DNA from: Lautropia sp. SCN 69-89
GTDB lineage: Bacteria > Pseudomonadota > Gammaproteobacteria > Burkholderiales > Burkholderiaceae_E
Direction of reading: 5' to 3'
Assembly (NCBI GenBank): GCA_001724855.1
Contig: MEED01000002.1
Span: 1 to 64,000 of the forward strand
Length of the DNA: 64,000 nt
Under the pieces are notes generated by a model that worked only from the letters and a program-made list of their open reading frames with translations, was not told the DNA's origin and made no database searches. This document shows positions 1 to 64,000 of the stretch, piece by piece (the stretch's first letter is position 1; every line of letters begins with the position of its first letter). Both the position numbers and the translations under genes were made by a program.

Positions 1-600
1 CTCGCCGCCGAGCACGTTGCCGACAGCGACGAGGGCCGCCGTACCGCACTGCGTCCCCGCCTCGCGCGGCGCCTGCTCGACGACCCGGTCGTCTACACCG
101 ATTCGCTCGATGCCGACGCCCAGGCCTATTTCGTCAATCAGCGCGGCCCGATGGCGGCACGGCTGTGTGATGCGACCGGGCTTGCCGCCGAGCAGCGTGC
201 CGAGGGCGTGGCGCTGACCGACGAAGCGGGCACGCTCAGCGACGTGGCGATGCCCGCCGAAGGAACCGATGCGCATGCCACCCTGCTCGTCGCCGAGCAC
301 CTGGCGAGCCGCATGCGCGTGGGCGAGCGCGGCGCGCTCACCGACGAGGCGATTGCGGCGTTCCTGCGCGACGCCACCGATCGCTACGGACGCTTCTGGC
401 GCAAGACGGCGCGCGAGCCGGGCGCGGAACGCGAGCTCGCCCAGCTCGTGCTCGAGCGCCTGGGCAAGCTGCAGCTGGTCGCGCGCGAGGACGGTCGCGC
501 GCGCCCACTGCCGGCGATTGCGCGCTTCGCGCTGGGCGAGGCCGAACTCGTGCAGCGCGTCCCGCCCGACGCGGCCGGCAGCACCGGGGCGCTGTTCTGA
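1..600 (+). CDS. Wadjet JetB-like protein, TIGR02678/DUF2398 family (5' partial)
   Basis: The reading frame is open from the first base to a TGA at 598-600, so only about the last 199 residues are visible. The C-terminal part (the FLRDATDRYGRFWRK region, then a segment ending in PLPAIARFAL) resembles the TIGR02678/DUF2398 family. That family sits second in the four-gene TIGR02677-02678-02680-02679 locus, which from memory is Wadjet type III. In other Wadjet systems JetB is a kleisin-associated WHD subunit of the condensin-like complex; this role is inferred for this family. The identity rests mostly on the two unmistakable genes downstream. The next start codon lies 3 bases after this stop. 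Confidence 0.72.
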   Translation, partial: LAAEHVADSDEGRRTALRPRLARRLLDDPVVYTDSLDADAQAYFVNQRGPMAARLCDATGLAAEQRAEGVALTDEAGTLSDVAMPAEGTDAHATLLVAEHLASRMRVGERGALTDEAIAAFLRDATDRYGRFWRKTAREPGAERELAQLVLERLGKLQLVAREDGRARPLPAIARFALGEAELVQRVPPDAAGSTGALF

Positions 601-603
601 CCG

Positions 604-3600
604 ATGCGCTCCGACCCGATGCCTCGCAACGAACGCAGCGACGAGCTCGAGGGCATCGCCGGCACCGCAGCCGCGCCTGCCCGCCCCGCCCTTCCCGAAC
701 CGCTGCGCGAACGCTGGCAGCCGCTGCGGATCGGCCTCGTCGAGCTCTTTCACTACGACAGCGAGGAGTTCTGGTTCCACGACGGCCACCTGCTGCTGCG
801 CGGGAACAACGGAACCGGCAAGTCGAAGGTGCTGTCGCTGACGCTGCCGTTCCTGTTCGATGCGCAGCTGCGCTCGTCGCGCATCGAGCCCGACGGCGAC
901 AGCAGCAAGAGGATGTCGTGGAACCTTCTCCTCGACAGCTACCCGCGACGCACCGGCTACGCCTGGATCGAGTTCGGGCGGCTCGCTGCCGACGGCTGCC
1001 CCCGCTATCTCACGCTCGGCGCGGGGCTGTCGGCGGTGGCCGGGCGGGCGCAGGTCGAGAGCTGGTTCTTCATGATCGACGACGCGGCCGATCGGGCCGA
1101 CGCAGTCGGCGCTGCGATGCGCATCGGGCGCGACCTGTGGCTCGTCAACGAGCAGCGCGTCGTGCTCGTGCGCGAGCGGCTGCGCGAAGCGATCGAAGGC
1201 CGCGGGCAGGTCTACGATAGCGCGGCAGCGTACCGGCGCGCCGTCGACGAACGCCTGTTTCACCTCGGTGCGCGCCGCTACGACGCACTGATGGACACGC
1301 TGATCCAGTTGCGGCAGCCGCAGCTCTCGCGCAAGCCCGACGAGGCGGGGCTGTCGCACGCGCTCACCGAAGCGCTGCCGCCGATGCCGCAGGAACTGCT
1401 TACCGACGTGGCCGAAGCGCTCGATCGGCTCGAGGAAGACCGCCGGCAACTCGACGAGATCAGGGAGCTTGCGCAGGCGGTCGAGCGCTTCGATCGCCGT
1501 TATCGCGTCTACGCCGGGATGCTCAGCCGCCGACAGGCGCGCGAGTTGCGCGAGGCGCAGACCGACTTCGACAACGCGAGCCAGGAGCGCAATCGAGCGC
1601 AGGCGAGCCTGCAGGCCGCGCAGGCTGCGCAGGTGCAGGCGCAGGTCGCGCACGACGGGGCCGAACGCGCCCTCGCGGCGCGGCGCAGTCGGCAGGAAAC
1701 GCTGCAGTCCGATCCCACGATGCAGGATTCCAACCGGCTCGAGGGCGCACAGCGCGACGCCGAACTCCGCAGTGCTGCCGTGGAGCGCGAGCGCCAGTCC
1801 CGTGACGATGCAGCCGAGCGCCTGCAACGCGAGCGGGAGGCGACCGCCCATGCCGATCAGCGGGCGACGGAGGCCGAGCGCGCGCTGATCGGGAAACGTT
1901 GCGAAAGTGCGCGCGAAGCGGACGACGCAGGCGTCGGCGCCGAATTCGCGGCCAACGCACTGTGCGTGCTTGCGCCCGGCGCGCTCGCGGAACTCTCATC
2001 GCGCGAGTTCGACACGGCGGCTGCGGCGCTGCGCGCCAGCGCATCCGCGCGACGCGAGCAGATCGCGGTGCTGCAGCGCCGTCACGATGAGCTGCGCCAG
2101 GCCACCTCGGTGCTCACGCTTCGCCGTCAGGGGCAGAGCGAGCGCCATGCCGAGCTCGAAGGGACGCTCGAGCGCCGCGACGCGGTCGATGCCGCGGTCG
2201 AGTGCGCAGCGCAGGCGCTCGTCGACGACTGGACTTCGCATTGCGCCCGGCTGGTCGAGCTGCGCTTCGAGAGCGCCGAACCGCTCGGACTGCTCGTCGA
2301 GTGGCTGCAGCGCCCAGAGGGCGAGAACCCTGCGCGGCGCGCGCTCGCCGAAGCGCAGCGCGGCGCCGGCGAGCGTCACGCGGCGCGGCAGGTCGAGCTC
2401 GGCGTGCAACGCGACACGTTGCGCGCCGAACGCGATGCGCTCGAAGCCGAGCGCGAGCGCCTGAACGCCGGCGCCAACAGCGCCCCGCCCGCACCGCGCA
2501 CGCGCGACCCCGACGCCCGTAGCACAGTCGTCGGGGCGCCGCTGTGGCAGCTGATCGACTTTCGTGAGCACGTCGCTGCAAACGGGCGCGCCGGGCTCGA
2601 AGCCGCCCTCGAGGCATCCGGCCTGCTCGACGCCTGGGTCACCCCCGATGGCGCGCGGCTTTCGGTCGAGGGCGCGCCGGTGTGGCTCGACAGCCAGTGG
2701 GTGCGCCGCCCTGCGGCGCCTGGATCGTCGCTCGCCGGCTGGTTGTGCGCGTCCGTTCCCGCCGATTCGCCGGTGCCGGCCCAGACGGTCGATGCGCTGC
2801 TAGCCGGCGTTGCCTGCGGTAGTGCAGACCCCGAGACTGCCGAAGCCTGGGTCTGCCCCGACGGGCGCTTCCGCATCGGCACGCTGGCGGGGACATGGAG
2901 CAAGCCCGAGGCGAGTCATATCGGCCACGCCGCCCGCGCCGCGGCGCGCCGCCGGCGCCTCGGGGAAATCGGCCTGCGGCTGCGCGAGCTCGACACTGCC
3001 CAGCGCGAAATGGAATCCCTCTTCGGGGAACTCGACGCGCAGCGCGCGCAGGCCCGCGACGAATGGCGCACCGCGCCCGCGGAGCAGCCGTGGCGCGAGG
3101 CGATGCTCGAAGCCGCTGCGTGCGCGCGTGAAGTGCAGGCGGCTCGCGCGCGCCTGGACGGCGCCGAGTCCCAATGCCGCGAGGCCGAGCAGAAGCAGGA
3201 GACCGCGCGCGAGGCGCTCGATCGCGACGCGAGGGACCTGCGCCTGCCCACCGAAGCCGAAGCGTTGCCCGCGATCGAGCAGGCGCTGCAGCGCTTCGTC
3301 GACGCGCAGTTCGCCCTCGTGCAGGCTGCGCACGAATGGCGCCGCGCGCACGCCGATCTTCTCGCACAGCGCTCGCGCGAAGCCGATGCCCGAAGCCAGT
3401 GGCAACTGCGCGAGGAGTCGCTCGCCGCGGCGCGCATCGAAGCCGACGAGGCGCAAGCGCGGTTCGACGTGCTGCGCGAGACCGTCGGCGCGCAAGTCGA
3501 GACGCTGCTGCGGCAACTGGCCGACGCACGCGAGGCGGTTCGCGCCGCCGACGCGGCGCTGCGAACCGCTATCGAAGCACGGCAAGCCGCCGGTGAAGCG

Positions 3601-4839
3601 CGCGCGCGCGCGAGCGCGAGGGCCGAGATCGCCGAGAACGCGCTCGACGAACGCTCGCGGCAGCGCGCGGCCGCCGTCGAACGCCTGAGGCACTTCACGC
3701 GGAGCAGCCTGCTGCACTCGGCGGTGCCCGGCATCGAAGTGCCCGATCCGGGCAGTGCGTGGACCGTGGATCCCGCGTTGACCCTCGCCCGGCGCGTCGA
3801 GCAGGCGCTCTCCGATGTCATCGACGACGAAGCGAACTGGAGCCGCACGCAGCGCCAGGTCACCGAAGACCTGCAGGAGCTGCAGCGCGCGCTGAGCGCC
3901 CTCGGCCACCAGGCACCGGCCGAGGCCACCGACTGGGGCTTCGTCGTGCGCATCGTCTATCACAATCGCGCCGAGCGGCCCGACCGCCTGGTGGCACAAC
4001 TGGCCGACGACGTCGCGCAGCGCAGCGAACTGCTCTCGGCCAGCGAGCGCGCGGTGCTGGAGAATCACCTGCAGGCCGAGATCGCCTCCGAAGTGCAGCG
4101 CCTGTTGCGCTCGGCCGAGAAGCAGGTCGAGGCGATCAACCGCGAGCTGCACAAGCGGCCGACCTCCACCGGCGTGCGCTACCGGCTGCAATGGCAACCG
4201 CTCGGCGACGACGAAGGCGCGCCGGTGGGGCTCGAAGCCGCGCGAGCGAGGCTGCTGAACACCAGCGCCGACCTGTGGTCGGCCGAGGATCGGCGCGTGG
4301 TCGGTCACATGCTGCAGCAACGCATCGCCGCCGAGCGCGAACGTGCCGACGCCGAAACCGGGCGCAGCGAGCATGGCGGCAGCCTCATCGAGCAGCTTGC
4401 GCGCGCGCTCGACTATCGCCGCTGGCATCGCTTTCGCGTGCAGCGCCTGCAGGACGGCCTGTGGCGCAAGCTCTCCGGTCCGGCGTCGAGCGGCGAGCGC
4501 GCGCTCGGCCTGACCGTGCCGCTGTTCGCCGCGATCGCGAGCTTCTACAGCCAGGGCGCCAACCCGCACACGCCGCGCCTGATGCTGCTCGACGAAGCCT
4601 TCGCCGGAATCGACGACGCGGCGCGCGCGCACTGCATGGGGCTGATTCACGAGTTCGACCTCGACTTCGTCCTCACCAGCGAGCGCGAATGGGGCTGCTA
4701 CGCCGAACTGCCCGGCGTGTCGATCTGCCAGCTGCAGCGGCGCGAGGGCATCGACGCGGTGTTCGTCTCGCGCTGGACCTGGGACGGCCGAGCGCGGCGG
4801 CGCGAGGCCGATCCGGATCGGCGGTTCGCCCCCGCATGA
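604..4839 (+). CDS. jetC: Wadjet JetC-like SMC/SbcC-type ATPase, TIGR02680 family
   Basis: A 1,411-residue SMC-like ATPase. A Walker A motif (GNNGTGKS, residues 67-74) is at the N-terminus. The ABC signature-like segment (SGPASSGERAL, about 1,290-1,300) and Walker B (LMLLDEAFAGID, about 1,326-1,338) are at the C-terminus. Between them run very long Ala/Arg/Glu/Gln-rich stretches typical of antiparallel coiled coils, broken by a central globular part around residues 640-790. This is the layout of TIGR02680, the motor of the TIGR02677-80 locus. Wadjet complexes extrude DNA loops and cleave small circular DNA such as plasmids. The gene starts 3 bases after the upstream gene and overlaps the next by ATGA, so the set is one operon. 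Confidence 0.9.
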   Translation: MRSDPMPRNERSDELEGIAGTAAAPARPALPEPLRERWQPLRIGLVELFHYDSEEFWFHDGHLLLRGNNGTGKSKVLSLTLPFLFDAQLRSSRIEPDGDSSKRMSWNLLLDSYPRRTGYAWIEFGRLAADGCPRYLTLGAGLSAVAGRAQVESWFFMIDDAADRADAVGAAMRIGRDLWLVNEQRVVLVRERLREAIEGRGQVYDSAAAYRRAVDERLFHLGARRYDALMDTLIQLRQPQLSRKPDEAGLSHALTEALPPMPQELLTDVAEALDRLEEDRRQLDEIRELAQAVERFDRRYRVYAGMLSRRQARELREAQTDFDNASQERNRAQASLQAAQAAQVQAQVAHDGAERALAARRSRQETLQSDPTMQDSNRLEGAQRDAELRSAAVERERQSRDDAAERLQREREATAHADQRATEAERALIGKRCESAREADDAGVGAEFAANALCVLAPGALAELSSREFDTAAAALRASASARREQIAVLQRRHDELRQATSVLTLRRQGQSERHAELEGTLERRDAVDAAVECAAQALVDDWTSHCARLVELRFESAEPLGLLVEWLQRPEGENPARRALAEAQRGAGERHAARQVELGVQRDTLRAERDALEAERERLNAGANSAPPAPRTRDPDARSTVVGAPLWQLIDFREHVAANGRAGLEAALEASGLLDAWVTPDGARLSVEGAPVWLDSQWVRRPAAPGSSLAGWLCASVPADSPVPAQTVDALLAGVACGSADPETAEAWVCPDGRFRIGTLAGTWSKPEASHIGHAARAAARRRRLGEIGLRLRELDTAQREMESLFGELDAQRAQARDEWRTAPAEQPWREAMLEAAACAREVQAARARLDGAESQCREAEQKQETAREALDRDARDLRLPTEAEALPAIEQALQRFVDAQFALVQAAHEWRRAHADLLAQRSREADARSQWQLREESLAAARIEADEAQARFDVLRETVGAQVETLLRQLADAREAVRAADAALRTAIEARQAAGEARARASARAEIAENALDERSRQRAAAVERLRHFTRSSLLHSAVPGIEVPDPGSAWTVDPALTLARRVEQALSDVIDDEANWSRTQRQVTEDLQELQRALSALGHQAPAEATDWGFVVRIVYHNRAERPDRLVAQLADDVAQRSELLSASERAVLENHLQAEIASEVQRLLRSAEKQVEAINRELHKRPTSTGVRYRLQWQPLGDDEGAPVGLEAARARLLNTSADLWSAEDRRVVGHMLQQRIAAERERADAETGRSEHGGSLIEQLARALDYRRWHRFRVQRLQDGLWRKLSGPASSGERALGLTVPLFAAIASFYSQGANPHTPRLMLLDEAFAGIDDAARAHCMGLIHEFDLDFVLTSEREWGCYAELPGVSICQLQRREGIDAVFVSRWTWDGRARRREADPDRRFAPA

Positions 4840-6086
4840 GCGACGCGCCGGATCCGCGGCTACAGGCGCTGCTGGGCGCCGACACGCTGGCGTCGCTGCG
4901 TGGGCGCCTGCGCGCACGCTTCGAGCGACTCGATCCGGACGAGACGCCCGCCACCCTGAACCTTGCCGGACTGAGCGCCAGCGAATACGAAGCGCTCGCG
5001 TTGCTCACCGGCGCGCCGCCGCGCCCCGTGAAATCGATGCGCATCGACCTCGCGCGACTCGACGCGACGCTGCGCGAAGCCGGAGTGGCCGCGTCGCTGC
5101 GCGACGCACTCGAACGCCTCGACGGCCCGATCGTGCATCGGGCGGCGATGCGCGCCGCAGCGCAGGCGCGCTGGTCGACCATGCCGGGAAGATGTCGGCA
5201 CAGTGGCCTTGGGGGCCTCCTTCAGGCACCGGCCGGCCTCGGCCTGCTCAAGCGCCTCGCCCGGCAGGACGCCGATCACGCGATGCGTCTGATCGAACGC
5301 ACGGAGGCCGTGCTGCAACGTCTACCGGCAAATGGCTTGCCCCGCGCGCAGCTCGCCGCCGAGACGCTGGGCGACGCGCACGCGCTCGACGCCGGCCAAG
5401 CGGTGGCCACGTTGGTACTGGCCGCCTGGCGGCAGGCGGAGCCGGGCACGATCCGGCGGGAGTCGGATCCGGCCGCCGAAGCGCCGGAGGAGCGCGCACG
5501 TGATACCTGGGCGCGAGCGGGGGTCATGGTCAACGAGCTCGCCCGGCCCGCGCTGTTCCTGAACCTGCCGGTGCAAACCCCCGAACACCGGCTCGCTGCC
5601 GACGGCGAACCCGCTTACCTGTCGCTACGCAGGCTGTTGCGTTCGCCACCTGCGTTCGATGTGGCCGCGCGTGAAGTCTTCGTCTGCGAAAACCCGAATC
5701 TGGTCGCGATCGCGGCCGACCGACTCGGTGCGCGCTGCGCTCCGCTGGTCTGCACCGACGGCATGCCGGCGGCGGCGCAGCGCATGCTGCTCGCGCAGCT
5801 CGCCAGCGCAGGGGCCGAGCTGCGTTGTCACGGCGATTTTGACTGGGCGGGCCTGCGAATCGCGAACTGGACGATCCGCAGCTTCGGCGCGCGTCCCTGG
5901 CGGCTGCGCGCCGGTGACTACGAGGCGGCAGCGACAGGCGCGCCGCAACTGCGTCGCGACCTCGATGACGGACCAGCGGTGGCGGCGATCTGGGACGAAA
6001 CGTTGGCCCCGGCGATGGCGCGGCACGGCGTGAGCATCGCCGAAGAAGCCGTCGCGGCGTCACTGCTCGCCGATCTTCGCCGATAA
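4836..6086 (+). CDS. jetD: Wadjet JetD-like Toprim nuclease, TIGR02679/DUF2399 family
   Basis: A 416-residue protein with a C-terminal Toprim-like fold: the acidic Glu at about residue 285 (VFVCENPNLVAIA) and the DxD pair at about 334/336 (CHGDFDWAGLRI). These match DUF2399/TIGR02679, fourth gene of the TIGR02677-80 locus. In characterised Wadjet systems JetD is the topoisomerase VI/Spo11-like nuclease that cuts the DNA after JetABC loop extrusion. The ATG at 4836 overlaps the jetC stop as ATGA, which supports this start and translational coupling. Catalytic residues look intact, so the effector is probably functional. Confidence 0.88.
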   Translation: MSDAPDPRLQALLGADTLASLRGRLRARFERLDPDETPATLNLAGLSASEYEALALLTGAPPRPVKSMRIDLARLDATLREAGVAASLRDALERLDGPIVHRAAMRAAAQARWSTMPGRCRHSGLGGLLQAPAGLGLLKRLARQDADHAMRLIERTEAVLQRLPANGLPRAQLAAETLGDAHALDAGQAVATLVLAAWRQAEPGTIRRESDPAAEAPEERARDTWARAGVMVNELARPALFLNLPVQTPEHRLAADGEPAYLSLRRLLRSPPAFDVAAREVFVCENPNLVAIAADRLGARCAPLVCTDGMPAAAQRMLLAQLASAGAELRCHGDFDWAGLRIANWTIRSFGARPWRLRAGDYEAAATGAPQLRRDLDDGPAVAAIWDETLAPAMARHGVSIAEEAVAASLLADLRR

Positions 6087-6204
6087 AAGCGGCGCCGCTG
6101 CGGCAGCGACGCCCGGTGCCCTACCCGTTCGTCTGCGTCGCCAGTGATCAGGTGCGTATTCCGGCGCAACGTGACCGGGCAATCCGGCGCATCGTGCGAA
6201 TGCG

Positions 6205-6552
6205 CTATGCAGCTCGGAGCAAGAACTCGACCTTGACTGCGTCATAGGGGAAGACAATTCCTCCCCCCTCCGCACGGTCGAGTACTCCGGCGCTGAGCAA
6301 CGCAGTGACGTCGTCGTGAACCGACTTGACGTCCCTGTTGACGCGACGAGCAGCTTCGCGGATGGAGACGGGACCCGCACCACAAAGCGCCTTCAGGAGT
6401 TCCCAGCGCTTGGCCGTGAGCACCTTCCACAGAAGCTCTGGCGTCGCGAAGCTGATTCGAGCAGACCGTTCTGGCTTGCCGGTGCGCCACGCGCGTGCGA
6501 AGTCAGCCATGGATTCACCGGCCTCGCGAACCTCGAGAGTCACTGTTTTCAC
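6205..6552 (-). CDS. TumA-like antitoxin / winged-helix DNA-binding protein (HVO_A0114 family)
   Basis: A 115-residue protein read from a GTG at 6552, preceded by a good Shine-Dalgarno (GAGGTGG, 5 bases away). The C-terminal half is a winged-helix unit (LLKALCGAGPVSIREAARRV, then RDVKSVHDDVTALLSAGVLD and a PYD-containing wing), typical of the HVO_A0114/MarR-like proteins paired with TumE toxins. The TumE-like gene lies directly upstream on the same strand and overlaps it by 38 bases. The likely role is toxin neutralisation and autoregulation. The pair is convergent with the Wadjet operon and looks less GC-rich than its neighbours, which suggests acquisition. Confidence 0.75.
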   Translation of the reverse strand: MKTVTLEVREAGESMADFARAWRTGKPERSARISFATPELLWKVLTAKRWELLKALCGAGPVSIREAARRVNRDVKSVHDDVTALLSAGVLDRAEGGGIVFPYDAVKVEFLLRAA

Positions 6553-6733
6553 GCTTCCACCTCGCGATATCGCGCTCGAAGGCTGCGAGAAGTGCCTCCG
6601 GCGTAGTGAAGGAGTAGGCAGATTCCTTGTCCCCGAAGTGACGATGATCACCCTTGGCGACTTCGTTGTCGTAGCGGACCACGCAGACATCGTCGACGAC
6701 GTAAGCAAGGCGGTACTTGAATGCCAACACCAT
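6515..6733 (-). CDS. TumE-like toxin (DUF6516 family), N-terminally short
   Basis: A 72-residue ORF whose body (FKYRLAYVVDDVCVVRYDNE, then KGDHRHFGD and a TTPEALLAAFERDIARW helix) is the conserved core of TumE-type toxins. Known members usually carry about 30 more residues before the KYRLAYV block. Here an in-frame TGA (6743-6745) lies just three codons before the only ATG, so the family N-terminus is absent. Either this is a 5'-truncated remnant or a short variant. The partner antitoxin-like gene follows with overlap, as expected for this type II-like module. Confidence 0.6.
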   Translation of the reverse strand: MVLAFKYRLAYVVDDVCVVRYDNEVAKGDHRHFGDKESAYSFTTPEALLAAFERDIARWKRENSDSRGSRGR

Positions 6734-6854
6734 CGTCTGTTGTCAATGACGCCAACAGTAGCGGCGATTGGGATGCCTGACGTGATCTGGTCCGGACCCA
6801 GCGCCCGTCGCACCCGGGGCGCCATGTCGCACGACAGGCTCATCCCCTGAGCCT

Positions 6855-6884
6855 GTTGTCGATCAGACTGTGTTCATCGACAAC
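6855..6884. promoter_or_regulatory. 9-bp perfect inverted repeat, possible operator
   Basis: GTTGTCGAT (6855-6863) and ATCGACAAC (6876-6884) form a perfect 9-bp inverted repeat with a 12-base spacer. It lies between the divergent TumE-like gene and the macrodomain-like gene starting at 6964. The position suits an operator for a dimeric regulator such as the TumA-like protein; no binding data exist. Confidence 0.45.
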
Positions 6885-6901
6885 CGTCCTGCGTGGCGCC
6901 G

Positions 6902-6919
6902 GCACCCCCTTGGGGGTGC
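6902..6919 (+). other. short GC hairpin in the leader of the 6964 gene
   Basis: GCACCCCC-TT-GGGGGTGC is an 8-bp perfect palindromic stem with a two-base centre, 44 bases before the ATG at 6964. It has no T-tract, so it is not a standard intrinsic terminator. It could be an mRNA leader structure or a protein-binding site. Confidence 0.35.
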
Positions 6920-6963
6920 GGTGCCGACGAGCGGGCGGAACGCAACGAGCGATGAGGCCAAGC

Positions 6964-7977
6964 ATGAACTGGTTCGAGGAACTGACGGGATTCCCGGAGC
7001 CCGACTACGCCACCGTTCGCGAGCGGCTTGACGTCGACGGCCACGACCTGGTCGTCCGGGGCAGCAGCCGCCGCTACGGCATCGGCGAACTGGAGCTGGT
7101 GTCCCTGGGCGAGTTGCGCGAGCGGGCGGTGCAACCGGGCGGCGGGCCCGGGCGTGCCCGCGTGCGCATCGCCAAGGGCGAGGTGCGGCAGATGCACCGC
7201 CAGCCGCAGTACGCCGGCGCCCTCTTCCAGGTCGCGTCGCAGTTCAACCTGCTGGAGATGGTCTCGCCCGATGTGACACCCGAAGACGGCGTGACGCGTT
7301 ACCTGCACGACGGCACGCAGGGGCCGGCCTGCGCGATCGCCGCCGGCGCCGCGACGATCTACCGCAACTACCTGGTGCCCGTCGGCGACGGCGTCGGCCA
7401 GACCCGCGATCGCCAACTCGACGGCCTGGCGGACCTGGGTGAGGCGCTGTCGGCCGCGCTCGGCGTGCCCGTCTCCCGGCTGTGGACCATGCGCAACGGC
7501 TATGCCCTGCCCACCGAGCACGGTCTGGAGCTCATCGGGCGGCACCTGCACGCGCTGGACGAAGCGGGCCGCGACGCCCTGCGCTCGAAGTTGCGCATCG
7601 GCATGCACTGGCAGGTGGAGGTCACCGACCGCACCGCGCCGCCACGCCCGAAGGTGTCGCAGGCGTTCTGCTCGGCGCTGCCCGTGACGTACACGCGCAT
7701 TCCCGGCCACCGCTGGGAGCCCTTCGCGCGCCTCGTGCTCGAAGCCGCCTACGAGGCCACCTTGCTGGCCGCGGCATTGCATCCGGCACGCGGCGGCACG
7801 AACGTCGTCGCGCTCACGCGCCTGGGCGGAGGTGCATTCGGCAACGACGACCCGTGGATCGACACTGCCATCGAGCGGGCTCTGGGCATCGCGAGCCGGT
7901 TCGACCTCGACGTGCACATCGTGACCCGGAGCCAGCCGTCGCCCGCCCTGCTCGCCTTGGCGCAAGCCTTCCCATGA
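6964..7977 (+). CDS. conserved uncharacterised protein, possible macrodomain-like fold
   Basis: A 337-residue soluble protein with no signal peptide or membrane segment. Two blocks look like conserved family cores: GALFQVASQFNLLEM...TPEDGVTRYLHD followed by TQGPACAIAAGAATIYRNY (about residues 85-140), and near the C-terminus TNVVALTRLGGGAFGNDDPW with a following helix (about 280-310). The second block resembles the phosphate-binding GxG loop and last helix of macrodomains, so ADP-ribose or NAD-derivative binding is a guess. I do not recognise a characterised member. It is first of three closely spaced co-directional genes next to Wadjet, with a TY-Chap protein 23 bases downstream. ATG 6964 was chosen because the ORF upstream of it runs through the hairpin leader. 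Confidence 0.7.
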   Translation: MNWFEELTGFPEPDYATVRERLDVDGHDLVVRGSSRRYGIGELELVSLGELRERAVQPGGGPGRARVRIAKGEVRQMHRQPQYAGALFQVASQFNLLEMVSPDVTPEDGVTRYLHDGTQGPACAIAAGAATIYRNYLVPVGDGVGQTRDRQLDGLADLGEALSAALGVPVSRLWTMRNGYALPTEHGLELIGRHLHALDEAGRDALRSKLRIGMHWQVEVTDRTAPPRPKVSQAFCSALPVTYTRIPGHRWEPFARLVLEAAYEATLLAAALHPARGGTNVVALTRLGGGAFGNDDPWIDTAIERALGIASRFDLDVHIVTRSQPSPALLALAQAFP

Positions 7978-8000
7978 TCGCCCCCTGAAGGAGCCCACGC

Positions 8001-8963
8001 ATGGCACCCATCGACCAACAATCCGTGTCGGCACCTGTGAGCGTGCCACCCAAGCGGTCGGCCGACTGGCCGGCGTTCGCGCAGCGGCTGGCGAGCGTCC
8101 TCGGTGCCCTGCAGGAAGACCAGTACCTCGTCGTCTCCCTCAAGGGGACGGATCGCTACGTCCAGTTCGCCGCCCAAGGTCACTGGGGACTGCGCGCAGA
8201 GTGCGTGAGCAACGAATACCTGTCCGGCCCCGAGCGGCTGGATGAGCGCCAGCTCGCCCGGCTGCGGGACCTGGGCTGGCACGATCCGACCGGCTCGGCG
8301 CCGGAGTCGACGCCCGAGTGTGACCCCGATGGCAGCCCCAATCACTTCGTCGAATGGCCCGCAAAGACCGCGCTCGTCGGCCTGGCGGACCTGGCCGTGA
8401 CCACGCTGGTCGACGTGCTGGGCGTCGCGCACCCGGGTTTCCTGGAGTACAAGGCCTTCGACTCGCAGGAGCAGACGCTGGTCTTCGACGAGCTGGGCCT
8501 GCGGCGCGTCGCGCCGCCCACCGGGGCTGATGTCGTTGCCGACCTCGAGCACCGGCTGCTGGCGACGGTGCGCGAAACCACCGGCCTGGGCAGCCTGGAG
8601 TACGACGACGACCGCGACATCGGTTTCGTCCATGGGCGCATCGGCGTGCTGACCAGCCTCGTCGGCAACCCGGTACGCGTGCGCCTGCGCGCGCTGATGT
8701 TGACCGACCTCGAGGGCGCACCCGCACTGCTCGAACGACTGAACCACTTCAATGCAGGACTGGGGTCGATGCACCTGTTCTTTCATCGCGGCGCAGTCCG
8801 GGCGGTTTCCGACGTTCCCGCGTGGCCGTTCGTGCCCGAGCACGTCGAGCGCGCGCTCGAGGAGTTCTGCCAGATCTGCGACGCTCTGAACGACCTGCTG
8901 CAGGCCGAGTTCGGTGGCGATTCCCTGGTGAATGAAGAGACGCCGAGCGTCACGCGGCATTGA
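8001..8963 (+). CDS. TY-Chap (YbjN/CesT-like) chaperone-domain protein
   Basis: A 320-residue protein that appears to have two alpha/beta chaperone-like domains. The N-terminal part (EDQYLVVSLKGTDRYVQFAA to ARLRDLGWHDP, about residues 30-95) matches the TY-Chap N-terminal pattern. The C-terminal part (IGVLTSLVGNPVRVRLRALM to ALEEFCQICDALNDLLQAEF) is YbjN/T3SS-chaperone-like. TY-Chap proteins have been noted in bacterial conflict systems, where they are thought to bind peptides of effectors. Its place between a macrodomain-like protein and a phosphatase suggests it is the client-binding element of a three-protein unit. Family assignment is from pattern recognition, not a search. Confidence 0.68.
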   Translation: MAPIDQQSVSAPVSVPPKRSADWPAFAQRLASVLGALQEDQYLVVSLKGTDRYVQFAAQGHWGLRAECVSNEYLSGPERLDERQLARLRDLGWHDPTGSAPESTPECDPDGSPNHFVEWPAKTALVGLADLAVTTLVDVLGVAHPGFLEYKAFDSQEQTLVFDELGLRRVAPPTGADVVADLEHRLLATVRETTGLGSLEYDDDRDIGFVHGRIGVLTSLVGNPVRVRLRALMLTDLEGAPALLERLNHFNAGLGSMHLFFHRGAVRAVSDVPAWPFVPEHVERALEEFCQICDALNDLLQAEFGGDSLVNEETPSVTRH

Positions 8964-9025
8964 GTGCGCTCGGTTCAATCGATACACGGCGGCGCGCCGT
9001 GACCCTGCGGGAGGAAAATTGCTCC

Positions 9026-9613
9026 ATGACCACGCTTGCCCCACGAACGAGCCTGACCGATCCGCTTCGCATCGCCGAGTTGCCCGTGGCAGCCGCCGGT
9101 GGGATGGTCGGGGTGACCTTCTGCCCCGGCAAGCGCGGCGACAGCGTATTCGGTCGCCCGTGGGCGCGCGACCTCGACGCCGACCTGGACGTCGTGCAGC
9201 GCTGGGGCGCGCGCGCGGTGCTGACGCTGATCGAGGAGCACGAAATGAGACTCCTCGGTGTGCCGGATCTCGGCCAACCCATCGCGAGCCGCGGCATCGA
9301 CTGGCATCACCTGCCGATCGTGGACGTCACCGCGCCAGGCCCTTCGTTCGAGCAAGCGTGGCTCGTGGCAGGGCGAACGGCCGTCGACGCTCTGATGCAG
9401 GGCGGCAAGGTGCTCGTGCATTGCCGAGGTGGACTCGGACGTGCGGGTACGGTGGCCGCGTGCCTGCTCGTCGAGTTCGGCGTCGCGCCGAGCGAGGCGA
9501 TACGGCAGGTTCGCATCGCCCGGCCTGGGGCGATCGAGACAAGCGAGCAGGAGCGGTACGTCATGGCATACCGGCAGCGGTTCCGGCCCTTGGTCGACGA
9601 GCAGATCAGTTAG
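9026..9613 (+). CDS. dual-specificity / tyrosine-type protein phosphatase (CDKN3-like)
   Basis: A 195-residue cysteine phosphatase. The catalytic P-loop HCRGGLGRAGT lies at residues 132-142 (Cys133 nucleophile, Arg139), matching HCx5R. The general-acid Asp is probably in the VDVTAPGPSF loop about 25 residues earlier. The start at 9026 follows a strong Shine-Dalgarno (GGGAGGAAAA at 9009-9018). It is the third gene of the 6964-9613 set (62 bases after the TY-Chap gene). The substrate could be a phosphoprotein or a phosphorylated nucleotide or ribose. Its stop codon is directly followed, in the same frame, by a ParD antitoxin fragment. Confidence 0.82.
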   Translation: MTTLAPRTSLTDPLRIAELPVAAAGGMVGVTFCPGKRGDSVFGRPWARDLDADLDVVQRWGARAVLTLIEEHEMRLLGVPDLGQPIASRGIDWHHLPIVDVTAPGPSFEQAWLVAGRTAVDALMQGGKVLVHCRGGLGRAGTVAACLLVEFGVAPSEAIRQVRIARPGAIETSEQERYVMAYRQRFRPLVDEQIS

Positions 9614-9799
9614 CGCGGCCACGGCACCAGCAGCGAGTACGTGCGCGAACTCATCCGGCGCGATCAGGATCGGCTGCAACTGCGCAGCCTGTTGCTCGGC
9701 GGCGCTTCGTCCGCGCCCACTGCGCCCGTGAACGAGCCCTGCTTCGAGAGCCTGCGCAAGCGCGTGCGCGACGAGATCAAGTCGCGACGCAAGTCCTGA
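9614..9799 (+). pseudogene. ParD-family antitoxin remnant (N-terminal RHH strand missing)
   Basis: The 61 codons right after the phosphatase stop, in the same frame, read RGHGTSSEYVRELIRRDQDR and then LLLGGASSAP...PCFESLRKRVRDE up to TGA 9797-9799. This is the second helix and C-terminal toxin-binding tail of a ParD/CopG antitoxin. The first beta-strand and helix are absent, no start codon lies in the right place, and no ParE toxin gene follows. It is best read as a decayed toxin-antitoxin module cut at its 5' end by the event that placed the phosphatase gene here. Confidence 0.75.
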
Positions 9800-9860
9800 A
9801 GTCAGGGATGAAGGCCAGGCCCGTCGTCCCGCGCGCAGGCCCACCGGGACGCCGACATCG

Positions 9861-9892
9861 TTGCCCTTCGAGCGCAAGCCATGTGCTAATCT
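9861..9892 (+). promoter_or_regulatory. promoter-like element before the DUF2946 gene
   Basis: TTGCCC (9861-9866) and GCTAAT (9885-9890) are spaced by 18 bases. The -10-like hexamer ends only 12 bases before the ATG at 9903, and no Shine-Dalgarno is present, so the transcript would have almost no leader. Confidence 0.35.
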
Positions 9893-9902
9893 CGCGCCCG
9901 CC

Positions 9903-10313
9903 ATGACCCAGACTTTCGCGCGCCTGCGCCGCTCCCGGATTGCGTTGACCCTGGCCCTGCTGGCCGTGGTCGCGCAGTTCGGTCTGGCGCTGGCCAGCAC
10001 CTCGCATCACGCACGCATGGTTGTGCAGGACAACAGCGTGGCGGGCGAGGTCTGCACGGTCGCGGGCGTCGAGCGACCGTCGCCGTCGGGTGACCGCGCT
10101 GCGGAATCCCGCGGCGTGCCGTCGCCCGAGGCAAGGCCAGCCGATTGCGCCGTGTGTGCCGCCAGCGGCCTGCTTGCCGCTCCCGCGGCGCTGACACCCG
10201 GCATCGCCACACCGCCGGCCGCCACGGCCTCCGGCCCCGCCGACACCGACGCGCCGCTCATCGCGCGCTTCGACCCGCTCCCGCCCTCGCGAGCCCCGCC
10301 GCTCGTTTCCTGA
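9903..10313 (+). CDS. DUF2946 family protein (copper-associated)
   Basis: A 136-residue secreted or membrane-anchored small protein. An N-terminal hydrophobic segment (IALTLALLAVVAQFGLALA, about residues 12-31) is followed by TSHHARMVV, a Pro/Ala-rich middle and a CAVCAAS motif. This is the DUF2946 pattern: an N-terminal helix, a His pair and a CxxC. Such proteins often precede copper-related TonB receptors, as here. A role in periplasmic copper handling is inferred from context only. ATG 9903 was chosen over an upstream TTG because the signal-like helix then starts normally. Confidence 0.7.
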   Translation: MTQTFARLRRSRIALTLALLAVVAQFGLALASTSHHARMVVQDNSVAGEVCTVAGVERPSPSGDRAAESRGVPSPEARPADCAVCAASGLLAAPAALTPGIATPPAATASGPADTDAPLIARFDPLPPSRAPPLVS

Positions 10314-10434
10314 GTCGCTCCACGACCGTCGTTCTCGCGCACGCCCGGGTGCGCTGCCGCTCCGCGCGTCTGCGCCGCGAGAACGGATCCGGATGGCATC
10401 CACGCATGCCTCGCATCCACAGGAAAACGAAACG

Positions 10435-12702
10435 ATGAAAGCCAGCCTCGCCTCGTGCGGCCGCCCCAGCGTGCTCGCCCTCTCCATCGCCTTGATCTAC
10501 GCCGTCCCGCAGCCCTCGATCGCCCAGACGGGTACGCTCGAACCCGTCGTCGTCAGCGGTGCAACCGAGCCCACGCCGGCAGCGGGTGCCCAGTCGGTGC
10601 CCCCGGCACAGATCCGCTCGCTGCGCTCGGCGACGAGCGACACGGCCAGCCTGCTGCGCGACGTGCCCGGCGTGAGCCTATACGGCGCAGGCGGCGTCTC
10701 GAGCCTGCCCGTGATCCGCGGGCTCGCCGACGATCGCCTGCGAGTGAAGCTCGACGGCATGGACCTGATCGCCACCTGCCCGAACCACATGAACCCGGCG
10801 CTGTCGTACATCGACCCCACCAACGTGGGTAACCTGACGGTGTATGCTGGCATCACGCCAGTGAGCGTCGGCGGCGACAGCATCGGCGGCGCAATCGTCG
10901 CCAACACGCGCGCCCCGGCGTTCGCGGCACCCGGCCAGGGAAATATCACCGGCGGCGAGGTTGGCGCCTTCTACCGCAGCAACAACGCGGCGCGCGGCGC
11001 GAACCTCTCGCTCGTCCACGCGACCGAGGCCTTCAGCATCGCCTACGACGGCGCCTGGAGCCGCGCGGACAACTACACGGCGGGCGGCGCCTTCAAGACC
11101 ACGACGGCCACCGGGCGCAATGGTCACACCTTGCCGCTCGACGAGGTGGGATCCACGGCCTACCGGACCGGCAACCACACACTGGGCGTCGCCTTTCGCG
11201 GCGACGGCCACCTCTTCGAGGCCAGACTCGGCTACCAGGACATGCCGTACCAGCTCTTCCCGAACCAGCGCATGGACCTGCTGGGCAATGAGCAGCAGCG
11301 CGTCAACCTGCGTTACCTGGGCGCCTACGCGTGGGGATCGCTGGAGGCACGCGCCTACCATGAGAAAGTCGACCATTTCATGGACTTCGGCCCCGACAAG
11401 CGCTTCTGGTACGGCTCGCTATCGGGCGCCGGCTCGCCATGCTCGCCGATCCGCTTCATGGGCGACCCGGCGGGCACCTGCGCCTCGGGGATGCCGATGA
11501 ATTCCGAAAGCAGCACCACCGGCGTCACGGTCAAGGCCGACATCAACCTGAGCGAACGCGACGTGCTGCGTGTGGGCAGCGAACTGCAGCGCTACCGGCT
11601 CGACGACTGGTGGCCTGCCTCGGGCGGCGGCATGGGGCCCCTGAGTTTCCTGAACATCGAGAATGGCAGGCGCGACCGGACGGCCCTGTTTACCGAATGG
11701 GAGACGCGCCTGTCGCCCCGCTGGCAGGCGCTGGCAGGTGTGCGCTACGAGCGCGTGCGCACCGATGCCGGCGACGTCCATGGCTACCGGACCACGGGCA
11801 CCAATGCCGGGAACCAGATCAGCGAGGCCGGCGCCTTCAATGCGCTGGACCGCAAGAAGAGCGACGACAACTGGGATTTCGCCGCGCTGGCGCGCCACAC
11901 CCACGACGAATCGCTGGACATCGAGTTCGGCTTCGCGCACAAGGTGCGCTCGCCGAACCTTTATGAGCGCTACACCTGGTCTTCCTGGGCCATGGCGGCG
12001 ACGATGAACAACTTCGTCGGCGATGGCAACGGCTATGTCGGCGACGTCAACCTCAGGCCCGAGAAGGCTTACACGCTGTCGACCACCTTCGACTGGCACA
12101 CGCCCGATCGAAGCCGGGTCTTGAGGGCCTCGCCTTACTTCACCCGCGTGCACGACTACATCGACGCGGTACGCCGCGCGGGCTGGGCGCCGGACCAGTT
12201 CAACGTGCTGCAGTACGCGAACCAGTCCGCGCGGCTCTACGGCGTCGACTTCTCCGGCCACACGCCGCTGGCAAGCACGACACTGGGGGACTGGGGGCTG
12301 GAAGGCGCGCTGAGCTACACCAACGGCAAGAACCGCGACACCGGCGAGCAGCTCTACAACATCATGCCGCTCAACGCCCGGCTGAAGCTCACGCACAAGC
12401 GCGGCGCATGGGACAACATCGCCGAGCTGGTCGGCGTCAAGGCCAAGACCGACGTCTCGGCAACGCGCAACGAGGTCAGGACATCGGGTTACGCGCTCGT
12501 GAACCTGCGGGCCAGCTACTCGTGGAAGCAGGTCCGCCTGGACTTCGGCGTGGAGAACCTGTTCGACCGGTTCTACGAACTGCCCACCGGGGGCGCCTAT
12601 CTCGGCCAGGGCACGACGATGAGCATGAACGGCGTGCCCTGGGGAATCGCCGTTCCCGGCATGGGCCGCACGTTCTACGTCGGGACGAACCTGAAATTCT
12701 GA
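10435..12702 (+). CDS. oprC: TonB-dependent copper receptor, OprC/NosA type
   Basis: A 755-residue outer-membrane receptor with a cleavable signal peptide (about residues 1-30), a TonB-box-like LEPVVVSG (about 33-40), a plug domain, and a 22-strand-type barrel ending in Phe (FYVGTNLKF). The plug carries CPNHM (Cys115-Met119) and the barrel carries HFM (His314-Met316). These reproduce the CxxxM plus HxM copper site known from Pseudomonas OprC. It probably imports copper under limitation and may supply cuproenzymes. The start follows AGGA at 10420-10423. The DUF2946 gene lies 121 bases upstream on the same strand. Confidence 0.88.
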   Translation: MKASLASCGRPSVLALSIALIYAVPQPSIAQTGTLEPVVVSGATEPTPAAGAQSVPPAQIRSLRSATSDTASLLRDVPGVSLYGAGGVSSLPVIRGLADDRLRVKLDGMDLIATCPNHMNPALSYIDPTNVGNLTVYAGITPVSVGGDSIGGAIVANTRAPAFAAPGQGNITGGEVGAFYRSNNAARGANLSLVHATEAFSIAYDGAWSRADNYTAGGAFKTTTATGRNGHTLPLDEVGSTAYRTGNHTLGVAFRGDGHLFEARLGYQDMPYQLFPNQRMDLLGNEQQRVNLRYLGAYAWGSLEARAYHEKVDHFMDFGPDKRFWYGSLSGAGSPCSPIRFMGDPAGTCASGMPMNSESSTTGVTVKADINLSERDVLRVGSELQRYRLDDWWPASGGGMGPLSFLNIENGRRDRTALFTEWETRLSPRWQALAGVRYERVRTDAGDVHGYRTTGTNAGNQISEAGAFNALDRKKSDDNWDFAALARHTHDESLDIEFGFAHKVRSPNLYERYTWSSWAMAATMNNFVGDGNGYVGDVNLRPEKAYTLSTTFDWHTPDRSRVLRASPYFTRVHDYIDAVRRAGWAPDQFNVLQYANQSARLYGVDFSGHTPLASTTLGDWGLEGALSYTNGKNRDTGEQLYNIMPLNARLKLTHKRGAWDNIAELVGVKAKTDVSATRNEVRTSGYALVNLRASYSWKQVRLDFGVENLFDRFYELPTGGAYLGQGTTMSMNGVPWGIAVPGMGRTFYVGTNLKF

Positions 12703-12706
12703 CGCT

Positions 12707-12802
12707 GCGATGCAACCGCGCGTCGATCACCTGGTCGCGCGCGAGCAATGTACGCAGGCCGTCGCGGATGACTTCGCTTTCGGTGGCGTATTCTCCAGAC
12801 AT
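12707..12802 (-). pseudogene. second ParD-family antitoxin remnant
   Basis: On the minus strand, starting at an ATG at 12802, the frame reads SGEYATESEVIRDGLRTLLA followed by RDQVIDARLHR. This is the typical helix-2 and linker of ParD antitoxins. The N-terminal RHH strand is missing upstream. The frame then runs into the 3' end of the copper receptor gene and loses similarity. No toxin gene is adjacent. It is of a different ParD subtype from the remnant at 9614-9799. Confidence 0.6.
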
Positions 12803-12826
12803 GCGACGGCCACCGGAGCCCTCACC

Positions 12827-13333
12827 ATGACCATCTCGATGTACCAGGCCAGCGTCCCCCGGCTGGCGAACCTCCTCGAAAACCTGTCTCGGATCCTCGA
12901 CAAGGCGCAGGCGCACGTCGATGCAGGAAAAGCCGACGCTGCCACGCTGATGGACTACCGGCTCATCCCCGACATGTACCCGTTCTCGAAGCAGGTGCAG
13001 ATCGCCTGCGACAAGGCGCGCAGCGTGGTGGCGCGCCTGGCGGGGATGGAGGTGCCGTACTACGAAGACAACGAGAAGACGTTTGCCGAGTTGCAGGTGC
13101 GCATCGCCCGCACCGTCGAGTTCATCCGCAGCGTGCCGCCGGCGCTGATCGACGGCACCGAGGACAAGGGAATCGTGCTTCCGGTCACCGGCAAGGAAAC
13201 GCGCTACACGGGCATGCAGCTGCTGCTGGGCCATTCGATGCCGAATGTGTACTTTCACGCGACGACGGCCTACAACATCCTGCGCCAGAACGGCGTGCCG
13301 ATCGGCAAGCGCGATTTCCTCGGCAATCCCTGA
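12827..13333 (+). CDS. DUF1993 family protein
   Basis: A 168-residue helical protein matching DUF1993, a DinB-like four-helix-bundle family. The N-terminus (SMYQASVPRLANLLENLSRI), the PDMYPFSKQVQIACDKA block and the C-terminal YFHATTAYNILRQNGVPIGK block are typical. The biochemical role is unknown; related bundles bind metals or act as thiol S-transferases. It appears to be a single-gene unit. ATG 12827 starts directly before the conserved TISMYQASV block. Confidence 0.85.
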   Translation: MTISMYQASVPRLANLLENLSRILDKAQAHVDAGKADAATLMDYRLIPDMYPFSKQVQIACDKARSVVARLAGMEVPYYEDNEKTFAELQVRIARTVEFIRSVPPALIDGTEDKGIVLPVTGKETRYTGMQLLLGHSMPNVYFHATTAYNILRQNGVPIGKRDFLGNP

Positions 13334-13368
13334 CCACGACGACCGGCGAACCCGAAGGCGCTGGTTCG

Positions 13369-13788
13369 TCAGTGCCCGTGAGCGAGACCCCTGGGCAATC
13401 CGCGAGCGCCCAATGAACGAACCGCGTCGCTCACGCGCGCGCCTGCGCTGACGCCGGCCCGGCGCGCGCCGGCGTTCGCGTGCGTCACCACGCCGTTCTC
13501 GTAGCCGTCGCCGGCATCGCCGATTCGCGCCGAATCGTGTGAATAGACCGCGCAGGCCACGCCGAGCGCCTCGAGTCGCTCGAGCGCGACGATGCCGGCG
13601 CAATCCTTGCCGACGCCGGCGTCGTTGAAGAACACCGCATGAGGGCGCGCCGTCGCGCGCTCGACGAAGCCGCTCGAGGAGACGCCTCCGTGCGAGCCGG
13701 AGACGATCACGGCGCCGGCGCACGAGTCGTCGATCGCGGTGATCGTGTCGAGCAGCAGCAGGTCGCGCGAAGGCATGGTTGCGGTCAT
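13369..13788 (-). CDS. conserved hypothetical protein (139 aa)
   Basis: A small soluble protein read from ATG 13788. Its most ordered part is AGAVIVSGSHGGVSSSGFVE, then FFNDAGVGKDCAGIVAL and SHDSARIGDAGDGYENGVVT. The Gly/Ser/Asp-rich loops between hydrophobic strands suggest an alpha/beta enzyme-like core. I recall similar uncharacterised proteins in Burkholderiales but cannot name a function. It is divergent from the methyltransferase gene at 13890. The regular core motifs make it more likely real than a shadow ORF. Confidence 0.6.
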   Translation of the reverse strand: MTATMPSRDLLLLDTITAIDDSCAGAVIVSGSHGGVSSSGFVERATARPHAVFFNDAGVGKDCAGIVALERLEALGVACAVYSHDSARIGDAGDGYENGVVTHANAGARRAGVSAGARVSDAVRSLGARGLPRGLAHGH

Positions 13789-13889
13789 GGAGATCCCCGG
13801 GGCCGGGCATCGGCCGGTGCGAGACCAGGCCACGAAGTCCCTATCATTGCAGGTCGAAGAGAAATCCGCTTCTCGACCAGGAGTCCGCC

Positions 13890-14552
13890 ATGACCGAGCC
13901 GCACGCCACGAGTCGCGCCAGCGCGGCGCATTTCGATACCGTTGCCTCCACCTGGGAGGAGGATCCCGGGCGCACCGCACTCGCTCGTGCCGTCGCGAAC
14001 GCGATTCTCCAGACGGTCCCCTTGTCGGGTACCGAGCGGGCGATGGAGTTCGGCTGCGGAACCGGACTGGTCACCGGCTTGCTCGCACCCAGCGTCGGGC
14101 ACCTGCTCGCGATGGACAACTCGGCAGGCATGCTCGATGTGCTGCGCCGCAAGCTTCGCGAACTCGGGATCCGCAACGTCGAGCCGATGGAGGCGGACCT
14201 GGCGCAGCGAATGCCGGCCGGGCCCTTCGATTTCGTTTTCAGCAGCATGACCCTGCATCACATCGAGGACGTCGCGGGCCTCCTCGCGCGCGTGCACGAC
14301 GCGCTCGCGCCCGGCGGCCGGGTTGCCTTTGCCGATCTCGCGAAGGAGGACGGCAGCTTTCACGGGCCGGACGTGCCCGGCGTGATGCATCACGGATTCG
14401 AGCCTGCCGAGCTCACGCGCTGGCTCGAAGCCGCCGGATTCGAGGATGTCCGGGTGCGCATCGCGCACCGGATGAACAGGCCGCGGGCGGGCGGATCGAC
14501 GCGCGAGTATCCGGTGCTGCTGGTGACTGCGAGACGGCCGACTGCGCCATGA
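13890..14552 (+). CDS. SAM-dependent methyltransferase (class I)
   Basis: A 220-residue methyltransferase. Motif I is MEFGCGTGLVTGLL (about residues 51-64), followed by the acidic loop AMDNSAGML, FDFVFSSMTLHHIED (motif IV) and LAPGGRVAFADLAKEDGSFH (motif V). The fold is UbiE/Methyltransf_11-like; the substrate is not evident. The start is set by AGGAG at 13879-13883, and a TATCAT hexamer (13842-13847) could be its -10. It lies divergent from the hypothetical gene at 13369-13788. Confidence 0.85.
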   Translation: MTEPHATSRASAAHFDTVASTWEEDPGRTALARAVANAILQTVPLSGTERAMEFGCGTGLVTGLLAPSVGHLLAMDNSAGMLDVLRRKLRELGIRNVEPMEADLAQRMPAGPFDFVFSSMTLHHIEDVAGLLARVHDALAPGGRVAFADLAKEDGSFHGPDVPGVMHHGFEPAELTRWLEAAGFEDVRVRIAHRMNRPRAGGSTREYPVLLVTARRPTAP

Positions 14553-14582
14553 GCAGACCGAACGCGACCCGCATCACTCCCA

Positions 14583-15986
14583 TCACCACGACCCATGATG
14601 CTCCGGCACGCGAGCGACCAGCGGCAGCGCGGCAAGAAGCAGCAGAGCCACCGCCGCGTAGACCCAGGCCTGCATGCCGCCGGGGTCATGGGAACTCGCG
14701 AGGATCGCGGTCACGATCGAGACGGTGCTGATCGACCCGATCTGCAGCGATGCGGTGCGTAGCGCAGCAAGCGTCGAGGAATGCTCGGGCGCCAGCTGCA
14801 GCCCCGCGTTGCGGCTGGCCGGGTTGATCGTCCCGCGTCCGGCGCCGACCAGGAACGCCGCACCCGCCAGCCAGGCGTACGGGGTGATGCCCGGGGCCGG
14901 GTCGACGGCGAGCAGCAGCAGCCCGAGTACGATCGCAATCGCGCCGGCGTACAGCGGCGGCCGGTGACCGGTGCGCCGCAGCGCCAGCGCGGCGGCGACG
15001 GACAGCATGATCGCGGCAGCTCCCTGGGCGATCAGCAGCGTGCCGGAACCGAGCGCGTCGATCCCGTAGCGGTTGGCGGCGTACAGCGGAATGAGCATCA
15101 CCACTCCATTGGTGACGCCGCCGAACGTCGTGTTGACCAGGTTGACGGAACCGAAGCCCGGTCCGCGGATCAGGCGCGGCGCGATTAACGGATCGGCGGC
15201 CCGGTCGATGTGCTGAAAGAACGCCCACATGGCGACGATCGCGACGGTAGCCGGCACCAGGAACGAGGCCGACCCCACGCGCGCGCTTCCTTCGCCCAGG
15301 TAGCTGACCGCAAGCATGCCTCCGAGCAGGCCCGCACCGAGCAACGCCATGCCGGTAGCGTCCATCCCGCCGCGGGCCTGCCGCGCGCGCGGGCGGTCGC
15401 GCGGTATGTAGCGCAACGCCAGCACGACGATCGCCACCCCGATCGGCACGTTGACGAAGAACACCGCCCGCCAGTTCCAGTACGTAACGAACAGCCCGCC
15501 GAAAATGGGCCCGATCATCGCGCCGATCGGGAAGATGCTGCCGAACAGGCTCACGGCGCGATCGCGCGCATCGCCGAAGTGATCGACGATGATTCCGGTT
15601 GCCGACGGTGTGAAGCCTGCTCCGCCGGCCGCCTGCACGGCGCGCAGCGCAATCAGCACGTAGATGTCGTCGGCAAGCCCGCAGCACAGCGATGCCGCGG
15701 TGAATGCGACGACCGAGCCGAGGAACACCCTGCGCCGGCCGTAGCGCTCGCTGAGCTTGCCGCTGATCGGCAGCATCAGCACGAAACCCAGCGAATACGC
15801 GGTGATGGTCCAGCCGGCCCAGTTGATCGAGGTTCCCAGCCCGTGCTGCAGGGCGTCGAGCGCCGTCGCGACGATCGTCGAGTCGACCGACATCATCAGC
15901 AATGCCATCGCGACGATCGTGAACACCGGCACACGACGGATGGGCCGGATGGCCTGCTCGGAGTCGATATCGAGCACGTGGTTCAT
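14583..15986 (-). CDS. MFS transporter, DHA2 (EmrB/QacA) family
   Basis: A 467-residue integral membrane protein with about 14 hydrophobic segments. The N-terminus has [20 protein letters not shown] (motif D1-like) and [20 protein letters not shown]. The loop motif [16 protein letters not shown] (motif A) and [17 protein letters not shown] follow. This is the DHA2 drug:H+ antiporter family, with export of a toxic compound or metabolite likely. Its ATG overlaps the stop of the acyl-CoA dehydrogenase gene (ATGA at 15983-15986), so the two are co-translated. Confidence 0.85.
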
Positions 15987-17137
15987 CCGTGGCTCCGCCT
16001 GCTGGGGTCCTCGAGCTCGCGCAGGATCACCAGGTGCTGGATGTCGTTGGTGCCCTCGTAGATGCGGCACACGCGCGCATCGCGATACAGCCGCTCGACC
16101 GGGAAGTCGCGCAGGTAGCCGTAGCCGCCGAGCACCTGGATCGCCTCGGAGCAAACCCACTCGGCGGCTTCGGACGCCACCAGCTTCGCCATGCAGGCCT
16201 CCATCAGGCACGGCCGGCGCTCGTCGCGCAGCTGCGCGGCGTGCAGCACGAGCTGGCGAGCCGCCTCGATGCGGGTGGCCATCCCGGCGATGCGAAAGCC
16301 CACCGCCTGGTGTTCGATGATCGGCTTGCCGAAGGTCACGCGCTCGCGCGCGTAAGCCTGCGCAGCCTCGAGCGCAGCGCGCGCGATGCCCACCGCCTGC
16401 GCGGCGATGCCGATGCGCCCGCCTTCGAGGTTCGACAGCGCGATCCGGTAGCCCGCCCCTTCGTCGCCCAGGCGCAGCGATGCCGGAATCCGGGCATCCT
16501 CGAAGCGTATCTGGCAGGTGTCCGACGCCCGTTGCCCCATCTTCGATTCCTCGCGTGCCACCACGTAGCCCGGCGTGTCGGTGGGCACGATGAAGGCGCT
16601 GATTCCGCGGCGGCCGAGTTCGGGCGCCGTGACCGCGAACACCAGCGCGACGTCCGCGTTCTTGCCGGTGGTGATGAACTGCTTGGTGCCCGACAGCAGG
16701 TAGTCGTCGCCCACGCGGCGCGCGCGCGTGGCGAGCGCCCCGGCGTCGGAGCCGCCTTGCGGCTCGGTCAGGCAAAACGCCGACAGCATCTGGCCGCGGG
16801 CCATCGGTACCAGGAAGCGCGCCTTCTGCTCGTCGGTACCGAACGTGGCGATCGGCATGCACCCGACCGAGTTATGGCCGCTCATCACGGTGGCGCAGGC
16901 CGCATCGCCGGCGGCGATCTCCTCCAGCGCCACGGCCAGCGACACACTGTCGGCGCCGACGCCGCCCCACTGCTCTGGGACCGTCATGCCCAGCAGGCCC
17001 AGCTCGCCCATGCGGCGCAGTGCGTCGCGCGGGAAGGCGGCGGTGCGGTCCCACTCGGCCGAATGCGGAGCGAGCTGCTCGCGCGCGAACGCGCGCGCGG
17101 TGGCCTGGATCATCGCCTGCGATTCGTTCAGGATCAT
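15983..17137 (-). CDS. acyl-CoA dehydrogenase
   Basis: A 384-residue flavoenzyme of the acyl-CoA dehydrogenase family: [20 protein letters not shown] and [19 protein letters not shown] (FAD and substrate binding, middle domain), then VFGKPI-type [20 protein letters not shown] and the C-terminal [20 protein letters not shown]. The catalytic base is Glu361 in [10 protein letters not shown]. It oxidises an acyl-CoA to the enoyl-CoA and passes electrons to ETF. ATG 17137 starts MILNESQ. A run of ten G (17146-17155 on the plus strand as C) lies 8 bases upstream of the start. Confidence 0.9.
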
Positions 17138-17145
17138 GTCTGCCG

Positions 17146-17155
17146 CCCCCCCCCC
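17146..17155 (-). repeat. homopolymer tract of 10 G in the leader of the acyl-CoA dehydrogenase gene
   Basis: Ten consecutive C on the plus strand (G on the coding strand) lie 8 bases before the ATG at 17137. The tract covers the position of the Shine-Dalgarno sequence, so slippage would change its spacing. Confidence 0.8.
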
Positions 17156-17206
17156 GATGCCCCGGCCGTCGCCGCGAGCGCCACGCACCCGAGCCGGACC
17201 CTACGC

Positions 17207-17249
17207 GATCCATGGATCTTTTGACAGGCCCGGGGTTTTCCGTGATGCT
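17207..17249 (+). promoter_or_regulatory. TRAP operon promoter with adjacent palindrome
   Basis: TTGACA (17221-17226) and GATGCT (17244-17249), 17 bases apart, form a plausible sigma-70 promoter 34 bases before the dctP start. The perfect palindrome GATCCATGGATC (17207-17218) abuts the -35 box and may be an operator. Confidence 0.5.
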
Positions 17250-17282
17250 TCACTCCCTCAATATTCCTCCAGGAGCCCGAGC

Positions 17283-18254
17283 ATGCGCCCACCGATCGCG
17301 GTCGCCGTTGCTGCGCTGTGCCTGGCCACGGCCACCGCGGCCAGTGCCCAGACGAAGATCAACATCGGCATCGTCACCAATCCGACCTTCGTACACACGC
17401 GCGCGGCCAACTGGTTCAAGGAGTGCCTGGACAAACGGGTGCCCGGCAAGCTCGAAGTCGTCGTTCACCACTCGGCGGTGCTCGGCAGCGAGACGCAGGT
17501 GCTGCAGCAGATCCAGCTCGGCACGACGCAGATGTCGGTGAGCACGACCGGTCCGGTCGAGGCCTTCGTGCCCGAGATCAAGGCGCTCGAAATGCCGTTC
17601 CTGTTCCCGTCGTACGAAGCCGCCGACAAGGTGCTCGACGGCCCGATCGGCCAGGACCTGCGGCGCCGCTTCGAGAAGGCCGGCTTCGTCGCCCTCGCCT
17701 TCCTCGACAACGGTTTTCGCAACGTCACCAACTCCAAGCGCGACGTCAAGGACCCGTCCGACCTCAAGGGTCTGAAGATCCGCACGATGGAGGCGCCGAC
17801 CCACCTGGCAATCTGGCGCGCGCTCGGCGCCAACCCCACGCCGATGGCATGGCCGATCTTCACCCAGCTGCAGCAGGGCGTGATCGACGGCCAGGAGAAC
17901 CCGATCGCCGTCATCCACGCCGCCAAGCTGCCCGAAGCCGGCCAGAAGTACCTCTCGCTCACGCGCCACGTCTACTCGGCGCTGGTGTTCGTGGCCAACA
18001 AGCGCTTCGTCGACAACCTGCCCGCCGCCGAACGCAAGGCGGTCGGCGAGTGCGCGCAGACCGCGGCGCTCGAGGGCCGGCGCTACATCCGCGACAACGA
18101 GCGCCAGCAGCTGGCCGAGCTGAAGGCAGCCGGCATGCAGGTCGACGAGAACCCGGATCTCGCGGCCTTCCGCAAGGCGACCCAGCCGGTGATCGACTCG
18201 CTGTCGGGCGACACGAAGAAGCTCGTCGAGCAGATCCGCGCAGAGGTGAAATAG
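17283..18254 (+). CDS. dctP: TRAP transporter solute-binding protein, DctP family
   Basis: A 323-residue periplasmic binding protein. The signal peptide (residues 1-22, ending ASAQ) is followed by the DctP-family body: HTRAANWFKECLDKRVPGKL, GSETQVLQQIQLGTTQMSVS, the PFLFPSYEAADKVLDGPIGQ block and SDLKGLKIRTMEAPTHLAIW with the ligand-contacting Arg. The IDGQENPIAVIHAAKL segment follows. It probably delivers a carboxylate to the DctQM permease encoded directly downstream. AGGAG at 17271-17275 supports ATG 17283. Confidence 0.93.
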   Translation: MRPPIAVAVAALCLATATAASAQTKINIGIVTNPTFVHTRAANWFKECLDKRVPGKLEVVVHHSAVLGSETQVLQQIQLGTTQMSVSTTGPVEAFVPEIKALEMPFLFPSYEAADKVLDGPIGQDLRRRFEKAGFVALAFLDNGFRNVTNSKRDVKDPSDLKGLKIRTMEAPTHLAIWRALGANPTPMAWPIFTQLQQGVIDGQENPIAVIHAAKLPEAGQKYLSLTRHVYSALVFVANKRFVDNLPAAERKAVGECAQTAALEGRRYIRDNERQQLAELKAAGMQVDENPDLAAFRKATQPVIDSLSGDTKKLVEQIRAEVK

Positions 18255-18278
18255 CGCTCGCACGCCAGGCACGCGCCG

Positions 18279-18755
18279 ATGCAGTCCCTGCTGCGGCTCA
18301 GCCGCGCGCTGAACGCCGCGGTTGAAAAACTGCTGATGGCGATCGGCGCGGCCATCTGCGTGATCCTGTTCGCGCAGGTGGTGTTCCGCTACGCAGGAGC
18401 CTCGCTCGGCTGGTCGGAAGAGGTGAGCCGCCACCTGCTGGTGGCGATCACCTTCCTGGGCGGCACGGTCGCCTACAAGCGCGCGAGCTTCATCGGCCTG
18501 CAGGGCATCGGCCACAGCCTCGGCCCTGCCTTCCAGCGCTCGGTGGTGCTCGCGCTGCAGCTGCTCACGCTGGCGTGCTTCGTGCTGATCGCGTGGTTCG
18601 GCGCCGCCTACACGATCAAGGCCGCCGAACACACCTCGTCGTCGCTGCAGATCCCGATGTCGATTCCCTACTCGGTGATTCCGATCTCGGCGATCGTCTT
18701 CATCGTGCACGTGCTGGCCGACATGACCGCGACACGGGAGCAGCAACCCCGATGA
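18279..18755 (+). CDS. dctQ: TRAP transporter small permease, DctQ family
   Basis: A 158-residue protein with four hydrophobic segments. The DctQ hallmark FAQVVFRYAGASLGWSEEVSRHLLVAITFLGG is interrupted in the usual place by the WSEE motif. It is the small membrane subunit that pairs with DctM. It lies 24 bases after dctP and overlaps dctM by ATGA (18752-18755). Confidence 0.92.
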   Translation: MQSLLRLSRALNAAVEKLLMAIGAAICVILFAQVVFRYAGASLGWSEEVSRHLLVAITFLGGTVAYKRASFIGLQGIGHSLGPAFQRSVVLALQLLTLACFVLIAWFGAAYTIKAAEHTSSSLQIPMSIPYSVIPISAIVFIVHVLADMTATREQQPR

Positions 18756-20056
18756 TCGTCGCGCTCCTGTTCGGGGGGCTGTTCCTGCTGATCGCGCTGG
18801 GGCTGCCGATCGCCCTGTCGATCGGCCTGCCGGCCATCGGCTTCATCCTCGCGCCGGGAGTCTTTCCGCCCGAAGTCGATGCCTCGGGGCTGGGCCAGAC
18901 GATCATCCAGCTGCTCTTCGCCGGCGTCGACTCCTTCGACCTTCTGGCGGTGCCGCTCTTCATGCTGGCCGGCTCGATCATGGAGCGTGGCGGCATCTCG
19001 CAGCAGCTGATCGACTTCTCCGACTCGCTGGTGGGCTGGGCACCGGGCGGACTCGCCTGCGCAGTGATCGTGGCCTCGATGTTCTTCGCGGGCATCTCGG
19101 GCTCGGCGGCGGCCGACACCGCGGCGCTCGGCGCGGTGGCGATCCCGGCCATGATCCGCCAGGGCTACCCGCCGGCCTTTTCCGCGGCGCTGGTGGCGGC
19201 GGGCGGGGCGATCGGCGTGATCATCCCGCCGTCGATCCCGATGGTGATCTTCGGCTTCCTCACCAACGTCTCGATCGCGGAACTGTTCGCCGGCGGCCTG
19301 TTCGTCGGCCTGCTGTTCGGCCTGTCGTTCATGACCGTAGCGGTCTGGAAGGCATTGCGCCACGGCTACGGCACGCGCCGCCCGTTTTCGCTGCGCTTCG
19401 TCTACACCTCGCTCAGGAAAGCCCTGTGGTCGCTCGGCGCGCCGGTGATCGTGCTGGGCGGCATCCTGAGCGGCATCGTCACGGTGACCGAGGCCGCCGC
19501 GCTGGCCGTCTTCTACGCGCTGCTGGTCGCGATGTGGGTCAACCGGCAGCTCACGTGGCGCGAGATGCCCGCGCTGCTGGTGGAGTCGCAGGTGATCGCG
19601 GCGAGCATCCTGTTCATCATCGCGATGGCGAAGGTGTTCACCTGGCTGGTGGCCATGCAGCAGACTCCCGCGATGCTGCAAAGCGCGATCGCCACGATGG
19701 CGCTGCCGCCGTGGGGCCTGCTGCTGCTGGTGATGGTGGGCCTGCTGATCGTGGGCTGCGTGATGGAGACCACCGCCGCACTCATCCTGCTCGTGCCGGT
19801 GCTCGCTCCGCTCACGGTGCACATGGGCGTCGACCCGATGCACTTCGGCGTGCTGATGGTGGTGAACCTCGCGATCGGCATGCTGACCCCGCCGGTGGGC
19901 ATCTGCCTGTTCGTGAGCTGCGGCATCGCCGGGCTGTCGCTGGGACAGGTCGGCCGCGCGATCATGCCGTTCGTGGTGGCGGCGGTGGCGGCACTGATGG
20001 TGGCGAGCTACTGGCCGCCGCTGACGACCTGGCTGCCGACGCTGATTTATCGCTAG
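18752..20056 (+). CDS. dctM: TRAP transporter large permease, DctM family
   Basis: A 434-residue DctM subunit with about 12-13 membrane segments. Typical blocks are PLFMLAGSIMERGGISQQLI, ASMFFAGISGSAAADTAALG, AAGGAIGVIIPPSIPMVIFG and MLTPPVGICLFVSCGIAGLS. It is the Na+-coupled transport channel of the TRAP system. The ATG overlaps the dctQ stop. The operon is complete (dctP-dctQ-dctM), and a short hairpin follows at 20064-20079. The substrate is not predictable from sequence; the divergent acyl-CoA dehydrogenase suggests an organic acid. Confidence 0.93.
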   Translation: MIVALLFGGLFLLIALGLPIALSIGLPAIGFILAPGVFPPEVDASGLGQTIIQLLFAGVDSFDLLAVPLFMLAGSIMERGGISQQLIDFSDSLVGWAPGGLACAVIVASMFFAGISGSAAADTAALGAVAIPAMIRQGYPPAFSAALVAAGGAIGVIIPPSIPMVIFGFLTNVSIAELFAGGLFVGLLFGLSFMTVAVWKALRHGYGTRRPFSLRFVYTSLRKALWSLGAPVIVLGGILSGIVTVTEAAALAVFYALLVAMWVNRQLTWREMPALLVESQVIAASILFIIAMAKVFTWLVAMQQTPAMLQSAIATMALPPWGLLLLVMVGLLIVGCVMETTAALILLVPVLAPLTVHMGVDPMHFGVLMVVNLAIGMLTPPVGICLFVSCGIAGLSLGQVGRAIMPFVVAAVAALMVASYWPPLTTWLPTLIYR

Positions 20057-20063
20057 GGGCTGC

Positions 20064-20079
20064 GGCCTGTTCACAGGCC
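20064..20079 (+). terminator. short hairpin after the TRAP operon
   Basis: GGCCTG-TTCA-CAGGCC forms a 6-bp stem with a 4-base loop, 7 bases after the dctM stop. There is no T-tract, so it is at best a weak or Rho-assisted terminator. It is directly followed by the promoter-like TAGCAT (20084-20089). Confidence 0.35.
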
Positions 20080-20095
20080 CGGGTAGCATTCGCCA

Positions 20096-20914
20096 ATGAA
20101 CGCTCACGCCCCCCACCCTCTCGACCGCGCCACCCGCCTCGTTCGCAACGCCGACCACTCGCTGACCGGGCGCACCGACCCGGCCTACGCCAACATGGTC
20201 GGCCCGTTCGGAGGCGTCACCGCGGCCACGATGCTCAACGCCGCGCTCACGCACCCCGAGCGTCTCGGCGACCCGGTCGCACTCACCGTCAACTACGCCG
20301 GGCCGATGGCAGACGGCGAGTTCAGGATCGACGCGTTGCCCGTGCGCACCAACCGGTCGACGCAGCACTGGTCGATCACCGCGACCCAGGGCGACGGCGT
20401 CGCCACGACCGCCACCGCGCTTTTCGCGCTTCGCCGCGAGACCTGGTCGTCGACCGAGAGCGGGTTTCCGCAGGCGCCGCCCGCGGCGTCTCTCGATCGC
20501 GTGCAGGCCAGCGCGTTCCCCGAATGGACGAGACGCTACGACATGCGCTTCGTCCGCGGTGGCTGGCCCGATGGCACGAAACCGGACCACGAGCTCGACT
20601 CGGTCAGCACGCTGTGGATCCGCGACGACCCGCCACGCCCGCTGGACTTCCTGTCGCTGGCAGCGATCTGCGACGCCTTCTTTCCGCGGGTCATGATCCG
20701 TCGGCCGCGATGGGTACCCGCAGGAACCGTGTCGCTCACGACCTACTTCCACGCCGACGCGAGGCGACTGGCCGCCGCGGGCGATCGGCCGGTGCTCGGC
20801 ACCGCACGGGCCTCGCACTTCGGTCTCGGCTTTTACGATCAGTCGGCCGAGATCTGGAGCGAGGACGGCGCGCTGCTCGCCACGAGCCACCAGGTCGCCT
20901 ACTTCAAGGAATGA
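20096..20914 (+). CDS. acyl-CoA thioesterase-like protein (TesB-type double hotdog)
   Basis: A 272-residue protein that fits the thioesterase-like family (two hotdog repeats). The first repeat has YANMVGPFGGVTAATMLNAA, with the hotdog helix beginning at the GG. The second contains PLDFLSLAAICDAFFPRVM and a C-terminal GTARASHFGLGFYDQSAEIW strand pair. It probably hydrolyses acyl-CoA esters. A TAGCAT hexamer lies 6 bases before the ATG and no Shine-Dalgarno is seen, so the mRNA may be leaderless. Confidence 0.78.
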   Translation: MNAHAPHPLDRATRLVRNADHSLTGRTDPAYANMVGPFGGVTAATMLNAALTHPERLGDPVALTVNYAGPMADGEFRIDALPVRTNRSTQHWSITATQGDGVATTATALFALRRETWSSTESGFPQAPPAASLDRVQASAFPEWTRRYDMRFVRGGWPDGTKPDHELDSVSTLWIRDDPPRPLDFLSLAAICDAFFPRVMIRRPRWVPAGTVSLTTYFHADARRLAAAGDRPVLGTARASHFGLGFYDQSAEIWSEDGALLATSHQVAYFKE

Positions 20915-20931
20915 CCACGAAGGAATGACCA
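20906..20931 (+). repeat. 14-bp tandem duplication at the thioesterase stop codon
   Basis: AAGGAATGACCA occurs at 20906-20917 and 20920-20931 with a 2-base spacer. The first copy contains the TGA stop of the thioesterase gene. It looks like a small recent tandem duplication. Confidence 0.8.
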
Positions 20932-21001
20932 ACGACTTGGCAGGCCCAGCAGCGAGGAGGATACTTTTCGGTCCCATAGCTCGTTTCTGCAGGTGAGCGC
21001 C

Positions 21002-21367
21002 ATGACGAGCATTCAGGAAGCGTTCCAGCCCATCCAGAGGGAACCCGCCGCGCCGGGCTTCCCGCACGCTCCGCCCAACTGGACCCGCGCGACGGCGGAG
21101 CAGATCGCGCAGCAGGAGCACCTGACCCTCGGCGACGACCACTGGGCCGTCGTGCGCGGGCTGCAGGAGTTCTTCGCCCGCCACGAGGACGAGCCGATCC
21201 ATCTGCGCGACCTGAGCGACGCCCTCGAGGAGAAGTTCCACTACAAGGGCGGCATCAAGTACCTCTATACCCTGCTGCCCGGCGGACCGATCGCTCAGGG
21301 CTGCCGGCTTGCGGGGCTCGAGCCGCCGGCGGGTTCGGTCGATCTGGGGTTCGGGAGCGTGGCGTAG
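21002..21367 (+). CDS. DsrC/TusE-family sulfur relay protein, C-terminal Cys lost
   Basis: A 121-residue DsrC-like protein. The middle (ATAEQIAQQEHLTLGDDHWA, VVRGLQEFFARHEDEPIHLR, GGIKYLYTLLPGGP) is typical. DsrC proteins end in an arm with two cysteines, the second being penultimate; TusE keeps only the penultimate one. Here Cys101 in QGCRLAGLEPP is present, but the residue 11 positions later is Ser112, followed by an extra tail DLGFGSVA. It therefore keeps the upstream Cys and lacks the key C-terminal Cys, so it is probably not a TusE and may be a regulator-like variant. ATG 21002 has AGGTG 8 bases upstream; GTG 20993 is an alternative. Confidence 0.8.
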   Translation: MTSIQEAFQPIQREPAAPGFPHAPPNWTRATAEQIAQQEHLTLGDDHWAVVRGLQEFFARHEDEPIHLRDLSDALEEKFHYKGGIKYLYTLLPGGPIAQGCRLAGLEPPAGSVDLGFGSVA

Positions 21368-21430
21368 CTTTCGCGAGATCGAAGCGTTCGAGCAAGGCGC
21401 CGGGAGCACCCCGCTCGAGGGGGTGGCGTA

Positions 21431-21925
21431 TCAGGCGATATCGATGCGCACCGGAGTGGCATTGCTGAACAGATCGAGGACCGGGCAATGCGCGTCGACG
21501 ACCCGTTTCAGGCGTGCGAGGTCGTCGGCCGAAGCGGTGCTGTCGAAGCTCACCGAGCCTGTGACCCGCTGGAACCCGGGTCGCACGCTGCTCGCGGCGC
21601 CGAAGAATCCCCGCAGGTCGATCTCGCCTTCCAGCCTCACGGAGACGTCGTCGAGCGGTATGCCAAGCGCGTCGGCGTGCAGCCGGTAGGTGATCTCCTG
21701 GCAGGTCGCGAGCGCCGCCAGTGCATATTCGACCGGGTTCGGCGCCTTGTCGTTGCCGCCGAGAGCCGGCGGTTCATCGACGTCGACCGAGAATTCGCGG
21801 ATGCTCACAGTCCGATGCAATCCGTTCCTCCCCCGGCTGGCCACGCAGAACCGGACCGTCGCCTGGGCGTCTTCACTCGCGAGCGCCGAGCGAGTATCGG
21901 AGAACAGCTTCGAGAACGTCACCAT
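21431..21925 (-). CDS. OsmC-family peroxiredoxin-like protein
   Basis: A 164-residue OsmC/Ohr-fold protein. The two redox cysteines are in ALAALATCQEITYRL and in VVDAHCPVLDLFSN, the usual pair at the active site. NPVEYALAALATC is a strong family signature. It reduces organic hydroperoxides or handles oxidised thiols. It appears to be a single-gene unit. The 185-base gap upstream (21926-22110) holds no other gene that I can see. Confidence 0.9.
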   Translation of the reverse strand: MVTFSKLFSDTRSALASEDAQATVRFCVASRGRNGLHRTVSIREFSVDVDEPPALGGNDKAPNPVEYALAALATCQEITYRLHADALGIPLDDVSVRLEGEIDLRGFFGAASSVRPGFQRVTGSVSFDSTASADDLARLKRVVDAHCPVLDLFSNATPVRIDIA

Positions 21926-22110
21926 CGATTCTTCCTTTCGTGCAAGTCGAACACGTGGGTCGTCGACGGGACGAGCGCTGCCAGACGCCGACGATCACGG
22001 TCGATTCTGCCGATCACGCGCGTTCGCCTCCAAGCAAGATCGATTTGTGTCTGAGCATATTCGCCGGCGGTCTATCGATTCGCCGACCATCTCGTTCGCC
22101 CGGTGACCCC

Positions 22111-23334
22111 TCAGCGCGCCGCACCGTTGCCCGGGGCCGCGGCCGCCTCGTCGTCGATCGCTTTCTGCACCGCCCGATAGAACGCCTCCCGCGCCTCGCT
22201 GGCGACCGGATCCCTCGCCCCTCCGCCCCAGTTGGCGTTCGAGGCGATCACGATCCTGCGCTTCGGGTCGATGAAGATGCCCTGGCCGAAGATGCCGCGC
22301 GCCGAGAAGCTGCCGTCGTCGTAGGTCCACCACTGATAGCCGTAGCCTCGGCCGGGCAGGCCGATGCCGGTGCGCTCGTTCGTGGCTTCGCCCAGCCAGC
22401 CGTCGGGCACGATGCTCTGGCCGTCGACCCGGGCACCGTTCAGGATGAAGAGCCCGAAGCGCGCGAAGTCGCGTGTCGCGGCCTGGATGCAGCAGCCGCT
22501 GATCTCCTTGCCGGTGCGGCTGAGGATCCAGGTGGCCTGCTGCTCCATGCCGGCCGGCTTCCAGATCTTCTCCGACAGGTACTCCGAAAGCGGCTTCTTC
22601 GTCGCGTTTCCGACCAGGATGCCGACCAGGTTGGTCTCCCCGGTGCTGTAGTGCCAGCGCGTGCCGGCCGGCACGTCGCGCGGCAGCCGTCGCAGGTAGC
22701 TCACCAGCGCGTCGACGCCGTCCTCGGGCTTGTGGTTGTTGAACCGGGCCACGTCGGAGTTCGGGTCGGAGTAGTCCTCGTTCCATCGCACACCCGAGGT
22801 CATCGTCAGCAGTTGCCGGATGCTGACGTCGTCATAGGCCGAACCCTTCATGTCGGGGATGTAGTCGCTGACCTTGTCGTCCATGCTGCGGATGAAGCCG
22901 TCGCGAAGGGCAGCGCCCACCAGCGTGGAGGTGATCGACTTGGCGACCGAGAAGCTCGTCCAGCGCCCGCTCGCGTCGAAGTCGAGCCCGTAGCGCTCGA
23001 GGCGCAGCTTGCCGTCATGCACGACGAGCAGCGCCGAACTGCGCTGGCCGGCCATGTAGGCGTCGACGTCGAGCGGCAGCTTCAGCGGCGGCCCCGGCGG
23101 CAAGGGCAGCGGCGCGCTTGCGGCCGGCACCGTCCGCGCCTTCGCCAGCACGGGCAGGCGGTCGAGCGCGCGAAACGCCGCGTCGCGCTGCGGCTGGCTC
23201 CAGAACAGGAGGTCTCGGTTGGTCGGCACCGTCGCCAGCAGGCCGCGCGTCTCCTTGTCGAGGCTGAACCAGCCGGCGGTGCCGGCGACGACGAGGACGG
23301 CGAGCGACCAGGCGACGACCTTCCTGAGCTTCAT
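22111..23334 (-). CDS. serine hydrolase, beta-lactamase class C / esterase family
   Basis: A 407-residue protein with an N-terminal membrane anchor or signal (VVAWSLAVLVVAGTAGWF, about residues 5-22). The beta-lactamase-fold motifs are SVAKS (SxxK nucleophile, after RWTSF) and YSTGE (the YxN/YxS position). LLTMTSGVRWNEDYSDP is the family-typical loop after the nucleophile helix. This group acts on small esters, amides or D-amino peptides rather than being a true AmpC. Start ATG 23334 gives a normal signal anchor. Confidence 0.85.
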   Translation of the reverse strand: MKLRKVVAWSLAVLVVAGTAGWFSLDKETRGLLATVPTNRDLLFWSQPQRDAAFRALDRLPVLAKARTVPAASAPLPLPPGPPLKLPLDVDAYMAGQRSSALLVVHDGKLRLERYGLDFDASGRWTSFSVAKSITSTLVGAALRDGFIRSMDDKVSDYIPDMKGSAYDDVSIRQLLTMTSGVRWNEDYSDPNSDVARFNNHKPEDGVDALVSYLRRLPRDVPAGTRWHYSTGETNLVGILVGNATKKPLSEYLSEKIWKPAGMEQQATWILSRTGKEISGCCIQAATRDFARFGLFILNGARVDGQSIVPDGWLGEATNERTGIGLPGRGYGYQWWTYDDGSFSARGIFGQGIFIDPKRRIVIASNANWGGGARDPVASEAREAFYRAVQKAIDDEAAAAPGNGAAR

Positions 23335-23572
23335 GGCGATTCCATCCAGGCGGGGGGCGATGGGCGGTATTAGACACGATGCGAGGCGGCCGCTTGGTTC
23401 GAACGCGTTGGGCGATCCGTCGGATCGACTCGGCAGGAGCACAGCAGCATCCTGGGCGAGCGCCCCGGCCGGCGGGATGCGCCCGGACCGAATCGCCGCA
23501 TTCACCGCTTCCGTTCGGCCTACGCCTTCGGTAGCCTTGTCCGGGATGTCACGACGACCGACGATCCCCTCG

Positions 23573-24187
23573 ATGAACGCGCCCACCGCACCCGCGCGCC
23601 TGAAGCTCACTCTGGCCCAGTATCGGGCCATGGGTGCGCACGGCATCCTGCCGCGGGGCCTGCGCGTCGAACTGATCGACGGGGAGGTCATCGAGATGGC
23701 ACCGATCGGGCCTACCCACGCCGGAGTGCTGAACCGGCTGGTTCATCACCTGGGTCGTCTCTGCGAAGGCCGCGCAGTGATTTCGCCGCAGCACCCGCTG
23801 CAGGTCGACGACCACAATGAACCGGAACCCGATCTGTGCCTGCTGCGGTGGCGCGACAATTTCTATGCCGACCGGCACGCGCTGCCGGCCGACGTCCTGT
23901 TGCTGATCGAGATCGCCGACAGTTCGCTGAGATACGACAGCACGACCAAGCTGGAGCTCTATGCGCGCGCCGGCGTGCCGCATTACTGGATCGTCGATCT
24001 GCAGCAACGATCGATCCTCGCGTTGGCCAACCCGCAGGGATTGCGCTATCTGTCCGAACGGCGGCTCGGTCCCGGTGCACGTGCCGCCCTCGGCGATCCT
24101 GGATCGCCGCTCGAAGGGCTCGACGTCGAGGTGGCCGAGTTGCTCGGCCTGCCCACCGTCAATCCACCCTCGCCCCGGAAGCTCTGA
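23573..24187 (+). CDS. Uma2 family nuclease (DUF820)
   Basis: A 204-residue restriction-endonuclease-fold protein of the Uma2/DUF820 family. Conserved elements are GLRVELIDGEVIEMAPIGPT, EPEPDLCLLR, LLLIEIADSSLRYDSTTKLE and YARAGVPHYWIVDL. The acidic residues and Lys (E-P-D, E-I, T-K) form the PD-(D/E)xK-type site. Cellular targets are unknown; the family is abundant in cyanobacteria and sporadic elsewhere. Its 3' end overlaps the convergent Bug gene by 29 bases (24159-24187). The 238 bases upstream (23335-23572) contain no recognisable gene. Confidence 0.87.
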   Translation: MNAPTAPARLKLTLAQYRAMGAHGILPRGLRVELIDGEVIEMAPIGPTHAGVLNRLVHHLGRLCEGRAVISPQHPLQVDDHNEPEPDLCLLRWRDNFYADRHALPADVLLLIEIADSSLRYDSTTKLELYARAGVPHYWIVDLQQRSILALANPQGLRYLSERRLGPGARAALGDPGSPLEGLDVEVAELLGLPTVNPPSPRKL

Positions 24188-25151
24188 TCACTTCGCCCCA
24201 ACGACCTGCCTCGCTGCGGATATAGGCGGCGAACTGCTCCGGGCTTGCGCTGCTGCGCGGCTCGACGCTCAGGTCCTGCAGGCGGGCACGCACCTCCGGC
24301 TGCAACAGGATCTTTCCGAGTTCGCGACTCAGGCCGGCCACGACATCCACCGGGGTGCCTGCAGGCGCGACGATACCCTGCCATGCCGCGGCGTCGAAGT
24401 CGCGGGTACCCGCCAGCCCGGACTCGGCGATCGCAGGCACATCGGGAACTGCCGGTTGCCGCTTCGAAGTAGCCACCGCGAGCGCAACGAGCCTGCCCGT
24501 GCGCACATGCGGCAGCGCGGGCGCAAAGTCGCTGAACATGACGTTGATTTGACCGCCGACCAGGTCGGTGATCGCTGGCGCGGAGCCCTTGTACGGAACG
24601 TGCCGCATCTGAACCCCGGTGGCCGCCTTGAACATTTCGGCGATCAGGTGCTGCGGGCTGCCGTTGCCCGCTGAACCGTAGATCAAGGCATTCGGATCGC
24701 GCTTCGCGAGCGACACCAGTTCTGCCAGCGTGCCCACCTTTAGTGACGGGTTCGCCACCGCAATGAATGGCACCGCAGCGACAAGCCCGACCGGCGCAAA
24801 ATCCTTCGACGGATCATAGGTCAGCTTGGGGTACAGAGCGGGGTTGATAGCCAGCGTCGTGCTGGTCGCCAGCAGCAGCGTGCCGCCGTCGGCCGGTGCG
24901 CGAGCCACGAAGCTTGCGCCGACTCCCGTGCCTGCTCCGGGACGATTCTCGGCCACGACCGTGCGCCCGAGTGCCGCTCCGAGATGCTGGGCAATCAGCC
25001 GGCCCAGCAGGTCGCTGGTGCCGCCCGGCGCGTAGGGAACCACGAGCACGATCGGCCTGTCCGACTGGGCAAGCACGCCGCGCGGTGCCGAAGCAATGGT
25101 CACCAGACCGAGCGCCGCGCCAAGTCCCTTCAGAAGTCTGCGTCGCTGCAT
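24159..25151 (-). CDS. Bug/TctC-family tripartite tricarboxylate solute-binding protein
   Basis: A 330-residue periplasmic binding protein. The N-terminus MQRRRLLKGLGAALGLVTIA looks like a Tat-type signal (RRRLLKG). The Bug hallmarks are present: VVPYAPGGTSDLLGRLIAQH, VVENRPGAGTGVGASFVARA and HVPYKGSAPAITDLVGGQIN. Such proteins bind carboxylates or aromatic acids; no TctAB permease is in the window. The gene follows the amidohydrolase by 31 bases, so it probably binds that pathway's substrate. Confidence 0.92.
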   Translation of the reverse strand: MQRRRLLKGLGAALGLVTIASAPRGVLAQSDRPIVLVVPYAPGGTSDLLGRLIAQHLGAALGRTVVAENRPGAGTGVGASFVARAPADGGTLLLATSTTLAINPALYPKLTYDPSKDFAPVGLVAAVPFIAVANPSLKVGTLAELVSLAKRDPNALIYGSAGNGSPQHLIAEMFKAATGVQMRHVPYKGSAPAITDLVGGQINVMFSDFAPALPHVRTGRLVALAVATSKRQPAVPDVPAIAESGLAGTRDFDAAAWQGIVAPAGTPVDVVAGLSRELGKILLQPEVRARLQDLSVEPRSSASPEQFAAYIRSEAGRWGEVIRASGARVD

Positions 25152-25182
25152 TTCTCCGTCTCCTCGTCGTTGGGACACCGCT

Positions 25183-26172
25183 TCATCCGAGATCGAAGAT
25201 GCGCAACGCGTTGCCGCCGCGCACCTGATGCCTGACGGCGTCCGGCAGACTATCGACGCGCGCCAGGCATCCGGTCATGTCGCCGATGTTGTGCGGGTAG
25301 TCCGAACCGTAGAGCACATTATCCGGCCCGCATACCTTCACGCACATCTCGAGCGCTTCCTGCGTGAAGACGACCGTATCGACGAACAGCCTGCGCATGT
25401 AGTTGCTCGGGCGTTCCTGCGTACGCGCACGGCAGCGTGGAATGCGCTCATGGCAGATGTCCAGCCGACCTGCGAGGTAGGGCAACGCACCGCCGCCATG
25501 CGAAGCAATCAGTTTCAGGTTCGGATACCGGTCGAGAAAACCATCGTAGATGCAGCGCGCGATCGCCAGCGAAGTGTCGAAGGTGAATCCGATGGGCGGA
25601 ATCAGGTTGTGGTCGGCCATGTCCATCTCACCCGCGCCCGGCGGATCGGTCGGATGGACGAGCACCGGCAACTGGCGATCGTCGATCGCACGCCAGGTGT
25701 CCGCGAACGCGGGGTCGGTGAGCGATCGGCCGCCAATGTTCGCCAGCACCATGACACCGACCGCTCCGGCATCGCAGGCGCGCGCGAGCTCCTGCAGCGC
25801 CAGGTTGCCGTGCTGCCATGGTAGCGACGCGAACCAGCGAATCCGCCCGGGGTAGCGCCGCTGTGCCGCCGCCATGTCGTCGTTGACGATCCGCGCGGCC
25901 TGGAGGCTGGTTTGGGCCTCGCCCCAGTAGACGTTCGGGCACGTCAGCGAAACAACGGCCAGATCGACCCGGGCCCGATTCATGTTCCGGATGCGTAGTT
26001 CGTAGTCGAACATTCCAGGCGTGAGCGTCATGAATGGTGCGCCGTCCTTGTGCACCGCCTCGACGCCGGCTTCGACCTGCGCGACCGTATACCGCGCCCC
26101 CCCGCGCCGCTTCAACAAGTGAAGCCACTCCCCGTTGAGCATGTGCGTGTGAATGTCGACGACGAGGCTCAT
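25183..26172 (-). CDS. amidohydrolase family 2 (ACMSD/decarboxylase-like)
   Basis: A 329-residue metal-dependent hydrolase with the TIM-barrel signatures VDIHTHMLNG (HxH metal ligands), LPVLVHPTDPPG, NLKLIASHGGGALPYLAGRL and VLYGSDYPHNIG (catalytic Asp). This is the amidohydrolase_2 branch, which includes ACMSD and other nonoxidative decarboxylases or hydrolases of aromatic and dicarboxylic acids. AGGAG 7 bases upstream supports ATG 26172. It is the first gene of an operon with the Bug protein and is divergent from a LysR regulator that probably controls it. Confidence 0.88.
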   Translation of the reverse strand: MSLVVDIHTHMLNGEWLHLLKRRGGARYTVAQVEAGVEAVHKDGAPFMTLTPGMFDYELRIRNMNRARVDLAVVSLTCPNVYWGEAQTSLQAARIVNDDMAAAQRRYPGRIRWFASLPWQHGNLALQELARACDAGAVGVMVLANIGGRSLTDPAFADTWRAIDDRQLPVLVHPTDPPGAGEMDMADHNLIPPIGFTFDTSLAIARCIYDGFLDRYPNLKLIASHGGGALPYLAGRLDICHERIPRCRARTQERPSNYMRRLFVDTVVFTQEALEMCVKVCGPDNVLYGSDYPHNIGDMTGCLARVDSLPDAVRHQVRGGNALRIFDLG

Positions 26173-26289
26173 TTCGGTCTCCTGCGGTGTCGAATCCGGT
26201 GAACGACTGCAACGAAGCTGCGGCGCCCGAGCGCCGACATCGATCCGCTCGGATTCTCGTGATGCTTGCACGCGCCGGGATCACCGTAC

Positions 26290-26310
26290 AATTGATTATT
26301 CGTCTCAATT
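26290..26310. promoter_or_regulatory. LysR-type operator candidate
   Basis: AATTGA (26290-26295) and TCAATT (26305-26310) form a perfect 6-bp inverted repeat with a 9-base centre, close to the T-N11-A layout of LysR boxes. It lies 14 bases before the LysR start, in the 152-base gap between the divergent genes. Confidence 0.5.
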
Positions 26311-26324
26311 CATGCGTTTTCTTC

Positions 26325-27272
26325 ATGAATATCAACCTCAGGCAGCTTCAGGCCTTCGTCAGCGTCTACCGGCACGGCAATCTCACTCGCGCAGCCGAGC
26401 AGATGTTCATCACCCAGCCCGCAGCAAGCGTGATGATTCGCCAGCTGGAGGCGTCGATCGGCGTCCGGTTGTTCGATCGCACCACGCGCTCGTTGCGCCC
26501 CACCGCAGCCGCGCACGAGTCGATCGGCCGGGCCGAACGCATCCTGAGAGAGCTCGGCGAACTCGAACGCGGCTTCGACGACGTCGCCAGGCGAAGACGC
26601 GGGCGGCTCGACTTCGGCGCCACGCCCGCGGTCGCCTCGTCGCTGGTGCCTGCGGCCCTGGTGGAGTTTCGCAAGCGCTATCCCGATGTCGACGTCACGC
26701 TGCACGATCTCGCTCCGGAGAATCTGAGCAGCTCGGTGGTCGAAGAGACCGTCGAGTTGAGCATCGGCACGCCCCGGGGTCCGTCGGCCGACGTCGAGCT
26801 GGCCCCACTGATCAACGACAGAATGTGCGTGATCTGCACCTGCGATTCACCGCTGGCGCGGCGCAGGCAGATCGCATGGCGCGAGATCACCGCATATCCG
26901 ACGGTTACAGTGAGGAAGGGAAGCGGCATCCGCGCGATCATCGACGACACGATGGCCCGCCTCGGGCTACCGTTCGAGCCGGCGTTCGAGGTTTCTTATC
27001 TCGCGACCGCCTTGTCGCTGACGCAACACGGACTCGGCATCTCCGTGCTTCCCTCGTACCTGACGCGGTATTTCCACAGTGGCCGATTGGCGGCGATCCG
27101 GCTCGTCGATCCGGTGGTCACCCGAAATCTTTCCGTCATCACCCGAAAGGGAGCCTCGCTGTCGCCCGCCGCGGAGAGTTTCATTGAAATTCTGCGATCG
27201 CGAATCAACGTCGACTCATGCGCGTCGACGCCTCGCGGGCCAAGCCCTCGCGGCAAGCGCGCACGCGCCTGA
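26325..27272 (+). CDS. LysR-family transcriptional regulator
   Basis: A 315-residue LysR regulator. The N-terminal winged helix is MNINLRQLQAFVSVYRHGNL, then TRAAEQMFITQPAASVMIRQ LEASIGVRLFDR in the usual order. The effector domain starts around residue 92 (GRLDFGATPAVASSLVPAAL). ATG 26325 was chosen since the HTH should begin within a few residues; upstream in-frame ATGs would add a non-family tail. It is divergent from the amidohydrolase-Bug operon, with an inverted repeat between them. Confidence 0.92.
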   Translation: MNINLRQLQAFVSVYRHGNLTRAAEQMFITQPAASVMIRQLEASIGVRLFDRTTRSLRPTAAAHESIGRAERILRELGELERGFDDVARRRRGRLDFGATPAVASSLVPAALVEFRKRYPDVDVTLHDLAPENLSSSVVEETVELSIGTPRGPSADVELAPLINDRMCVICTCDSPLARRRQIAWREITAYPTVTVRKGSGIRAIIDDTMARLGLPFEPAFEVSYLATALSLTQHGLGISVLPSYLTRYFHSGRLAAIRLVDPVVTRNLSVITRKGASLSPAAESFIEILRSRINVDSCASTPRGPSPRGKRARA

Positions 27273-27310
27273 ACGCCGTGCCGTCCACGCATCTCAGGAC
27301 GGCACCGACG

Positions 27311-27847
27311 TCACTTGTTCGATTGCACAACCATTCGCCGCCACCACCGTCCAAGCCACGCAGCGAACCGCGCCATCCACCCACGCCCGGCGCCCGGCAC
27401 CGGCCTGGGCCCGGCCATCACGGCTCCGAAACGTCGCTCGAGATGCGCGGCGAACTGCGCGGCGCGCTCGTCCGCCCTCCTTTCGAACAGGCTGTCGACC
27501 ACCGGCTTCAACGGCCCCTCGCCCTTGACGCTGACCAGGCCAAACATCTCGGTGCCGGCGCCGCTGGGCTGCAGGGCCACTTCGATCTCCATGGTCAGGT
27601 GCTCGGCGGTGGCGACCGCGTGAAGCCTGTTCGGCGGATCTTCCGCGTCGATCTGCGCGGTCAGCTCGACGATCAGCGGCACGACGCCGATCCGCTCCTT
27701 CACTGTCAGCTCCGCGGTGCGGTCGTCCACCAGTCGAACCTCCTCCACGCCGGGAATGCACGAGCACAGCGCATGCACGTCGCGCACGAACCCCCACACT
27801 TCCACCGGTGGCGCGTTGACGGAGAACCTGGCCTCGCGCTCGGGCAT
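27311..27847 (-). CDS. CoxG-like SRPBCC protein
   Basis: A 178-residue protein of the CoxG/SRPBCC (START-like) fold. The N-terminus FSVNAPPVEVWGFVRDVHAL and CIPGVEEVRLVDDRTAELTV, with the conserved CIPG, are the CoxG signature. The C-terminal tail is Arg/Trp-rich and amphipathic (FAAWLGRWWRRMVV), perhaps a membrane anchor as in CoxG. CoxG-type proteins bind lipids or quinones and recruit dehydrogenases to the membrane. Its start shares one base with the stop of the FAD oxidoreductase gene (TGATG at 27845-27849). Confidence 0.82.
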   Translation of the reverse strand: MPEREARFSVNAPPVEVWGFVRDVHALCSCIPGVEEVRLVDDRTAELTVKERIGVVPLIVELTAQIDAEDPPNRLHAVATAEHLTMEIEVALQPSGAGTEMFGLVSVKGEGPLKPVVDSLFERRADERAAQFAAHLERRFGAVMAGPRPVPGAGRGWMARFAAWLGRWWRRMVVQSNK

Positions 27848-29436
27848 CAGTCCCACCACCTGTTCAGGTGGAAGTCCTGCGCGATGACGCCGGCTGCGTT
27901 GTGCCCCGCACCCGCGTGCACACCACCGCCGGGGTGGCAGTAGCCGCCACACATGTAGAGCCCCTCGATCGGGGTCCGATAGCCAGACCAGCCGGCGAAC
28001 GGCCGGAAGTAGCCCATCTGGTCGGGCGTCATGTCGCCGACCACGTCGACGCCGTTGACCAGGTTGTCGTTGTGGCGCTCGGTGTCGGTCGGATCCTGGA
28101 TCGTCATCGCGAGGATCTTGTCGCGCGTCATGTTCGGCGCGTACGACTGCCACAGGTCGAGCAGGTGCTCGGCGTACTCGGTGCGCGCCGCGCCCCATCC
28201 GCGCGGCCCGTCGGGTTCGACGCGGTACGGCGCGTACTGCCAGACGACGGCGGTGTGCTTGCCCGCCGGCGCCTGCGAAGGATCGAACAGCGTGGGCACG
28301 GTTACCTGCAGCATCTCTTTGCGCGGCGGCCTGCCCATCGCGATTTCCTGGTACGCGCGCACCTGGTCCTGCATGCTCGCGCCGAACATCTCCTGGCTGA
28401 ACGCGGAGTTCACCGCGGGATTGCGCGCAGCCGCGCGATAGTCGGGCGGCTCCGCGAGCGCCAGGTGCAGCAAGAAGAGCGAACGCCCGTTCGAGTGGTA
28501 GTTGCGCACCCGCGTGGCGAATGCGGCAGGCAGGTGCTCCTCGCCGACCATGTCGAGGAAGCTCTTCTTCGGCTCCACGTTGGTGACGACCGCCTTCGTT
28601 GCCTCGATCAGCGTGCCGTCGTCGAGTTCCACCCCGCCGGCGCGGTTGCCGTGCACCAGAATGCGCCTCACGGCGGCGTCGGCCTTCACCACTCCGCCGT
28701 GCGCCTCCACCGCGCGCCGCAACCCGAGCGCGAGCTTCCCCGAGCCGCCCACGCAGATCGGTGCCTCCGCCCTGAGGATGCGGAACAGGCAGACCCATCC
28801 CTGCCCGAACTGGTCGGGCGCGAAACCGAGCACCGTCATCCGCGCAAGGAAATGGACCTTCACCTCCTCGCTCTCGAACAGCTCGTCGAGCAGTTGCACC
28901 GGCGTGCTCGCCTGCCATTGAAGCAGCGCCCTGCCCTCGGCGGACTTCTCCAGCTGCGCGCTTTGCACCGACGGCGGCAGCGGCGGCGAGTACATCAGCG
29001 GCAGGTAGGCCGATTCGATGAATTCACCGTAGTCTTCGACCAGCTGCCGGAACGTGCATGCGTCGCTCGCCGAGAACCGGGCCAACTCCGCGGCCATCCG
29101 CGCGGTGTCCCGGTACATCACGATGCTTTCGTCGCCGCGGAACAAGGTGCCGCGCAGATGTTCGGGGTAGACGTACCTGACGCCATGGCGCTCGAGCTCC
29201 AGGTCCCGATAGACCGGACTCGTGGGGATGTGCGTGTGCACGACCGAGCAGATGTTGTGCCGGAACCCCGGCAGTGTGGCCTCCGAGGTACTGCACGAGC
29301 CACCCACCTCCTGGCGGCGCTCGAGCACGAGTACGCTGGCGCCGGCTTTCGCGAGATAGGCCGCGCAGGCCAATCCGTTGTGACCGGAGCCGACGATGAC
29401 GAAGTCATACGACATGGCGCCAGCGCCTCGGCTCAT
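27847..29436 (-). CDS. FAD-dependent oxidoreductase (phytoene dehydrogenase-like, COG1233)
   Basis: A 529-residue flavoprotein. The Rossmann motif DFVIVGSGHNGLACAAYLAK (GxGxxG) at the N-terminus and ERRQEVGGSC are typical of the NAD(P)/FAD amine oxidase and phytoene desaturase group. The C-terminal FAD motif is IEGLYMCGGYCHPGGGVHAG. The substrate is unknown. ATG 29436 overlaps the IclR stop as ATGA; MSYD at 29415 is an alternative. It is followed directly by the CoxG-like gene, which suggests membrane recruitment or electron transfer to quinone. Confidence 0.85.
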   Translation of the reverse strand: MSRGAGAMSYDFVIVGSGHNGLACAAYLAKAGASVLVLERRQEVGGSCSTSEATLPGFRHNICSVVHTHIPTSPVYRDLELERHGVRYVYPEHLRGTLFRGDESIVMYRDTARMAAELARFSASDACTFRQLVEDYGEFIESAYLPLMYSPPLPPSVQSAQLEKSAEGRALLQWQASTPVQLLDELFESEEVKVHFLARMTVLGFAPDQFGQGWVCLFRILRAEAPICVGGSGKLALGLRRAVEAHGGVVKADAAVRRILVHGNRAGGVELDDGTLIEATKAVVTNVEPKKSFLDMVGEEHLPAAFATRVRNYHSNGRSLFLLHLALAEPPDYRAAARNPAVNSAFSQEMFGASMQDQVRAYQEIAMGRPPRKEMLQVTVPTLFDPSQAPAGKHTAVVWQYAPYRVEPDGPRGWGAARTEYAEHLLDLWQSYAPNMTRDKILAMTIQDPTDTERHNDNLVNGVDVVGDMTPDQMGYFRPFAGWSGYRTPIEGLYMCGGYCHPGGGVHAGAGHNAAGVIAQDFHLNRWWD

Positions 29437-30188
29437 TCGTGCAAACGGCTCGACAGTTCGTGAGCCGCCTGCCGCAGCCGGCGGGCCAGCTGGTCGGGGC
29501 TGCGGGCGCGGAGCAGGTTGGTCGGGCAGGCCATGCTCAGCGCCGCCACGGTGCGTCCCGCCCGTTGCACCGGTGCGGCAAGCGCCAGCAGGCCGGTGAC
29601 GGCCTCCTCGCGGCTCCAGCCGATTCCGTCGCGGTGGATGGCGGCGATCTCGCGCATCAGCCTCTGGCGCGAGACCACGCTGGCCGGCGTGAGCCGCGGC
29701 ATGCCTTGCCGGCGCAGGACTGCCTCGGCCTCGTGGCGCGGAAGGCCGGCGAGCAGCACCTTCCCGGCCGCGCTCACCGACAGCGGAAGCCGGTCACCGG
29801 CGGCCATCGCCGCGGCGCGGATCGGCAGCGTGGCTTCGATCACCTGCACGAACAGCGCCTGCTCCTCGTCGAGCACCGCGAGCGAGACCATGTGGCCGCA
29901 GGCGTCGCGCAAGGCCTCGAGAACCGGCCGCCCCGCGCGCAACAGCGGATCCTGTTCGACGAAGCCGGCTGCCACCCGGTACAGGCTGTCGCCCAGGCTA
30001 TAGCGTCCCGTGTCCGGATCCTGTCTCAGGAAACCCTCCGCGACAAGCGTGACCGCAAGCCGGTAGGCCGTCGACTTGTGCAGCCCGACCCTGGCGGCAA
30101 GCTCGGTGACCCCCAGCGGCGGCGTCGCGCAGTCGAACGCCTTCAACATGGTCAGTGCCCGCCGCACGGATTGAGTGCTGTTCTGCAT
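29433..30188 (-). CDS. IclR-family transcriptional regulator
   Basis: A 251-residue IclR regulator. The winged helix is ALTMLKAFDCATPPLGVTEL, then AARVGLHKSTAYRLAVTLVA. The effector-binding domain carries LAVLDEEQALFVQVIEATLP and a GKVLLAGLPRHEAEAVL block. ATG 30188 gives a short N-terminal tail; the longer ORF lacks family similarity. It lies first in an operon with the FAD oxidoreductase and CoxG-like genes and probably controls them. Confidence 0.9.
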   Translation of the reverse strand: MQNSTQSVRRALTMLKAFDCATPPLGVTELAARVGLHKSTAYRLAVTLVAEGFLRQDPDTGRYSLGDSLYRVAAGFVEQDPLLRAGRPVLEALRDACGHMVSLAVLDEEQALFVQVIEATLPIRAAAMAAGDRLPLSVSAAGKVLLAGLPRHEAEAVLRRQGMPRLTPASVVSRQRLMREIAAIHRDGIGWSREEAVTGLLALAAPVQRAGRTVAALSMACPTNLLRARSPDQLARRLRQAAHELSSRLHE

Positions 30189-30287
30189 CGTGAGACAAAG
30201 GTCCGCGGTTCGAACCCGACGGAACTTACCCCCGCCGGGTCGACCGGTCAATGCCCGATGATCGGGTGACGGGCAGCGCGGGGATCT

Positions 30288-31358
30288 TCAGGCGGGCGGC
30301 CTGCGCGAGCGCGCCAGCGTGTCGGAAGGCGATTCGCCATATCGCGCCTTGTACTCGGCGGCGAAACGCCCCAGATGGAAGTACCCGACCCCAAGCGCGA
30401 CGTCGGTCACCCGCGTTCCCGGTTGTGCGCCGGCGAGCGCCTCACGCGCCTTGGCCAGCCGTTGTACCCTGACGAATTCGATCGGCGTCGAGTTCCGATA
30501 GCGCCGGAACCCCGCCTGCAGACGGCGCAAGCTGACCCCGAGCTGCACCGCAAGGCCAGCCAGGCCATCCGGCAGCGCCGGATCGGCTGCGATCATCTCC
30601 TCGGCACGGCGCACGAAACCGGGCGCGGCAGCGCCGGCATCGACTTCCAGCGCCAGGCTGTAGTTGTGCGGCTGTACCATCAACAGCGTCGAAATCAGCG
30701 CATCGTCGAGCAGGCGCCTGGCAAGCGGAGACTTGAGGTAGATCGACACCGGGGACAACTCGGCCGACACGAATTCGACCAGGCGGCTCCAGCTCCTGCC
30801 GGTCTCGCCGCCGAGGTCGAGCACCGGATCGAACTCGATCGGTTGCGTCGGTGCGCGTCCGATCATCGCCGCGAGCCGCCGTTCGAGCGCCGCACGCGAA
30901 ATCTTCACCGAGAGCTTGCGACAGTCGTCGTCCCAGTCGGCCACGACCGGCTGACTGCAGGACTGCACCGACGCGACGCCGCGACGCGAGACCACCTCGC
31001 TGCGTCCACAACGTATTGTCGAAACGCCGGAGACCGGCATTCCGACCAGATAAAAGCTTCCGAGCGCGCCGGGCTCGAGACGCACCGCTGCGCCGTACTG
31101 TGCATAGATGAGCGAGGCATCGCCCAGGGAGACCGCGTGGCAGCGAACGTCGAGACGGGCCCCGCGACGCGCAGGCCGCATCGCATGCGGCGCCAGAAGC
31201 TGCCCAAACGCACGTCGTGCTTCGTCGGCGTCACGGGTGCGGAAGAGTTCGAACCCGGTCAACGGGGAATTTGACGGATCCATCACTTCGCGATCCGGAT
31301 AGTCGCGGCGCGATTCGGATAGCGGCGCCTCGGTGCAGGACTCTAGCATGGCGTTCAT
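30288..31358 (-). CDS. AraC-family transcriptional regulator
   Basis: An approximately 356-residue AraC-type regulator. The N-terminal AraC_binding_2-like domain begins near GFELFRTRDADEARRAFGQL. The C-terminal double HTH is LAVQLGVSLRRLQAGFRRYR and VTDVALGVGYFHLGRFAAEY, then KARYGESPSDTLARSRR. The start is uncertain: ATG 31358, 31349 and 31283 are all possible and none has a clear Shine-Dalgarno. It is divergent from the ThDP enzyme gene at 31385 and probably regulates it. Confidence 0.85.
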   Translation of the reverse strand: MNAMLESCTEAPLSESRRDYPDREVMDPSNSPLTGFELFRTRDADEARRAFGQLLAPHAMRPARRGARLDVRCHAVSLGDASLIYAQYGAAVRLEPGALGSFYLVGMPVSGVSTIRCGRSEVVSRRGVASVQSCSQPVVADWDDDCRKLSVKISRAALERRLAAMIGRAPTQPIEFDPVLDLGGETGRSWSRLVEFVSAELSPVSIYLKSPLARRLLDDALISTLLMVQPHNYSLALEVDAGAAAPGFVRRAEEMIAADPALPDGLAGLAVQLGVSLRRLQAGFRRYRNSTPIEFVRVQRLAKAREALAGAQPGTRVTDVALGVGYFHLGRFAAEYKARYGESPSDTLARSRRPPA

Positions 31359-31384
31359 ATCGACAGGATCAGTCGGGGGGAAAT

Positions 31385-33058
31385 GTGACGACGGCAGCCA
31401 GGGAAGCGATCGCCGTCCTGAAGGCAAACGGGATCGAGCGGATTTTCGGGAATCCGGGAACAACCGAACTCGCATTGCTCGAGGCGACCGTCTCCGGCGG
31501 CGTCGCGTTTCACCTGTGCCTGAACGAAGGAGTCGCGGTGGCGATGGCCGACGGCTACGGTCGGGCGACTGGCAGCGTTGGTGTGGTGATGGTGCACACC
31601 TCGGTCGGCACGGCGAACACGCTGACGAACCTGATCAACCTGCGCAGCGATCGCTCGCCGCTTCTGGTGATCGCGGGCGACAAGGACGATCGGCTCACCG
31701 GGCGCGGATGTTTTTGCGAGGTACCCGACATGCCGGGACTCGTGCGGCAGGTCACCAAGGAAGCATGGCGCGTCACGCTACCCGAAAAGCTGCCCGAACT
31801 GGTGCAGCGCGGGCTCAAGGTAGCCGAGGCGCCGCCGCGCGGCCCGGTATTCATCGCCGCCCCCGAAAACTACATGCTGGAGGAACTCGCGCCCGGTTTC
31901 GCTGGTCGCTACGCTCGACGCGCAGACAGCATGACGATGCGGGCGCACCCCGACGACCTGAGAGCCTTGTTGCGCGCGCTGACCGACGCCGAGCGTCCAT
32001 TGCTGGTCGCGGGCAACGAGATCGGCGCCAGCGATTCAGTGCCCCTGCTGGTCGAGATCGTCGAGAAGCTTTGCGTGCCGGTGGTCGGCGAAGAGGTCTT
32101 CACGACCAACGCCATGAACTTTCCGACCGACCATCCCTACTATCACGGCAACTTTGCGCCCGCCGTTCCGGTCGTGCGCGACGCCGACCTGGTGGTTGCC
32201 ATCGGCGCCAGGATGTTCATGGAATACAGCTGGCCCGAGAAGCCCTACCTGCAGGCGGGTGTGCGCCTGATTCAGGTCGGCGGCGACCCGAGCGAGCTGG
32301 GCAAGATCTACCCCACCGATCTCGCGCTGCTCGGCGACGCCGGGGACGCGGTACGCGACCTCCACGGCATGCTGGCAACCAGGTCCGTGCCGCCCGGCAA
32401 GGCACTCGAAGCGCGCCGGGCACGCGCGAGAGGTCGCCCGGCGTCGCTTCGTGAAGACCCGCGCGGAGTGCCTCATCCCTGGGTGCCGATGCCAGGCGAG
32501 CCGATGCACCCGCAGCGCCTGCTTGCCGTGATGAGCGAAATCCTGCCCCCGGACGTCGCGATCGTGGACGAGTCCGTGCTGTCGAAGTCGATGATGCAGT
32601 CCTGTTTCCGACTCGGCGAGGACCGGCGCTACTTCGGAACCTCCGGCGGGGGGCTCGGATGGGGTATCGCGGCTGCGGTCGGCGTCCAACTCGGGATGTC
32701 GTCCCGGCGCGTCGTCGCGTTCGTCGGCGACGGCGGCGCACTCTTCAACATACAGGCGCTGTGGTCCGCCGCCCACCTCCATGCGCCGCTGATCGTCGTC
32801 GTCGTGAATAACGGCGGCTACATGGCCGTTCGGCGTGGGCTCGGTCAAGTCGGTGGCGCTTGCGCCGACGCGGGCTCGTACCCCGGCTCGGCGCTCGCGC
32901 GGCCAGAGGTTGACCTCTGCGCCATTGCGCGTGGATTCGGCGTTCGGGCCGCTTCGGCGAGTTCGGAACGGGAGGTCGGCGACGCGCTGCACTGGGCGCT
33001 CGCCACAAACGAACCTGCCCTCATCGATGCGCGCGTCGCGGCGTCGGTCTATTACTGA
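31385..33058 (+). CDS. ThDP-dependent decarboxylase/synthase, benzoylformate decarboxylase-like
   Basis: A 557-residue thiamine diphosphate enzyme. GTG 31385 follows a GGGGGG Shine-Dalgarno. Cofactor-activating Glu48 (CLNEGVAVAMADGYGRA) and His71 (MVHTSVGTANTL) align with E47 and H70 of benzoylformate decarboxylase. The ThDP/Mg motif is VAFVGDGGALFN ending in VVVVNNGGY. Two BFD substrate residues differ: S26 is Thr26 (FGNPGTTE), and the H281 position (IGARMFMEYSWPEK) lacks His. It therefore probably decarboxylates or carboligates a different 2-keto acid. The neighbouring Bug protein and the aldehyde dehydrogenase stump suggest a former keto-acid to aldehyde to acid route. Confidence 0.85.
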   Translation: MTTAAREAIAVLKANGIERIFGNPGTTELALLEATVSGGVAFHLCLNEGVAVAMADGYGRATGSVGVVMVHTSVGTANTLTNLINLRSDRSPLLVIAGDKDDRLTGRGCFCEVPDMPGLVRQVTKEAWRVTLPEKLPELVQRGLKVAEAPPRGPVFIAAPENYMLEELAPGFAGRYARRADSMTMRAHPDDLRALLRALTDAERPLLVAGNEIGASDSVPLLVEIVEKLCVPVVGEEVFTTNAMNFPTDHPYYHGNFAPAVPVVRDADLVVAIGARMFMEYSWPEKPYLQAGVRLIQVGGDPSELGKIYPTDLALLGDAGDAVRDLHGMLATRSVPPGKALEARRARARGRPASLREDPRGVPHPWVPMPGEPMHPQRLLAVMSEILPPDVAIVDESVLSKSMMQSCFRLGEDRRYFGTSGGGLGWGIAAAVGVQLGMSSRRVVAFVGDGGALFNIQALWSAAHLHAPLIVVVVNNGGYMAVRRGLGQVGGACADAGSYPGSALARPEVDLCAIARGFGVRAASASSEREVGDALHWALATNEPALIDARVAASVYY

Positions 33059-33078
33059 TCCTTCGGGGAGACACGAAC

Positions 33079-34065
33079 ATGTCCAGACGTCGCCGCTTCC
33101 TCGTCGCAACAGGCGCTGCGGCCGGGATGGCCGCCCTCGGCCTGCGTTCCTCGCCGGCATCGGCCCAACCGCTGAAATCCGCCAGAATCGTGGTCGGCTT
33201 TCCTCCCGGCGGAAGCAACGACGTGATTGCGCGGCTGCTCGCCGACAAGCTGCGCGGGGTATACGCCGACACGCTGATCGTCGAGAACAGGGCCGGGGCC
33301 GGAGGACGCATTGGCGTTGAAGTGGTACGCAACGCGGCGCCCGATGGCAGCGTCATCCTTCAGACGCCAGGCACGATCCTGACGATGTATCCGCACCTGT
33401 ACCGCTCGCTCGGCTACGACGCGCTGCGCGACTTCAGGCCCGTGTCCCCGATCTGTACATTCGACATCGCGCTCGCCGTGGGTCCGGAGACCACTGCGCG
33501 CACTGTCGGCGAGTTGGTGCAATGGTTCAAGGCCAATCCGCAGCGGGCAAGCTTCGGCTCGCCTGCGCCAGGGGCCTCCCCGCACTTCGTGGGTTTGATG
33601 TTCGCGCAGGCCGCAGGGCTGAATCTGGTGCATGTGGGCTACAAGGGGGCCGCCCCGGCGGTTCAGGACCTGCTCGGCGGACAGATCCCGGCGTACTTCG
33701 GCACGCTCGCCGACGTCGCTCCGTACCTCGACAGCGGCCGGGTGCGCGTGCTCGCCACCTCCGGCCCCACGCGCGCGGCGTTGACGCCCGAGTCGCCGAC
33801 CTTCGTCGAAGCCGGATACAGGAGCGTCCAGGTACAGGAGTGGTACGGAATGCTGCTTCCCGCAGGCGCCCCGCCTTCCATGGCGACCGCGCTGAACGAG
33901 GCGTTGCGCGGCGCGCTTCGCGATTCCGACGTCATCGCGCGGTTGAAGACGCTCAACGTGGACCCGGCGCCGATGAGCCCCTCCGATTTCGCCGAGCGGA
34001 TCCGCAATGAGCAGGTGGCCTGGGCGCCGGTGGTACGCGCTTCCGGGTTCAAGCCAGAGGGATAG
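33079..34065 (+). CDS. Bug/TctC-family tripartite tricarboxylate solute-binding protein
   Basis: A 328-residue periplasmic protein. The signal MSRRRRFLVATGAAAGMAAL looks Tat-like (RRRFLV). The Bug motifs are VVGFPPGGSNDVIARLLADK, IVENRAGAGGRIGVEVVRNA, SFGSPAPGASPHFVGLMFAQ and VHVGYKGAAPAVQDLLGGQI. It probably captures the organic acid used by the ThDP enzyme encoded 20 bases upstream. The stop codon is followed at once by a broken aldehyde dehydrogenase fragment. Confidence 0.92.
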   Translation: MSRRRRFLVATGAAAGMAALGLRSSPASAQPLKSARIVVGFPPGGSNDVIARLLADKLRGVYADTLIVENRAGAGGRIGVEVVRNAAPDGSVILQTPGTILTMYPHLYRSLGYDALRDFRPVSPICTFDIALAVGPETTARTVGELVQWFKANPQRASFGSPAPGASPHFVGLMFAQAAGLNLVHVGYKGAAPAVQDLLGGQIPAYFGTLADVAPYLDSGRVRVLATSGPTRAALTPESPTFVEAGYRSVQVQEWYGMLLPAGAPPSMATALNEALRGALRDSDVIARLKTLNVDPAPMSPSDFAERIRNEQVAWAPVVRASGFKPEG

Positions 34066-34067
34066 CG

Positions 34068-34193
34068 CTTGCCGGCGTCGACTTCCATGTACCGTTCGGC
34101 GGACGCAAGGCCTCGAGCTTCGGTCCGCGCGAGCAGGGAAGCTATGCGGCCGAGTTTTACACCACGGTGAAGACTGCCTACATCCAGGCATGA
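34068..34193 (+). pseudogene. aldehyde dehydrogenase C-terminal remnant
   Basis: Two bases after the Bug stop, 41 codons read LAGVDFHVPFGGRKASSFGP, then REQGSYAAEFYTTVKTAY and a TGA at 34191-34193. This is the C-terminal end of an NAD(P)-dependent aldehyde dehydrogenase (the PFGGRK...GPREQG motif and YTTVKT strand of the oligomerisation tail). There is no catalytic Cys, cofactor domain or start codon. The rest (about 440 residues) has been deleted, apparently by the event that placed the Bug gene in front. Confidence 0.82.
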
Positions 34194-34335
34194 GCCCAGG
34201 AGTGCATGGAAGCCCTGACGTCCATGTGCTTGCTCCGACGCAAAGCGGGCCGAAGCCGATCGGTGTAATAGTCGAGGGGAGCGTATGTGGCCCGGAATCC
34301 GCGACGTACGCGCCCCTCGACCGCAGGAGGATCGG

Positions 34336-34497
34336 ATGAACCCGAGGAAGTTCGCCAAGGTAGCGGCGATCGCCATCCTGATCGCCGGCGTGCTGCCGGC
34401 CGTCGGCGGCTGCGCCGCGCTGAACAGCAAGCTGACCAACCAGCCGTCGAGGATCCTGACCCCCGACGAGTTGCCGCAGATCTATCGCAACTACTAG
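34336..34497 (+). CDS. small putative lipoprotein (53 aa)
   Basis: A 53-residue protein with a positively charged start (MNPRKFAKVAAIAILIAGVL) and the lipobox AVGGC, with the lipidated Cys at about residue 27. The mature part is only about 26 residues and ends DELPQIYRNY. GGAGG 6 bases upstream supports the ATG. Function unknown. It is convergent with the FadL gene. The preceding 142 bases (34194-34335) hold no gene that I recognise. Confidence 0.6.
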   Translation: MNPRKFAKVAAIAILIAGVLPAVGGCAALNSKLTNQPSRILTPDELPQIYRNY

Positions 34498-34517
34498 GGT
34501 GCGGCCGTCGGTCCCGC

Positions 34518-35831
34518 CTAGAACGTGTAGCGCACCTGCCCGCCGAGCACCCAGGTCTTGTTGCTGTAGCTGCCCGTCAGGTTGCCGGCGCTCGCGCTAT
34601 GCAGGTTGCTGGAGGCGTCGCTGCTGAAGATGTAGGTGAAGCCGACGTCGAATGCGAGCTGCTGGCTGGCCCGGTACTGCGTGCCGACCGAGAGCCACTT
34701 GCGGTCCATGTCCGGCAGGCGCGGGGTGCGCTTGGCATCCTGCACCGGCGTGCGGTCGTACGCAAAGCCGAAGCGCAGCGTCCAGCGATCGTCCATCCGG
34801 TAGTTGGCGCCCAGCGCGAGCCGCCACGCGTCTTCGAACGCGAGGTCGACACTGCTGACCGGCTGGCCGCTGGGCCGCAGGATCGTGAGATCCTGGATCG
34901 AGCTCCATCCGGTGCGGGTGTAATCCGCAAGCAGCTGCCAGCGGGCATCGAGGTCGTGAGCCACCGCCAGCGAGAGCGTGTCGGGCAACTCGACCCGGGA
35001 CTTGACGTCGCCATTGGGCACGACTGCGGCGAGTTGCGCCGGGCGGGCCGAAAAGGTGACGTCGCCCTCGACGTCGTGCTTGATCTTCGAGCGGTAGGCG
35101 AGCCCGAGCCGCGTGGAGGGCGTGGCCTGCCAGGTCGCTCCGAGGTTCCAGCCGGTGGCCCAGCTGTCGCCTTCGACCTCCGCGATGCCTTCGCTGCCGA
35201 GCGGTACTCCGGGGATCTTCAGCAGGCCCGCAAGTGCGGTGTATGGCACCGCGTTCGAGAACGTGGCCTTCAGTCGCTGGAAGCTGACGCCGGCGCCCAG
35301 CGAAAATTGGTCGTTCACCTTCCACGCGACACTGGGATTGACATTGATCGCCTCGACCGAGGATTCGATCGCGTGGAATCGCCCGACCCAGCTCTCCTTC
35401 CACTCGGTGCTCAGGCCGAAGGGTCCGCTGATGCCGACGCCGAGCCACAGCGTGTTGGGCTTCAGCTCCCATGACAGGTAGCCTGCCGGCAACGCCGCCG
35501 TGCCGCCGGCGTCGCCGCCGTTTCCGCCGCCCGGAACCTGTCCCAGCGGCACGTTCGATCCGCCGTCGTTTTCGAACTCGATCTTGACGTTGATGACCGA
35601 CAGTGCACCGACCACCTGCCGGCCGCGGATGCGGGTCATGCCGGCCGGGTTGAAGTAGATCGTGCCGGCGTCCTCGGCCACGGCCGCGGCGCCGGCGAAG
35701 GCGTTGCCCAGGCCGCTGGCGTTCTGTTCGTACAAAGCGAACCCCGCGGCCGACGCCTGGGCGGACCACGCCGCCAGAGCCGTCGCGACGGCAGCCGAAA
35801 TCAAAACCCGGCGATGGATCGGTTGCTGCAT
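34518..35831 (-). CDS. FadL-family outer-membrane transport protein
   Basis: A 437-residue OMPP1/FadL/TodX-type porin. The signal peptide ends at SAQASAAGF. The mature N-terminus AGFALYEQNASGLGNAFAGA, followed by AEDAGTIYFNPAGMTRI, is the FadL hatch signature (the NPAGM motif). The barrel ends with a terminal Phe (VLGGQVRYTF). It imports long-chain fatty acids or other hydrophobic compounds. ATG 35831 gives a normal signal; ATG 35867 would add 12 residues. It lies divergent from the DsbA-like gene. Confidence 0.9.
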   Translation of the reverse strand: MQQPIHRRVLISAAVATALAAWSAQASAAGFALYEQNASGLGNAFAGAAAVAEDAGTIYFNPAGMTRIRGRQVVGALSVINVKIEFENDGGSNVPLGQVPGGGNGGDAGGTAALPAGYLSWELKPNTLWLGVGISGPFGLSTEWKESWVGRFHAIESSVEAINVNPSVAWKVNDQFSLGAGVSFQRLKATFSNAVPYTALAGLLKIPGVPLGSEGIAEVEGDSWATGWNLGATWQATPSTRLGLAYRSKIKHDVEGDVTFSARPAQLAAVVPNGDVKSRVELPDTLSLAVAHDLDARWQLLADYTRTGWSSIQDLTILRPSGQPVSSVDLAFEDAWRLALGANYRMDDRWTLRFGFAYDRTPVQDAKRTPRLPDMDRKWLSVGTQYRASQQLAFDVGFTYIFSSDASSNLHSASAGNLTGSYSNKTWVLGGQVRYTF

Positions 35832-35963
35832 GATGCTGTCCTGCGTGGAGCGTTGCCGAGCGATCATTCTTCGCCTGCGTGCCGCGAGACAAGTCGACGC
35901 AGGTCAACATTTGTTCGCGCGCCGGATGTAGGATTTGTCCGATCGAAAGAGGCGCCAGCATCC

Positions 35964-36617
35964 ATGAACCAGCCCGTCGATCCCTCCGTCCGGCGTTTCC
36001 TCAAGACGCTCGCAACGGGCGCCGCGGCGCTTGCTGCCGGCTGCGCAACCCGGCAGGTCGAGGTGCCCGAAGAGGGCTTCGAGTACCGCACGGTCGAGCC
36101 ACCGCAGCGCACGGCCACCCCCGGCAAGTTCGAGCTGATCGAGTTCTTCTGGTACGCGTGTCCGTTCTGCAACGCGTTGGAGCCGATCATGAGGGAGTGG
36201 CTGCGCAGGCAACCCCCTGACGTCGCGTTCCGCAGGGTCCATGTCGCGCGTCCGCCGCTGCAGCAGTTGCACTACACGCTCGAGGTGCTCGGCAAGGCAG
36301 ACGAATTATCCGAACGCATCTATGCGGCGATACATGTCCAGCAACTCGATCTCGACACGCGCGACCGGATGGCCGACTTCGTCGCGCGCAACGGCGTCGA
36401 CCGCGCGCGCTTCGTCGAAACCTTCGGCTCGCCCGCGGTGCGCGAGAAGATGCAGGAGGCCACGGCGACGGTGAACGCGTACAAGGTCGACGGTGTCCCC
36501 ACCTTCGCGGTGAACGGAAAGTGGATCACCGCGCCGTCGATGCTCGGCGGCAGCTACACGGCCACGCTGCGCGTCCTCGATTACCTGCTGGCTCGCGAAC
36601 GTCGAGGTGCAGCATAG
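35964..36617 (+). CDS. DsbA-like thiol:disulfide oxidoreductase, putative Tat lipoprotein
   Basis: A 217-residue DsbA-family protein. The active site is CPFC at residues 66-69 (FFWYACPFCNALEPI; E. coli DsbA has CPHC). The cis-Pro loop is VDGVPTFAVNG. The N-terminus has VRRFLKTL, close to the Tat SRRxFLK motif, followed by LAAGC (Cys27), a lipobox, so it may be a Tat-exported lipoprotein. It probably oxidises or isomerises periplasmic cysteines. A thioredoxin-like gene and ccdA follow, which together form a thiol redox module. Confidence 0.87.
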   Translation: MNQPVDPSVRRFLKTLATGAAALAAGCATRQVEVPEEGFEYRTVEPPQRTATPGKFELIEFFWYACPFCNALEPIMREWLRRQPPDVAFRRVHVARPPLQQLHYTLEVLGKADELSERIYAAIHVQQLDLDTRDRMADFVARNGVDRARFVETFGSPAVREKMQEATATVNAYKVDGVPTFAVNGKWITAPSMLGGSYTATLRVLDYLLARERRGAA

Positions 36618-36652
36618 GCATCCGCAGCCTGCCGGCGCTCGCGCTGGCACTC

Positions 36653-37003
36653 ATGTTGTCGCTGTGCGCGCCGCTCGCAGCGGCGCTCGAGATCGTGCCG
36701 TTTTCGGCCGAAGCCCTTGCCCAGGCGCAACGCGCCGATGCGCCGATCGCGCTGCACTTCCATTCGAAATCCTGTGGCACCTGCCGGCTGCAGGCGAAGG
36801 CCTTCGAGGCGATGCGGGCCGACACCGGGCTGGCCCTGACGCTGCTGGTGGTCGATTTCGACGAGGATCGGGAGACGTCGCGGGCGTTTCGCGTCATGGC
36901 GCCCGGTGCGCTGATCGTGCTGCGCGGAAGCGTCGAGCGCGCACGCCTGCTGGGCGTGGTCGAACCGGAGCGGCTGCGCGCCGCGCTGCGTTCTGCGCTT
37001 TGA
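36653..37003 (+). CDS. periplasmic thioredoxin-like protein (CGTC)
   Basis: A 116-residue protein read from ATG 36653. The redox motif is SCGTC in FHSKSCGTCRLQAKAFEAMR, with a following FRVMAPGALIVLRG that holds the cis-Pro (APG). The signal peptide seems to begin further upstream (IRSLPALALALMLSLCAPLA), but no ATG or GTG is in frame there; a non-standard start such as CTG 36629 or ATA 36614 is possible. It ends 4 bases before ccdA and probably passes electrons from CcdA to the DsbA-like partner or to c-type cytochromes. Confidence 0.75.
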   Translation: MLSLCAPLAAALEIVPFSAEALAQAQRADAPIALHFHSKSCGTCRLQAKAFEAMRADTGLALTLLVVDFDEDRETSRAFRVMAPGALIVLRGSVERARLLGVVEPERLRAALRSAL

Positions 37004-37007
37004 CGCG

Positions 37008-37745
37008 GTGGTCGAACCCCTCTCCTTCCTGCACCTGGGTCTGACGCTCGTCGCCGGCGCGCTCTCGACGCTTTCGCCCTGCGTATTCCCGCTGTTGCCG
37101 ATGATCGTCGGCGGAGTCGCGCACACGCATCGCCCGCTCGGCCCGCTCGCGATGGGCGCGGGCATGGTGGCGGCGTTCGTGTTCTTCGGCGTGATGCTCG
37201 GCGCGGTGGGCCCGACGCTGGGCATCGACATCGGATATCTCCGGACCGCGGCCGGCTTGCTGCTGCTGGCGGTCGCGGTCGTGCTGCTCGTACCCGAAGC
37301 GCAGGCGCACACGCCGGCCTGGCTTTCGCGGCTGGCCACGATGGCCCAGCGGGTCTCGGCGCGACTGCATCCCGAAACCGTGCACGGTGCCTTCCTGCTC
37401 GGCGCATTGCTCGGCATGGTGTGGAGCCCATGCTCGGGACCCCTGCTCGGCTCCGGCATGGCGCTCGTCGCCACGAAGGGCGGCCTGCTCAACGGCGGGC
37501 TGATTCTCGGGGTGTTCGGCATTGGCGCAGCGCTGCCGCTGATGGCCGTCGCCCACGCGTCACGCACCTTGTTCGCGCGCATGCGCCGCTGGGTGCTCGG
37601 CCACGGCGCCGACCTGCGGCATGGGTTCGCCGTGCTGATCGGGCTGATGGGCGTCGCCGTGCTGACCGGTTTCGACCGGTGGATGGAGGCGAAGATGCTC
37701 GACCTGATGCCGGATGCCTGGGTAAGACTGACTACCCGGTTCTGA
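37008..37745 (+). CDS. ccdA: cytochrome c biogenesis / thiol transporter, CcdA-DsbD family
   Basis: A 245-residue membrane protein with six hydrophobic segments. The two redox cysteines lie in the conserved positions STLSPCVFPLLPMIVGG and GMVWSPCSGPLLGSGMA. This matches CcdA/DsbD-beta, which moves electrons from cytoplasmic thioredoxin to periplasmic partners. GTG 37008 is used, 4 bases after the thioredoxin-like stop. It is the last gene of the 35964-37745 set and converges with the UbiB-like gene. Confidence 0.88.
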   Translation: MVEPLSFLHLGLTLVAGALSTLSPCVFPLLPMIVGGVAHTHRPLGPLAMGAGMVAAFVFFGVMLGAVGPTLGIDIGYLRTAAGLLLLAVAVVLLVPEAQAHTPAWLSRLATMAQRVSARLHPETVHGAFLLGALLGMVWSPCSGPLLGSGMALVATKGGLLNGGLILGVFGIGAALPLMAVAHASRTLFARMRRWVLGHGADLRHGFAVLIGLMGVAVLTGFDRWMEAKMLDLMPDAWVRLTTRF

Positions 37746-37757
37746 AATCCCGTCAGG

Positions 37758-39188
37758 TTACGAGCGACCTCGAGCCGCGACCTGCACGCCGAGCCGCGCG
37801 AGCAGCGGCAGCACCAGCGCGCGCGCATCGACGCGCGCGCCGATGTGCGCGAGGGTGAGGAACGAACCCACCAGCTTGCGGTGCAGGAACATCGTCTGCG
37901 GCGGCGGCACGCGCAGCAGCCCCTGGCGAAAGCCCAGGTCGAAGCCGAGCGCGCGCGAGCGCGACGGCAGGTCCGAGGCCGCGAAGTCGTAGCGACCGCG
38001 ACGCCGCAGCGGCTCGCAGACCAGCATGATCAGCTCGATGGTGGCCTCGATCAGCTCGGGCGCATCGCCGGGCGCGGCATATCCGATCGCCACCGCGTGG
38101 CGACCGACCGCCGCGCGGTCGCCGTCGATCACCGCGCGGGTGATCTGCGCATAGTCGGCGACGAAGGCGGCGTCGAATTGCACCGTCGCGCCGAAGTCGA
38201 GCAGCACCACCTTGCCGGTGTCCGGCTGCCACAGGTAGTTCGCGAAGTTCGGGTCGGTCTGCATCGTGCGGAACTCGAACAGTTCCCGGAACATCAGCCG
38301 CTCGATCACGGTGCCCACCGCGTCGCGCGTGGCCTGCGCGACGCCGGGCGCGGCGAGCGTGCCGATCGGCTCGCCTTCCATGAAGTCCATCGCCAGGATG
38401 CGCCGCGTGGTCAGGTCGGGGTGCGTGCGCGGCACGAGCAGCGCGGGCTCGTCGGCCACGAGCCTGGCGTAACGCTCGATCGATGCGGCCTCGGCCAGGT
38501 AGTCCGCTTCCTGCGCAAGCTGGCGGGTCGCCTCGGCGGCAATCGCCGGGATGTCGGCGTCGCCGGGAAACACCTTCAGCAGGCGCAACAGCGCCGCGAC
38601 GTTTTCGACGTCGCCCTTGATCGAGCGCGCGACACCGGGATACTGGATCTTCAGCGCGAGGTCGCGACCGTCAATGGTGCGCACACGATGCACCTGGCCG
38701 ATCGAGGCCGCGGCGATCGGCGTCTCGTCGAAGGTCTCGAAGGCCTGCCGCCAGCCCTTGCCGTATTCGCGGCCGAGCACCCGGCGCAGCTGCGCCAGCG
38801 GCATCGGCGCGGCCTGCGCGCGCAGGATCGCCAGCGCCTCGGTGAATTCCGGCGGTAGCAGGTCGGCGCCCTGCAGCGAGAGCATCTGGCCGAGCTTCAT
38901 CGCGCCGCCGCGCAATCGCGCAAGGCGCGCCGCGAGACGGCGCGCGTTGTCGGCCGACAGGAACACGTCTGCAAGATCGTGGCGTTCGCCGCCCGCGGCG
39001 GATCTGTCCGCGACCAGGCGGCGCAAGCCCTCGGCCAGGCCGCCGAGCGCGAGTTCGCCGGCGGCGAGCGCGACGCTGGCCAGGCGCCCTACGCGGGTCT
39101 GCGGAACGCGCGCGGCGGGTTGCGCCGCAGGCGCCGCGGGGCCGCGCTTGCGCGCCGGCTCGTCGGGCGGATCGCGTCGGCTGGCCAT
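37758..39188 (-). CDS. ABC1/UbiB-family atypical kinase
   Basis: A 476-residue protein of the ABC1/ADCK/UbiB family. The family-specific KxGQ motif is MKLGQMLSLQGADLLPPEF (about residues 96-114). The Ala-rich nucleotide loop, the PIAAASIGQVHRV block, the catalytic-loop TDPNFANYLW and the metal-binding LLDFGATV follow. There is no C-terminal transmembrane pair as in UbiB proper, so it is more like the soluble ADCK branch. A role in ubiquinone or lipid metabolism is likely. Confidence 0.88.
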   Translation of the reverse strand: MASRRDPPDEPARKRGPAAPAAQPAARVPQTRVGRLASVALAAGELALGGLAEGLRRLVADRSAAGGERHDLADVFLSADNARRLAARLARLRGGAMKLGQMLSLQGADLLPPEFTEALAILRAQAAPMPLAQLRRVLGREYGKGWRQAFETFDETPIAAASIGQVHRVRTIDGRDLALKIQYPGVARSIKGDVENVAALLRLLKVFPGDADIPAIAAEATRQLAQEADYLAEAASIERYARLVADEPALLVPRTHPDLTTRRILAMDFMEGEPIGTLAAPGVAQATRDAVGTVIERLMFRELFEFRTMQTDPNFANYLWQPDTGKVVLLDFGATVQFDAAFVADYAQITRAVIDGDRAAVGRHAVAIGYAAPGDAPELIEATIELIMLVCEPLRRRGRYDFAASDLPSRSRALGFDLGFRQGLLRVPPPQTMFLHRKLVGSFLTLAHIGARVDARALVLPLLARLGVQVAARGRS

Positions 39189-39218
39189 GCGAAGCTGCGC
39201 TCGCGCCGTCGACCCGGC

Positions 39219-40004
39219 TCAGCCGCCGCGCGCGTGAAGCCGCGCGATGCTCGCCACCGTGGCGGCGACCTCGTCGTCGGGCAGCGGCGGTCGGCAGCGT
39301 TGCCGGTTCCAGTTGAGCAGCAACTCGAGCACCACGGAAGGGTCGACTTCGTGCCACAGCAGGTGGCCGGCCAACGAGGCGATCGTCGCGTTGCGCGCTC
39401 CCTCGGCGACACCCTCGTTCACCAGCTGCCGCCAGTGCGACAGCGGATGCCCCGGATGCGAGCCCTCGCCCGACACGATGCGCCGCAGCCATTGCGGCAT
39501 CGGCGCGGGCCCGAGCACCTGCGGCTCCCTGCCCTGCCGCCAGCGATACGGACGGCCGTTCGGGTGGATCGACGGCGGCGCGACCACCACGCCGCCGTCT
39601 CCGCGCAGGTCGAGCCCGTCGCGAAAGCCCACCCTGTTCGGCACCGACTCTCCGAAATGCCGGAAGTACAGGTGGCGCCCGCCGCCTCCGGTCAGGCATT
39701 CGAGCGTCGGTTCGAGCGCGGTGAACTCGCCTTCGAGCGCGGCCAGGCTCGCGTCGCCGCCGTGCCGGGCATCGACGTCGAGCACGAGCAGCCCCGACAC
39801 GGCTCCGGTGACGATCCCGACGTTCGCATCGGGCCAGCGCCGGAACCACTGCTCGACCTCGTCCGCCGTCGGCCGGCGTCCCTGGTAAGGGGTCCAGCGC
39901 ACGAGTGGGCGTTTGCCGCGCGCCTGCACCGGCACCACCGACCAGCCGAGCGACAGGTAGCGCAGGGCCGCCGCCCTGGTGTCGCCGCTCGCGGAGTCCG
40001 CCAT
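39219..40004 (-). CDS. stand-alone bifunctional DNA primase/polymerase (Prim-Pol, PF09250)
   Basis: A 261-residue protein. The N-terminal two thirds is a Prim-Pol domain: LGWSVVPVQARGKRPLVRW, NVGIVTGAVSGLLVLDVDAR (DxD, Asp76/Asp78) and GGGGRHLYFRHF, then DLRGDGGVVVAPPSIHPNG. The C-terminus looks like PriCT (EGARNATIASLAGHLLWHEV, PDDEVAATVASIARLHARG). In phages and plasmids this domain is normally fused to a helicase; none is present here. It may be a chromosomal repair primase or a remnant of a mobile element. It lies downstream of the acyl-CoA synthetase gene on the same strand. Confidence 0.85.
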   Translation of the reverse strand: MADSASGDTRAAALRYLSLGWSVVPVQARGKRPLVRWTPYQGRRPTADEVEQWFRRWPDANVGIVTGAVSGLLVLDVDARHGGDASLAALEGEFTALEPTLECLTGGGGRHLYFRHFGESVPNRVGFRDGLDLRGDGGVVVAPPSIHPNGRPYRWRQGREPQVLGPAPMPQWLRRIVSGEGSHPGHPLSHWRQLVNEGVAEGARNATIASLAGHLLWHEVDPSVVLELLLNWNRQRCRPPLPDDEVAATVASIARLHARGG

Positions 40005-40013
40005 TCGCCGAAT

Positions 40014-40042
40014 GCGCCGGGCCCGTTCACGGGGCCCGGCGC
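40014..40042 (-). terminator. strong GC hairpin at the end of the synthetase-GNAT gene
   Basis: GCGCCGGGCCC (40014-40024) and GGGCCCGGCGC (40032-40042) form a perfect 11-bp stem with a 7-base loop. It spans the stop codon (40027-40029) of the upstream gene and precedes the Prim-Pol start at 40004. No T-run follows, so it is more likely a processing or attenuation element than a full terminator. Confidence 0.4.
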
Positions 40043-42720
40043 AGCGACAGGCGCGCCACCACCGTGTCGGGCTCGGGGCCGGCCTCGATGCGAAAGCCCA
40101 GCCGCCGTGCCAGCCCGAGCATCGACTCGTTCGACGCGAGCACCAGCCCCTTGATCTCGGCGGTGCCGCGACTGCGGCAATAGTCGATGATGCGGTTCAT
40201 CAGCATGTGGCCGAGCCCCTGCCCCTTCATGTCGGAACGCACCAGCACGGCGAACTCGGCCGACTGGTTGTCGGGGTCGGTGACGGTGCGCACGACACCG
40301 AGCGTCTCGGGCTCGCCCCGTTCGTCGGGTGCGGTCGCGATGAACGCCATCTCGCGGTCGTAGTCGACCTGCGTGAGCCGCGCCATCTGCGCGTGACGCA
40401 GTTCGCGCACGTAGCTGAAGAAGCGCAGGCGCAGGTCTTCGGGCGACATTCGCGCGATCAGCGCATGGTGCGCCGGCTCGTCTTCGGGGCGGATCGGCCG
40501 CAGCGCGATCTCGCGGCCGTCGCGCAGCCGCGCCGTCTGCTCGAGCGCCTTCGGATAGGGCCGGATCGCTAGCCGGCTTTCGCGGCCGGCAAGCGGCCGC
40601 ACCCGCATGTGCGCGTCGATGCAGATGATCCCGCGCTCGTCGGCGAACAAGGGATTGATGTCGAGTTCGACGATCTCGGGCATGTCGACGATCATCTGCG
40701 ACACCTTGACCAGCGTGAGACACAGCGCGTCGATGTCGGCGCCCGGACGGTCGCGATGCGACTGCAGTCGCCGGTGCACGCGCGTGCGCGAAATCAGCTC
40801 GCGTGCCAGCGGCAGGTTCAGCGGCGGCAAGCCCACCGCGTGGTCGCCCAGCACCTCCACCGCGCGACCGCCTTCGCCGAACACGATCACCGGGCCGAAC
40901 AGCGGATCGTCGGCGACCGCGATGAACAGCTGGCGGGCGTTGGTGCGCGGCACCATCCGCTGCAGCGTGAAGCCGGCGATGCGCGCGCCCGGCATCAGCT
41001 CGCCGATGCGCTTGACCATGCCGGCCGCGGCGGCGCGCACTTCGTCGGCGCTCTCGAGGTGCAGCGCCACGCCGCCCACGTCCCAGCGATGCGCGATGTC
41101 GGGCGACACCACCGCCAGCGCGAGCGGAAAGCCGGTTTCGCCGGCGGCTCGAGCCGCCTCGTCGACCGACCCGGCGATGCGCGTCTCGACCACCGGAATG
41201 CCGTACGCCGCGAGGATTGCCTTCGCATCGGGCTCGGTCATCAGTCCGTCGCCGCGGCCCAGTGCGCGCTCGACGATCGCGCGCGCAGCGGCAAGGTCGG
41301 GCTGGAATTCGCTGGGCAGCGACGGCGGGGTCTGCATCAGCATTTCCTGGTTGCGATGGAAGTTCATCACGTGCAGGAACGCCTTGACCGCGCTCGACGG
41401 CGTGTCGTAGGTGGGCAGGTCGGCCTCGCCGAACAGCTGGCGCGAGCGTTCCATCGCGCGCGCGCCGACCCAACTGGTGAGGATGCGCGCGCTGCTCAGC
41501 TCTCGCGCGACGCCGATCACCGCTTGCGCGATCTCCTCGCTGGCGGTGGTCGCGGTGGGCGCGTGCACCACCAGCGCGGCGTTCACGCCGGGGTCGGCCA
41601 GCACCGTCTTCAGGCACTGCGCGTAGCGTTGCGCGGAGGCGTTCACGCCGAGGTCGAGCGGATTGCAGGTGGCGGCGCCCTCGGGCAGGCTCGCCGCGAG
41701 CTTCGCGCAGGTCTGGGGCAACAGCTGCGCGCAGCGCCCGCCGCCCAGGCGCAGCTCGTCGACCGCCATCACCCCGGTGCCGCCGCCGTTGTGCAGGATC
41801 GCCAGGTGTTCGCCCCGGAACGTACGCGCGCGCCCGAGGGTTTCGACCGCGGCGAACAGCTCGTCGATGTCGTACACGCGCAGCACGCCGGCTCGGCGCA
41901 ACGCCGCATCAAACACCTCGTCGGGCCGCGCGAGCGCGCTTCGCATGCCCGGCGCGGGGTCGTCTTCGCGCAGGTCTTCGCCGCGCCCCGACTTCACCGC
42001 GAGCACCGGCTTGTTGCGCGCGGCCGCACGTGCGGCGGCCATGAAGTTTCCCCGCTCGCGCATCTCGTCGATGTAGAGCAGGATCGCACTGGTGTCGGGG
42101 TCGGTGCCGAGATAGTCGAGCACGTCGCCGAAGTCGATGTCCACGCAGTCGCCCAGCGCGACGAAGTGCGAGAATCCGATGCCCTTGGCGCGTGCCCAGT
42201 CGAGTACCGCGGTGCAGATCGCGCCCGACTGCGAGACGAAGGCGAGCCGGCCGGGCAACGCGCCGACGTGGCTCAGGCTCGCGTTCAGGCCGGTGTGCGG
42301 CACCAGCACCCCGAGGCTGCCCGGGCCGAGCAGGCGCATGCCGTGGCGCCGCGCCGCCTCGACGACCGCGTCGCGAAGGCTGTGGCCGTCGGCGTCGCGA
42401 CGGCGCGCCAGCCCGTCGTTGACGATGACCGCAACGGCCGTGCCGCGCTCGCCCAGCGCGTCGATGACGCCGGGCACCGTCGCGTCGGGGCTGCACACCA
42501 CCGCCAGCTCCGGCGTCTCGGGCAGGCTCGCCACGTCACGATAGGCGAGCACGCCGGCCACTGCGCGGTACTTCGGATTCACCGGCATGATCGGGCCGGC
42601 AATGCCGCCGTCGAGCAGGTTGCGCATCAGCACGTTGCCGACATGGCGCGGCGCATTGGAGGCACCGATCACCGCGACCGACCGCGGCTCGAACAGCTGG
42701 ACCAGGTTGCGCACGCTCAT
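40027..42720 (-). CDS. acyl-CoA synthetase (ADP-forming)-GNAT fusion, Pat/PatZ-like protein acetyltransferase
   Basis: An 897-residue multidomain protein. The order is: a CoA-binding Rossmann domain (PRSVAVIGASNAPRHVGNVL, residues 12-31), succinyl-CoA-ligase-like domains, an ATP-grasp domain (about 490-700), and a GNAT acetyltransferase (about 722-897). The acetyl-CoA loop is VRSDMKGQGLGHMLMNRII and the last strand is LARRLGFRIE. This is the PatZ/YfiQ layout: the synthetase-like part is mostly regulatory, and the GNAT domain acetylates lysines of metabolic enzymes such as Acs. Whether the synthetase part is active cannot be told here. It is divergent from the Mrr-like gene. Confidence 0.9.
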   Translation of the reverse strand: MSVRNLVQLFEPRSVAVIGASNAPRHVGNVLMRNLLDGGIAGPIMPVNPKYRAVAGVLAYRDVASLPETPELAVVCSPDATVPGVIDALGERGTAVAVIVNDGLARRRDADGHSLRDAVVEAARRHGMRLLGPGSLGVLVPHTGLNASLSHVGALPGRLAFVSQSGAICTAVLDWARAKGIGFSHFVALGDCVDIDFGDVLDYLGTDPDTSAILLYIDEMRERGNFMAAARAAARNKPVLAVKSGRGEDLREDDPAPGMRSALARPDEVFDAALRRAGVLRVYDIDELFAAVETLGRARTFRGEHLAILHNGGGTGVMAVDELRLGGGRCAQLLPQTCAKLAASLPEGAATCNPLDLGVNASAQRYAQCLKTVLADPGVNAALVVHAPTATTASEEIAQAVIGVARELSSARILTSWVGARAMERSRQLFGEADLPTYDTPSSAVKAFLHVMNFHRNQEMLMQTPPSLPSEFQPDLAAARAIVERALGRGDGLMTEPDAKAILAAYGIPVVETRIAGSVDEAARAAGETGFPLALAVVSPDIAHRWDVGGVALHLESADEVRAAAAGMVKRIGELMPGARIAGFTLQRMVPRTNARQLFIAVADDPLFGPVIVFGEGGRAVEVLGDHAVGLPPLNLPLARELISRTRVHRRLQSHRDRPGADIDALCLTLVKVSQMIVDMPEIVELDINPLFADERGIICIDAHMRVRPLAGRESRLAIRPYPKALEQTARLRDGREIALRPIRPEDEPAHHALIARMSPEDLRLRFFSYVRELRHAQMARLTQVDYDREMAFIATAPDERGEPETLGVVRTVTDPDNQSAEFAVLVRSDMKGQGLGHMLMNRIIDYCRSRGTAEIKGLVLASNESMLGLARRLGFRIEAGPEPDTVVARLSLRRAP

Positions 42721-42758
42721 GCGGCCTATGATACGGGCCCGCAGCGCGGCGACCTATC

Positions 42759-42764
42759 TATACT
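42759..42764 (+). promoter_or_regulatory. -10-like TATACT immediately before the Mrr-like gene
   Basis: TATACT ends 7 bases before the ATG at 42772 and no Shine-Dalgarno is present, so transcription would begin at or next to the start codon (leaderless mRNA). No convincing -35 box is seen. Confidence 0.4.
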
Positions 42765-42771
42765 TGCGCCG

Positions 42772-43377
42772 ATGAAATTCCAGCTCGCCCACAATTCCCT
42801 GTTCGCGATCCTGCTGCGCTCGCGCTGGTGGATCAGCTTCGCGGTGGCGCTCGCCTTCGCCGCGGCTGCGCGCGCCTTGCTGCCGCCCGACTACTTCGTG
42901 GTGGGCGCGATCGGCGCACTGCCGTTCGTGATCGTCGGAGCCGTCGCGGCATGGCGCCAGTGGCGCGCGCCCGACCCGCGGCGCGTCGCCGAATCGCTGC
43001 AGGCCTTGCGCGCGATGCCGTGGGGCGCCTTCTCGGGCGCAATCGAGGAAGCGTTTCGCCGCGACGGCTACACGATAGCCGCCGGCGGGAGCGCCGCAGT
43101 CGACTACGAGCTGACCCGCAACGGCCGCGTGTCGCTGGTCGCCTGCAAGCGCTGGAAAGCCGCACGGGTGGGCGTCGAACCGCTGCGCGAATTGCGCTCG
43201 GCGCAGCAGCAGCGCAAGGCCGACGAGTGCATCTACGTGACGACGGGCGAGCTGACCGACACCGCGCAGTCGTTCGCCGCGAGCAACGGGGTGCGCCTGC
43301 TGCACGGCGCCGAGCTGGCCGCGCTGCTGCCGCTCACGACGTCGGGCGTGCGCCCCGCGCGCGCCGCGCGAGGCTGA
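42772..43377 (+). CDS. membrane-anchored Mrr-like restriction endonuclease (DUF2034 type)
   Basis: A 201-residue protein. Two transmembrane segments lie at the N-terminus (WISFAVALAFAAAARALL and FVVGAIGALPFVIVGAVAAW, about residues 22-60). A restriction-endonuclease-fold domain follows: WGAFSGAIEEAFRRDGYTIA, AVDYELTRNGRVSLVACKRW (the catalytic D...xK pattern, with CK in place of QxK) and the C-terminal QSFAASNGVRLLHGAELAAL. Such proteins are related to Mrr and may cut modified or foreign DNA at the membrane. Its 3' end overlaps the convergent DUF808 gene by 44 bases. Confidence 0.82.
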   Translation: MKFQLAHNSLFAILLRSRWWISFAVALAFAAAARALLPPDYFVVGAIGALPFVIVGAVAAWRQWRAPDPRRVAESLQALRAMPWGAFSGAIEEAFRRDGYTIAAGGSAAVDYELTRNGRVSLVACKRWKAARVGVEPLRELRSAQQQRKADECIYVTTGELTDTAQSFAASNGVRLLHGAELAALLPLTTSGVRPARAARG

Positions 43378-44335
43378 CGCCGAAGACCGCGATCGCCCCG
43401 GCGACGATGCCGGTGATTGCGTCGATCGCCAGCGCCAGGGCGGACCCGGCGAAACCGCCGCCGGATCCGGGCCGGGCGGTGCCCTGCACGATCGCGTCGA
43501 TCCACCCGTGCAGGCCCGGAATGCCGTGCGCCAGGATGCCGCCGCCCACCAGGAACATCGCCGCGGTGCCCGCAACCGACAGCGCCTTCATCATCCACGG
43601 CGCCGCATCGACGATCGCACCACCGGCGCCCCGCAGCAGCCGCGCCCCGATCGTCGCACCCTGCCGGCGCGCCAGATGCAACCCGGCGTCGTCGAGCTTG
43701 ACGATCGCAGCCACCAGGCCGTAGACGCCGACCGTCATGAGCAGTGCAATGCCGGCCAGCACTACCACCCGCGTGCCGAGGCTGGCCGCGGCCACCGTGC
43801 CCAGCGTGATCACGATGATCTCGGCCGACAGGATGAAATCGGTGCGCACCGCGCCGCCGATACGCCGTTTCTCGAACGCGGCCAGGTCGAACGGGGCCTG
43901 CGCCGGCGCAACGTCCGGGTTCGCCCGCTCTGCGACTTGCGCGCCCTCTTCGCTGCCGCGGGGCTGGCCACCGCGAGGCTCGCCGCCGCCATGATCCCTG
44001 CCGCGCACGAACGCGTGGGCCAGCTTTTCGAAGCCCTCGAAGCTCAGGAACAGGCCGCCGGCCATCAGCAGCGGCGTGACCGCCCACGGGGCGAATGCGC
44101 TGATTGCCAGGGCCGCAGGCACGAGGATCGCCTTGTTGCGCAGCGATCCCTTGGCCACCGCCCACACCACCGGCAATTCGCGGTCGGCGGTCACGCCCGA
44201 GACCTGCTGGGCGTTCAGCGCGAGGTCGTCGCCGAGCACACCGGCCGTCTTCTTCGTGGCCGCCTTGGCGAGCGTCGCCACATCGTCGAGGACGCTGGCG
44301 ATGTCGTCGAGCAGGACGAGCAGGCTCGACGCCAC
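43334..44335 (-). CDS. DUF808 (YedI-like) family membrane protein
   Basis: A 333-residue membrane protein. The N-terminus (SLLVLLDDIASVLDDVATLA, then KAATKKTAGVLGDDLALNAQQV) is the strong DUF808 signature. Several hydrophobic segments follow, for example ITLGTVAAASLGTRVVVLAG. Residues about 136-170 are a Gly/Gln/Glu-rich insert. Function unknown. GTG 44335 lies directly after the cytochrome c stop (TGA-G-GTG). Its 3' end overlaps the Mrr-like gene on the other strand. Confidence 0.85.
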   Translation of the reverse strand: MASSLLVLLDDIASVLDDVATLAKAATKKTAGVLGDDLALNAQQVSGVTADRELPVVWAVAKGSLRNKAILVPAALAISAFAPWAVTPLLMAGGLFLSFEGFEKLAHAFVRGRDHGGGEPRGGQPRGSEEGAQVAERANPDVAPAQAPFDLAAFEKRRIGGAVRTDFILSAEIIVITLGTVAAASLGTRVVVLAGIALLMTVGVYGLVAAIVKLDDAGLHLARRQGATIGARLLRGAGGAIVDAAPWMMKALSVAGTAAMFLVGGGILAHGIPGLHGWIDAIVQGTARPGSGGGFAGSALALAIDAITGIVAGAIAVFGVSLARRARGARPTS

Positions 44336-44336
44336 C

Positions 44337-44687
44337 TCAGCCCCTGTCGGTGCCGCAGACCTCGCCCGGACACGGAAAGCGGTAATACCGATCGTTGAGG
44401 TAGCGCGTGACGGCGTCGATCTCGTCGTCGCGCCACAGGCTGCCGGTCTGGCGGTCCCAGTGCGCGACCCAGGCGCGCACCTGGGCGAACGACTTCGCCG
44501 AGCGCGCGCCGCGAGCGTGCACGCTGCGCTCGTGGCAGCCGCCGCAGCGGGTTTCGTAGAGTGCCCGGCCCCGCGCGGCGTCGGCCGGTGCCGCGATCGC
44601 CGGCATGCCGCACGCCAGCAGGCCGAGTCCGATCGCAATCCAGCCCGCAAACCGGGCCGCGATCCGGCCCCATCCCCATCGAAGCAT
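44337..44687 (-). CDS. c-type cytochrome, Met axial ligand not evident
   Basis: A 116-residue secreted cytochrome c. The signal peptide (about residues 1-33, ending AIAAPADA) precedes RGRALYETRCGGCHERSVHA with the CxxCH heme site. No methionine follows the heme motif, so the sixth ligand is probably His (HWDRQ) or the site is five-coordinate. The end has an FPCPGEVC pair of cysteines. It probably carries or senses electrons in the periplasm. It is directly upstream of DUF808 on the same strand. Confidence 0.85.
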   Translation of the reverse strand: MLRWGWGRIAARFAGWIAIGLGLLACGMPAIAAPADAARGRALYETRCGGCHERSVHARGARSAKSFAQVRAWVAHWDRQTGSLWRDDEIDAVTRYLNDRYYRFPCPGEVCGTDRG

Positions 44688-44825
44688 CCGTCTCTCCCGT
44701 CGGCAGCGCTGGCGGTCCGGCCCGCTGCGGCCGGATCCGCCCGTCGCGCATTATCGCGTCGCTGCGCGGCGGCGTCGCGTCGAGTCGGTGCGTGCCCCGA
44801 GGCGGGCCAACGCCGCGAGCCGCGC

Positions 44826-44831
44826 TACGAT
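44826..44831 (+). promoter_or_regulatory. -10-like TACGAT before the LEA-type lipoprotein gene
   Basis: TACGAT lies 24 bases before the ATG at 44856 within GCTACGATGCG, a common form of the -10 region in this window. No clear -35 box is seen. Confidence 0.3.
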
Positions 44832-44855
44832 GCGCTCGTTGCCCCGGAGTCGCCC

Positions 44856-45344
44856 ATGTCCGCTTCCATCCGTTGCACTGCCCGCGCGCTCGCGCTCCTC
44901 GCGCTGCTGCTGGCCCTTTCCGGCTGCGCGGGCTTCGGCCTTCAGGACCCGCCCAGCGTCGACGTCGTGGGCATGGAGTCGATGCCCGGCGAAGGCATGG
45001 AAACGCGCTTCGCGCTGAAGCTGCGCGTGCAGAACCCGAACGAGACGCCGATCGAGTTCGACGGCGTGTTCGTCGAGCTCGAGGTTCGCGGCTCGAAACT
45101 TGCCAGCGGCGTCAGCGACCGCACGGGCGTGGTGCCGCGTTTCGGCGAAACGGTGATCACGGTGCCGATGAGCGTGCCGGTGGGTGCGATGATCCGGCAG
45201 ATGATCGACCTCGCGACCAGCGAGCGCGTGCGCACCGACTACCGGATGCGCGGCAAGCTCTCCGGGCCGGCCTTCGGCGGATACCGCTTCGAGTCTGCGG
45301 GCCAGCTGCAACTGCCCGCCGGCCTGCTCGGCCCCGACCGATAG
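44856..45344 (+). CDS. LEA type 2 / WHy-domain lipoprotein
   Basis: A 162-residue lipoprotein. The lipobox is ALSGC (Cys at about residue 24, after a hydrophobic ALALLALLLAL). The WHy/LEA14-like domain (SVDVVGMESM, LKLRVQNPNETPIEFDGVFV, ELEVRGSKLASGVSDRTGVV) is clear; the VQNPNE motif is diagnostic. Such proteins are stress-related beta-sandwiches of unknown mechanism. It appears to be monocistronic. Confidence 0.85.
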   Translation: MSASIRCTARALALLALLLALSGCAGFGLQDPPSVDVVGMESMPGEGMETRFALKLRVQNPNETPIEFDGVFVELEVRGSKLASGVSDRTGVVPRFGETVITVPMSVPVGAMIRQMIDLATSERVRTDYRMRGKLSGPAFGGYRFESAGQLQLPAGLLGPDR

Positions 45345-45535
45345 GATCGCCAGACGCGCGGCGCGAATCGCGCGAAATTCGACCCGTGTCAAATTCCGGC
45401 CATCACATCGTGCCAGACTCGAACCTGTTCACGCCTGCGTCGAGCGCGCCCAGCCACGCGTGAGCGGGCCTCGCAACAACGGCCGTACACCATCACGGTG
45501 ACGCTCGCGGCCGTCCCGTCACGGGGAGACAACCG

Positions 45536-45817
45536 ATGTCCAGCAGTTCCCGCGCCTCGCGCACCGGCAATGCGTCTGCCGCACGCTCCAGCCGCAAGGC
45601 GCACGCCTCTGCCGCGCAGCCGCCGGCGGCCATGACGAGCGCCGATGCTTCCAGCGCCTTCACCACCCCAATTCCCGAAGAGCTTCGTCGCGCCTGGGTG
45701 GCCGAGGCCGCCTACTACATCGCCGAGCGGCGCGGCTTCAGCGGCGGATCGCCCGAAGACGACTGGTGCCAGGCCGAAGTGGAGATCGCGCAGTTGCTTG
45801 CCGGAACCCGCCACTGA
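45536..45817 (+). CDS. DUF2934 family protein
   Basis: A 93-residue protein. The C-terminal half contains the DUF2934 core ([20 protein letters not shown], then [13 protein letters not shown]), a short helical module. The N-terminal half is Ser/Ala/Arg-rich and probably disordered. Function unknown. DUF2934 genes commonly sit next to glycogen or trehalose genes, as here: glgC starts 16 bases after the stop. The 191 bases before it (45345-45535) hold no gene. Confidence 0.78.
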
Positions 45818-45833
45818 TCGCGAGCGTCACGCG

Positions 45834-47153
45834 ATGCGCGAACGAGGCGACGAAGCGGCCGATCCCGACGAGGGCGAAGCGACGGCGCCGCGTTTCGTGA
45901 GCGCGCTCACGCGCGCCACTTTCGCGGTGCTGCTGGCGGGCGGCCGCGGCAGCCGCCTGCACCAGCTTACCGACTGGCGCGCCAAGCCGGCGGTGCCGTT
46001 CGGCGGCAAGTTCCGCATCGTCGACTTCACGCTGTCGAACTGCGTGAACTCGGGCGTCAAGCGAGTCGCGGTGGCGACGCAGTACAAGGCACACAGCCTG
46101 ATCCGCCACCTCCAGCGCGGCTGGAGCTTCCTCGAAGGCCGCTTCGACGAGTTCATCGACATCGTGCCCGCTGCGCAGCAGGTCAGCGAGACCTCGTGGT
46201 ACCAGGGCACGGCCGACGCGGTCTACCAGAACCTGAACATCATCCGGCGCAGCGCGCCCGAGTTCGTGCTGGTGGTGTCGGGCGACCACATCTACAAGAT
46301 GGACTACGGGCGGATGCTGGCCGAGCACGCCAGCCGCAAGGCCGACCTGACCGTGGCCTGCGTCGAGGTGCCGCTGGCCGAGGCCAGCCAGTTCGGCGTG
46401 ATGGGCATCGACGCCGATGGGCGCGTGCACCGTTTCGCCGAGAAGCCCGCCGCGCCCGATCCGATGCCCGGCTCCACCGACACCGCGCTCGCGAGCATGG
46501 GCGTGTACGTGTTCAACACCGCATTCCTGTTCGAACAGCTGCTGCGCGACGCGCAGGAGCCGCGATCGAGCCGCGACTTCGGCAAGGACATCCTTCCGTA
46601 TTCGGTACCGCGCTACCGCGTGTTCGCGCACCGCTTCGCCGACAGCTGCGTGGGCACTCCCCCGGGCGGCAAACCCTACTGGCGCGACGTGGGCACGGTC
46701 GACGCCTACTGGGAAGCGAACATGGAGCTGACCAAGGTCACGCCCGAGCTCAACCTGTACGACCGCGAGTGGCCCATCTGGACCTGGCAGGAGCAGCTGC
46801 CTCCGGCCAAGTTCGTCTTCGACGACGACGGCCGGCGCGGGATGGCAGTCGATTCGCTGGTTTCCGGCGGCGACGTGATCAGCGGCTCCACGGTGCGCCG
46901 ATCGCTGCTGTTCTCGAACGTGCGCGTGAACAGCTTCTCCACCATCGAGGATTCGGTGATCCTGCCCGACGTCCACGTGGGCCGCCACGTGGTGCTCAGG
47001 CGCTGCGTGATCGACAAGGGCGTGTCCATTCCCGAAGGCATGCGGATCGGCGTCGATCCGGAGGCCGACCGGCAGCGCTTCCACGTGACCGCGCGCGGCG
47101 TCACGCTCGTCACCCCCGACATGCTCGGCCAGTCGCTGCACCGGATCGCCTGA
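45834..47153 (+). CDS. glgC: glucose-1-phosphate adenylyltransferase
   Basis: A 439-residue ADP-glucose pyrophosphorylase. The nucleotide loop is [34 protein letters not shown], and further typical blocks are [30 protein letters not shown] and RFAEKP. The C-terminal left-handed beta-helix starts around residue 320. It makes ADP-glucose for glycogen synthesis, usually under allosteric control by glycolytic intermediates. It is first in the glgC-glgP-glgA set. Confidence 0.95.
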
Positions 47154-47183
47154 GCGCCACCCGGCAACCGGGCCCGTTCACAC

Positions 47184-47189
47184 TACAAT
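47184..47189 (+). promoter_or_regulatory. -10-like TACAAT before glgP
   Basis: TACAAT lies 45 bases before the glgP start, in the 81-base gap after glgC. It may give glgP-glgA a promoter separate from glgC. No -35 box is obvious. Confidence 0.3.
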
Positions 47190-47234
47190 CGGGCGATTGC
47201 AGCCCAGCATCGCGTTCACCGTCGCGACACCGCC

Positions 47235-49784
47235 ATGCCCGGCACGCCGTTCTCGCTCGAAGTCACGCCACAGGTTCCGCAGCGCCTGGAGCGCCTGCAC
47301 GAGCTGGCGAACAACCTCTGGTACAGCTGGGATCGCCCTACCCGCACGCTGTTCGCGCGCCTTCACCCCGCGCTGTGGCACCAGGTCGGCCACCGGCCCA
47401 GGCCGTTCCTGAAGTGCGTGGCGCAGGCGAAGCTCGAGGCGGCCGCCCGCGACAGCGTCTTCCTCAACGCCTACCAGCGGGTGCTGTCGGCCTACGACAC
47501 CTATCACGCGCAAGGCTCGCGGGTGCGGCTCACCGAGGAGTTCGGCGAGCACGACCTGGTGGCCTACTTCTGCGCCGAGTTCGGCTTTCACGAAAGCCTG
47601 CCGATCTATTCGGGCGGGCTGGGCATTCTCGCCGGCGACCACTGCAAGGCGGCGAGCGACCTCGGCCTGCCCTTCGTCGCGGTGGGGCTGCTGTACCGCC
47701 AGGGCTACTTCTTCCAGACGATCGACGGCGACGGGCACCAGCACGCGCAATACGTCGATTCCGATTTCGACGACCTGCCCATCGCGCCGGTGCATCGCGC
47801 CGACGGCAGCGAGCTGCACCTGGCCGTCGCGATGCCTGGGCGCGAGTTGCAGGTGAAGGTCTGGGAAGCGCGCATCGGGCGCGTGCGACTGCTGCTGCTC
47901 GACACCGACCTGCCCGCGAATTCGCCGCCCGACCGCGACATCGCGCACCGCCTGTACGGCGGCGACCGCCAGACGCGCATCGAACAGGAGATCGTGCTGG
48001 GCGTGGGCGGCGTGCGCGCGCTCGCGGAGCTCGGGCTGTCGCCCACCGTGTGGCACATCAACGAAGGGCACGCCGCGTTCCTGGTGCTCGAGCGCGTGCG
48101 CATGCTGGTGGCCTCGGGCCTCGACTTCACCGGCGCGCTCGAGGCGGCCGCGCTGAACACCGTGTTCACCACGCACACCCCGGTGCCGGCGGGCCACGAC
48201 CATTTCACCGAAGAGATGTTCCGCCGCTACTTCGAGGACTGGGCACCGCAGCTGGGCATCGACGCGAGCCAGCTGCTCGAACTGGGGCGCACGCCCGGCA
48301 GCCCCGATTTCAACATGACCGCGCTGGCGATTCGCGGCTCGAGGTTCCAGAACGGCGTCTCGGCGATCCACGGCAACGTGTCCTCGCGCATCTGCTCGAA
48401 CCTGTGGCCGCAGATCGATCCGCCCGACAACCCGATGGGCCACGTGACCAACGGCGTGCACGTGCCCACCTTCCTGTCGCCGCACTGGTACGACCTGTTC
48501 GATCGCCACCTCGGCTACGGATGGGAGCAGCGGCTCACCGAACCCGGCTGCTGGGACGGCATCTACTCGATCCCCGACCAGCAGTTCTGGGCGGTGCGCC
48601 AGGGCCTGAAGTCGCAGCTGTTTCACCTGCTGCGCGACCGTCTCGCCGAGCAGCACGCGCGCAATCACGGCTCGGCCGCGCACCTCGATCGCGTGCTGCG
48701 GCTGGCCGACCCCGACAACCCGCGCGCGCTGACGATCGGCTTCGCGCGCCGCTTCGCGACCTACAAGCGCGCCACACTGCTGTTCGACAACCTGCAGTGG
48801 CTGCGCGACATCGTCTGCAACGCGCAGCGCCCGGTGATCTTCGTCTTCGCGGGCAAGGCGCACCCGGCCGACCACCCCGGGCAGGAGCTCATCCGCCGCA
48901 TCGCCGAAGTGGCGAAGATGCCCGAATTCGAAAGCCGCATCCTGCTGGTCGAAGGCTACGACCTGCGGCTGGCCCGGCGGATGGTTTCCGGCGTCGACGT
49001 CTGGCTGAACAACCCGATCCATCCGCTCGAAGCCTCGGGCACCTCGGGCATCAAGGCGGCGATGAACGGCGTGATCAACCTGTCGGTGCTCGACGGCTGG
49101 TGGGGCGAGGGCTACGACGGCGAGAACGGCTGGGCGATCAAGCCGGTCACCGATCCCGACCCGGCGCGCCGCGACCGCGAAGAAGCGCGCGCGCTCTACG
49201 AGATCCTGCAGGATTCGGTGGTGCCGCTGTACTACGACGTCGCCCCGCACGGGCTGTCGCCGGGCTGGGTGGCGAAGGCCAAGCGCTCGATGGTGTCGCT
49301 GCTGCCGCGCTTCAACACCGAGCGCATGCTGGGCGAGTACATCGAGCGCTACTACCGCCCCGCCGCGGGCCAGTGGCATCGGCACGCGCAGGCGGGCTTC
49401 GCGCCGACGCGCGACCTCGCGCGCTGGAAGAAGCGCGTGCGCGAGCACTGGAGCGGGGTGCGCGCCCGCCGCATCGACCACGCGCCGACGCGCATCCGCT
49501 TCGGCGAATCGGTGCGCTTCGAACTGGCGGTAGGCATCGACCACCTCGAGCCGGCCGACCTGCGCGTCGAGCTGCTGTTCGGATGCACCACGGGCGCGGC
49601 CGCAGCGCCGGCGCAGCAGCATCTCGAGATGCACTGGGAAAGGCGCCTCGACGGCGACGAGCAGCTGTACACGATCGAGCTGCAACCCGACATGTGCGGA
49701 CGCATCGGCTACCGCTTCCGCGTCTATCCGCATCACCCGCTGCTCACGCATCCCTACGAGATGGGCATGATGCTGTGGCTGTGA
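47235..49784 (+). CDS. glgP: alpha-glucan (glycogen) phosphorylase, TIGR02094 type
   Basis: An 849-residue GT35 phosphorylase of the shorter archaeal/bacterial type. The PLP lysine lies in EASGTSGIKAAMNGVINLSV with DGWWGEG after it. Other hallmarks are EFGFHESLPIYSGGLGILAG near the N-terminus, HINEGHAAFLVLERVR and RRFATYKRATLLFDNL. It releases glucose-1-phosphate from glycogen. The 3' end overlaps glgA as GTGA, so degradation and synthesis enzymes are co-translated. Confidence 0.94.
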   Translation: MPGTPFSLEVTPQVPQRLERLHELANNLWYSWDRPTRTLFARLHPALWHQVGHRPRPFLKCVAQAKLEAAARDSVFLNAYQRVLSAYDTYHAQGSRVRLTEEFGEHDLVAYFCAEFGFHESLPIYSGGLGILAGDHCKAASDLGLPFVAVGLLYRQGYFFQTIDGDGHQHAQYVDSDFDDLPIAPVHRADGSELHLAVAMPGRELQVKVWEARIGRVRLLLLDTDLPANSPPDRDIAHRLYGGDRQTRIEQEIVLGVGGVRALAELGLSPTVWHINEGHAAFLVLERVRMLVASGLDFTGALEAAALNTVFTTHTPVPAGHDHFTEEMFRRYFEDWAPQLGIDASQLLELGRTPGSPDFNMTALAIRGSRFQNGVSAIHGNVSSRICSNLWPQIDPPDNPMGHVTNGVHVPTFLSPHWYDLFDRHLGYGWEQRLTEPGCWDGIYSIPDQQFWAVRQGLKSQLFHLLRDRLAEQHARNHGSAAHLDRVLRLADPDNPRALTIGFARRFATYKRATLLFDNLQWLRDIVCNAQRPVIFVFAGKAHPADHPGQELIRRIAEVAKMPEFESRILLVEGYDLRLARRMVSGVDVWLNNPIHPLEASGTSGIKAAMNGVINLSVLDGWWGEGYDGENGWAIKPVTDPDPARRDREEARALYEILQDSVVPLYYDVAPHGLSPGWVAKAKRSMVSLLPRFNTERMLGEYIERYYRPAAGQWHRHAQAGFAPTRDLARWKKRVREHWSGVRARRIDHAPTRIRFGESVRFELAVGIDHLEPADLRVELLFGCTTGAAAAPAQQHLEMHWERRLDGDEQLYTIELQPDMCGRIGYRFRVYPHHPLLTHPYEMGMMLWL

Positions 49785-51268
49785 GCGAGAAGGCGCCGCT
49801 GCGCGTCCTGTTCGCGACGCCCGAGGTTGCGCCATGGGTGAAGACCGGCGGGCTCGGCGACGTCAGCGCCGCCCTGCCCGCGGCGCTCGCCGAAGCGGGG
49901 ATCGAAGTCCGCATGCTGGTGCCGGCCTACCCGGCGCTGGTCGCCGCGTTCCCCGGACGGATTCCGCTCGTGCAGGTCGAGCGCCCGGGCGCGGAGCTGC
50001 TGCCGGCCACGATCTCCTGCGTCGCGTTGCAGCCCCGGCTCGAACTGCTGCTGGTCGAGTGTCCCGCGTATTACGAGCGGCACGGCGGCCCGTACCAGGA
50101 TCGCAGCGGCCGCGACTGGCCCGACAACGCGCTGCGCTTCGGCCTGCTCTCCAGGCTCGCCGCGCTACTGGCCAGCAGCGAGACGCCGCTCGACTGGCGC
50201 CCAGACGTCCTGCACTGCAACGACTGGCAGACGGCGCTGGCGCCGGCCTACCTGCGATACCGGCACGAGGCCGGCGCGGCCAGCGTCACGACGATCCACA
50301 ACCTCGCCTTTCAGGGCCTGTTCCCGATGGCGCGCATCCACGCGCTCGACCTGCCGGTGGCGGCGATGACGATCGAAGGCGTCGAGTTCCACGGGCGGAT
50401 CTCGTTCCTGAAGGCCGGCCTGCAGCACAGTGACCGGCTGACCACGGTGAGCCCCACCTATGCACGCGAGATCTGCGAACCCGAACACGGCTTCGGGCTC
50501 GACGGGCTGCTGCGCCATCGGCGCGACCGCCGCAGCGGCGACCTGGTGGGCATCCTGAACGGCATCGACACGCGCCAGTGGGATCCGGCCACCGACCGCT
50601 CGATCGCTGCGCGCTACGGAGCGCGTTCGCTCGCACTCAAGCAGCTGAACCGCGCCGCGCTCGGCGAGCGCCTCGGGCTGGCGCTGCAGGCCGACACGCC
50701 ACTGCTCGGAATGATCAGCCGCATCACCCGCCAGAAAGGCGCCGACCTGGTGATCGACGCGGCGCCCGAATTGCTGGCGCGCGGCGCGCGCGTGGTCGTG
50801 CTCGGATCGGGCGACGCCGACCTGGAGGCACGCTGGCGCGCGCTCGCCGCGGCGCACCCGGGCCGGATCGCCGCGCGGATCGGCTTCGACGAGGCGCTCG
50901 CCCACCTGATCGAGGCCGGCGCCGACCTGTTCCTGATGCCCTCGCGCTTCGAGCCCTGCGGCCTGAACCAGATGTACAGCCTGGCCTACGGCACGCCGCC
51001 GGTGGTGCGCGCAACCGGCGGGCTGGCCGACACCGTGGTCGATTGCACGCCGCGCACGCTGGCCGACGGCACCGCCAACGGCTTCGCCTTCGGACCGCCC
51101 ACGACCGAAGCATTGCTCGCCGCCGTCGATCGCGCGATCGAAGCCTGGCGCGAGCCCGCCACCTGGCGTCGGCTGCAGCGCAACGGCATGGCGCGCGACT
51201 GGGGCTGGGGCCCGGCCGCACGGCAATACGCCGATCTGTATCGATCGTGCCTTCGCGCCGGGCAATGA
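49781..51268 (+). CDS. glgA: glycogen synthase (ADP-glucose)
   Basis: A 495-residue GT5 glycogen synthase. The ADP-glucose motif is EVAPWVKTGGLGDVSAALPA (KTGGL, residues about 18-22). HCNDWQTALAPAYLR, TTIHNLAFQGLFP and the C-terminal PSRFEPCGLNQMYSLAYGTPPV (E-x7-E type motif) complete the fold. GTG 49781 overlaps the glgP stop; GTG 49775 is an alternative. No branching enzyme gene (glgB) is in the window. Confidence 0.94.
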   Translation: MSEKAPLRVLFATPEVAPWVKTGGLGDVSAALPAALAEAGIEVRMLVPAYPALVAAFPGRIPLVQVERPGAELLPATISCVALQPRLELLLVECPAYYERHGGPYQDRSGRDWPDNALRFGLLSRLAALLASSETPLDWRPDVLHCNDWQTALAPAYLRYRHEAGAASVTTIHNLAFQGLFPMARIHALDLPVAAMTIEGVEFHGRISFLKAGLQHSDRLTTVSPTYAREICEPEHGFGLDGLLRHRRDRRSGDLVGILNGIDTRQWDPATDRSIAARYGARSLALKQLNRAALGERLGLALQADTPLLGMISRITRQKGADLVIDAAPELLARGARVVVLGSGDADLEARWRALAAAHPGRIAARIGFDEALAHLIEAGADLFLMPSRFEPCGLNQMYSLAYGTPPVVRATGGLADTVVDCTPRTLADGTANGFAFGPPTTEALLAAVDRAIEAWREPATWRRLQRNGMARDWGWGPAARQYADLYRSCLRAGQ

Positions 51269-51301
51269 CCGGCACGCCGGGCGAGGGCCTGTCAGAGGAT
51301 C

Positions 51302-52000
51302 CTAGACGCCGAGATAGCGCTGCAGAAGGTCGGGTTGCGCCTTCAGTTCGGCAGCGGGCCCTTCGTGCACGATATGGCCGTTGTTGATGATGTAGACGCG
51401 GCTCGCCAGCGCAAGTGTCGCCGCGAGGTTCTGCTCGACCAGGACGATGGTCTGGCCGGATTGCGCCAGGTCGCGGCACGCACGCACGAGGTCCTGCACG
51501 ATGACCGGCGCAAGACCCTCGAACGGCTCGTCGAGCAGGACGATCTTCGGATCGCGTACCAGCGCACGCGCGATCGCCAGCATCTGCTGCTCGCCGCCGG
51601 AGAGGTCGGTGCCGCGGCTGGTGCGCCGCCGCTTCAGGCGCGGGAACATCGCGTAGATGCGTTCCAGTGGCCATCGGTTCTCGGCAGTCAGCCCCGCGAG
51701 GATGATGTTCTCCTCCACGTTCAGGCTGCCGAAGATGCGACGGTCTTCGTGCACGAGCTGCATGCCGACCCGGGCGATGTCATGCGCCTTCCGGCCGGCA
51801 AGCTCCACGCCCTCGAGCTTGATGCTGCCATTCCTGGGCGTCACCACGCCCATCAGGCTCTTCAGCGTCGTCGACTTGCCGGCACCGTTGCGGCCGAGAA
51901 GCGCCACCACTTCGTTCTTCTCGACCCGCATCGAAACGTCGAACAGGATGTGGCTGTCGCCGTAGTAGCTGTTCAGGCCGCTGACTTCGAGCAGGCTCAT
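51302..52000 (-). CDS. livF: branched-chain amino acid-type ABC transporter ATPase, LivF
   Basis: A 232-residue ATPase. Walker A is LLGRNGAGKSTTLKSLMGVV, the signature LSGGEQQMLAIARALV and Walker B KIVLLDEPFEGLAP. The NSYYGDSHIL start and the C-terminal EGPAAELKAQPDLLQRYLGV are LivF-typical. It is the last gene of the Liv operon; its ATG overlaps the LivM/G stop (ATGA at 51997-52000). It converges with glgA. Confidence 0.93.
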   Translation of the reverse strand: MSLLEVSGLNSYYGDSHILFDVSMRVEKNEVVALLGRNGAGKSTTLKSLMGVVTPRNGSIKLEGVELAGRKAHDIARVGMQLVHEDRRIFGSLNVEENIILAGLTAENRWPLERIYAMFPRLKRRRTSRGTDLSGGEQQMLAIARALVRDPKIVLLDEPFEGLAPVIVQDLVRACRDLAQSGQTIVLVEQNLAATLALASRVYIINNGHIVHEGPAAELKAQPDLLQRYLGV

Positions 52001-53868
52001 GCCGACTCTCCATGGAATGCCAGCTCTCCATTGACGCCGCCGAGATAGGCCTCCTGAACCTTCGCGTCGGTCTTGATCTCCTCGGGCGTACCCTCGACGA
52101 GCACGCGTCCTTCCTGCAGCACGGTGATCCTCTCGACCAGTTCGAACAGCGAATCCATGTCGTGGTCGATCACGATCATCGTCCGACCGACGGCGATCGA
52201 CTTCAGCAGCGCCACTGTCTCGACGCGCTCCTGCGGACTCATGCCGGCCAGCGGCTCGTCGAGCAGCAGCAGGCTCGGCGAGGTTGCAAGCGCCAGCCCG
52301 ATCTCCAGCCGCCGTTTCTCGCCGTAGGCAAGTTCGGAGACGGGCGTATCGAGGCGCGCGGTCAGGTTGACCAGCGCCGCCGTGCTCTGGACTTGCGCAT
52401 CGAGGCCCGCCACCTTCCGGAGGTTCCTGAACAGGTCGAGCCTGAACTTGCCCCGAAGCTCGCCGAGTGCCGCGATCCTCAGGTTCTGCCGGACGGTCAG
52501 CCGATCGAACAGCTGGTTGATCTGGTAGCTCTTGGTGAGGCCGAGCTGGCAGGCGTCGGCAACGCCCATGCCGGTGATGTCGCGGCCATCGAACACGATC
52601 CGGCCCGAGGTTGGCGGCACTTCGCAGGTGAGCATCTTGAAGAAGGTGCTCTTGCCCGCGCCGTTCGGTCCGATGATGCCGCGCATCTCGCCGTGGTGCA
52701 CAGTGAAATCGATGTCGCTGTTGGCGACCAGGCCGCCGTAGCGCTTGGTCAGGCCGATCGCCTGCAGGATGGGGCCGGTCTTGCCGCCGGTCGTCTTGCG
52801 CCGGGCCGGCATGGCCACGACGGTGGCGGCGGCCGGCGCGGAGGACGGGGCGGGCGCTGGCGCCGCCTCGGACGGCTGCCCCGTCGCCTTGCGGCCGCGC
52901 CTGGCGAACTGGTAGATATCGACGATGGCGCCGAACAGGCCGCGGCGCAGGAACACCACGAGAAGCACGAAGACGATCCCGAGGACGAGCTTCCAGGTGG
53001 CGCCGAGATTCAGGGTCGTCTGGAAGAAGTCGCTCAGGTATAGCCAGGTCGCCGCCCCGAGCAGCGGCCCGAACAGCGTGCCCGCGCCGCCGATCGCGGT
53101 CTGCATCACGATTTCGCCCGAGGTCGCGAACATGAACGCGTCCGGCGGCATGAAGCCCTGCATGAGGCCGAGCAGGCCGCCCGCGAAACCCGAGTACATC
53201 GCGGCGACCACGAATACGGCAAGCTTGTAGCCGTGGATGTCATGGCCGAGCGCCTGCGCGCGCAGCGGATTGTCGCGAATGGCACGCAACAGCAGGCCGA
53301 CGGGCGAGCGCACGATGCGCAGCGCAATCACCAGTCCGACGAAATAGCAGACCGCGAAGAACACGTACATCGACATGTTGTTGTCGAACTCGATGTTCGT
53401 GAACCAGAGGTCCAGGTTCGGCGGCGGCACACCGGGCAGGCCGTTCTCGCCGCCGGTATACGCCGACAGCGGGTTGAACTCGACGAAGAAGAAGACCTCG
53501 GCAATCGCCACGGTGATCATGGCGAAGTAGATGCCGGTGCGCCTGAGCGCGACCAGCCCTACCAGGTAGCCGACGACACCGGCCACGATCGTGCCGAGCA
53601 GTACGGCCGCGACGGTATTGGTGAATGGCGTCTGCGTCAGCAGGTAGGCTGCGAACATGCCGCCGGTGCCGAAGAACGCGGACTGGCCGAACGAAAGCAG
53701 GCCGGTATAGCCGAACAGCAGGTCGAAGCCGATCCCGACCAGGGCCCAGATCAGGATGCGGTTGATCGTGGTCGGCGTGAAGCCGAGATGGGGCAGCACG
53801 AACGGCGCCGCAATCAGCGCGAGCGCCGTCAGGATTTCGACGACGAAGGGGCGTTGTCTGGTCAGCAT
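51997..53868 (-). CDS. LivM-LivG fusion: ABC permease plus ATPase
   Basis: A 623-residue fusion. Residues 1-320 are a LivM permease with about ten hydrophobic segments (WALVGIGFDLLFGYTGLLSF, TGIYFAMITVAIAEVFFFVE). An Ala/Pro-rich linker spans about 335-355 (PAPAPSSAPAAATVV). Residues about 365-620 are a LivG ATPase: Walker A IGPNGAGKSTFFKMLT, signature ELAYGEKRRLEIGLALATS and Walker B LLLLDEPLAGMSP. Permease and ATPase are usually separate subunits here. The fusion fixes LivM:LivG stoichiometry within the LivH-LivM/LivF-LivG heterotetramer. Confidence 0.92.
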   Translation of the reverse strand: MLTRQRPFVVEILTALALIAAPFVLPHLGFTPTTINRILIWALVGIGFDLLFGYTGLLSFGQSAFFGTGGMFAAYLLTQTPFTNTVAAVLLGTIVAGVVGYLVGLVALRRTGIYFAMITVAIAEVFFFVEFNPLSAYTGGENGLPGVPPPNLDLWFTNIEFDNNMSMYVFFAVCYFVGLVIALRIVRSPVGLLLRAIRDNPLRAQALGHDIHGYKLAVFVVAAMYSGFAGGLLGLMQGFMPPDAFMFATSGEIVMQTAIGGAGTLFGPLLGAATWLYLSDFFQTTLNLGATWKLVLGIVFVLLVVFLRRGLFGAIVDIYQFARRGRKATGQPSEAAPAPAPSSAPAAATVVAMPARRKTTGGKTGPILQAIGLTKRYGGLVANSDIDFTVHHGEMRGIIGPNGAGKSTFFKMLTCEVPPTSGRIVFDGRDITGMGVADACQLGLTKSYQINQLFDRLTVRQNLRIAALGELRGKFRLDLFRNLRKVAGLDAQVQSTAALVNLTARLDTPVSELAYGEKRRLEIGLALATSPSLLLLDEPLAGMSPQERVETVALLKSIAVGRTMIVIDHDMDSLFELVERITVLQEGRVLVEGTPEEIKTDAKVQEAYLGGVNGELAFHGESA

Positions 53869-53881
53869 CTGGGGGCCGCCT

Positions 53882-54757
53882 TCACTCGCGGCCCGCCGTG
53901 CCGAGCAGTCCGTGGGGACGAAGCATCAGCACGAGCGTCATCGCGATGAACAGCATGACGTAGGAATAGGCAGGGTCGAACATCGAGGTAATGCTGATGA
54001 TCTCGCCGGCGATGAGGCCGCCCAGCACCGCGCCCGGGAAGGAACCGACGCCGCCGATCACGACGACGACGAAGGTCTGCACCAGGATGGCATCGCCGAC
54101 GTCGGGCGCGATGGAGACCACCGGGGCGTTGACGATGCCGGCGAAGCCGGCCGCCATCGCACCGATGCCGAACACCAGCATGAAGATCCTGTAGACGTTG
54201 ATGCCGAGCGAATCGACCATCACCGAGTCTTCGATGCCGGCGCGCACGATCATGCCGATGCGGGTGCGGTAGAGCACGAAGTACAGCACCAGCAGCGCCA
54301 CCGTGACGATGCCGAGCAGCGCCAGTCGATAGGTCGGGTAGACCATGAAGCCCAGCGGCGTGATGCCGACCAGCGGTGCCGGTGGAGGCACCGTCTGCGA
54401 CAGGCTGCCGAAGAAGAAGCGCACCGCCTCGACGAAGACGATGCCCAGTCCGAAGGTGACGAGAAGCTGGTCTTCGGGCGGCCGCGCATAGAAATGGCGG
54501 ATGATCAGCCGCTCCGTCACGAAGCCCACCACCATGACGAACAGCGCGCCGGCGGCGACCGCGGCGACGAACGAACCGGTATAGGTGTAAGCCACCCACC
54601 CGGCGTAGCCGCCCAGCATGAACATGGCGCCGTGCGCCAGGTTCAGCACGCCGAGCGTGCCGTAGATGATCGTCAGGCCGGAGGAGATGAGCGCCAGCAG
54701 CGCGCCCAGCACCAGCCCGTTGAAGCACTGCGAGATGAAGTTTGCCCAGTTGATCAC
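53882..54757 (-). CDS. livH: branched-chain amino acid-type ABC permease, LivH
   Basis: A 291-residue permease with about eight membrane segments. LALISSGLTIIYGTLGVLNL AHGAMFMLGGY is the LivH signature. RTRIGMIVRAGIEDSVMVDS and the GGVGSFPGAVLGGLIAGEII loop are also typical. The start codon is GTG 54757. A 13-bp hairpin separates it from the substrate-binding protein gene upstream. It partners with the LivM part of the fusion. Confidence 0.93.
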   Translation of the reverse strand: MINWANFISQCFNGLVLGALLALISSGLTIIYGTLGVLNLAHGAMFMLGGYAGWVAYTYTGSFVAAVAAGALFVMVVGFVTERLIIRHFYARPPEDQLLVTFGLGIVFVEAVRFFFGSLSQTVPPPAPLVGITPLGFMVYPTYRLALLGIVTVALLVLYFVLYRTRIGMIVRAGIEDSVMVDSLGINVYRIFMLVFGIGAMAAGFAGIVNAPVVSIAPDVGDAILVQTFVVVVIGGVGSFPGAVLGGLIAGEIISITSMFDPAYSYVMLFIAMTLVLMLRPHGLLGTAGRE

Positions 54758-54815
54758 GCTGTCCCGCCTGGAGCGTCAATGCCCGCCGCCGGAAGCGACG
54801 GCAGGCGTACGGCAG

Positions 54816-54846
54816 GCACCCTCCGGCCTCGGTGGCCGGAGGGTGC
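54816..54846 (-). terminator. 13-bp intercistronic hairpin between livK and livH
   Basis: GCACCCTCCGGCC (54816-54828) and GGCCGGAGGGTGC (54834-54846) form a perfect 13-bp stem with a 5-base loop, 10 bases after the livK stop. There is no T-run. It probably stabilises the 3' end of the livK message or partly terminates, giving more binding protein than permease. Confidence 0.55.
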
Positions 54847-54855
54847 GCTGGCCTG

Positions 54856-56286
54856 TCAGGTGTAGTCGCCGAGCTTGCAGCCGAATGCGTCCGGCTTCTG
54901 GATCACCGTCTGGCCGGGCACGACTTCCAGCACCTCCCAGAAGTCCTCGTCGTTCTTCATGTCCTTCTTCGCCTTGCCGCGAACGATGATGACCGGGCGC
55001 ACGCACTGATGGTCTTCGGGCCGGTAGTGGACGTCGCCGAGAAGCGAGGGAATCGTCTCGCCCTTCTCGAACTGCCTGATGACGTCGGGTGGATAGAAGC
55101 TGCCCGCTTCGGTGACCATGCGCGCCCAGTGGGCGAAGCTGACGTAGGCGTTCTCGGCACCCCATTCCGGCCGGTAGCCGTACTTCTTGCGGAACGACTC
55201 GACGAACATCTTCGCAAGCGGATACTTGTCCTCGAGCGTCCACCAGAAGTCGGTGGCAGCGAACACGCCGGCGGTGAGATCGGCCCCCGCCTCGCGCGCG
55301 ATGAACGGGATCTGGTAGGGCAGGACCAGCGTCATCTTGGGGATGAGGCCGAACTGCTTGGCCTGCTGCGTCGACAGCACGGCGTCGCGGCCCCAGTTCA
55401 CGTTGATCAGGAACTCGGCGCCGGAGTTGGCGATGTTGGTCAGGTACTGGCTGAAGTCCTGCGTGCCCAGCGGCGACACCTGGTTGGTCACCATCGTCCA
55501 GCCGGCTTCCTGCGTCAGGTAGTCGTTGACCGACTTCGTCGTGGTGTGACCGTAGGTGTAGTCCGGCGTCATGAACGCCGCCTTGCGGTTCTTGCCGAAG
55601 TTCTTCACCAGGACGGGACCGATCGCATTGGCCGCCATCTCGCCGAAGAAGCCCTGGCGGAAGCCGTAGCGCACGCAGTCCTTGCCGGTGGTGTCGTTGG
55701 AACCCGAGATGCCGGGCATGTAGAGGATCTTCTCGCGCTGCGCGAACTTGTTGAGCGCGACGGCGACGGCCGACGAAGTCGACCCGGTCATCAGGATGAC
55801 CTTCTTCTGGTTGATGAAGGTCTGCTGCGCCTGCACCGCCTGGTTCGGCTTGGCCGCCGAGTCGGCCGAGACCAGCTCGACCTTCTTGCCGAGCACGCCC
55901 TTGTCGATCTTCGGCGCGAGCTTCTTCATCAACTCGTGGTTGGTGTTGATGTGCTCGACGGCGAGTTCCCAGCCCTTGAGCTCGTCCCCACCCTGCACCG
56001 CATAGGTGCCGGTCAGGGGCACGGCAGCGCCGATGTACACCGTGTTGCCCTGCGAGCCGGCCGGCCAGGTGCCGATCGGCGGCTTGTCCGCGGCGTAGAC
56101 CCAGCCGATGTGGCCCAGGCCGGGGATCAGCGTTGCACCGGCAACGCCTGCTCCCGCGCGCAACACGCGGCGGCGCGACGAGACGGGCGTCGCCCCGTCC
56201 GCGAGCCCGAACTCCGAGTCGTCCTTCTTCGCTGCCGCAACCGCTTCGAGCAACCTGCGGCGGCCCTTGCCGTCGAATCCGCTCAT
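54856..56286 (-). CDS. livK: Liv-type (Leu/Ile/Val or urea/amide) periplasmic substrate-binding protein with Tat signal
   Basis: A 476-residue type I periplasmic binding protein. The N-terminus is long (about 35 residues) before the twin-arginine signal SSRRRVLRAGAGVAGATLIP. The mature part has NTVYIGAAVPLTGTYAVQGG, TGSTSSAVAVALNKFAQRE and YTYGHTTTKSVNDYL. GGAGG before ATG 56286 sets the start. The ligand is not predictable; a long insert near YQIPFIAREAGADLT is unlike E. coli LivK. It is the first gene of the Liv operon. Confidence 0.88.
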   Translation of the reverse strand: MSGFDGKGRRRLLEAVAAAKKDDSEFGLADGATPVSSRRRVLRAGAGVAGATLIPGLGHIGWVYAADKPPIGTWPAGSQGNTVYIGAAVPLTGTYAVQGGDELKGWELAVEHINTNHELMKKLAPKIDKGVLGKKVELVSADSAAKPNQAVQAQQTFINQKKVILMTGSTSSAVAVALNKFAQREKILYMPGISGSNDTTGKDCVRYGFRQGFFGEMAANAIGPVLVKNFGKNRKAAFMTPDYTYGHTTTKSVNDYLTQEAGWTMVTNQVSPLGTQDFSQYLTNIANSGAEFLINVNWGRDAVLSTQQAKQFGLIPKMTLVLPYQIPFIAREAGADLTAGVFAATDFWWTLEDKYPLAKMFVESFRKKYGYRPEWGAENAYVSFAHWARMVTEAGSFYPPDVIRQFEKGETIPSLLGDVHYRPEDHQCVRPVIIVRGKAKKDMKNDEDFWEVLEVVPGQTVIQKPDAFGCKLGDYT

Positions 56287-56408
56287 CTCGCCTCCTTCGT
56301 GGCTGTGTCGATCGTCCACCCGGCGCCCCGATGGGCTCTGGTCGCCTTTTACCGGTGCCGGACCTCGCGGCAAGAATGTTCTCGGAAAGTCAATGCAGCA
56401 ATATCTGA

Positions 56409-56434
56409 TTGACTTGATTGGATAATCTTGTCAA
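56409..56434. promoter_or_regulatory. inverted repeat in the liv/regulator divergent gap
   Basis: TTGACTTGAT (56409-56418) and ATCTTGTCAA (56425-56434) pair at 8 of 10 positions around a 6-base centre. It lies in an AT-rich stretch of the 222-base gap between livK (minus strand) and the XRE regulator (plus strand), so it is a likely operator for that regulator. Confidence 0.5.
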
Positions 56435-56508
56435 CAATGAATCATGAGAAATGGAAATTTGTCGATAATTGACCTTGCGGCGCAGCATCGGACGCCGCTG
56501 CCGCGGCC

Positions 56509-58083
56509 ATGCCCAGATCGCTGATCGGCGCGCGCATCCGCGAGCGGCGTCGCTCGCTCGGCCTGACGCAGGCGGGTCTCGCGGCCACCGTCGGCATCTC
56601 GGCCTCGTACCTGAACCTGATCGAGCGCAACAAGCGCAACATCGGCGGCGCGCTGCTCAAGCGCGTCGCCGGCGCGCTCGGCATGGCGCTCGACGAACTC
56701 GACGGAGCGGCCGGGCGCCGCCTGGTCGACGACCTCGGCGAACTCGCCGGCGATTCGCGCCTGGCCGACCTGCGACTCGATCCGGCTGGCATCGACGACC
56801 TCGCCGGCCGGCACCCCGGCTGGGCGCGCGCGCTCGTCGTGCTGCAGCGCGCGCTGCTCGATCGCGACCACGCGGTCGCCGCACTGTCGGACCGCCTGAG
56901 CCAGGACCCGTTCCTGGGCGACGCGGTGCACAACGTGCTGAGCCGGGTTGCGGCGATCCGCTCGTCGTCGGAAATCCTGGAGACCGTCGAGGATCTCGAG
57001 CCCGCGCAACGCCAGCGTTTCGTTTCGATCATCGGCGCCGAGAGCTCACGGCTGTCCGACCTCGCGCAGGCGCTCGCCACGTTCTTCGACCGGGCGCACA
57101 CCGCGACGCGCTCGATCACGCCGGCCGACGAGGTCGACGACTTCCTGTTCGACCACGACAACCATTTCGCCGCGCTCGAACAGGCTGCGACCGACTTGCG
57201 CGCCGCCGCGGCGATCGAGGGCGACTGTCGCGAAAGCGCGCTGGCCGACTACCTGCAGCGAACCCACTCGGTGCGCGCCGTGGTGCGCCCGGCAGCCGAA
57301 GTCGATGCGATCGCGCCGGGACACGCAGCCGCATTCTCCGCCGACGGGCGCACGCTGATGATCGCCGACACCGCCCCGCACCCCACGCGGCGCTTCCAGC
57401 TCGCGCGCGCAGCCGTCGAACTGTTCCGCCAGGGCCGCGCGGTCGCGGCCGAGGTCGACGCGGCCCCGCGGCTGAGCAGCGAGGCTGCGCGCCGGCGCGC
57501 GCGACGCGCGCTCTCGTCGTACCTGGCCGCCGCGGTGCTGATGCCCTACGACGCGTTCCTCGATGCGGCGGAGCGCTCGCGCTACGACCTGGAGCGCCTC
57601 GGACGACGCTTCGGTGCGAGCTACGAGCAGGTCTGCCATCGCCTCGTGACGCTTCGCCGGCCCGGCGCCGAAGGCATCCCGTTCGGGCTGATGCGCGCCG
57701 ATCCGGCCGGTTTCGTGACCAAGCGCTTCCCCCTGCCGCACCTGCTGCTGCCGCGCCACGGCAACGCGTGCCCGATGTGGGCGGTCTACGAAGCGTTCCA
57801 GAGCCCCGGTGCGATCGTTCGGCAACTCGCGGCCTTCCCCACCGGCGATCGCTACCTGTTCATGGCCCGGGCGATCGAGAAGCCGCGTCCCGCGTTCACG
57901 ATGCCGCGCCGGCTGATGTCGGTGATGCTCGCCTGCAATGCACTGCACGCCGACCGCACGGTGTACGGCGACGGGCTCGACCTGTCCTCGTCGGCCCCGG
58001 CGGTACCGGTCGGCCCGAACTGCCGGTTGTGCGTGCGGCGCGACTGCGTCTATCGCGAAGAAGATCCGATCATCGATGCGTGA
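56509..58083 (+). CDS. ScfR/RamB-like XRE regulator (HTH + degenerate IrrE-like + DUF2083)
   Basis: A 524-residue regulator. The N-terminal HTH is IGARIRERRRSLGLTQAGLA, then ATVGISASYLNLIERNKRNI. The middle aligns with the ImmA/IrrE peptidase region but reads RRFQLARAAVELFRQG, with no HExxH zinc site. The C-terminal DUF2083-type domain ends with GPNCRLCVRRDCVYREEDP (paired Cys). This is the short-chain fatty acid / RamB-like group that controls acyl-CoA or acetate metabolism. It is divergent from the Liv operon and probably regulates it. Confidence 0.85.
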   Translation: MPRSLIGARIRERRRSLGLTQAGLAATVGISASYLNLIERNKRNIGGALLKRVAGALGMALDELDGAAGRRLVDDLGELAGDSRLADLRLDPAGIDDLAGRHPGWARALVVLQRALLDRDHAVAALSDRLSQDPFLGDAVHNVLSRVAAIRSSSEILETVEDLEPAQRQRFVSIIGAESSRLSDLAQALATFFDRAHTATRSITPADEVDDFLFDHDNHFAALEQAATDLRAAAAIEGDCRESALADYLQRTHSVRAVVRPAAEVDAIAPGHAAAFSADGRTLMIADTAPHPTRRFQLARAAVELFRQGRAVAAEVDAAPRLSSEAARRRARRALSSYLAAAVLMPYDAFLDAAERSRYDLERLGRRFGASYEQVCHRLVTLRRPGAEGIPFGLMRADPAGFVTKRFPLPHLLLPRHGNACPMWAVYEAFQSPGAIVRQLAAFPTGDRYLFMARAIEKPRPAFTMPRRLMSVMLACNALHADRTVYGDGLDLSSSAPAVPVGPNCRLCVRRDCVYREEDPIIDA

Positions 58084-58185
58084 ACCGGCATCACGACGGC
58101 TGCACAGCCCGGGGTTGCTCGCGCGCGAAGCCCGTCAGGCGCTACACTCGGCCCGGGGTCCGGAATCCGGAGGGGGAGACCAGGG

Positions 58186-58554
58186 ATGGCGACGCGGGTA
58201 CTGATCGCCGAAGACGAGCCGAACATCGTCGAGTCGCTGAGCTTCGTGCTCGGCCGCGAAGGCTTCGAGGTCTCTGCGGTGCTCGACGGCCAGTCGGCAC
58301 TCGCCCGGCTGCGCGCCGACCCTCCCGACATGATGATCCTCGACGTGATGCTGCCGCGGCTGAACGGCTTCGAGGTCCTCAAGGAAGTGAAGTCCGACCC
58401 GTCGCTGAGATCGATTCCGGTCATCGTCCTCACAGCGAAGGGGCAGGCGCACGATCGCCGCATGGCCGAGGAACTCGGCGCCGACGGTTTCATGACCAAG
58501 CCGTTCTCCAACCGCGACATCGTCGAGCAGGTGCGGACGCTGGTGCGCGAATGA
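58186..58554 (+). CDS. response regulator, receiver domain only (CheY-like)
   Basis: A 122-residue single-domain receiver. The acidic pair is in VLIAEDEPNIVE, the phosphorylated Asp in MMILDVMLPRLNGFEVL, the Thr in VIVLTAKGQA and the Lys in GFMTKPFSN. There is no output domain, so it acts by protein contact or as a phospho-relay intermediate. It lies upstream of an SLC5-type histidine kinase. TACACT at 58143-58148 may be its -10 box. Confidence 0.9.
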   Translation: MATRVLIAEDEPNIVESLSFVLGREGFEVSAVLDGQSALARLRADPPDMMILDVMLPRLNGFEVLKEVKSDPSLRSIPVIVLTAKGQAHDRRMAEELGADGFMTKPFSNRDIVEQVRTLVRE

Positions 58555-58588
58555 GGCGCGCGCGGGCACCGGCCGATCCACCCGAGCC

Positions 58589-58855
58589 GTGAATACGCCG
58601 CCCCCCTCGCCCCGACTGCGCGATGCGGCAGTGGTGCTGCCGCTGCTCGGCCTGTTCCTGCTGATGCCGCCGATGATCAGGCTGTTCGTGGCGAAGCACG
58701 ACATCGCCGGCGTGCCCCTGATCGTCGCCTACCTGTTCGGCGTGTGGGTCGTGCTGATCGCATGCGCCGCGTTGCTGGCGCGCGGCATCGCGCGCAGCAA
58801 CCGGACCGCGGGCCCGACGCGCGACGACGACGAAGACCGCGACGCGGCCGGATGA
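58589..58855 (+). CDS. small membrane protein (88 aa)
   Basis: An 88-residue protein with two hydrophobic segments (AVVLPLLGLFLLMPPMI and IVAYLFGVWVVLIACAALLA) and an acidic tail DDDEDRDAAG. The start is GTG 58589. Its stop overlaps the kinase start as ATGA (58852-58855). Tight coupling suggests it is an accessory subunit of the kinase's transporter-like domain, similar to the small DUF-type partners of SLC5 symporters. This is inference. Confidence 0.75.
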   Translation: MNTPPPSPRLRDAAVVLPLLGLFLLMPPMIRLFVAKHDIAGVPLIVAYLFGVWVVLIACAALLARGIARSNRTAGPTRDDDEDRDAAG

Positions 58856-61578
58856 TGCTGTCGGCCAACCTGGTCCTGACGATTGCGTTGTTGTACGTGG
58901 CGCTGCTGTTCGCGGTCGCCTTCGTCGGCGACCGACGCGCCCGTACCGGGCGACTCGGCTGGCTGCAGTCGCCGCTCGTCTACACGCTGTCGATCTCGGT
59001 CTACTGCACCTCGTGGACCTTCTACGGCGCAGTGGGCTCGGCCGCGCGCAACGGCCTGGAGTTCGCGACGATCTACATCGGGCCGACGCTCGTCTTCGTC
59101 GGCTGGTGGGTGTTCCTGCGCAAGATCGTGCGCATCGGCCACGTCCACGGCATCACCTCGATCGCCGACATGATCTCGTCGCGCTACGGCAAGAGTCCGG
59201 GCCTGGCGGCGCTGGTCACGCTGATCGCGGTGGTGGGCGCAACGCCCTATATCGCGCTGCAATTGCGCGCGGTGACGGTGAGCTTCCAGGTGATCGGCAA
59301 CGCCGGTCCCGATCCGCTGTCGGGCCTTCCCGGGGCCGCGCCCGACTTCCATCTCGGATTCTGGATCGCGGTCGGCATGGCGGTGTTCACCATCCTGTTC
59401 GGCACGCGCAACATCGACGCCAAGGAGCGCCATCATGGCGTGGTCGCGGCGATCGCACTCGAGGCGGTGGTCAAGCTGGTGGCGCTGCTCGTCGTGGGCC
59501 TGATGGTCGTCTACGGGATTTCGGACGGACCGCACGACATCTTCTCGCGCGCCTCGCCAGAAATCCTGCATGCGCACGACGTGTTCGGCCCGCGCTGGGT
59601 CGTGGTCACGCTGCTTTCGGCCGCGGCGATCGTCTGCCTGCCGCGCGAGTTCCAGGTGACGGTGGTCGAAAACACCGACGAGCGCCACCTGCGCACCGCG
59701 TCGTGGCTGTTCCCGCTCTACCTGATGCTGATCTCGCTGTTCGTGCTGCCGATCGCGATCGCCGGCCTGAGCTTCCTGCCCGAGGGTTCCAACCCTGACA
59801 TGTTCGTCCTGACGCTGCCGATGTGGGCGCGCCAGGAGTCGATCGCGCTGCTCGCCTTCCTCGGAGGCTTCTCGTCGGCCACCTCGATGGTGATCGTCGC
59901 CTGCATCGCGCTGTCGACGATGATCTCGAACCACCTGATCATGCCGGTGGCGCTGCGCCTGCGCTGGGTGTCGCTGAATGCGAGCGGCGAGATTCCCCGC
60001 TTCCTGCTGGCGAGCCGGCGCGCCAGCATCTGCCTGATGCTGCTGCTCGGCTTCCTGTACTTTCGCGTCAAGGGCAGCTCCGACGCGCTGGCTTCGATCG
60101 GGCTGATCTCGTTCGCCGGCGTCGCGCAGGTGATGCCCAGCCTGGTGGGCGGCCTGTTCTGGCGGCGCGCGAACGCCGCCGGCGCGCTCGCCGGCCTGGT
60201 TACCGGCGCCCTGCTCTGGGCGTACACGCTGTTCCTGCCGAGCTTCGGCGGCGACTTCCTGGTCTCTTCGCAGGTGATGGTCGCCGGCCCGTTCGGCCAG
60301 TCGCTGCTGCGTCCGCATGCGCTGTTCGGCCTCGAAGGGCTCGACCCGCTGATGCACTCGCTGTTCTGGAGCCTGTCGGCAAACACGCTGCTGTTCGTGC
60401 TGCTGTCGCTCGTGCGCGAGGCCAGGCCGCTGGAGCGGCTGCAGGGCACGCTGTTCGTCGACGTGTTCCGCACGCCGGCCGAGGCCGCCAGCCGGCTGGT
60501 GCGACGCTCGGCAACCACCTACGACCTGAGCATCCTCGCGCAGCGCATCCTCGGCGCCGACGAGGCCATGCGGCTGTTCGGCGAGGCCGGCCGCGTGCAG
60601 AACGCCGGAAGCGAAGCGCCGCTGGCCGACGACGCCTTCATCACGCAGCTCGAGCGCAAGCTCGCGGGCAGTATCGGCGCCGCCTCGGCCCACGCGATGA
60701 TCTCGCAGGTGGTCACCGGCGAGACGATCAGCCTGGACGCGCTGATGAAGATCGCCGACGAGACGCAGCGCGTGCGCGAATACAGTCGCCAGCTCGAGCA
60801 GAAGTCGCGCCAGCTCGAAGCCACCGCACGCCAGTTGAGCGACGCCAACGAACGGCTCACGCGGCTCGACATGGAAAAGGACGACTTCCTCAGCCAGGTG
60901 AGCCACGAGGTGCGTACGCCGATGACCTCGATCCGCTCGTTCTCCGAGATCCTGCTCGACTCGAAAGACCTCGACGACAAGCAGGTCGCGCACTTCGTGC
61001 GCATCATCCACGAGGAGAGCATTCGCCTGACGCGCCTGCTCGACAGCATTCTCGACCTGAGCCTGATCGAGCGCGGCGAGGCGCCGCTGAAGCTTGCGCC
61101 GATCGATCCGGAAGCCGCGCTCGAGAACGCCCTGCGCACCTGCCAGGGGCTGGCCGCGAAGTCGGGCGTGCGCCTGGAGAACCAGGCGCGCGCGCACGGC
61201 GCGATCACGCAGGCCGACGCCGACCGGCTGAGCCAGGTGTTCATCAACCTGGTCTCGAACGCGATCAAGTACAACACCAGCGCCGATCCCTGGGTACGCG
61301 TGAGCAGCCGCGTCACCGCGACCGACTACGAGGTCCTCGTCGAGGACAACGGACCGGGCATCCTTCCGGAGGAGCGCGAACTGATCTTCTCCAAGTTCCT
61401 GCGCGGCTGGGCGCACACGCAGACCCCGGCCGCCGGCGCGGGCCTCGGGCTGGCGATCAGCTGGCAGATCATGCGCCGGCACGGCGGATCGCTGACGCTG
61501 GTGCCCGACGCCGCGCCCGGCGCCTGCTTCAGGGTGACCCTGCCGCTGGCGGGCACGCCAGCCCACGCGACGGCCTGA
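58852..61578 (+). CDS. SLC5-type (Na+/solute symporter-like) sensor histidine kinase, CbrA/CrbS-like
   Basis: A 908-residue sensor. The first about 520 residues hold some 12-13 membrane segments of the sodium/solute symporter family (TLSISVYCTSWTFYGAVGSA, ISSRYGKSPGLAALVTLIA, LAFLGGFSSATSMVIVACIA). A coiled-coil linker (EYSRQLEQKSRQLEATARQL) leads to HisKA (FLSQVSHEVRTPMTSIRSF, with the phospho-His) and HATPase_c (NLVSNAIKYNTS, VEDNGPGI, GLGLAISWQI). It may sense its substrate during transport, as proposed for CbrA and CrbS. It has no PAS domain and no own receiver. Confidence 0.9.
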   Translation: MMLSANLVLTIALLYVALLFAVAFVGDRRARTGRLGWLQSPLVYTLSISVYCTSWTFYGAVGSAARNGLEFATIYIGPTLVFVGWWVFLRKIVRIGHVHGITSIADMISSRYGKSPGLAALVTLIAVVGATPYIALQLRAVTVSFQVIGNAGPDPLSGLPGAAPDFHLGFWIAVGMAVFTILFGTRNIDAKERHHGVVAAIALEAVVKLVALLVVGLMVVYGISDGPHDIFSRASPEILHAHDVFGPRWVVVTLLSAAAIVCLPREFQVTVVENTDERHLRTASWLFPLYLMLISLFVLPIAIAGLSFLPEGSNPDMFVLTLPMWARQESIALLAFLGGFSSATSMVIVACIALSTMISNHLIMPVALRLRWVSLNASGEIPRFLLASRRASICLMLLLGFLYFRVKGSSDALASIGLISFAGVAQVMPSLVGGLFWRRANAAGALAGLVTGALLWAYTLFLPSFGGDFLVSSQVMVAGPFGQSLLRPHALFGLEGLDPLMHSLFWSLSANTLLFVLLSLVREARPLERLQGTLFVDVFRTPAEAASRLVRRSATTYDLSILAQRILGADEAMRLFGEAGRVQNAGSEAPLADDAFITQLERKLAGSIGAASAHAMISQVVTGETISLDALMKIADETQRVREYSRQLEQKSRQLEATARQLSDANERLTRLDMEKDDFLSQVSHEVRTPMTSIRSFSEILLDSKDLDDKQVAHFVRIIHEESIRLTRLLDSILDLSLIERGEAPLKLAPIDPEAALENALRTCQGLAAKSGVRLENQARAHGAITQADADRLSQVFINLVSNAIKYNTSADPWVRVSSRVTATDYEVLVEDNGPGILPEERELIFSKFLRGWAHTQTPAAGAGLGLAISWQIMRRHGGSLTLVPDAAPGACFRVTLPLAGTPAHATA

Positions 61579-61594
61579 ACGTGCGGCGCAGCGC

Positions 61595-61801
61595 TTACTC
61601 CAGGTCGATCTTGCCGTCGAAGCGGGCCTCGACCCCGAGCGCCGGAATCTGCAGCGTCACCGCGGTGGCCAGCGACTCGGTACCGGCGATGCGGCCCTCG
61701 GCGATCGCCTTCGCGACCGCCTGCTCGATCTCGCGCTGCGAGTTCACGCCGACCATCTTCAGGAACTTGCGGATGCCCAGGTTGAAGGTTTCCTCGTTCA
61801 T
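61595..61801 (-). CDS. DUF6494 family protein (68 aa)
   Basis: A 68-residue protein starting MNEETFNLGIRKFLKMVGVN, then QREIEQAVAKAIAEGRIAGT and ending in a Gly/Asp-rich strand. This matches small DUF6494-type proteins of Proteobacteria. Function unknown. ATG 61801 is chosen since the upstream ORF lacks similarity. It is convergent with the sensor kinase gene (16-base gap). Confidence 0.75.
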   Translation of the reverse strand: MNEETFNLGIRKFLKMVGVNSQREIEQAVAKAIAEGRIAGTESLATAVTLQIPALGVEARFDGKIDLE

Positions 61802-61860
61802 CGGATACTCCGTGCAGTGAGCCAGGCCGCCATTGTGCGCCGCTCGCCGCCGGGCGCGCT

Positions 61861-61888
61861 TTGCGACCGCAGCCCGCTTCGCTACGAT
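61861..61888 (+). promoter_or_regulatory. promoter of the WYL regulator gene
   Basis: TTGCGA (61861-61866) and TACGAT (61883-61888) are 16 bases apart. GGAGG (61905-61909) lies 5 bases before ATG 61915. Good spacing overall. Confidence 0.5.
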
Positions 61889-61914
61889 GCAATGCGCCGG
61901 TTGCGGAGGCCGCA

Positions 61915-62886
61915 ATGAACCAGACCGAACGCCTGTACCGGATCGACCAGCTGATTCACCAGCGAAGCGTGGTGCCGTTCGACGAGCTGCTGACCGAGCT
62001 GGAGATCTCGCGCGCAACGCTCAAGCGCGACATCGCCTACATGCGCGACCGCCTGAACGCGCCGATCGTCTTCGACCGCGACCGGGGCGGCTACTGCTTC
62101 GCGCCGTCGCAGTTCGGACCGCAGTACGGCCTGCCGGGGTTGTGGTTCAGCGATCGCGAGATCCTGGCGCTGCTCACGATGCACCGGATGCTGGTCGACC
62201 TGGACACCGGCGGGCTGCTCGGCCCGCACATCCAGCCGCTGGTGGCGCGCCTGAAGGCGCTGATGGGCACCGCCAGCGATTCGGCCGACGAGATCATGAA
62301 ACGGGTACGCGTGCTGCCGGCGCACAACCGCCCGGTCGCGCCCAACTGCTTCGAGGTGGTCGGGCACGCACTGGTCTCGAGGCGGCGGCTCGAGTTCGCC
62401 TACTTCACGCGCTCGCGCAACGCGCGCGGCCTGCGCGAAGTCTCGCCGCAGCGACTGGTGCACTACCGCAACGCCTGGTATCTCGACGCGTGGTGCCACC
62501 GCAGCGATGCGCTGAAGGTGTTCGCGCTCGACGCGGTCGGCGAAGCGCGGCTGCTCGAGCGTCGCGCGCGCGAAGTCTCGCTCGCCGAGGTCGACCGGCA
62601 GCTGGGCTCCGGCTACGGCATCTACCGCGGCCGACGGCTTGCCTGGGCCACGCTGCACTTCTCGGCCGATGCGGCCCGCTGGGTGCGCGCCGAGATCTGG
62701 CATCCGCAGCAGCGCACCCGCGATCTCGACGACGGCCGCTTCGAGCTGCGCGTGCCCTATGGTGCGACGCCCGAACTCGAGATGGACATCCTGCGCCACG
62801 GCGAGCACGTCGAGGTGGTGGCGCCCGAGTCCTTGCGCCGCAGTGTCGCCGAGCGGCTCGCGCGCGCGAACGCCACCTATCGCTGA
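61915..62886 (+). CDS. WYL-domain transcriptional regulator
   Basis: A 323-residue DeoR-like regulator. The N-terminal winged helix is RLYRIDQLIHQRSVVPFDEL, then LTELEISRATLKRDIAYMRD. The WYL domain (about residues 150-225) has LEFAYFTRSRNARGLREVSP and RLVHYRNAWYLDAWCHRSDA, with WYLDAWC in the usual place. A C-terminal WCX-like region follows. WYL proteins bind nucleic acids or nucleotides and often control defence genes. It lies 31 bases upstream of the DUF2868 gene. Confidence 0.9.
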   Translation: MNQTERLYRIDQLIHQRSVVPFDELLTELEISRATLKRDIAYMRDRLNAPIVFDRDRGGYCFAPSQFGPQYGLPGLWFSDREILALLTMHRMLVDLDTGGLLGPHIQPLVARLKALMGTASDSADEIMKRVRVLPAHNRPVAPNCFEVVGHALVSRRRLEFAYFTRSRNARGLREVSPQRLVHYRNAWYLDAWCHRSDALKVFALDAVGEARLLERRAREVSLAEVDRQLGSGYGIYRGRRLAWATLHFSADAARWVRAEIWHPQQRTRDLDDGRFELRVPYGATPELEMDILRHGEHVEVVAPESLRRSVAERLARANATYR

Positions 62887-62917
62887 CCGCGGCGGAAGCA
62901 GAACGCGACAGATCGTG

Positions 62918-64000
62918 ATGACCGAGAACGACGCACGCAACGCACTGCTGGTGCGCGCCTTCGAGACCGCGCTGCCGCGGCCTGCCGCCTGGAGCGCCGA
63001 GGACAGCGACTGGGCCAGCCGCGCGGCGGCCGAAGTCGAAGGCGAGCGCGCGAGCGCCGCCGCGTTCGTCGCCCGGCGCGCCCGGTTGGCGGTCGAGCGC
63101 CTGGGCGCGGCCGATGCGCGCGTGCACCGCACCCTGCGCGCGATCGGCTGGCGACCCTGGATCGCCTGGGCGCTGGTGCTGGCCGCATTCGCGCTGGGCG
63201 CGGCCGGCGACGCGATCGGCGCGCGCCACCGGATCAACGTGCTCGCGCCGCCGCTGCTGGCCTTGATGGCCTGGAACCTCACGGTCTACGCAGCGATTGC
63301 CGTGCGCGCGCTGGTCTCGCTGGCGCGGCGCAAGCCGCCGCGCCACGGCCCGATCGCGCGACTCGTCGCCCGCGCCGCCCACGTCGCGCTGGCGCAGCCG
63401 GGGGCAGGGGCCGACGCCTCACCGCTCGCGCGCTTCGCGCTCGACTGGGCACGCGCCAGCGCGAAGCTCAATGCGACGCGCGTCGCGCGCGTGCTGCACG
63501 CGGGCGCGATCGCTTTCGCGCTGGGCGCGCTGTGCGGCATGTACGTGCGCGGGCTCGGGCTGGAGTTCCGCGCCGGCTGGGAGAGCACCTTCCTCGATGC
63601 ACCCACGGTGCAGGCACTGCTCGCGCTGGTGCTGGGGCCGGCCTCGGCGCTCACCGGCATCGCGCTGCCCGATGCGGCGCGGCTCGAGGCGATGCGCTTT
63701 CCGGCGTCGATGGGCGAGCCGGCGGCCGGCTGGATCCACCTGTACGCGGTGACCGTCGCACTCGTGGTCGTGCTGCCGCGGCTGCTGCTGGCCGTGATCG
63801 ACCGCCTTCGCGAGCAGCGTCTCGCCACGCGCTTTCCGCTATCGCTGGACGACGCGTATTTCGCGTCGCTGGTCCGAGCGCATCGCGGCGAGGCGGCGAC
63901 CGTGGTGGCCGTCGCGCACGCCCAGGCGCCCTCGCCGCAGGCGGTGCTGGGGCTGCGCGCGATGCTGGTCGCCGTGCTGGGCGCGAAGACCGCGCTGACG
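62918..64000 (+). CDS. DUF2868 family membrane protein (3' partial)
   Basis: The frame is open from ATG 62918 to the window end, giving at least 361 residues. Hydrophobic segments are WIAWALVLAAFALGAAGDAI, INVLAPPLLALMAWNLTVYA, AGAIAFALGALCGMYVRGLG and TVALVVVLPRLLLAVIDRL. The N-terminal Arg/Glu-rich region and the GLEFRAGWESTFLDAPTVQA motif fit DUF2868. In many Proteobacteria it is followed by a DUF3482 GTPase gene, which would lie off the right edge. Function unknown. Confidence 0.85.
   Translation, partial: MTENDARNALLVRAFETALPRPAAWSAEDSDWASRAAAEVEGERASAAAFVARRARLAVERLGAADARVHRTLRAIGWRPWIAWALVLAAFALGAAGDAIGARHRINVLAPPLLALMAWNLTVYAAIAVRALVSLARRKPPRHGPIARLVARAAHVALAQPGAGADASPLARFALDWARASAKLNATRVARVLHAGAIAFALGALCGMYVRGLGLEFRAGWESTFLDAPTVQALLALVLGPASALTGIALPDAARLEAMRFPASMGEPAAGWIHLYAVTVALVVVLPRLLLAVIDRLREQRLATRFPLSLDDAYFASLVRAHRGEAATVVAVAHAQAPSPQAVLGLRAMLVAVLGAKTALT

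Follow-up and report, generated by a model that had tools for sequence, protein, structure and literature searches.

Three co-directional genes, referred to here as A, B and C, lie near the left end of the window, a stretch of 64,000 nucleotides from Lautropia sp. SCN 69-89 (contig MEED01000002.1, positions 1 to 64,000 of the forward strand). These genes and the features around them are as follows.

604..6086, + strand: Wadjet genes JetC and JetD (PADLOC), context outside the module
6892..6929, + strand: long GC-rich hairpin just 5' of A (single-strand fold)
6964..7977, + strand: gene A, 337 aa, ATG at 6964, predicted PARG-fold macrodomain protein of a family absent from Pfam
7825..7845, + strand: GGGAFGN loop of A, residues 288-294, aligned with the bacterial PARG loop GAWGCGVFRND
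8001..8963, + strand: gene B, 320 aa, TY-Chap3 (22-148) and TY-Chap1 (181-308) domains (Pfam)
9026..9613, + strand: gene C, 195 aa, PTP-SAK/CDKN3-like phosphatase, catalytic Cys133 in HCRGGLGR (Pfam)

These coordinates confirm the arrangement given in the first-pass annotation of this DNA, with gaps of 23 nt between A and B and 62 nt between B and C; all three frames are open and on the same strand, and the GGGAFGN motif reported for A was located. The ATG of C at 9026 is preceded by GAGGAA. Third-position G+C is 0.91 in A, 0.85 in B and 0.83 in C, values that are similar in the neighbouring genes and hence weak as evidence. The Wadjet system noted to the left was recovered by PADLOC as JetC (604-4839) and JetD (4836-6086), in a locus cut off by the contig start, at which the window begins; nothing is left 5' of JetC except the C-terminal portion of a DUF2398 gene (151-600). 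A, B and C themselves matched no PADLOC model at E<=0.1. The segment 6881-6940, which contains the hairpin, folds at -39.9 kcal/mol (single strand, without a shuffle control), and the 19-nt core of the hairpin occurs at a single place in the window, where, being a near-palindrome, it gives a match on each strand. Our guess is that this element is a terminator of upstream transcription or an operator; a promoter scan found none. The regulator-like HTH gene upstream of the trio, the one regulator-like gene scanned in the flanks, is of the HVO_A0114 type, not WYL or Nudix. The set is also flanked by a toxin-antitoxin-like gene and by what we take to be an antitoxin remnant. None of the identified neighbours (Wadjet, the HTH gene and A-C) is an ADP-ribosyltransferase or a sirtuin, and no adjoining secretion gene was noticed among the neighbours scanned, which were some only.

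Sequence family and predicted fold of A

A has no family match in Pfam, NCBIfam or PADLOC. An alignment of 20 diverse members of its family contains 33 invariant columns, so that the observation is more than chance. Within the GGGAFGN loop, G288-G290, F292 and N294 are invariant and G293 is nearly so; further invariant features in these members are ASQFN, E98, D116-x-TQGP, R134 and Y136. The family tree is poorly resolved. One of the 20 members matches an "endolysin" entry in PHROGs at 2e-4.

The structure of A was predicted with AlphaFold2 from ten input sequences (mean pLDDT 83.5, pTM 0.88) and compared with the PDB by Foldseek. All 13 matches at E<=0.001 are bacterial PARG structures from Deinococcus radiodurans or Thermomonospora curvata (prob 1.00, 12-14% identity), with TM scores of 0.39-0.44 by query and 0.46-0.56 by target and an rmsd of 7.5-8.7. 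The earlier suggestion of a macrodomain-like protein thus holds, and on the strength of this model A almost certainly has a PARG-type macrodomain fold. The weaker matches are other macrodomains (evolved AF1521, rubella, PARP14, E. coli, alphaviruses), with two mitoribosomal entries interspersed among them.

Profile comparisons agree with this fold at one place, the GGGAFGN loop. In the alignment of the A profile with ten PARG proteins, LGGGAFGN is placed opposite LGAWGCGVFRND at an hhalign probability of 37-45%. None of 300 column shuffles in one comparison and none of 500 in another matched the score of this alignment. In the latter comparison the score is 37.4 (probability 45%), and a PTP profile and a reversed PARG profile, used as decoys, score 13.9 and 22.5, respectively. 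The stretch of A before the loop has no profile support against PARG (226 of 300 shuffles scored as high). Sequence searches of the PDB gave no match for a profile of 15 A proteins, 22 matches, all at E>=0.3 (16 macrodomains), for a profile including distant members, and seven matches (three macrodomains) for the 20-member profile; such matches are suggestive only. The Pfam models Macro and PARG_cat_microb are not matched by A, and one of the 20 members reaches Macro at E 0.14.

A has the overall fold and the G-x-G-x-F of loop 2 in common with bacterial PARG (PF10021; 5zdb, 3sig), but differs from it in its low identity, in having no PF10021 match and in lacking the catalytic motif. The PARG motif, GGG..AQEE, is absent from the A alignments; GGG and AQEE are present in 10/10 PARG rows, these rows having been chosen by the pattern A[QR][EV]E, which dropped locus L038. 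The loop of A that is the counterpart of the AQEE region (94-112) was modelled with low confidence. Given the absence of this motif and the invariance of other residues, A may be a hydrolase using other catalytic residues, or an ADP-ribose binder. ARPP, a component of the 2022 ARG systems whose function is not known, was considered as the identity of A and rejected, as ARPP is a beta-meander/beta-barrel protein (PMC9503650) and A is predicted to have a PARG fold.

B, C and the published ARG systems

B scores above the Pfam cut-offs for TY-Chap3 (2e-29) and TY-Chap1 (7e-23), in agreement with its first description as a TY-Chap protein. Only one relative was found among 72,556 plasmids at E<=0.001 (L032); it is 43% identical, has the same domain architecture and adjoins an HD_4 gene on the opposite strand. 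TY-Chap3 is above the cut-off in one of 398 genomes of the phylum, that of Lautropia itself.

C was likewise correctly recognized as a CDKN3-like phosphatase: it exceeds the Pfam cut-offs for PTP-SAK, Tc-R-P, CDKN3, DSPc and Y_phosphatase, and Cys133 lies in an HC(X)5R signature. A DNA pattern for HCRGGLG has a single match in the genome, in C. Matches to C at E<=1e-15 were obtained in 48/398 genomes, and at >=43% identity over most of the length in eight (Lautropia included); a further genome, G154, has a partial match at 45% identity. Twelve relatives with at least 43% identity were fetched and compared (L033-L036, L039, L068-L074). ARG is fused to the phosphatase in three of these (L034, L068, L072) and overlaps it in two (L035, L039), giving 5/12. 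Another C-terminal domain is present in L036 and L069, and neither ARG nor such a domain was found for L033, L070, L071, L073 and L074 (the last four were covered to about 1.5 kb). L036 has draG nearby on the other strand and was not counted as an ARG partner. Two further relatives, H65 and H66, are annotated as ARG proteins, and the ARG-overlapping relative L039 shares its genome with a solitary A (L002). The Lautropia genome, which is 95.6% complete, gave no match to ADP-ribosylglycohydrolase (PF03747) in a search that was positive in 5 of 14 control genomes.

Operons in which ARG is accompanied by rhodanese-type phosphatases (or calcineurin, HD or HAD) and by TY-Chap1/2/3 proteins have been described (Iyer et al., 2022; PMC9503650). 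A phosphatase is present in a little over 55% of these systems and a WYL or Nudix HTH regulator in over 42%, with Macro or NADAR proteins as occasional extras and without a coupled ADP-ribosyltransferase or sirtuin; the systems are predicted to undo viral ADP-ribosylation of host molecules, ARG being taken to act on macromolecules and TY-Chaps being proposed to bind the client (PMC9503650). As this set has been in print since 2022, the logic of the module is not new; the first-pass statement that no system of this composition had been described was too strong, and the mechanism it outlined is close to the published one (PMC9503650). B and C belong to the published ARG set, in that a phosphatase of the rhodanese-phosphatase type and a TY-Chap are clustered with a candidate ADP-ribose hydrolase. 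The novelty is that a PARG-fold family absent from Pfam takes the place of ARG, which was not found in the genome; in addition, neither a WYL/Nudix regulator nor an REase effector was recognized adjoining A-B-C. Among the matches listed in literature searches, no other publication has the A-B-C composition, though A might figure in the supplements of PMC9503650. Relatives of C, and some of A, adjoin genes of these sets, which supports a tie to ADP-ribose chemistry.

Neighbours and distribution of A

Neighbours were judged at 34 A loci, near-duplicates included (the window, L002-L007, L018-L021, L026-L029, L044-L047, L107-L113 and L099-L106); eight of these are plasmid loci (L026-L029, L044-L047), and the loci with fragments only (L022-L025) were left out of the count. 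A PTP gene is in the same tight run as A at five of the 34, window included. At the other four (L004, L005, L006 and L099), a C-like PTP gene directly precedes A, with 25, 34, 25 and 16 nt, respectively, between the end of the former and the start of the latter; the order differs in the window, where C is downstream of A with B in between. The phosphatase of L099 is 49% identical to C and that of L004 is 32% identical over 112 residues. In a tree of 35 phosphatases (in which L036 is labelled ARG despite its exclusion from the partner count), the A-linked PTPs, including that of the window, occupy three separate branches and need three changes, at least two of them forced by starred branches. 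At L019, A overlaps an HD_4 phosphohydrolase gene by 4 nt, and the pair follows the gene of an SNF2 helicase and one whose product has a PLD-like match just under the Pfam cut-off. HD phosphatases are listed among the alternative partners in ARG operons (PMC9503650), and this overlap was counted in favour of the module. The Deinococcus PARG operon DRB0100-DRB0098 similarly joins PARG to an HD phosphatase, but differs in having an RNA/DNA ligase and a kinase domain, with no TY-Chap or PTP named in the passage describing it (PMC11833690).

At 29 loci (L019 and the eight plasmid loci among them), single-sequence searches, which distant phosphatases would escape, did not recover relatives of C, B or ARG. 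A relative of B was found at 0/33 of the other A loci, and TY-Chap3 in 0/19 of the other A genomes, some of which have only distant or partial A (control genomes were also without it, although the same model does detect it in Lautropia). The idea of a fixed three-gene set was therefore not upheld: the co-occurrence survey proposed in the first-pass annotation recovered the A-phosphatase pair at 4/33 loci and the full trio nowhere outside the window. The four A proteins nearest to that of the window (57-60% identity) are those of L002, L018 and L003, which are solitary, and that of L099 (58%), which has the phosphatase. PADLOC was run on the window and on three A loci picked by eye, and it reported IetAS at L113, HKD and Snf2 at L099, and SNF2 with a ZacB-like protein at L019. 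A J-domain gene was considered as a regular neighbour of A on Klebsiella plasmids and rejected, since only 5/299 records cover at least 80% of the two-gene query.

A is present in 7/398 genomes of its own phylum (Lautropia included; two have fragments only), at six loci in the species collection (short-pattern search) and in 8/294 genomes of the phylum to which a planctomycete carrier belongs (carrier included; five form a distant clade). The A genes of L099 and G652 are each interrupted by an in-frame stop. Relatives of A occur on 328 plasmid records, 253 from Klebsiella and 58 from Escherichia (by first name), and 281 of the 328 are typed as conjugative; the six Enterobacteriaceae plasmids opened are all IncF, and the entries are mostly "hypothetical protein" among the matches listed. 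A macrodomain family absent from Pfam and this widespread on plasmid records is an addition to ADP-ribose biology. No A was found in 50,697 phage records, and A or B as single queries gave no match to viral contigs; a broad alignment retrieved eight viral-contig loci, of which L101/L104 and L102/L103 each look alike. The last pair seems to resemble a T4-like phage. Among the predicted viral structures of BFVD, A comes closest to three proteins of giant viruses (Yasminevirus, Bodo saltans virus; 30-34% identity, TM by query 0.81-0.83), which are larger (526-873 aa) and uncharacterized, and which probably belong to the family of A.

A candidate ADP-ribose-deconjugation module

We lean, by a little, towards A-B-C being a conflict module for ADP-ribose deconjugation such as Iyer et al. 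(2022) proposed, with a new PARG-fold protein, A, replacing ARG. A phage or toxin ADP-ribosyltransferase would tag a host protein or RNA, B would hold the ADP-ribosylated client, A, as a candidate hydrolase (or as a binder only), would cleave the ADP-ribose off, and C would dephosphorylate the released or breakdown product (ADP-ribose or ribose phosphate), thereby clearing it. A, B and C probably act together; whether they are directed at ADP-ribosylation made by phage, or instead at a toxin or small signal, seems evenly poised. Counted in favour of the module were the predicted fold, the loop alignment, the links between C and ARG, the recurrent A-PTP pairing and the defence genes near A. Counted against it were the uniqueness of the trio so far, the absence of partners from most A loci examined, the solitary state of L002, L018 and L003, the lack of TY-Chap3 in the 19 A genomes, the non-WYL/Nudix regulator, the low query-normalized TM and the rmsd of the fold match, the missing AQEE and the low-confidence loop in its place, the lack of profile support before loop 2, the low hhalign probability and the in-frame stops in two copies of A. 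A-B-C offers a compact operon with which the 2022 proposal of host anti-ADP-ribosylation could be tried in a laboratory strain.

Alternatively, the three genes might handle a diffusible small molecule derived from ADP-ribose (such as ADP-ribose 1''-phosphate or a cyclic ADP-ribose signal), which A would hydrolyse or sense and from which C would remove phosphate. This is rather unlikely, although phosphatase partners would suit a phosphorylated small molecule. As a corollary, solitary A on plasmids and phages would be a counter-defence against such signals, with which the 328 plasmid records (without B, C or an ARG relative at the eight loci examined) and the relatives of A in giant viruses and in contigs that seem T4-like are consistent. 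A comparable counter-defence argument is made for phage Macro proteins in PMC9503650. Against a small molecule, B, a predicted peptide-binding chaperone, would have no obvious use, and relatives of C pair with ARG, an enzyme for macromolecules according to PMC9503650. Immunity to ADP-ribosylating antibacterial toxins of rival bacteria, rather than to phage, must be taken as a serious rival, because bacterial PARGs reverse 2'-OH RNA ADP-ribosylation and protect from an antibacterial toxin, as reported in PMC11833690. We consider it unlikely all the same: the defence neighbours (Wadjet, IetAS, Snf2) point to mobile elements, and the neighbours scanned yielded no secretion gene next to the trio. 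It is improbable that the genes are chance neighbours, B-C being the remnant of an ARG system minus ARG and A a separate mobile gene inserted alongside, since the restriction of the trio to this locus, the mostly partnerless state of A at the examined loci and the flanking toxin-antitoxin-like gene and presumed antitoxin remnant, which suggest that the site gathers genes, are set against three open, co-directional and closely spaced genes, their similar third-position G+C (a weak point, the neighbours being alike) and the recurrence of the A-PTP pair on three PTP branches.

Beyond the deconjugation module itself, we suggest, more tentatively and at somewhat less than an even chance, that A represents a new family of ADP-ribose hydrolases, PARG-like in fold but with other catalytic residues, that serves both sides of the conflict. 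Host islands would deploy A with a phosphatase and a chaperone against phage ADP-ribosylation, and conjugative plasmids, T4-like phages and giant viruses would use A alone against ADP-ribose-based immunity of the host. The candidate catalytic residues for such an activity are the invariant E98 and D116.

Sequences flanking the three genes in the window

Two features lie between the Wadjet genes and A, the gene for the predicted PARG-fold macrodomain protein, and a third lies beyond C, the gene for the CDKN3-like phosphatase.

6205-6843 (-): 212-aa open reading frame, with an HVO_A0114 HTH domain in its C-terminal part
6892-6929: GC-rich, very stable hairpin, 34 nt upstream of A
9614-9799 (+): open stretch of 61 codons, directly past the stop of C, containing GTSSEYVRELIRRDQDRLQLRSLLLGG

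The stretch past C appears similar to the C terminus of ParD-type antitoxins, and a Pfam search with it gave no match. On the left, the Wadjet locus is truncated by the start of the contig (1-600), and only a partial DUF2398 gene is left before JetC.

Fused phosphatases

Phosphatases of the C type carrying a fused C-terminal domain are encoded at two other loci (L036, 5935-7212; L096, 3839-5404). This domain looks kinase-like by eye in both proteins, and that of L036 had no match in a Pfam search.

Distant and viral relatives of A

A distant clade of A is found in five genomes (L051-L055) from the phylum of the planctomycete carrier of A, with the motifs Q(V/A)ASQFN(C/G)LE, DxTQGPRA and IGGGVF-N. 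A search of these five neighbourhoods for relatives of B (the TY-Chap protein), C and ADP-ribosylglycohydrolase found none beside A. The A domain also occurs in a viral contig:

L105, 4401-6260: A domain within a protein of 619 aa

We take this contig to be giant-virus-like, given the ribonucleotide-reductase-like and collagen-like genes near the A-domain protein.

Plasmid settings of A

A lies close to repA in four IncF plasmids (L028, L045-L047), and between the traI/traX end and repA in three of them. On a Caballeronia plasmid (L029, 7995-12855), genes for a putative molybdenum carrier protein, a Sir2 family protein and a WYL protein are located at most about 4 kb from A. On a Klebsiella plasmid (L026, 6982-8993), A is preceded, at a distance of 101 nt, by a gene with a DnaJ domain, an example of another chaperone adjoining A; this arrangement is rare.
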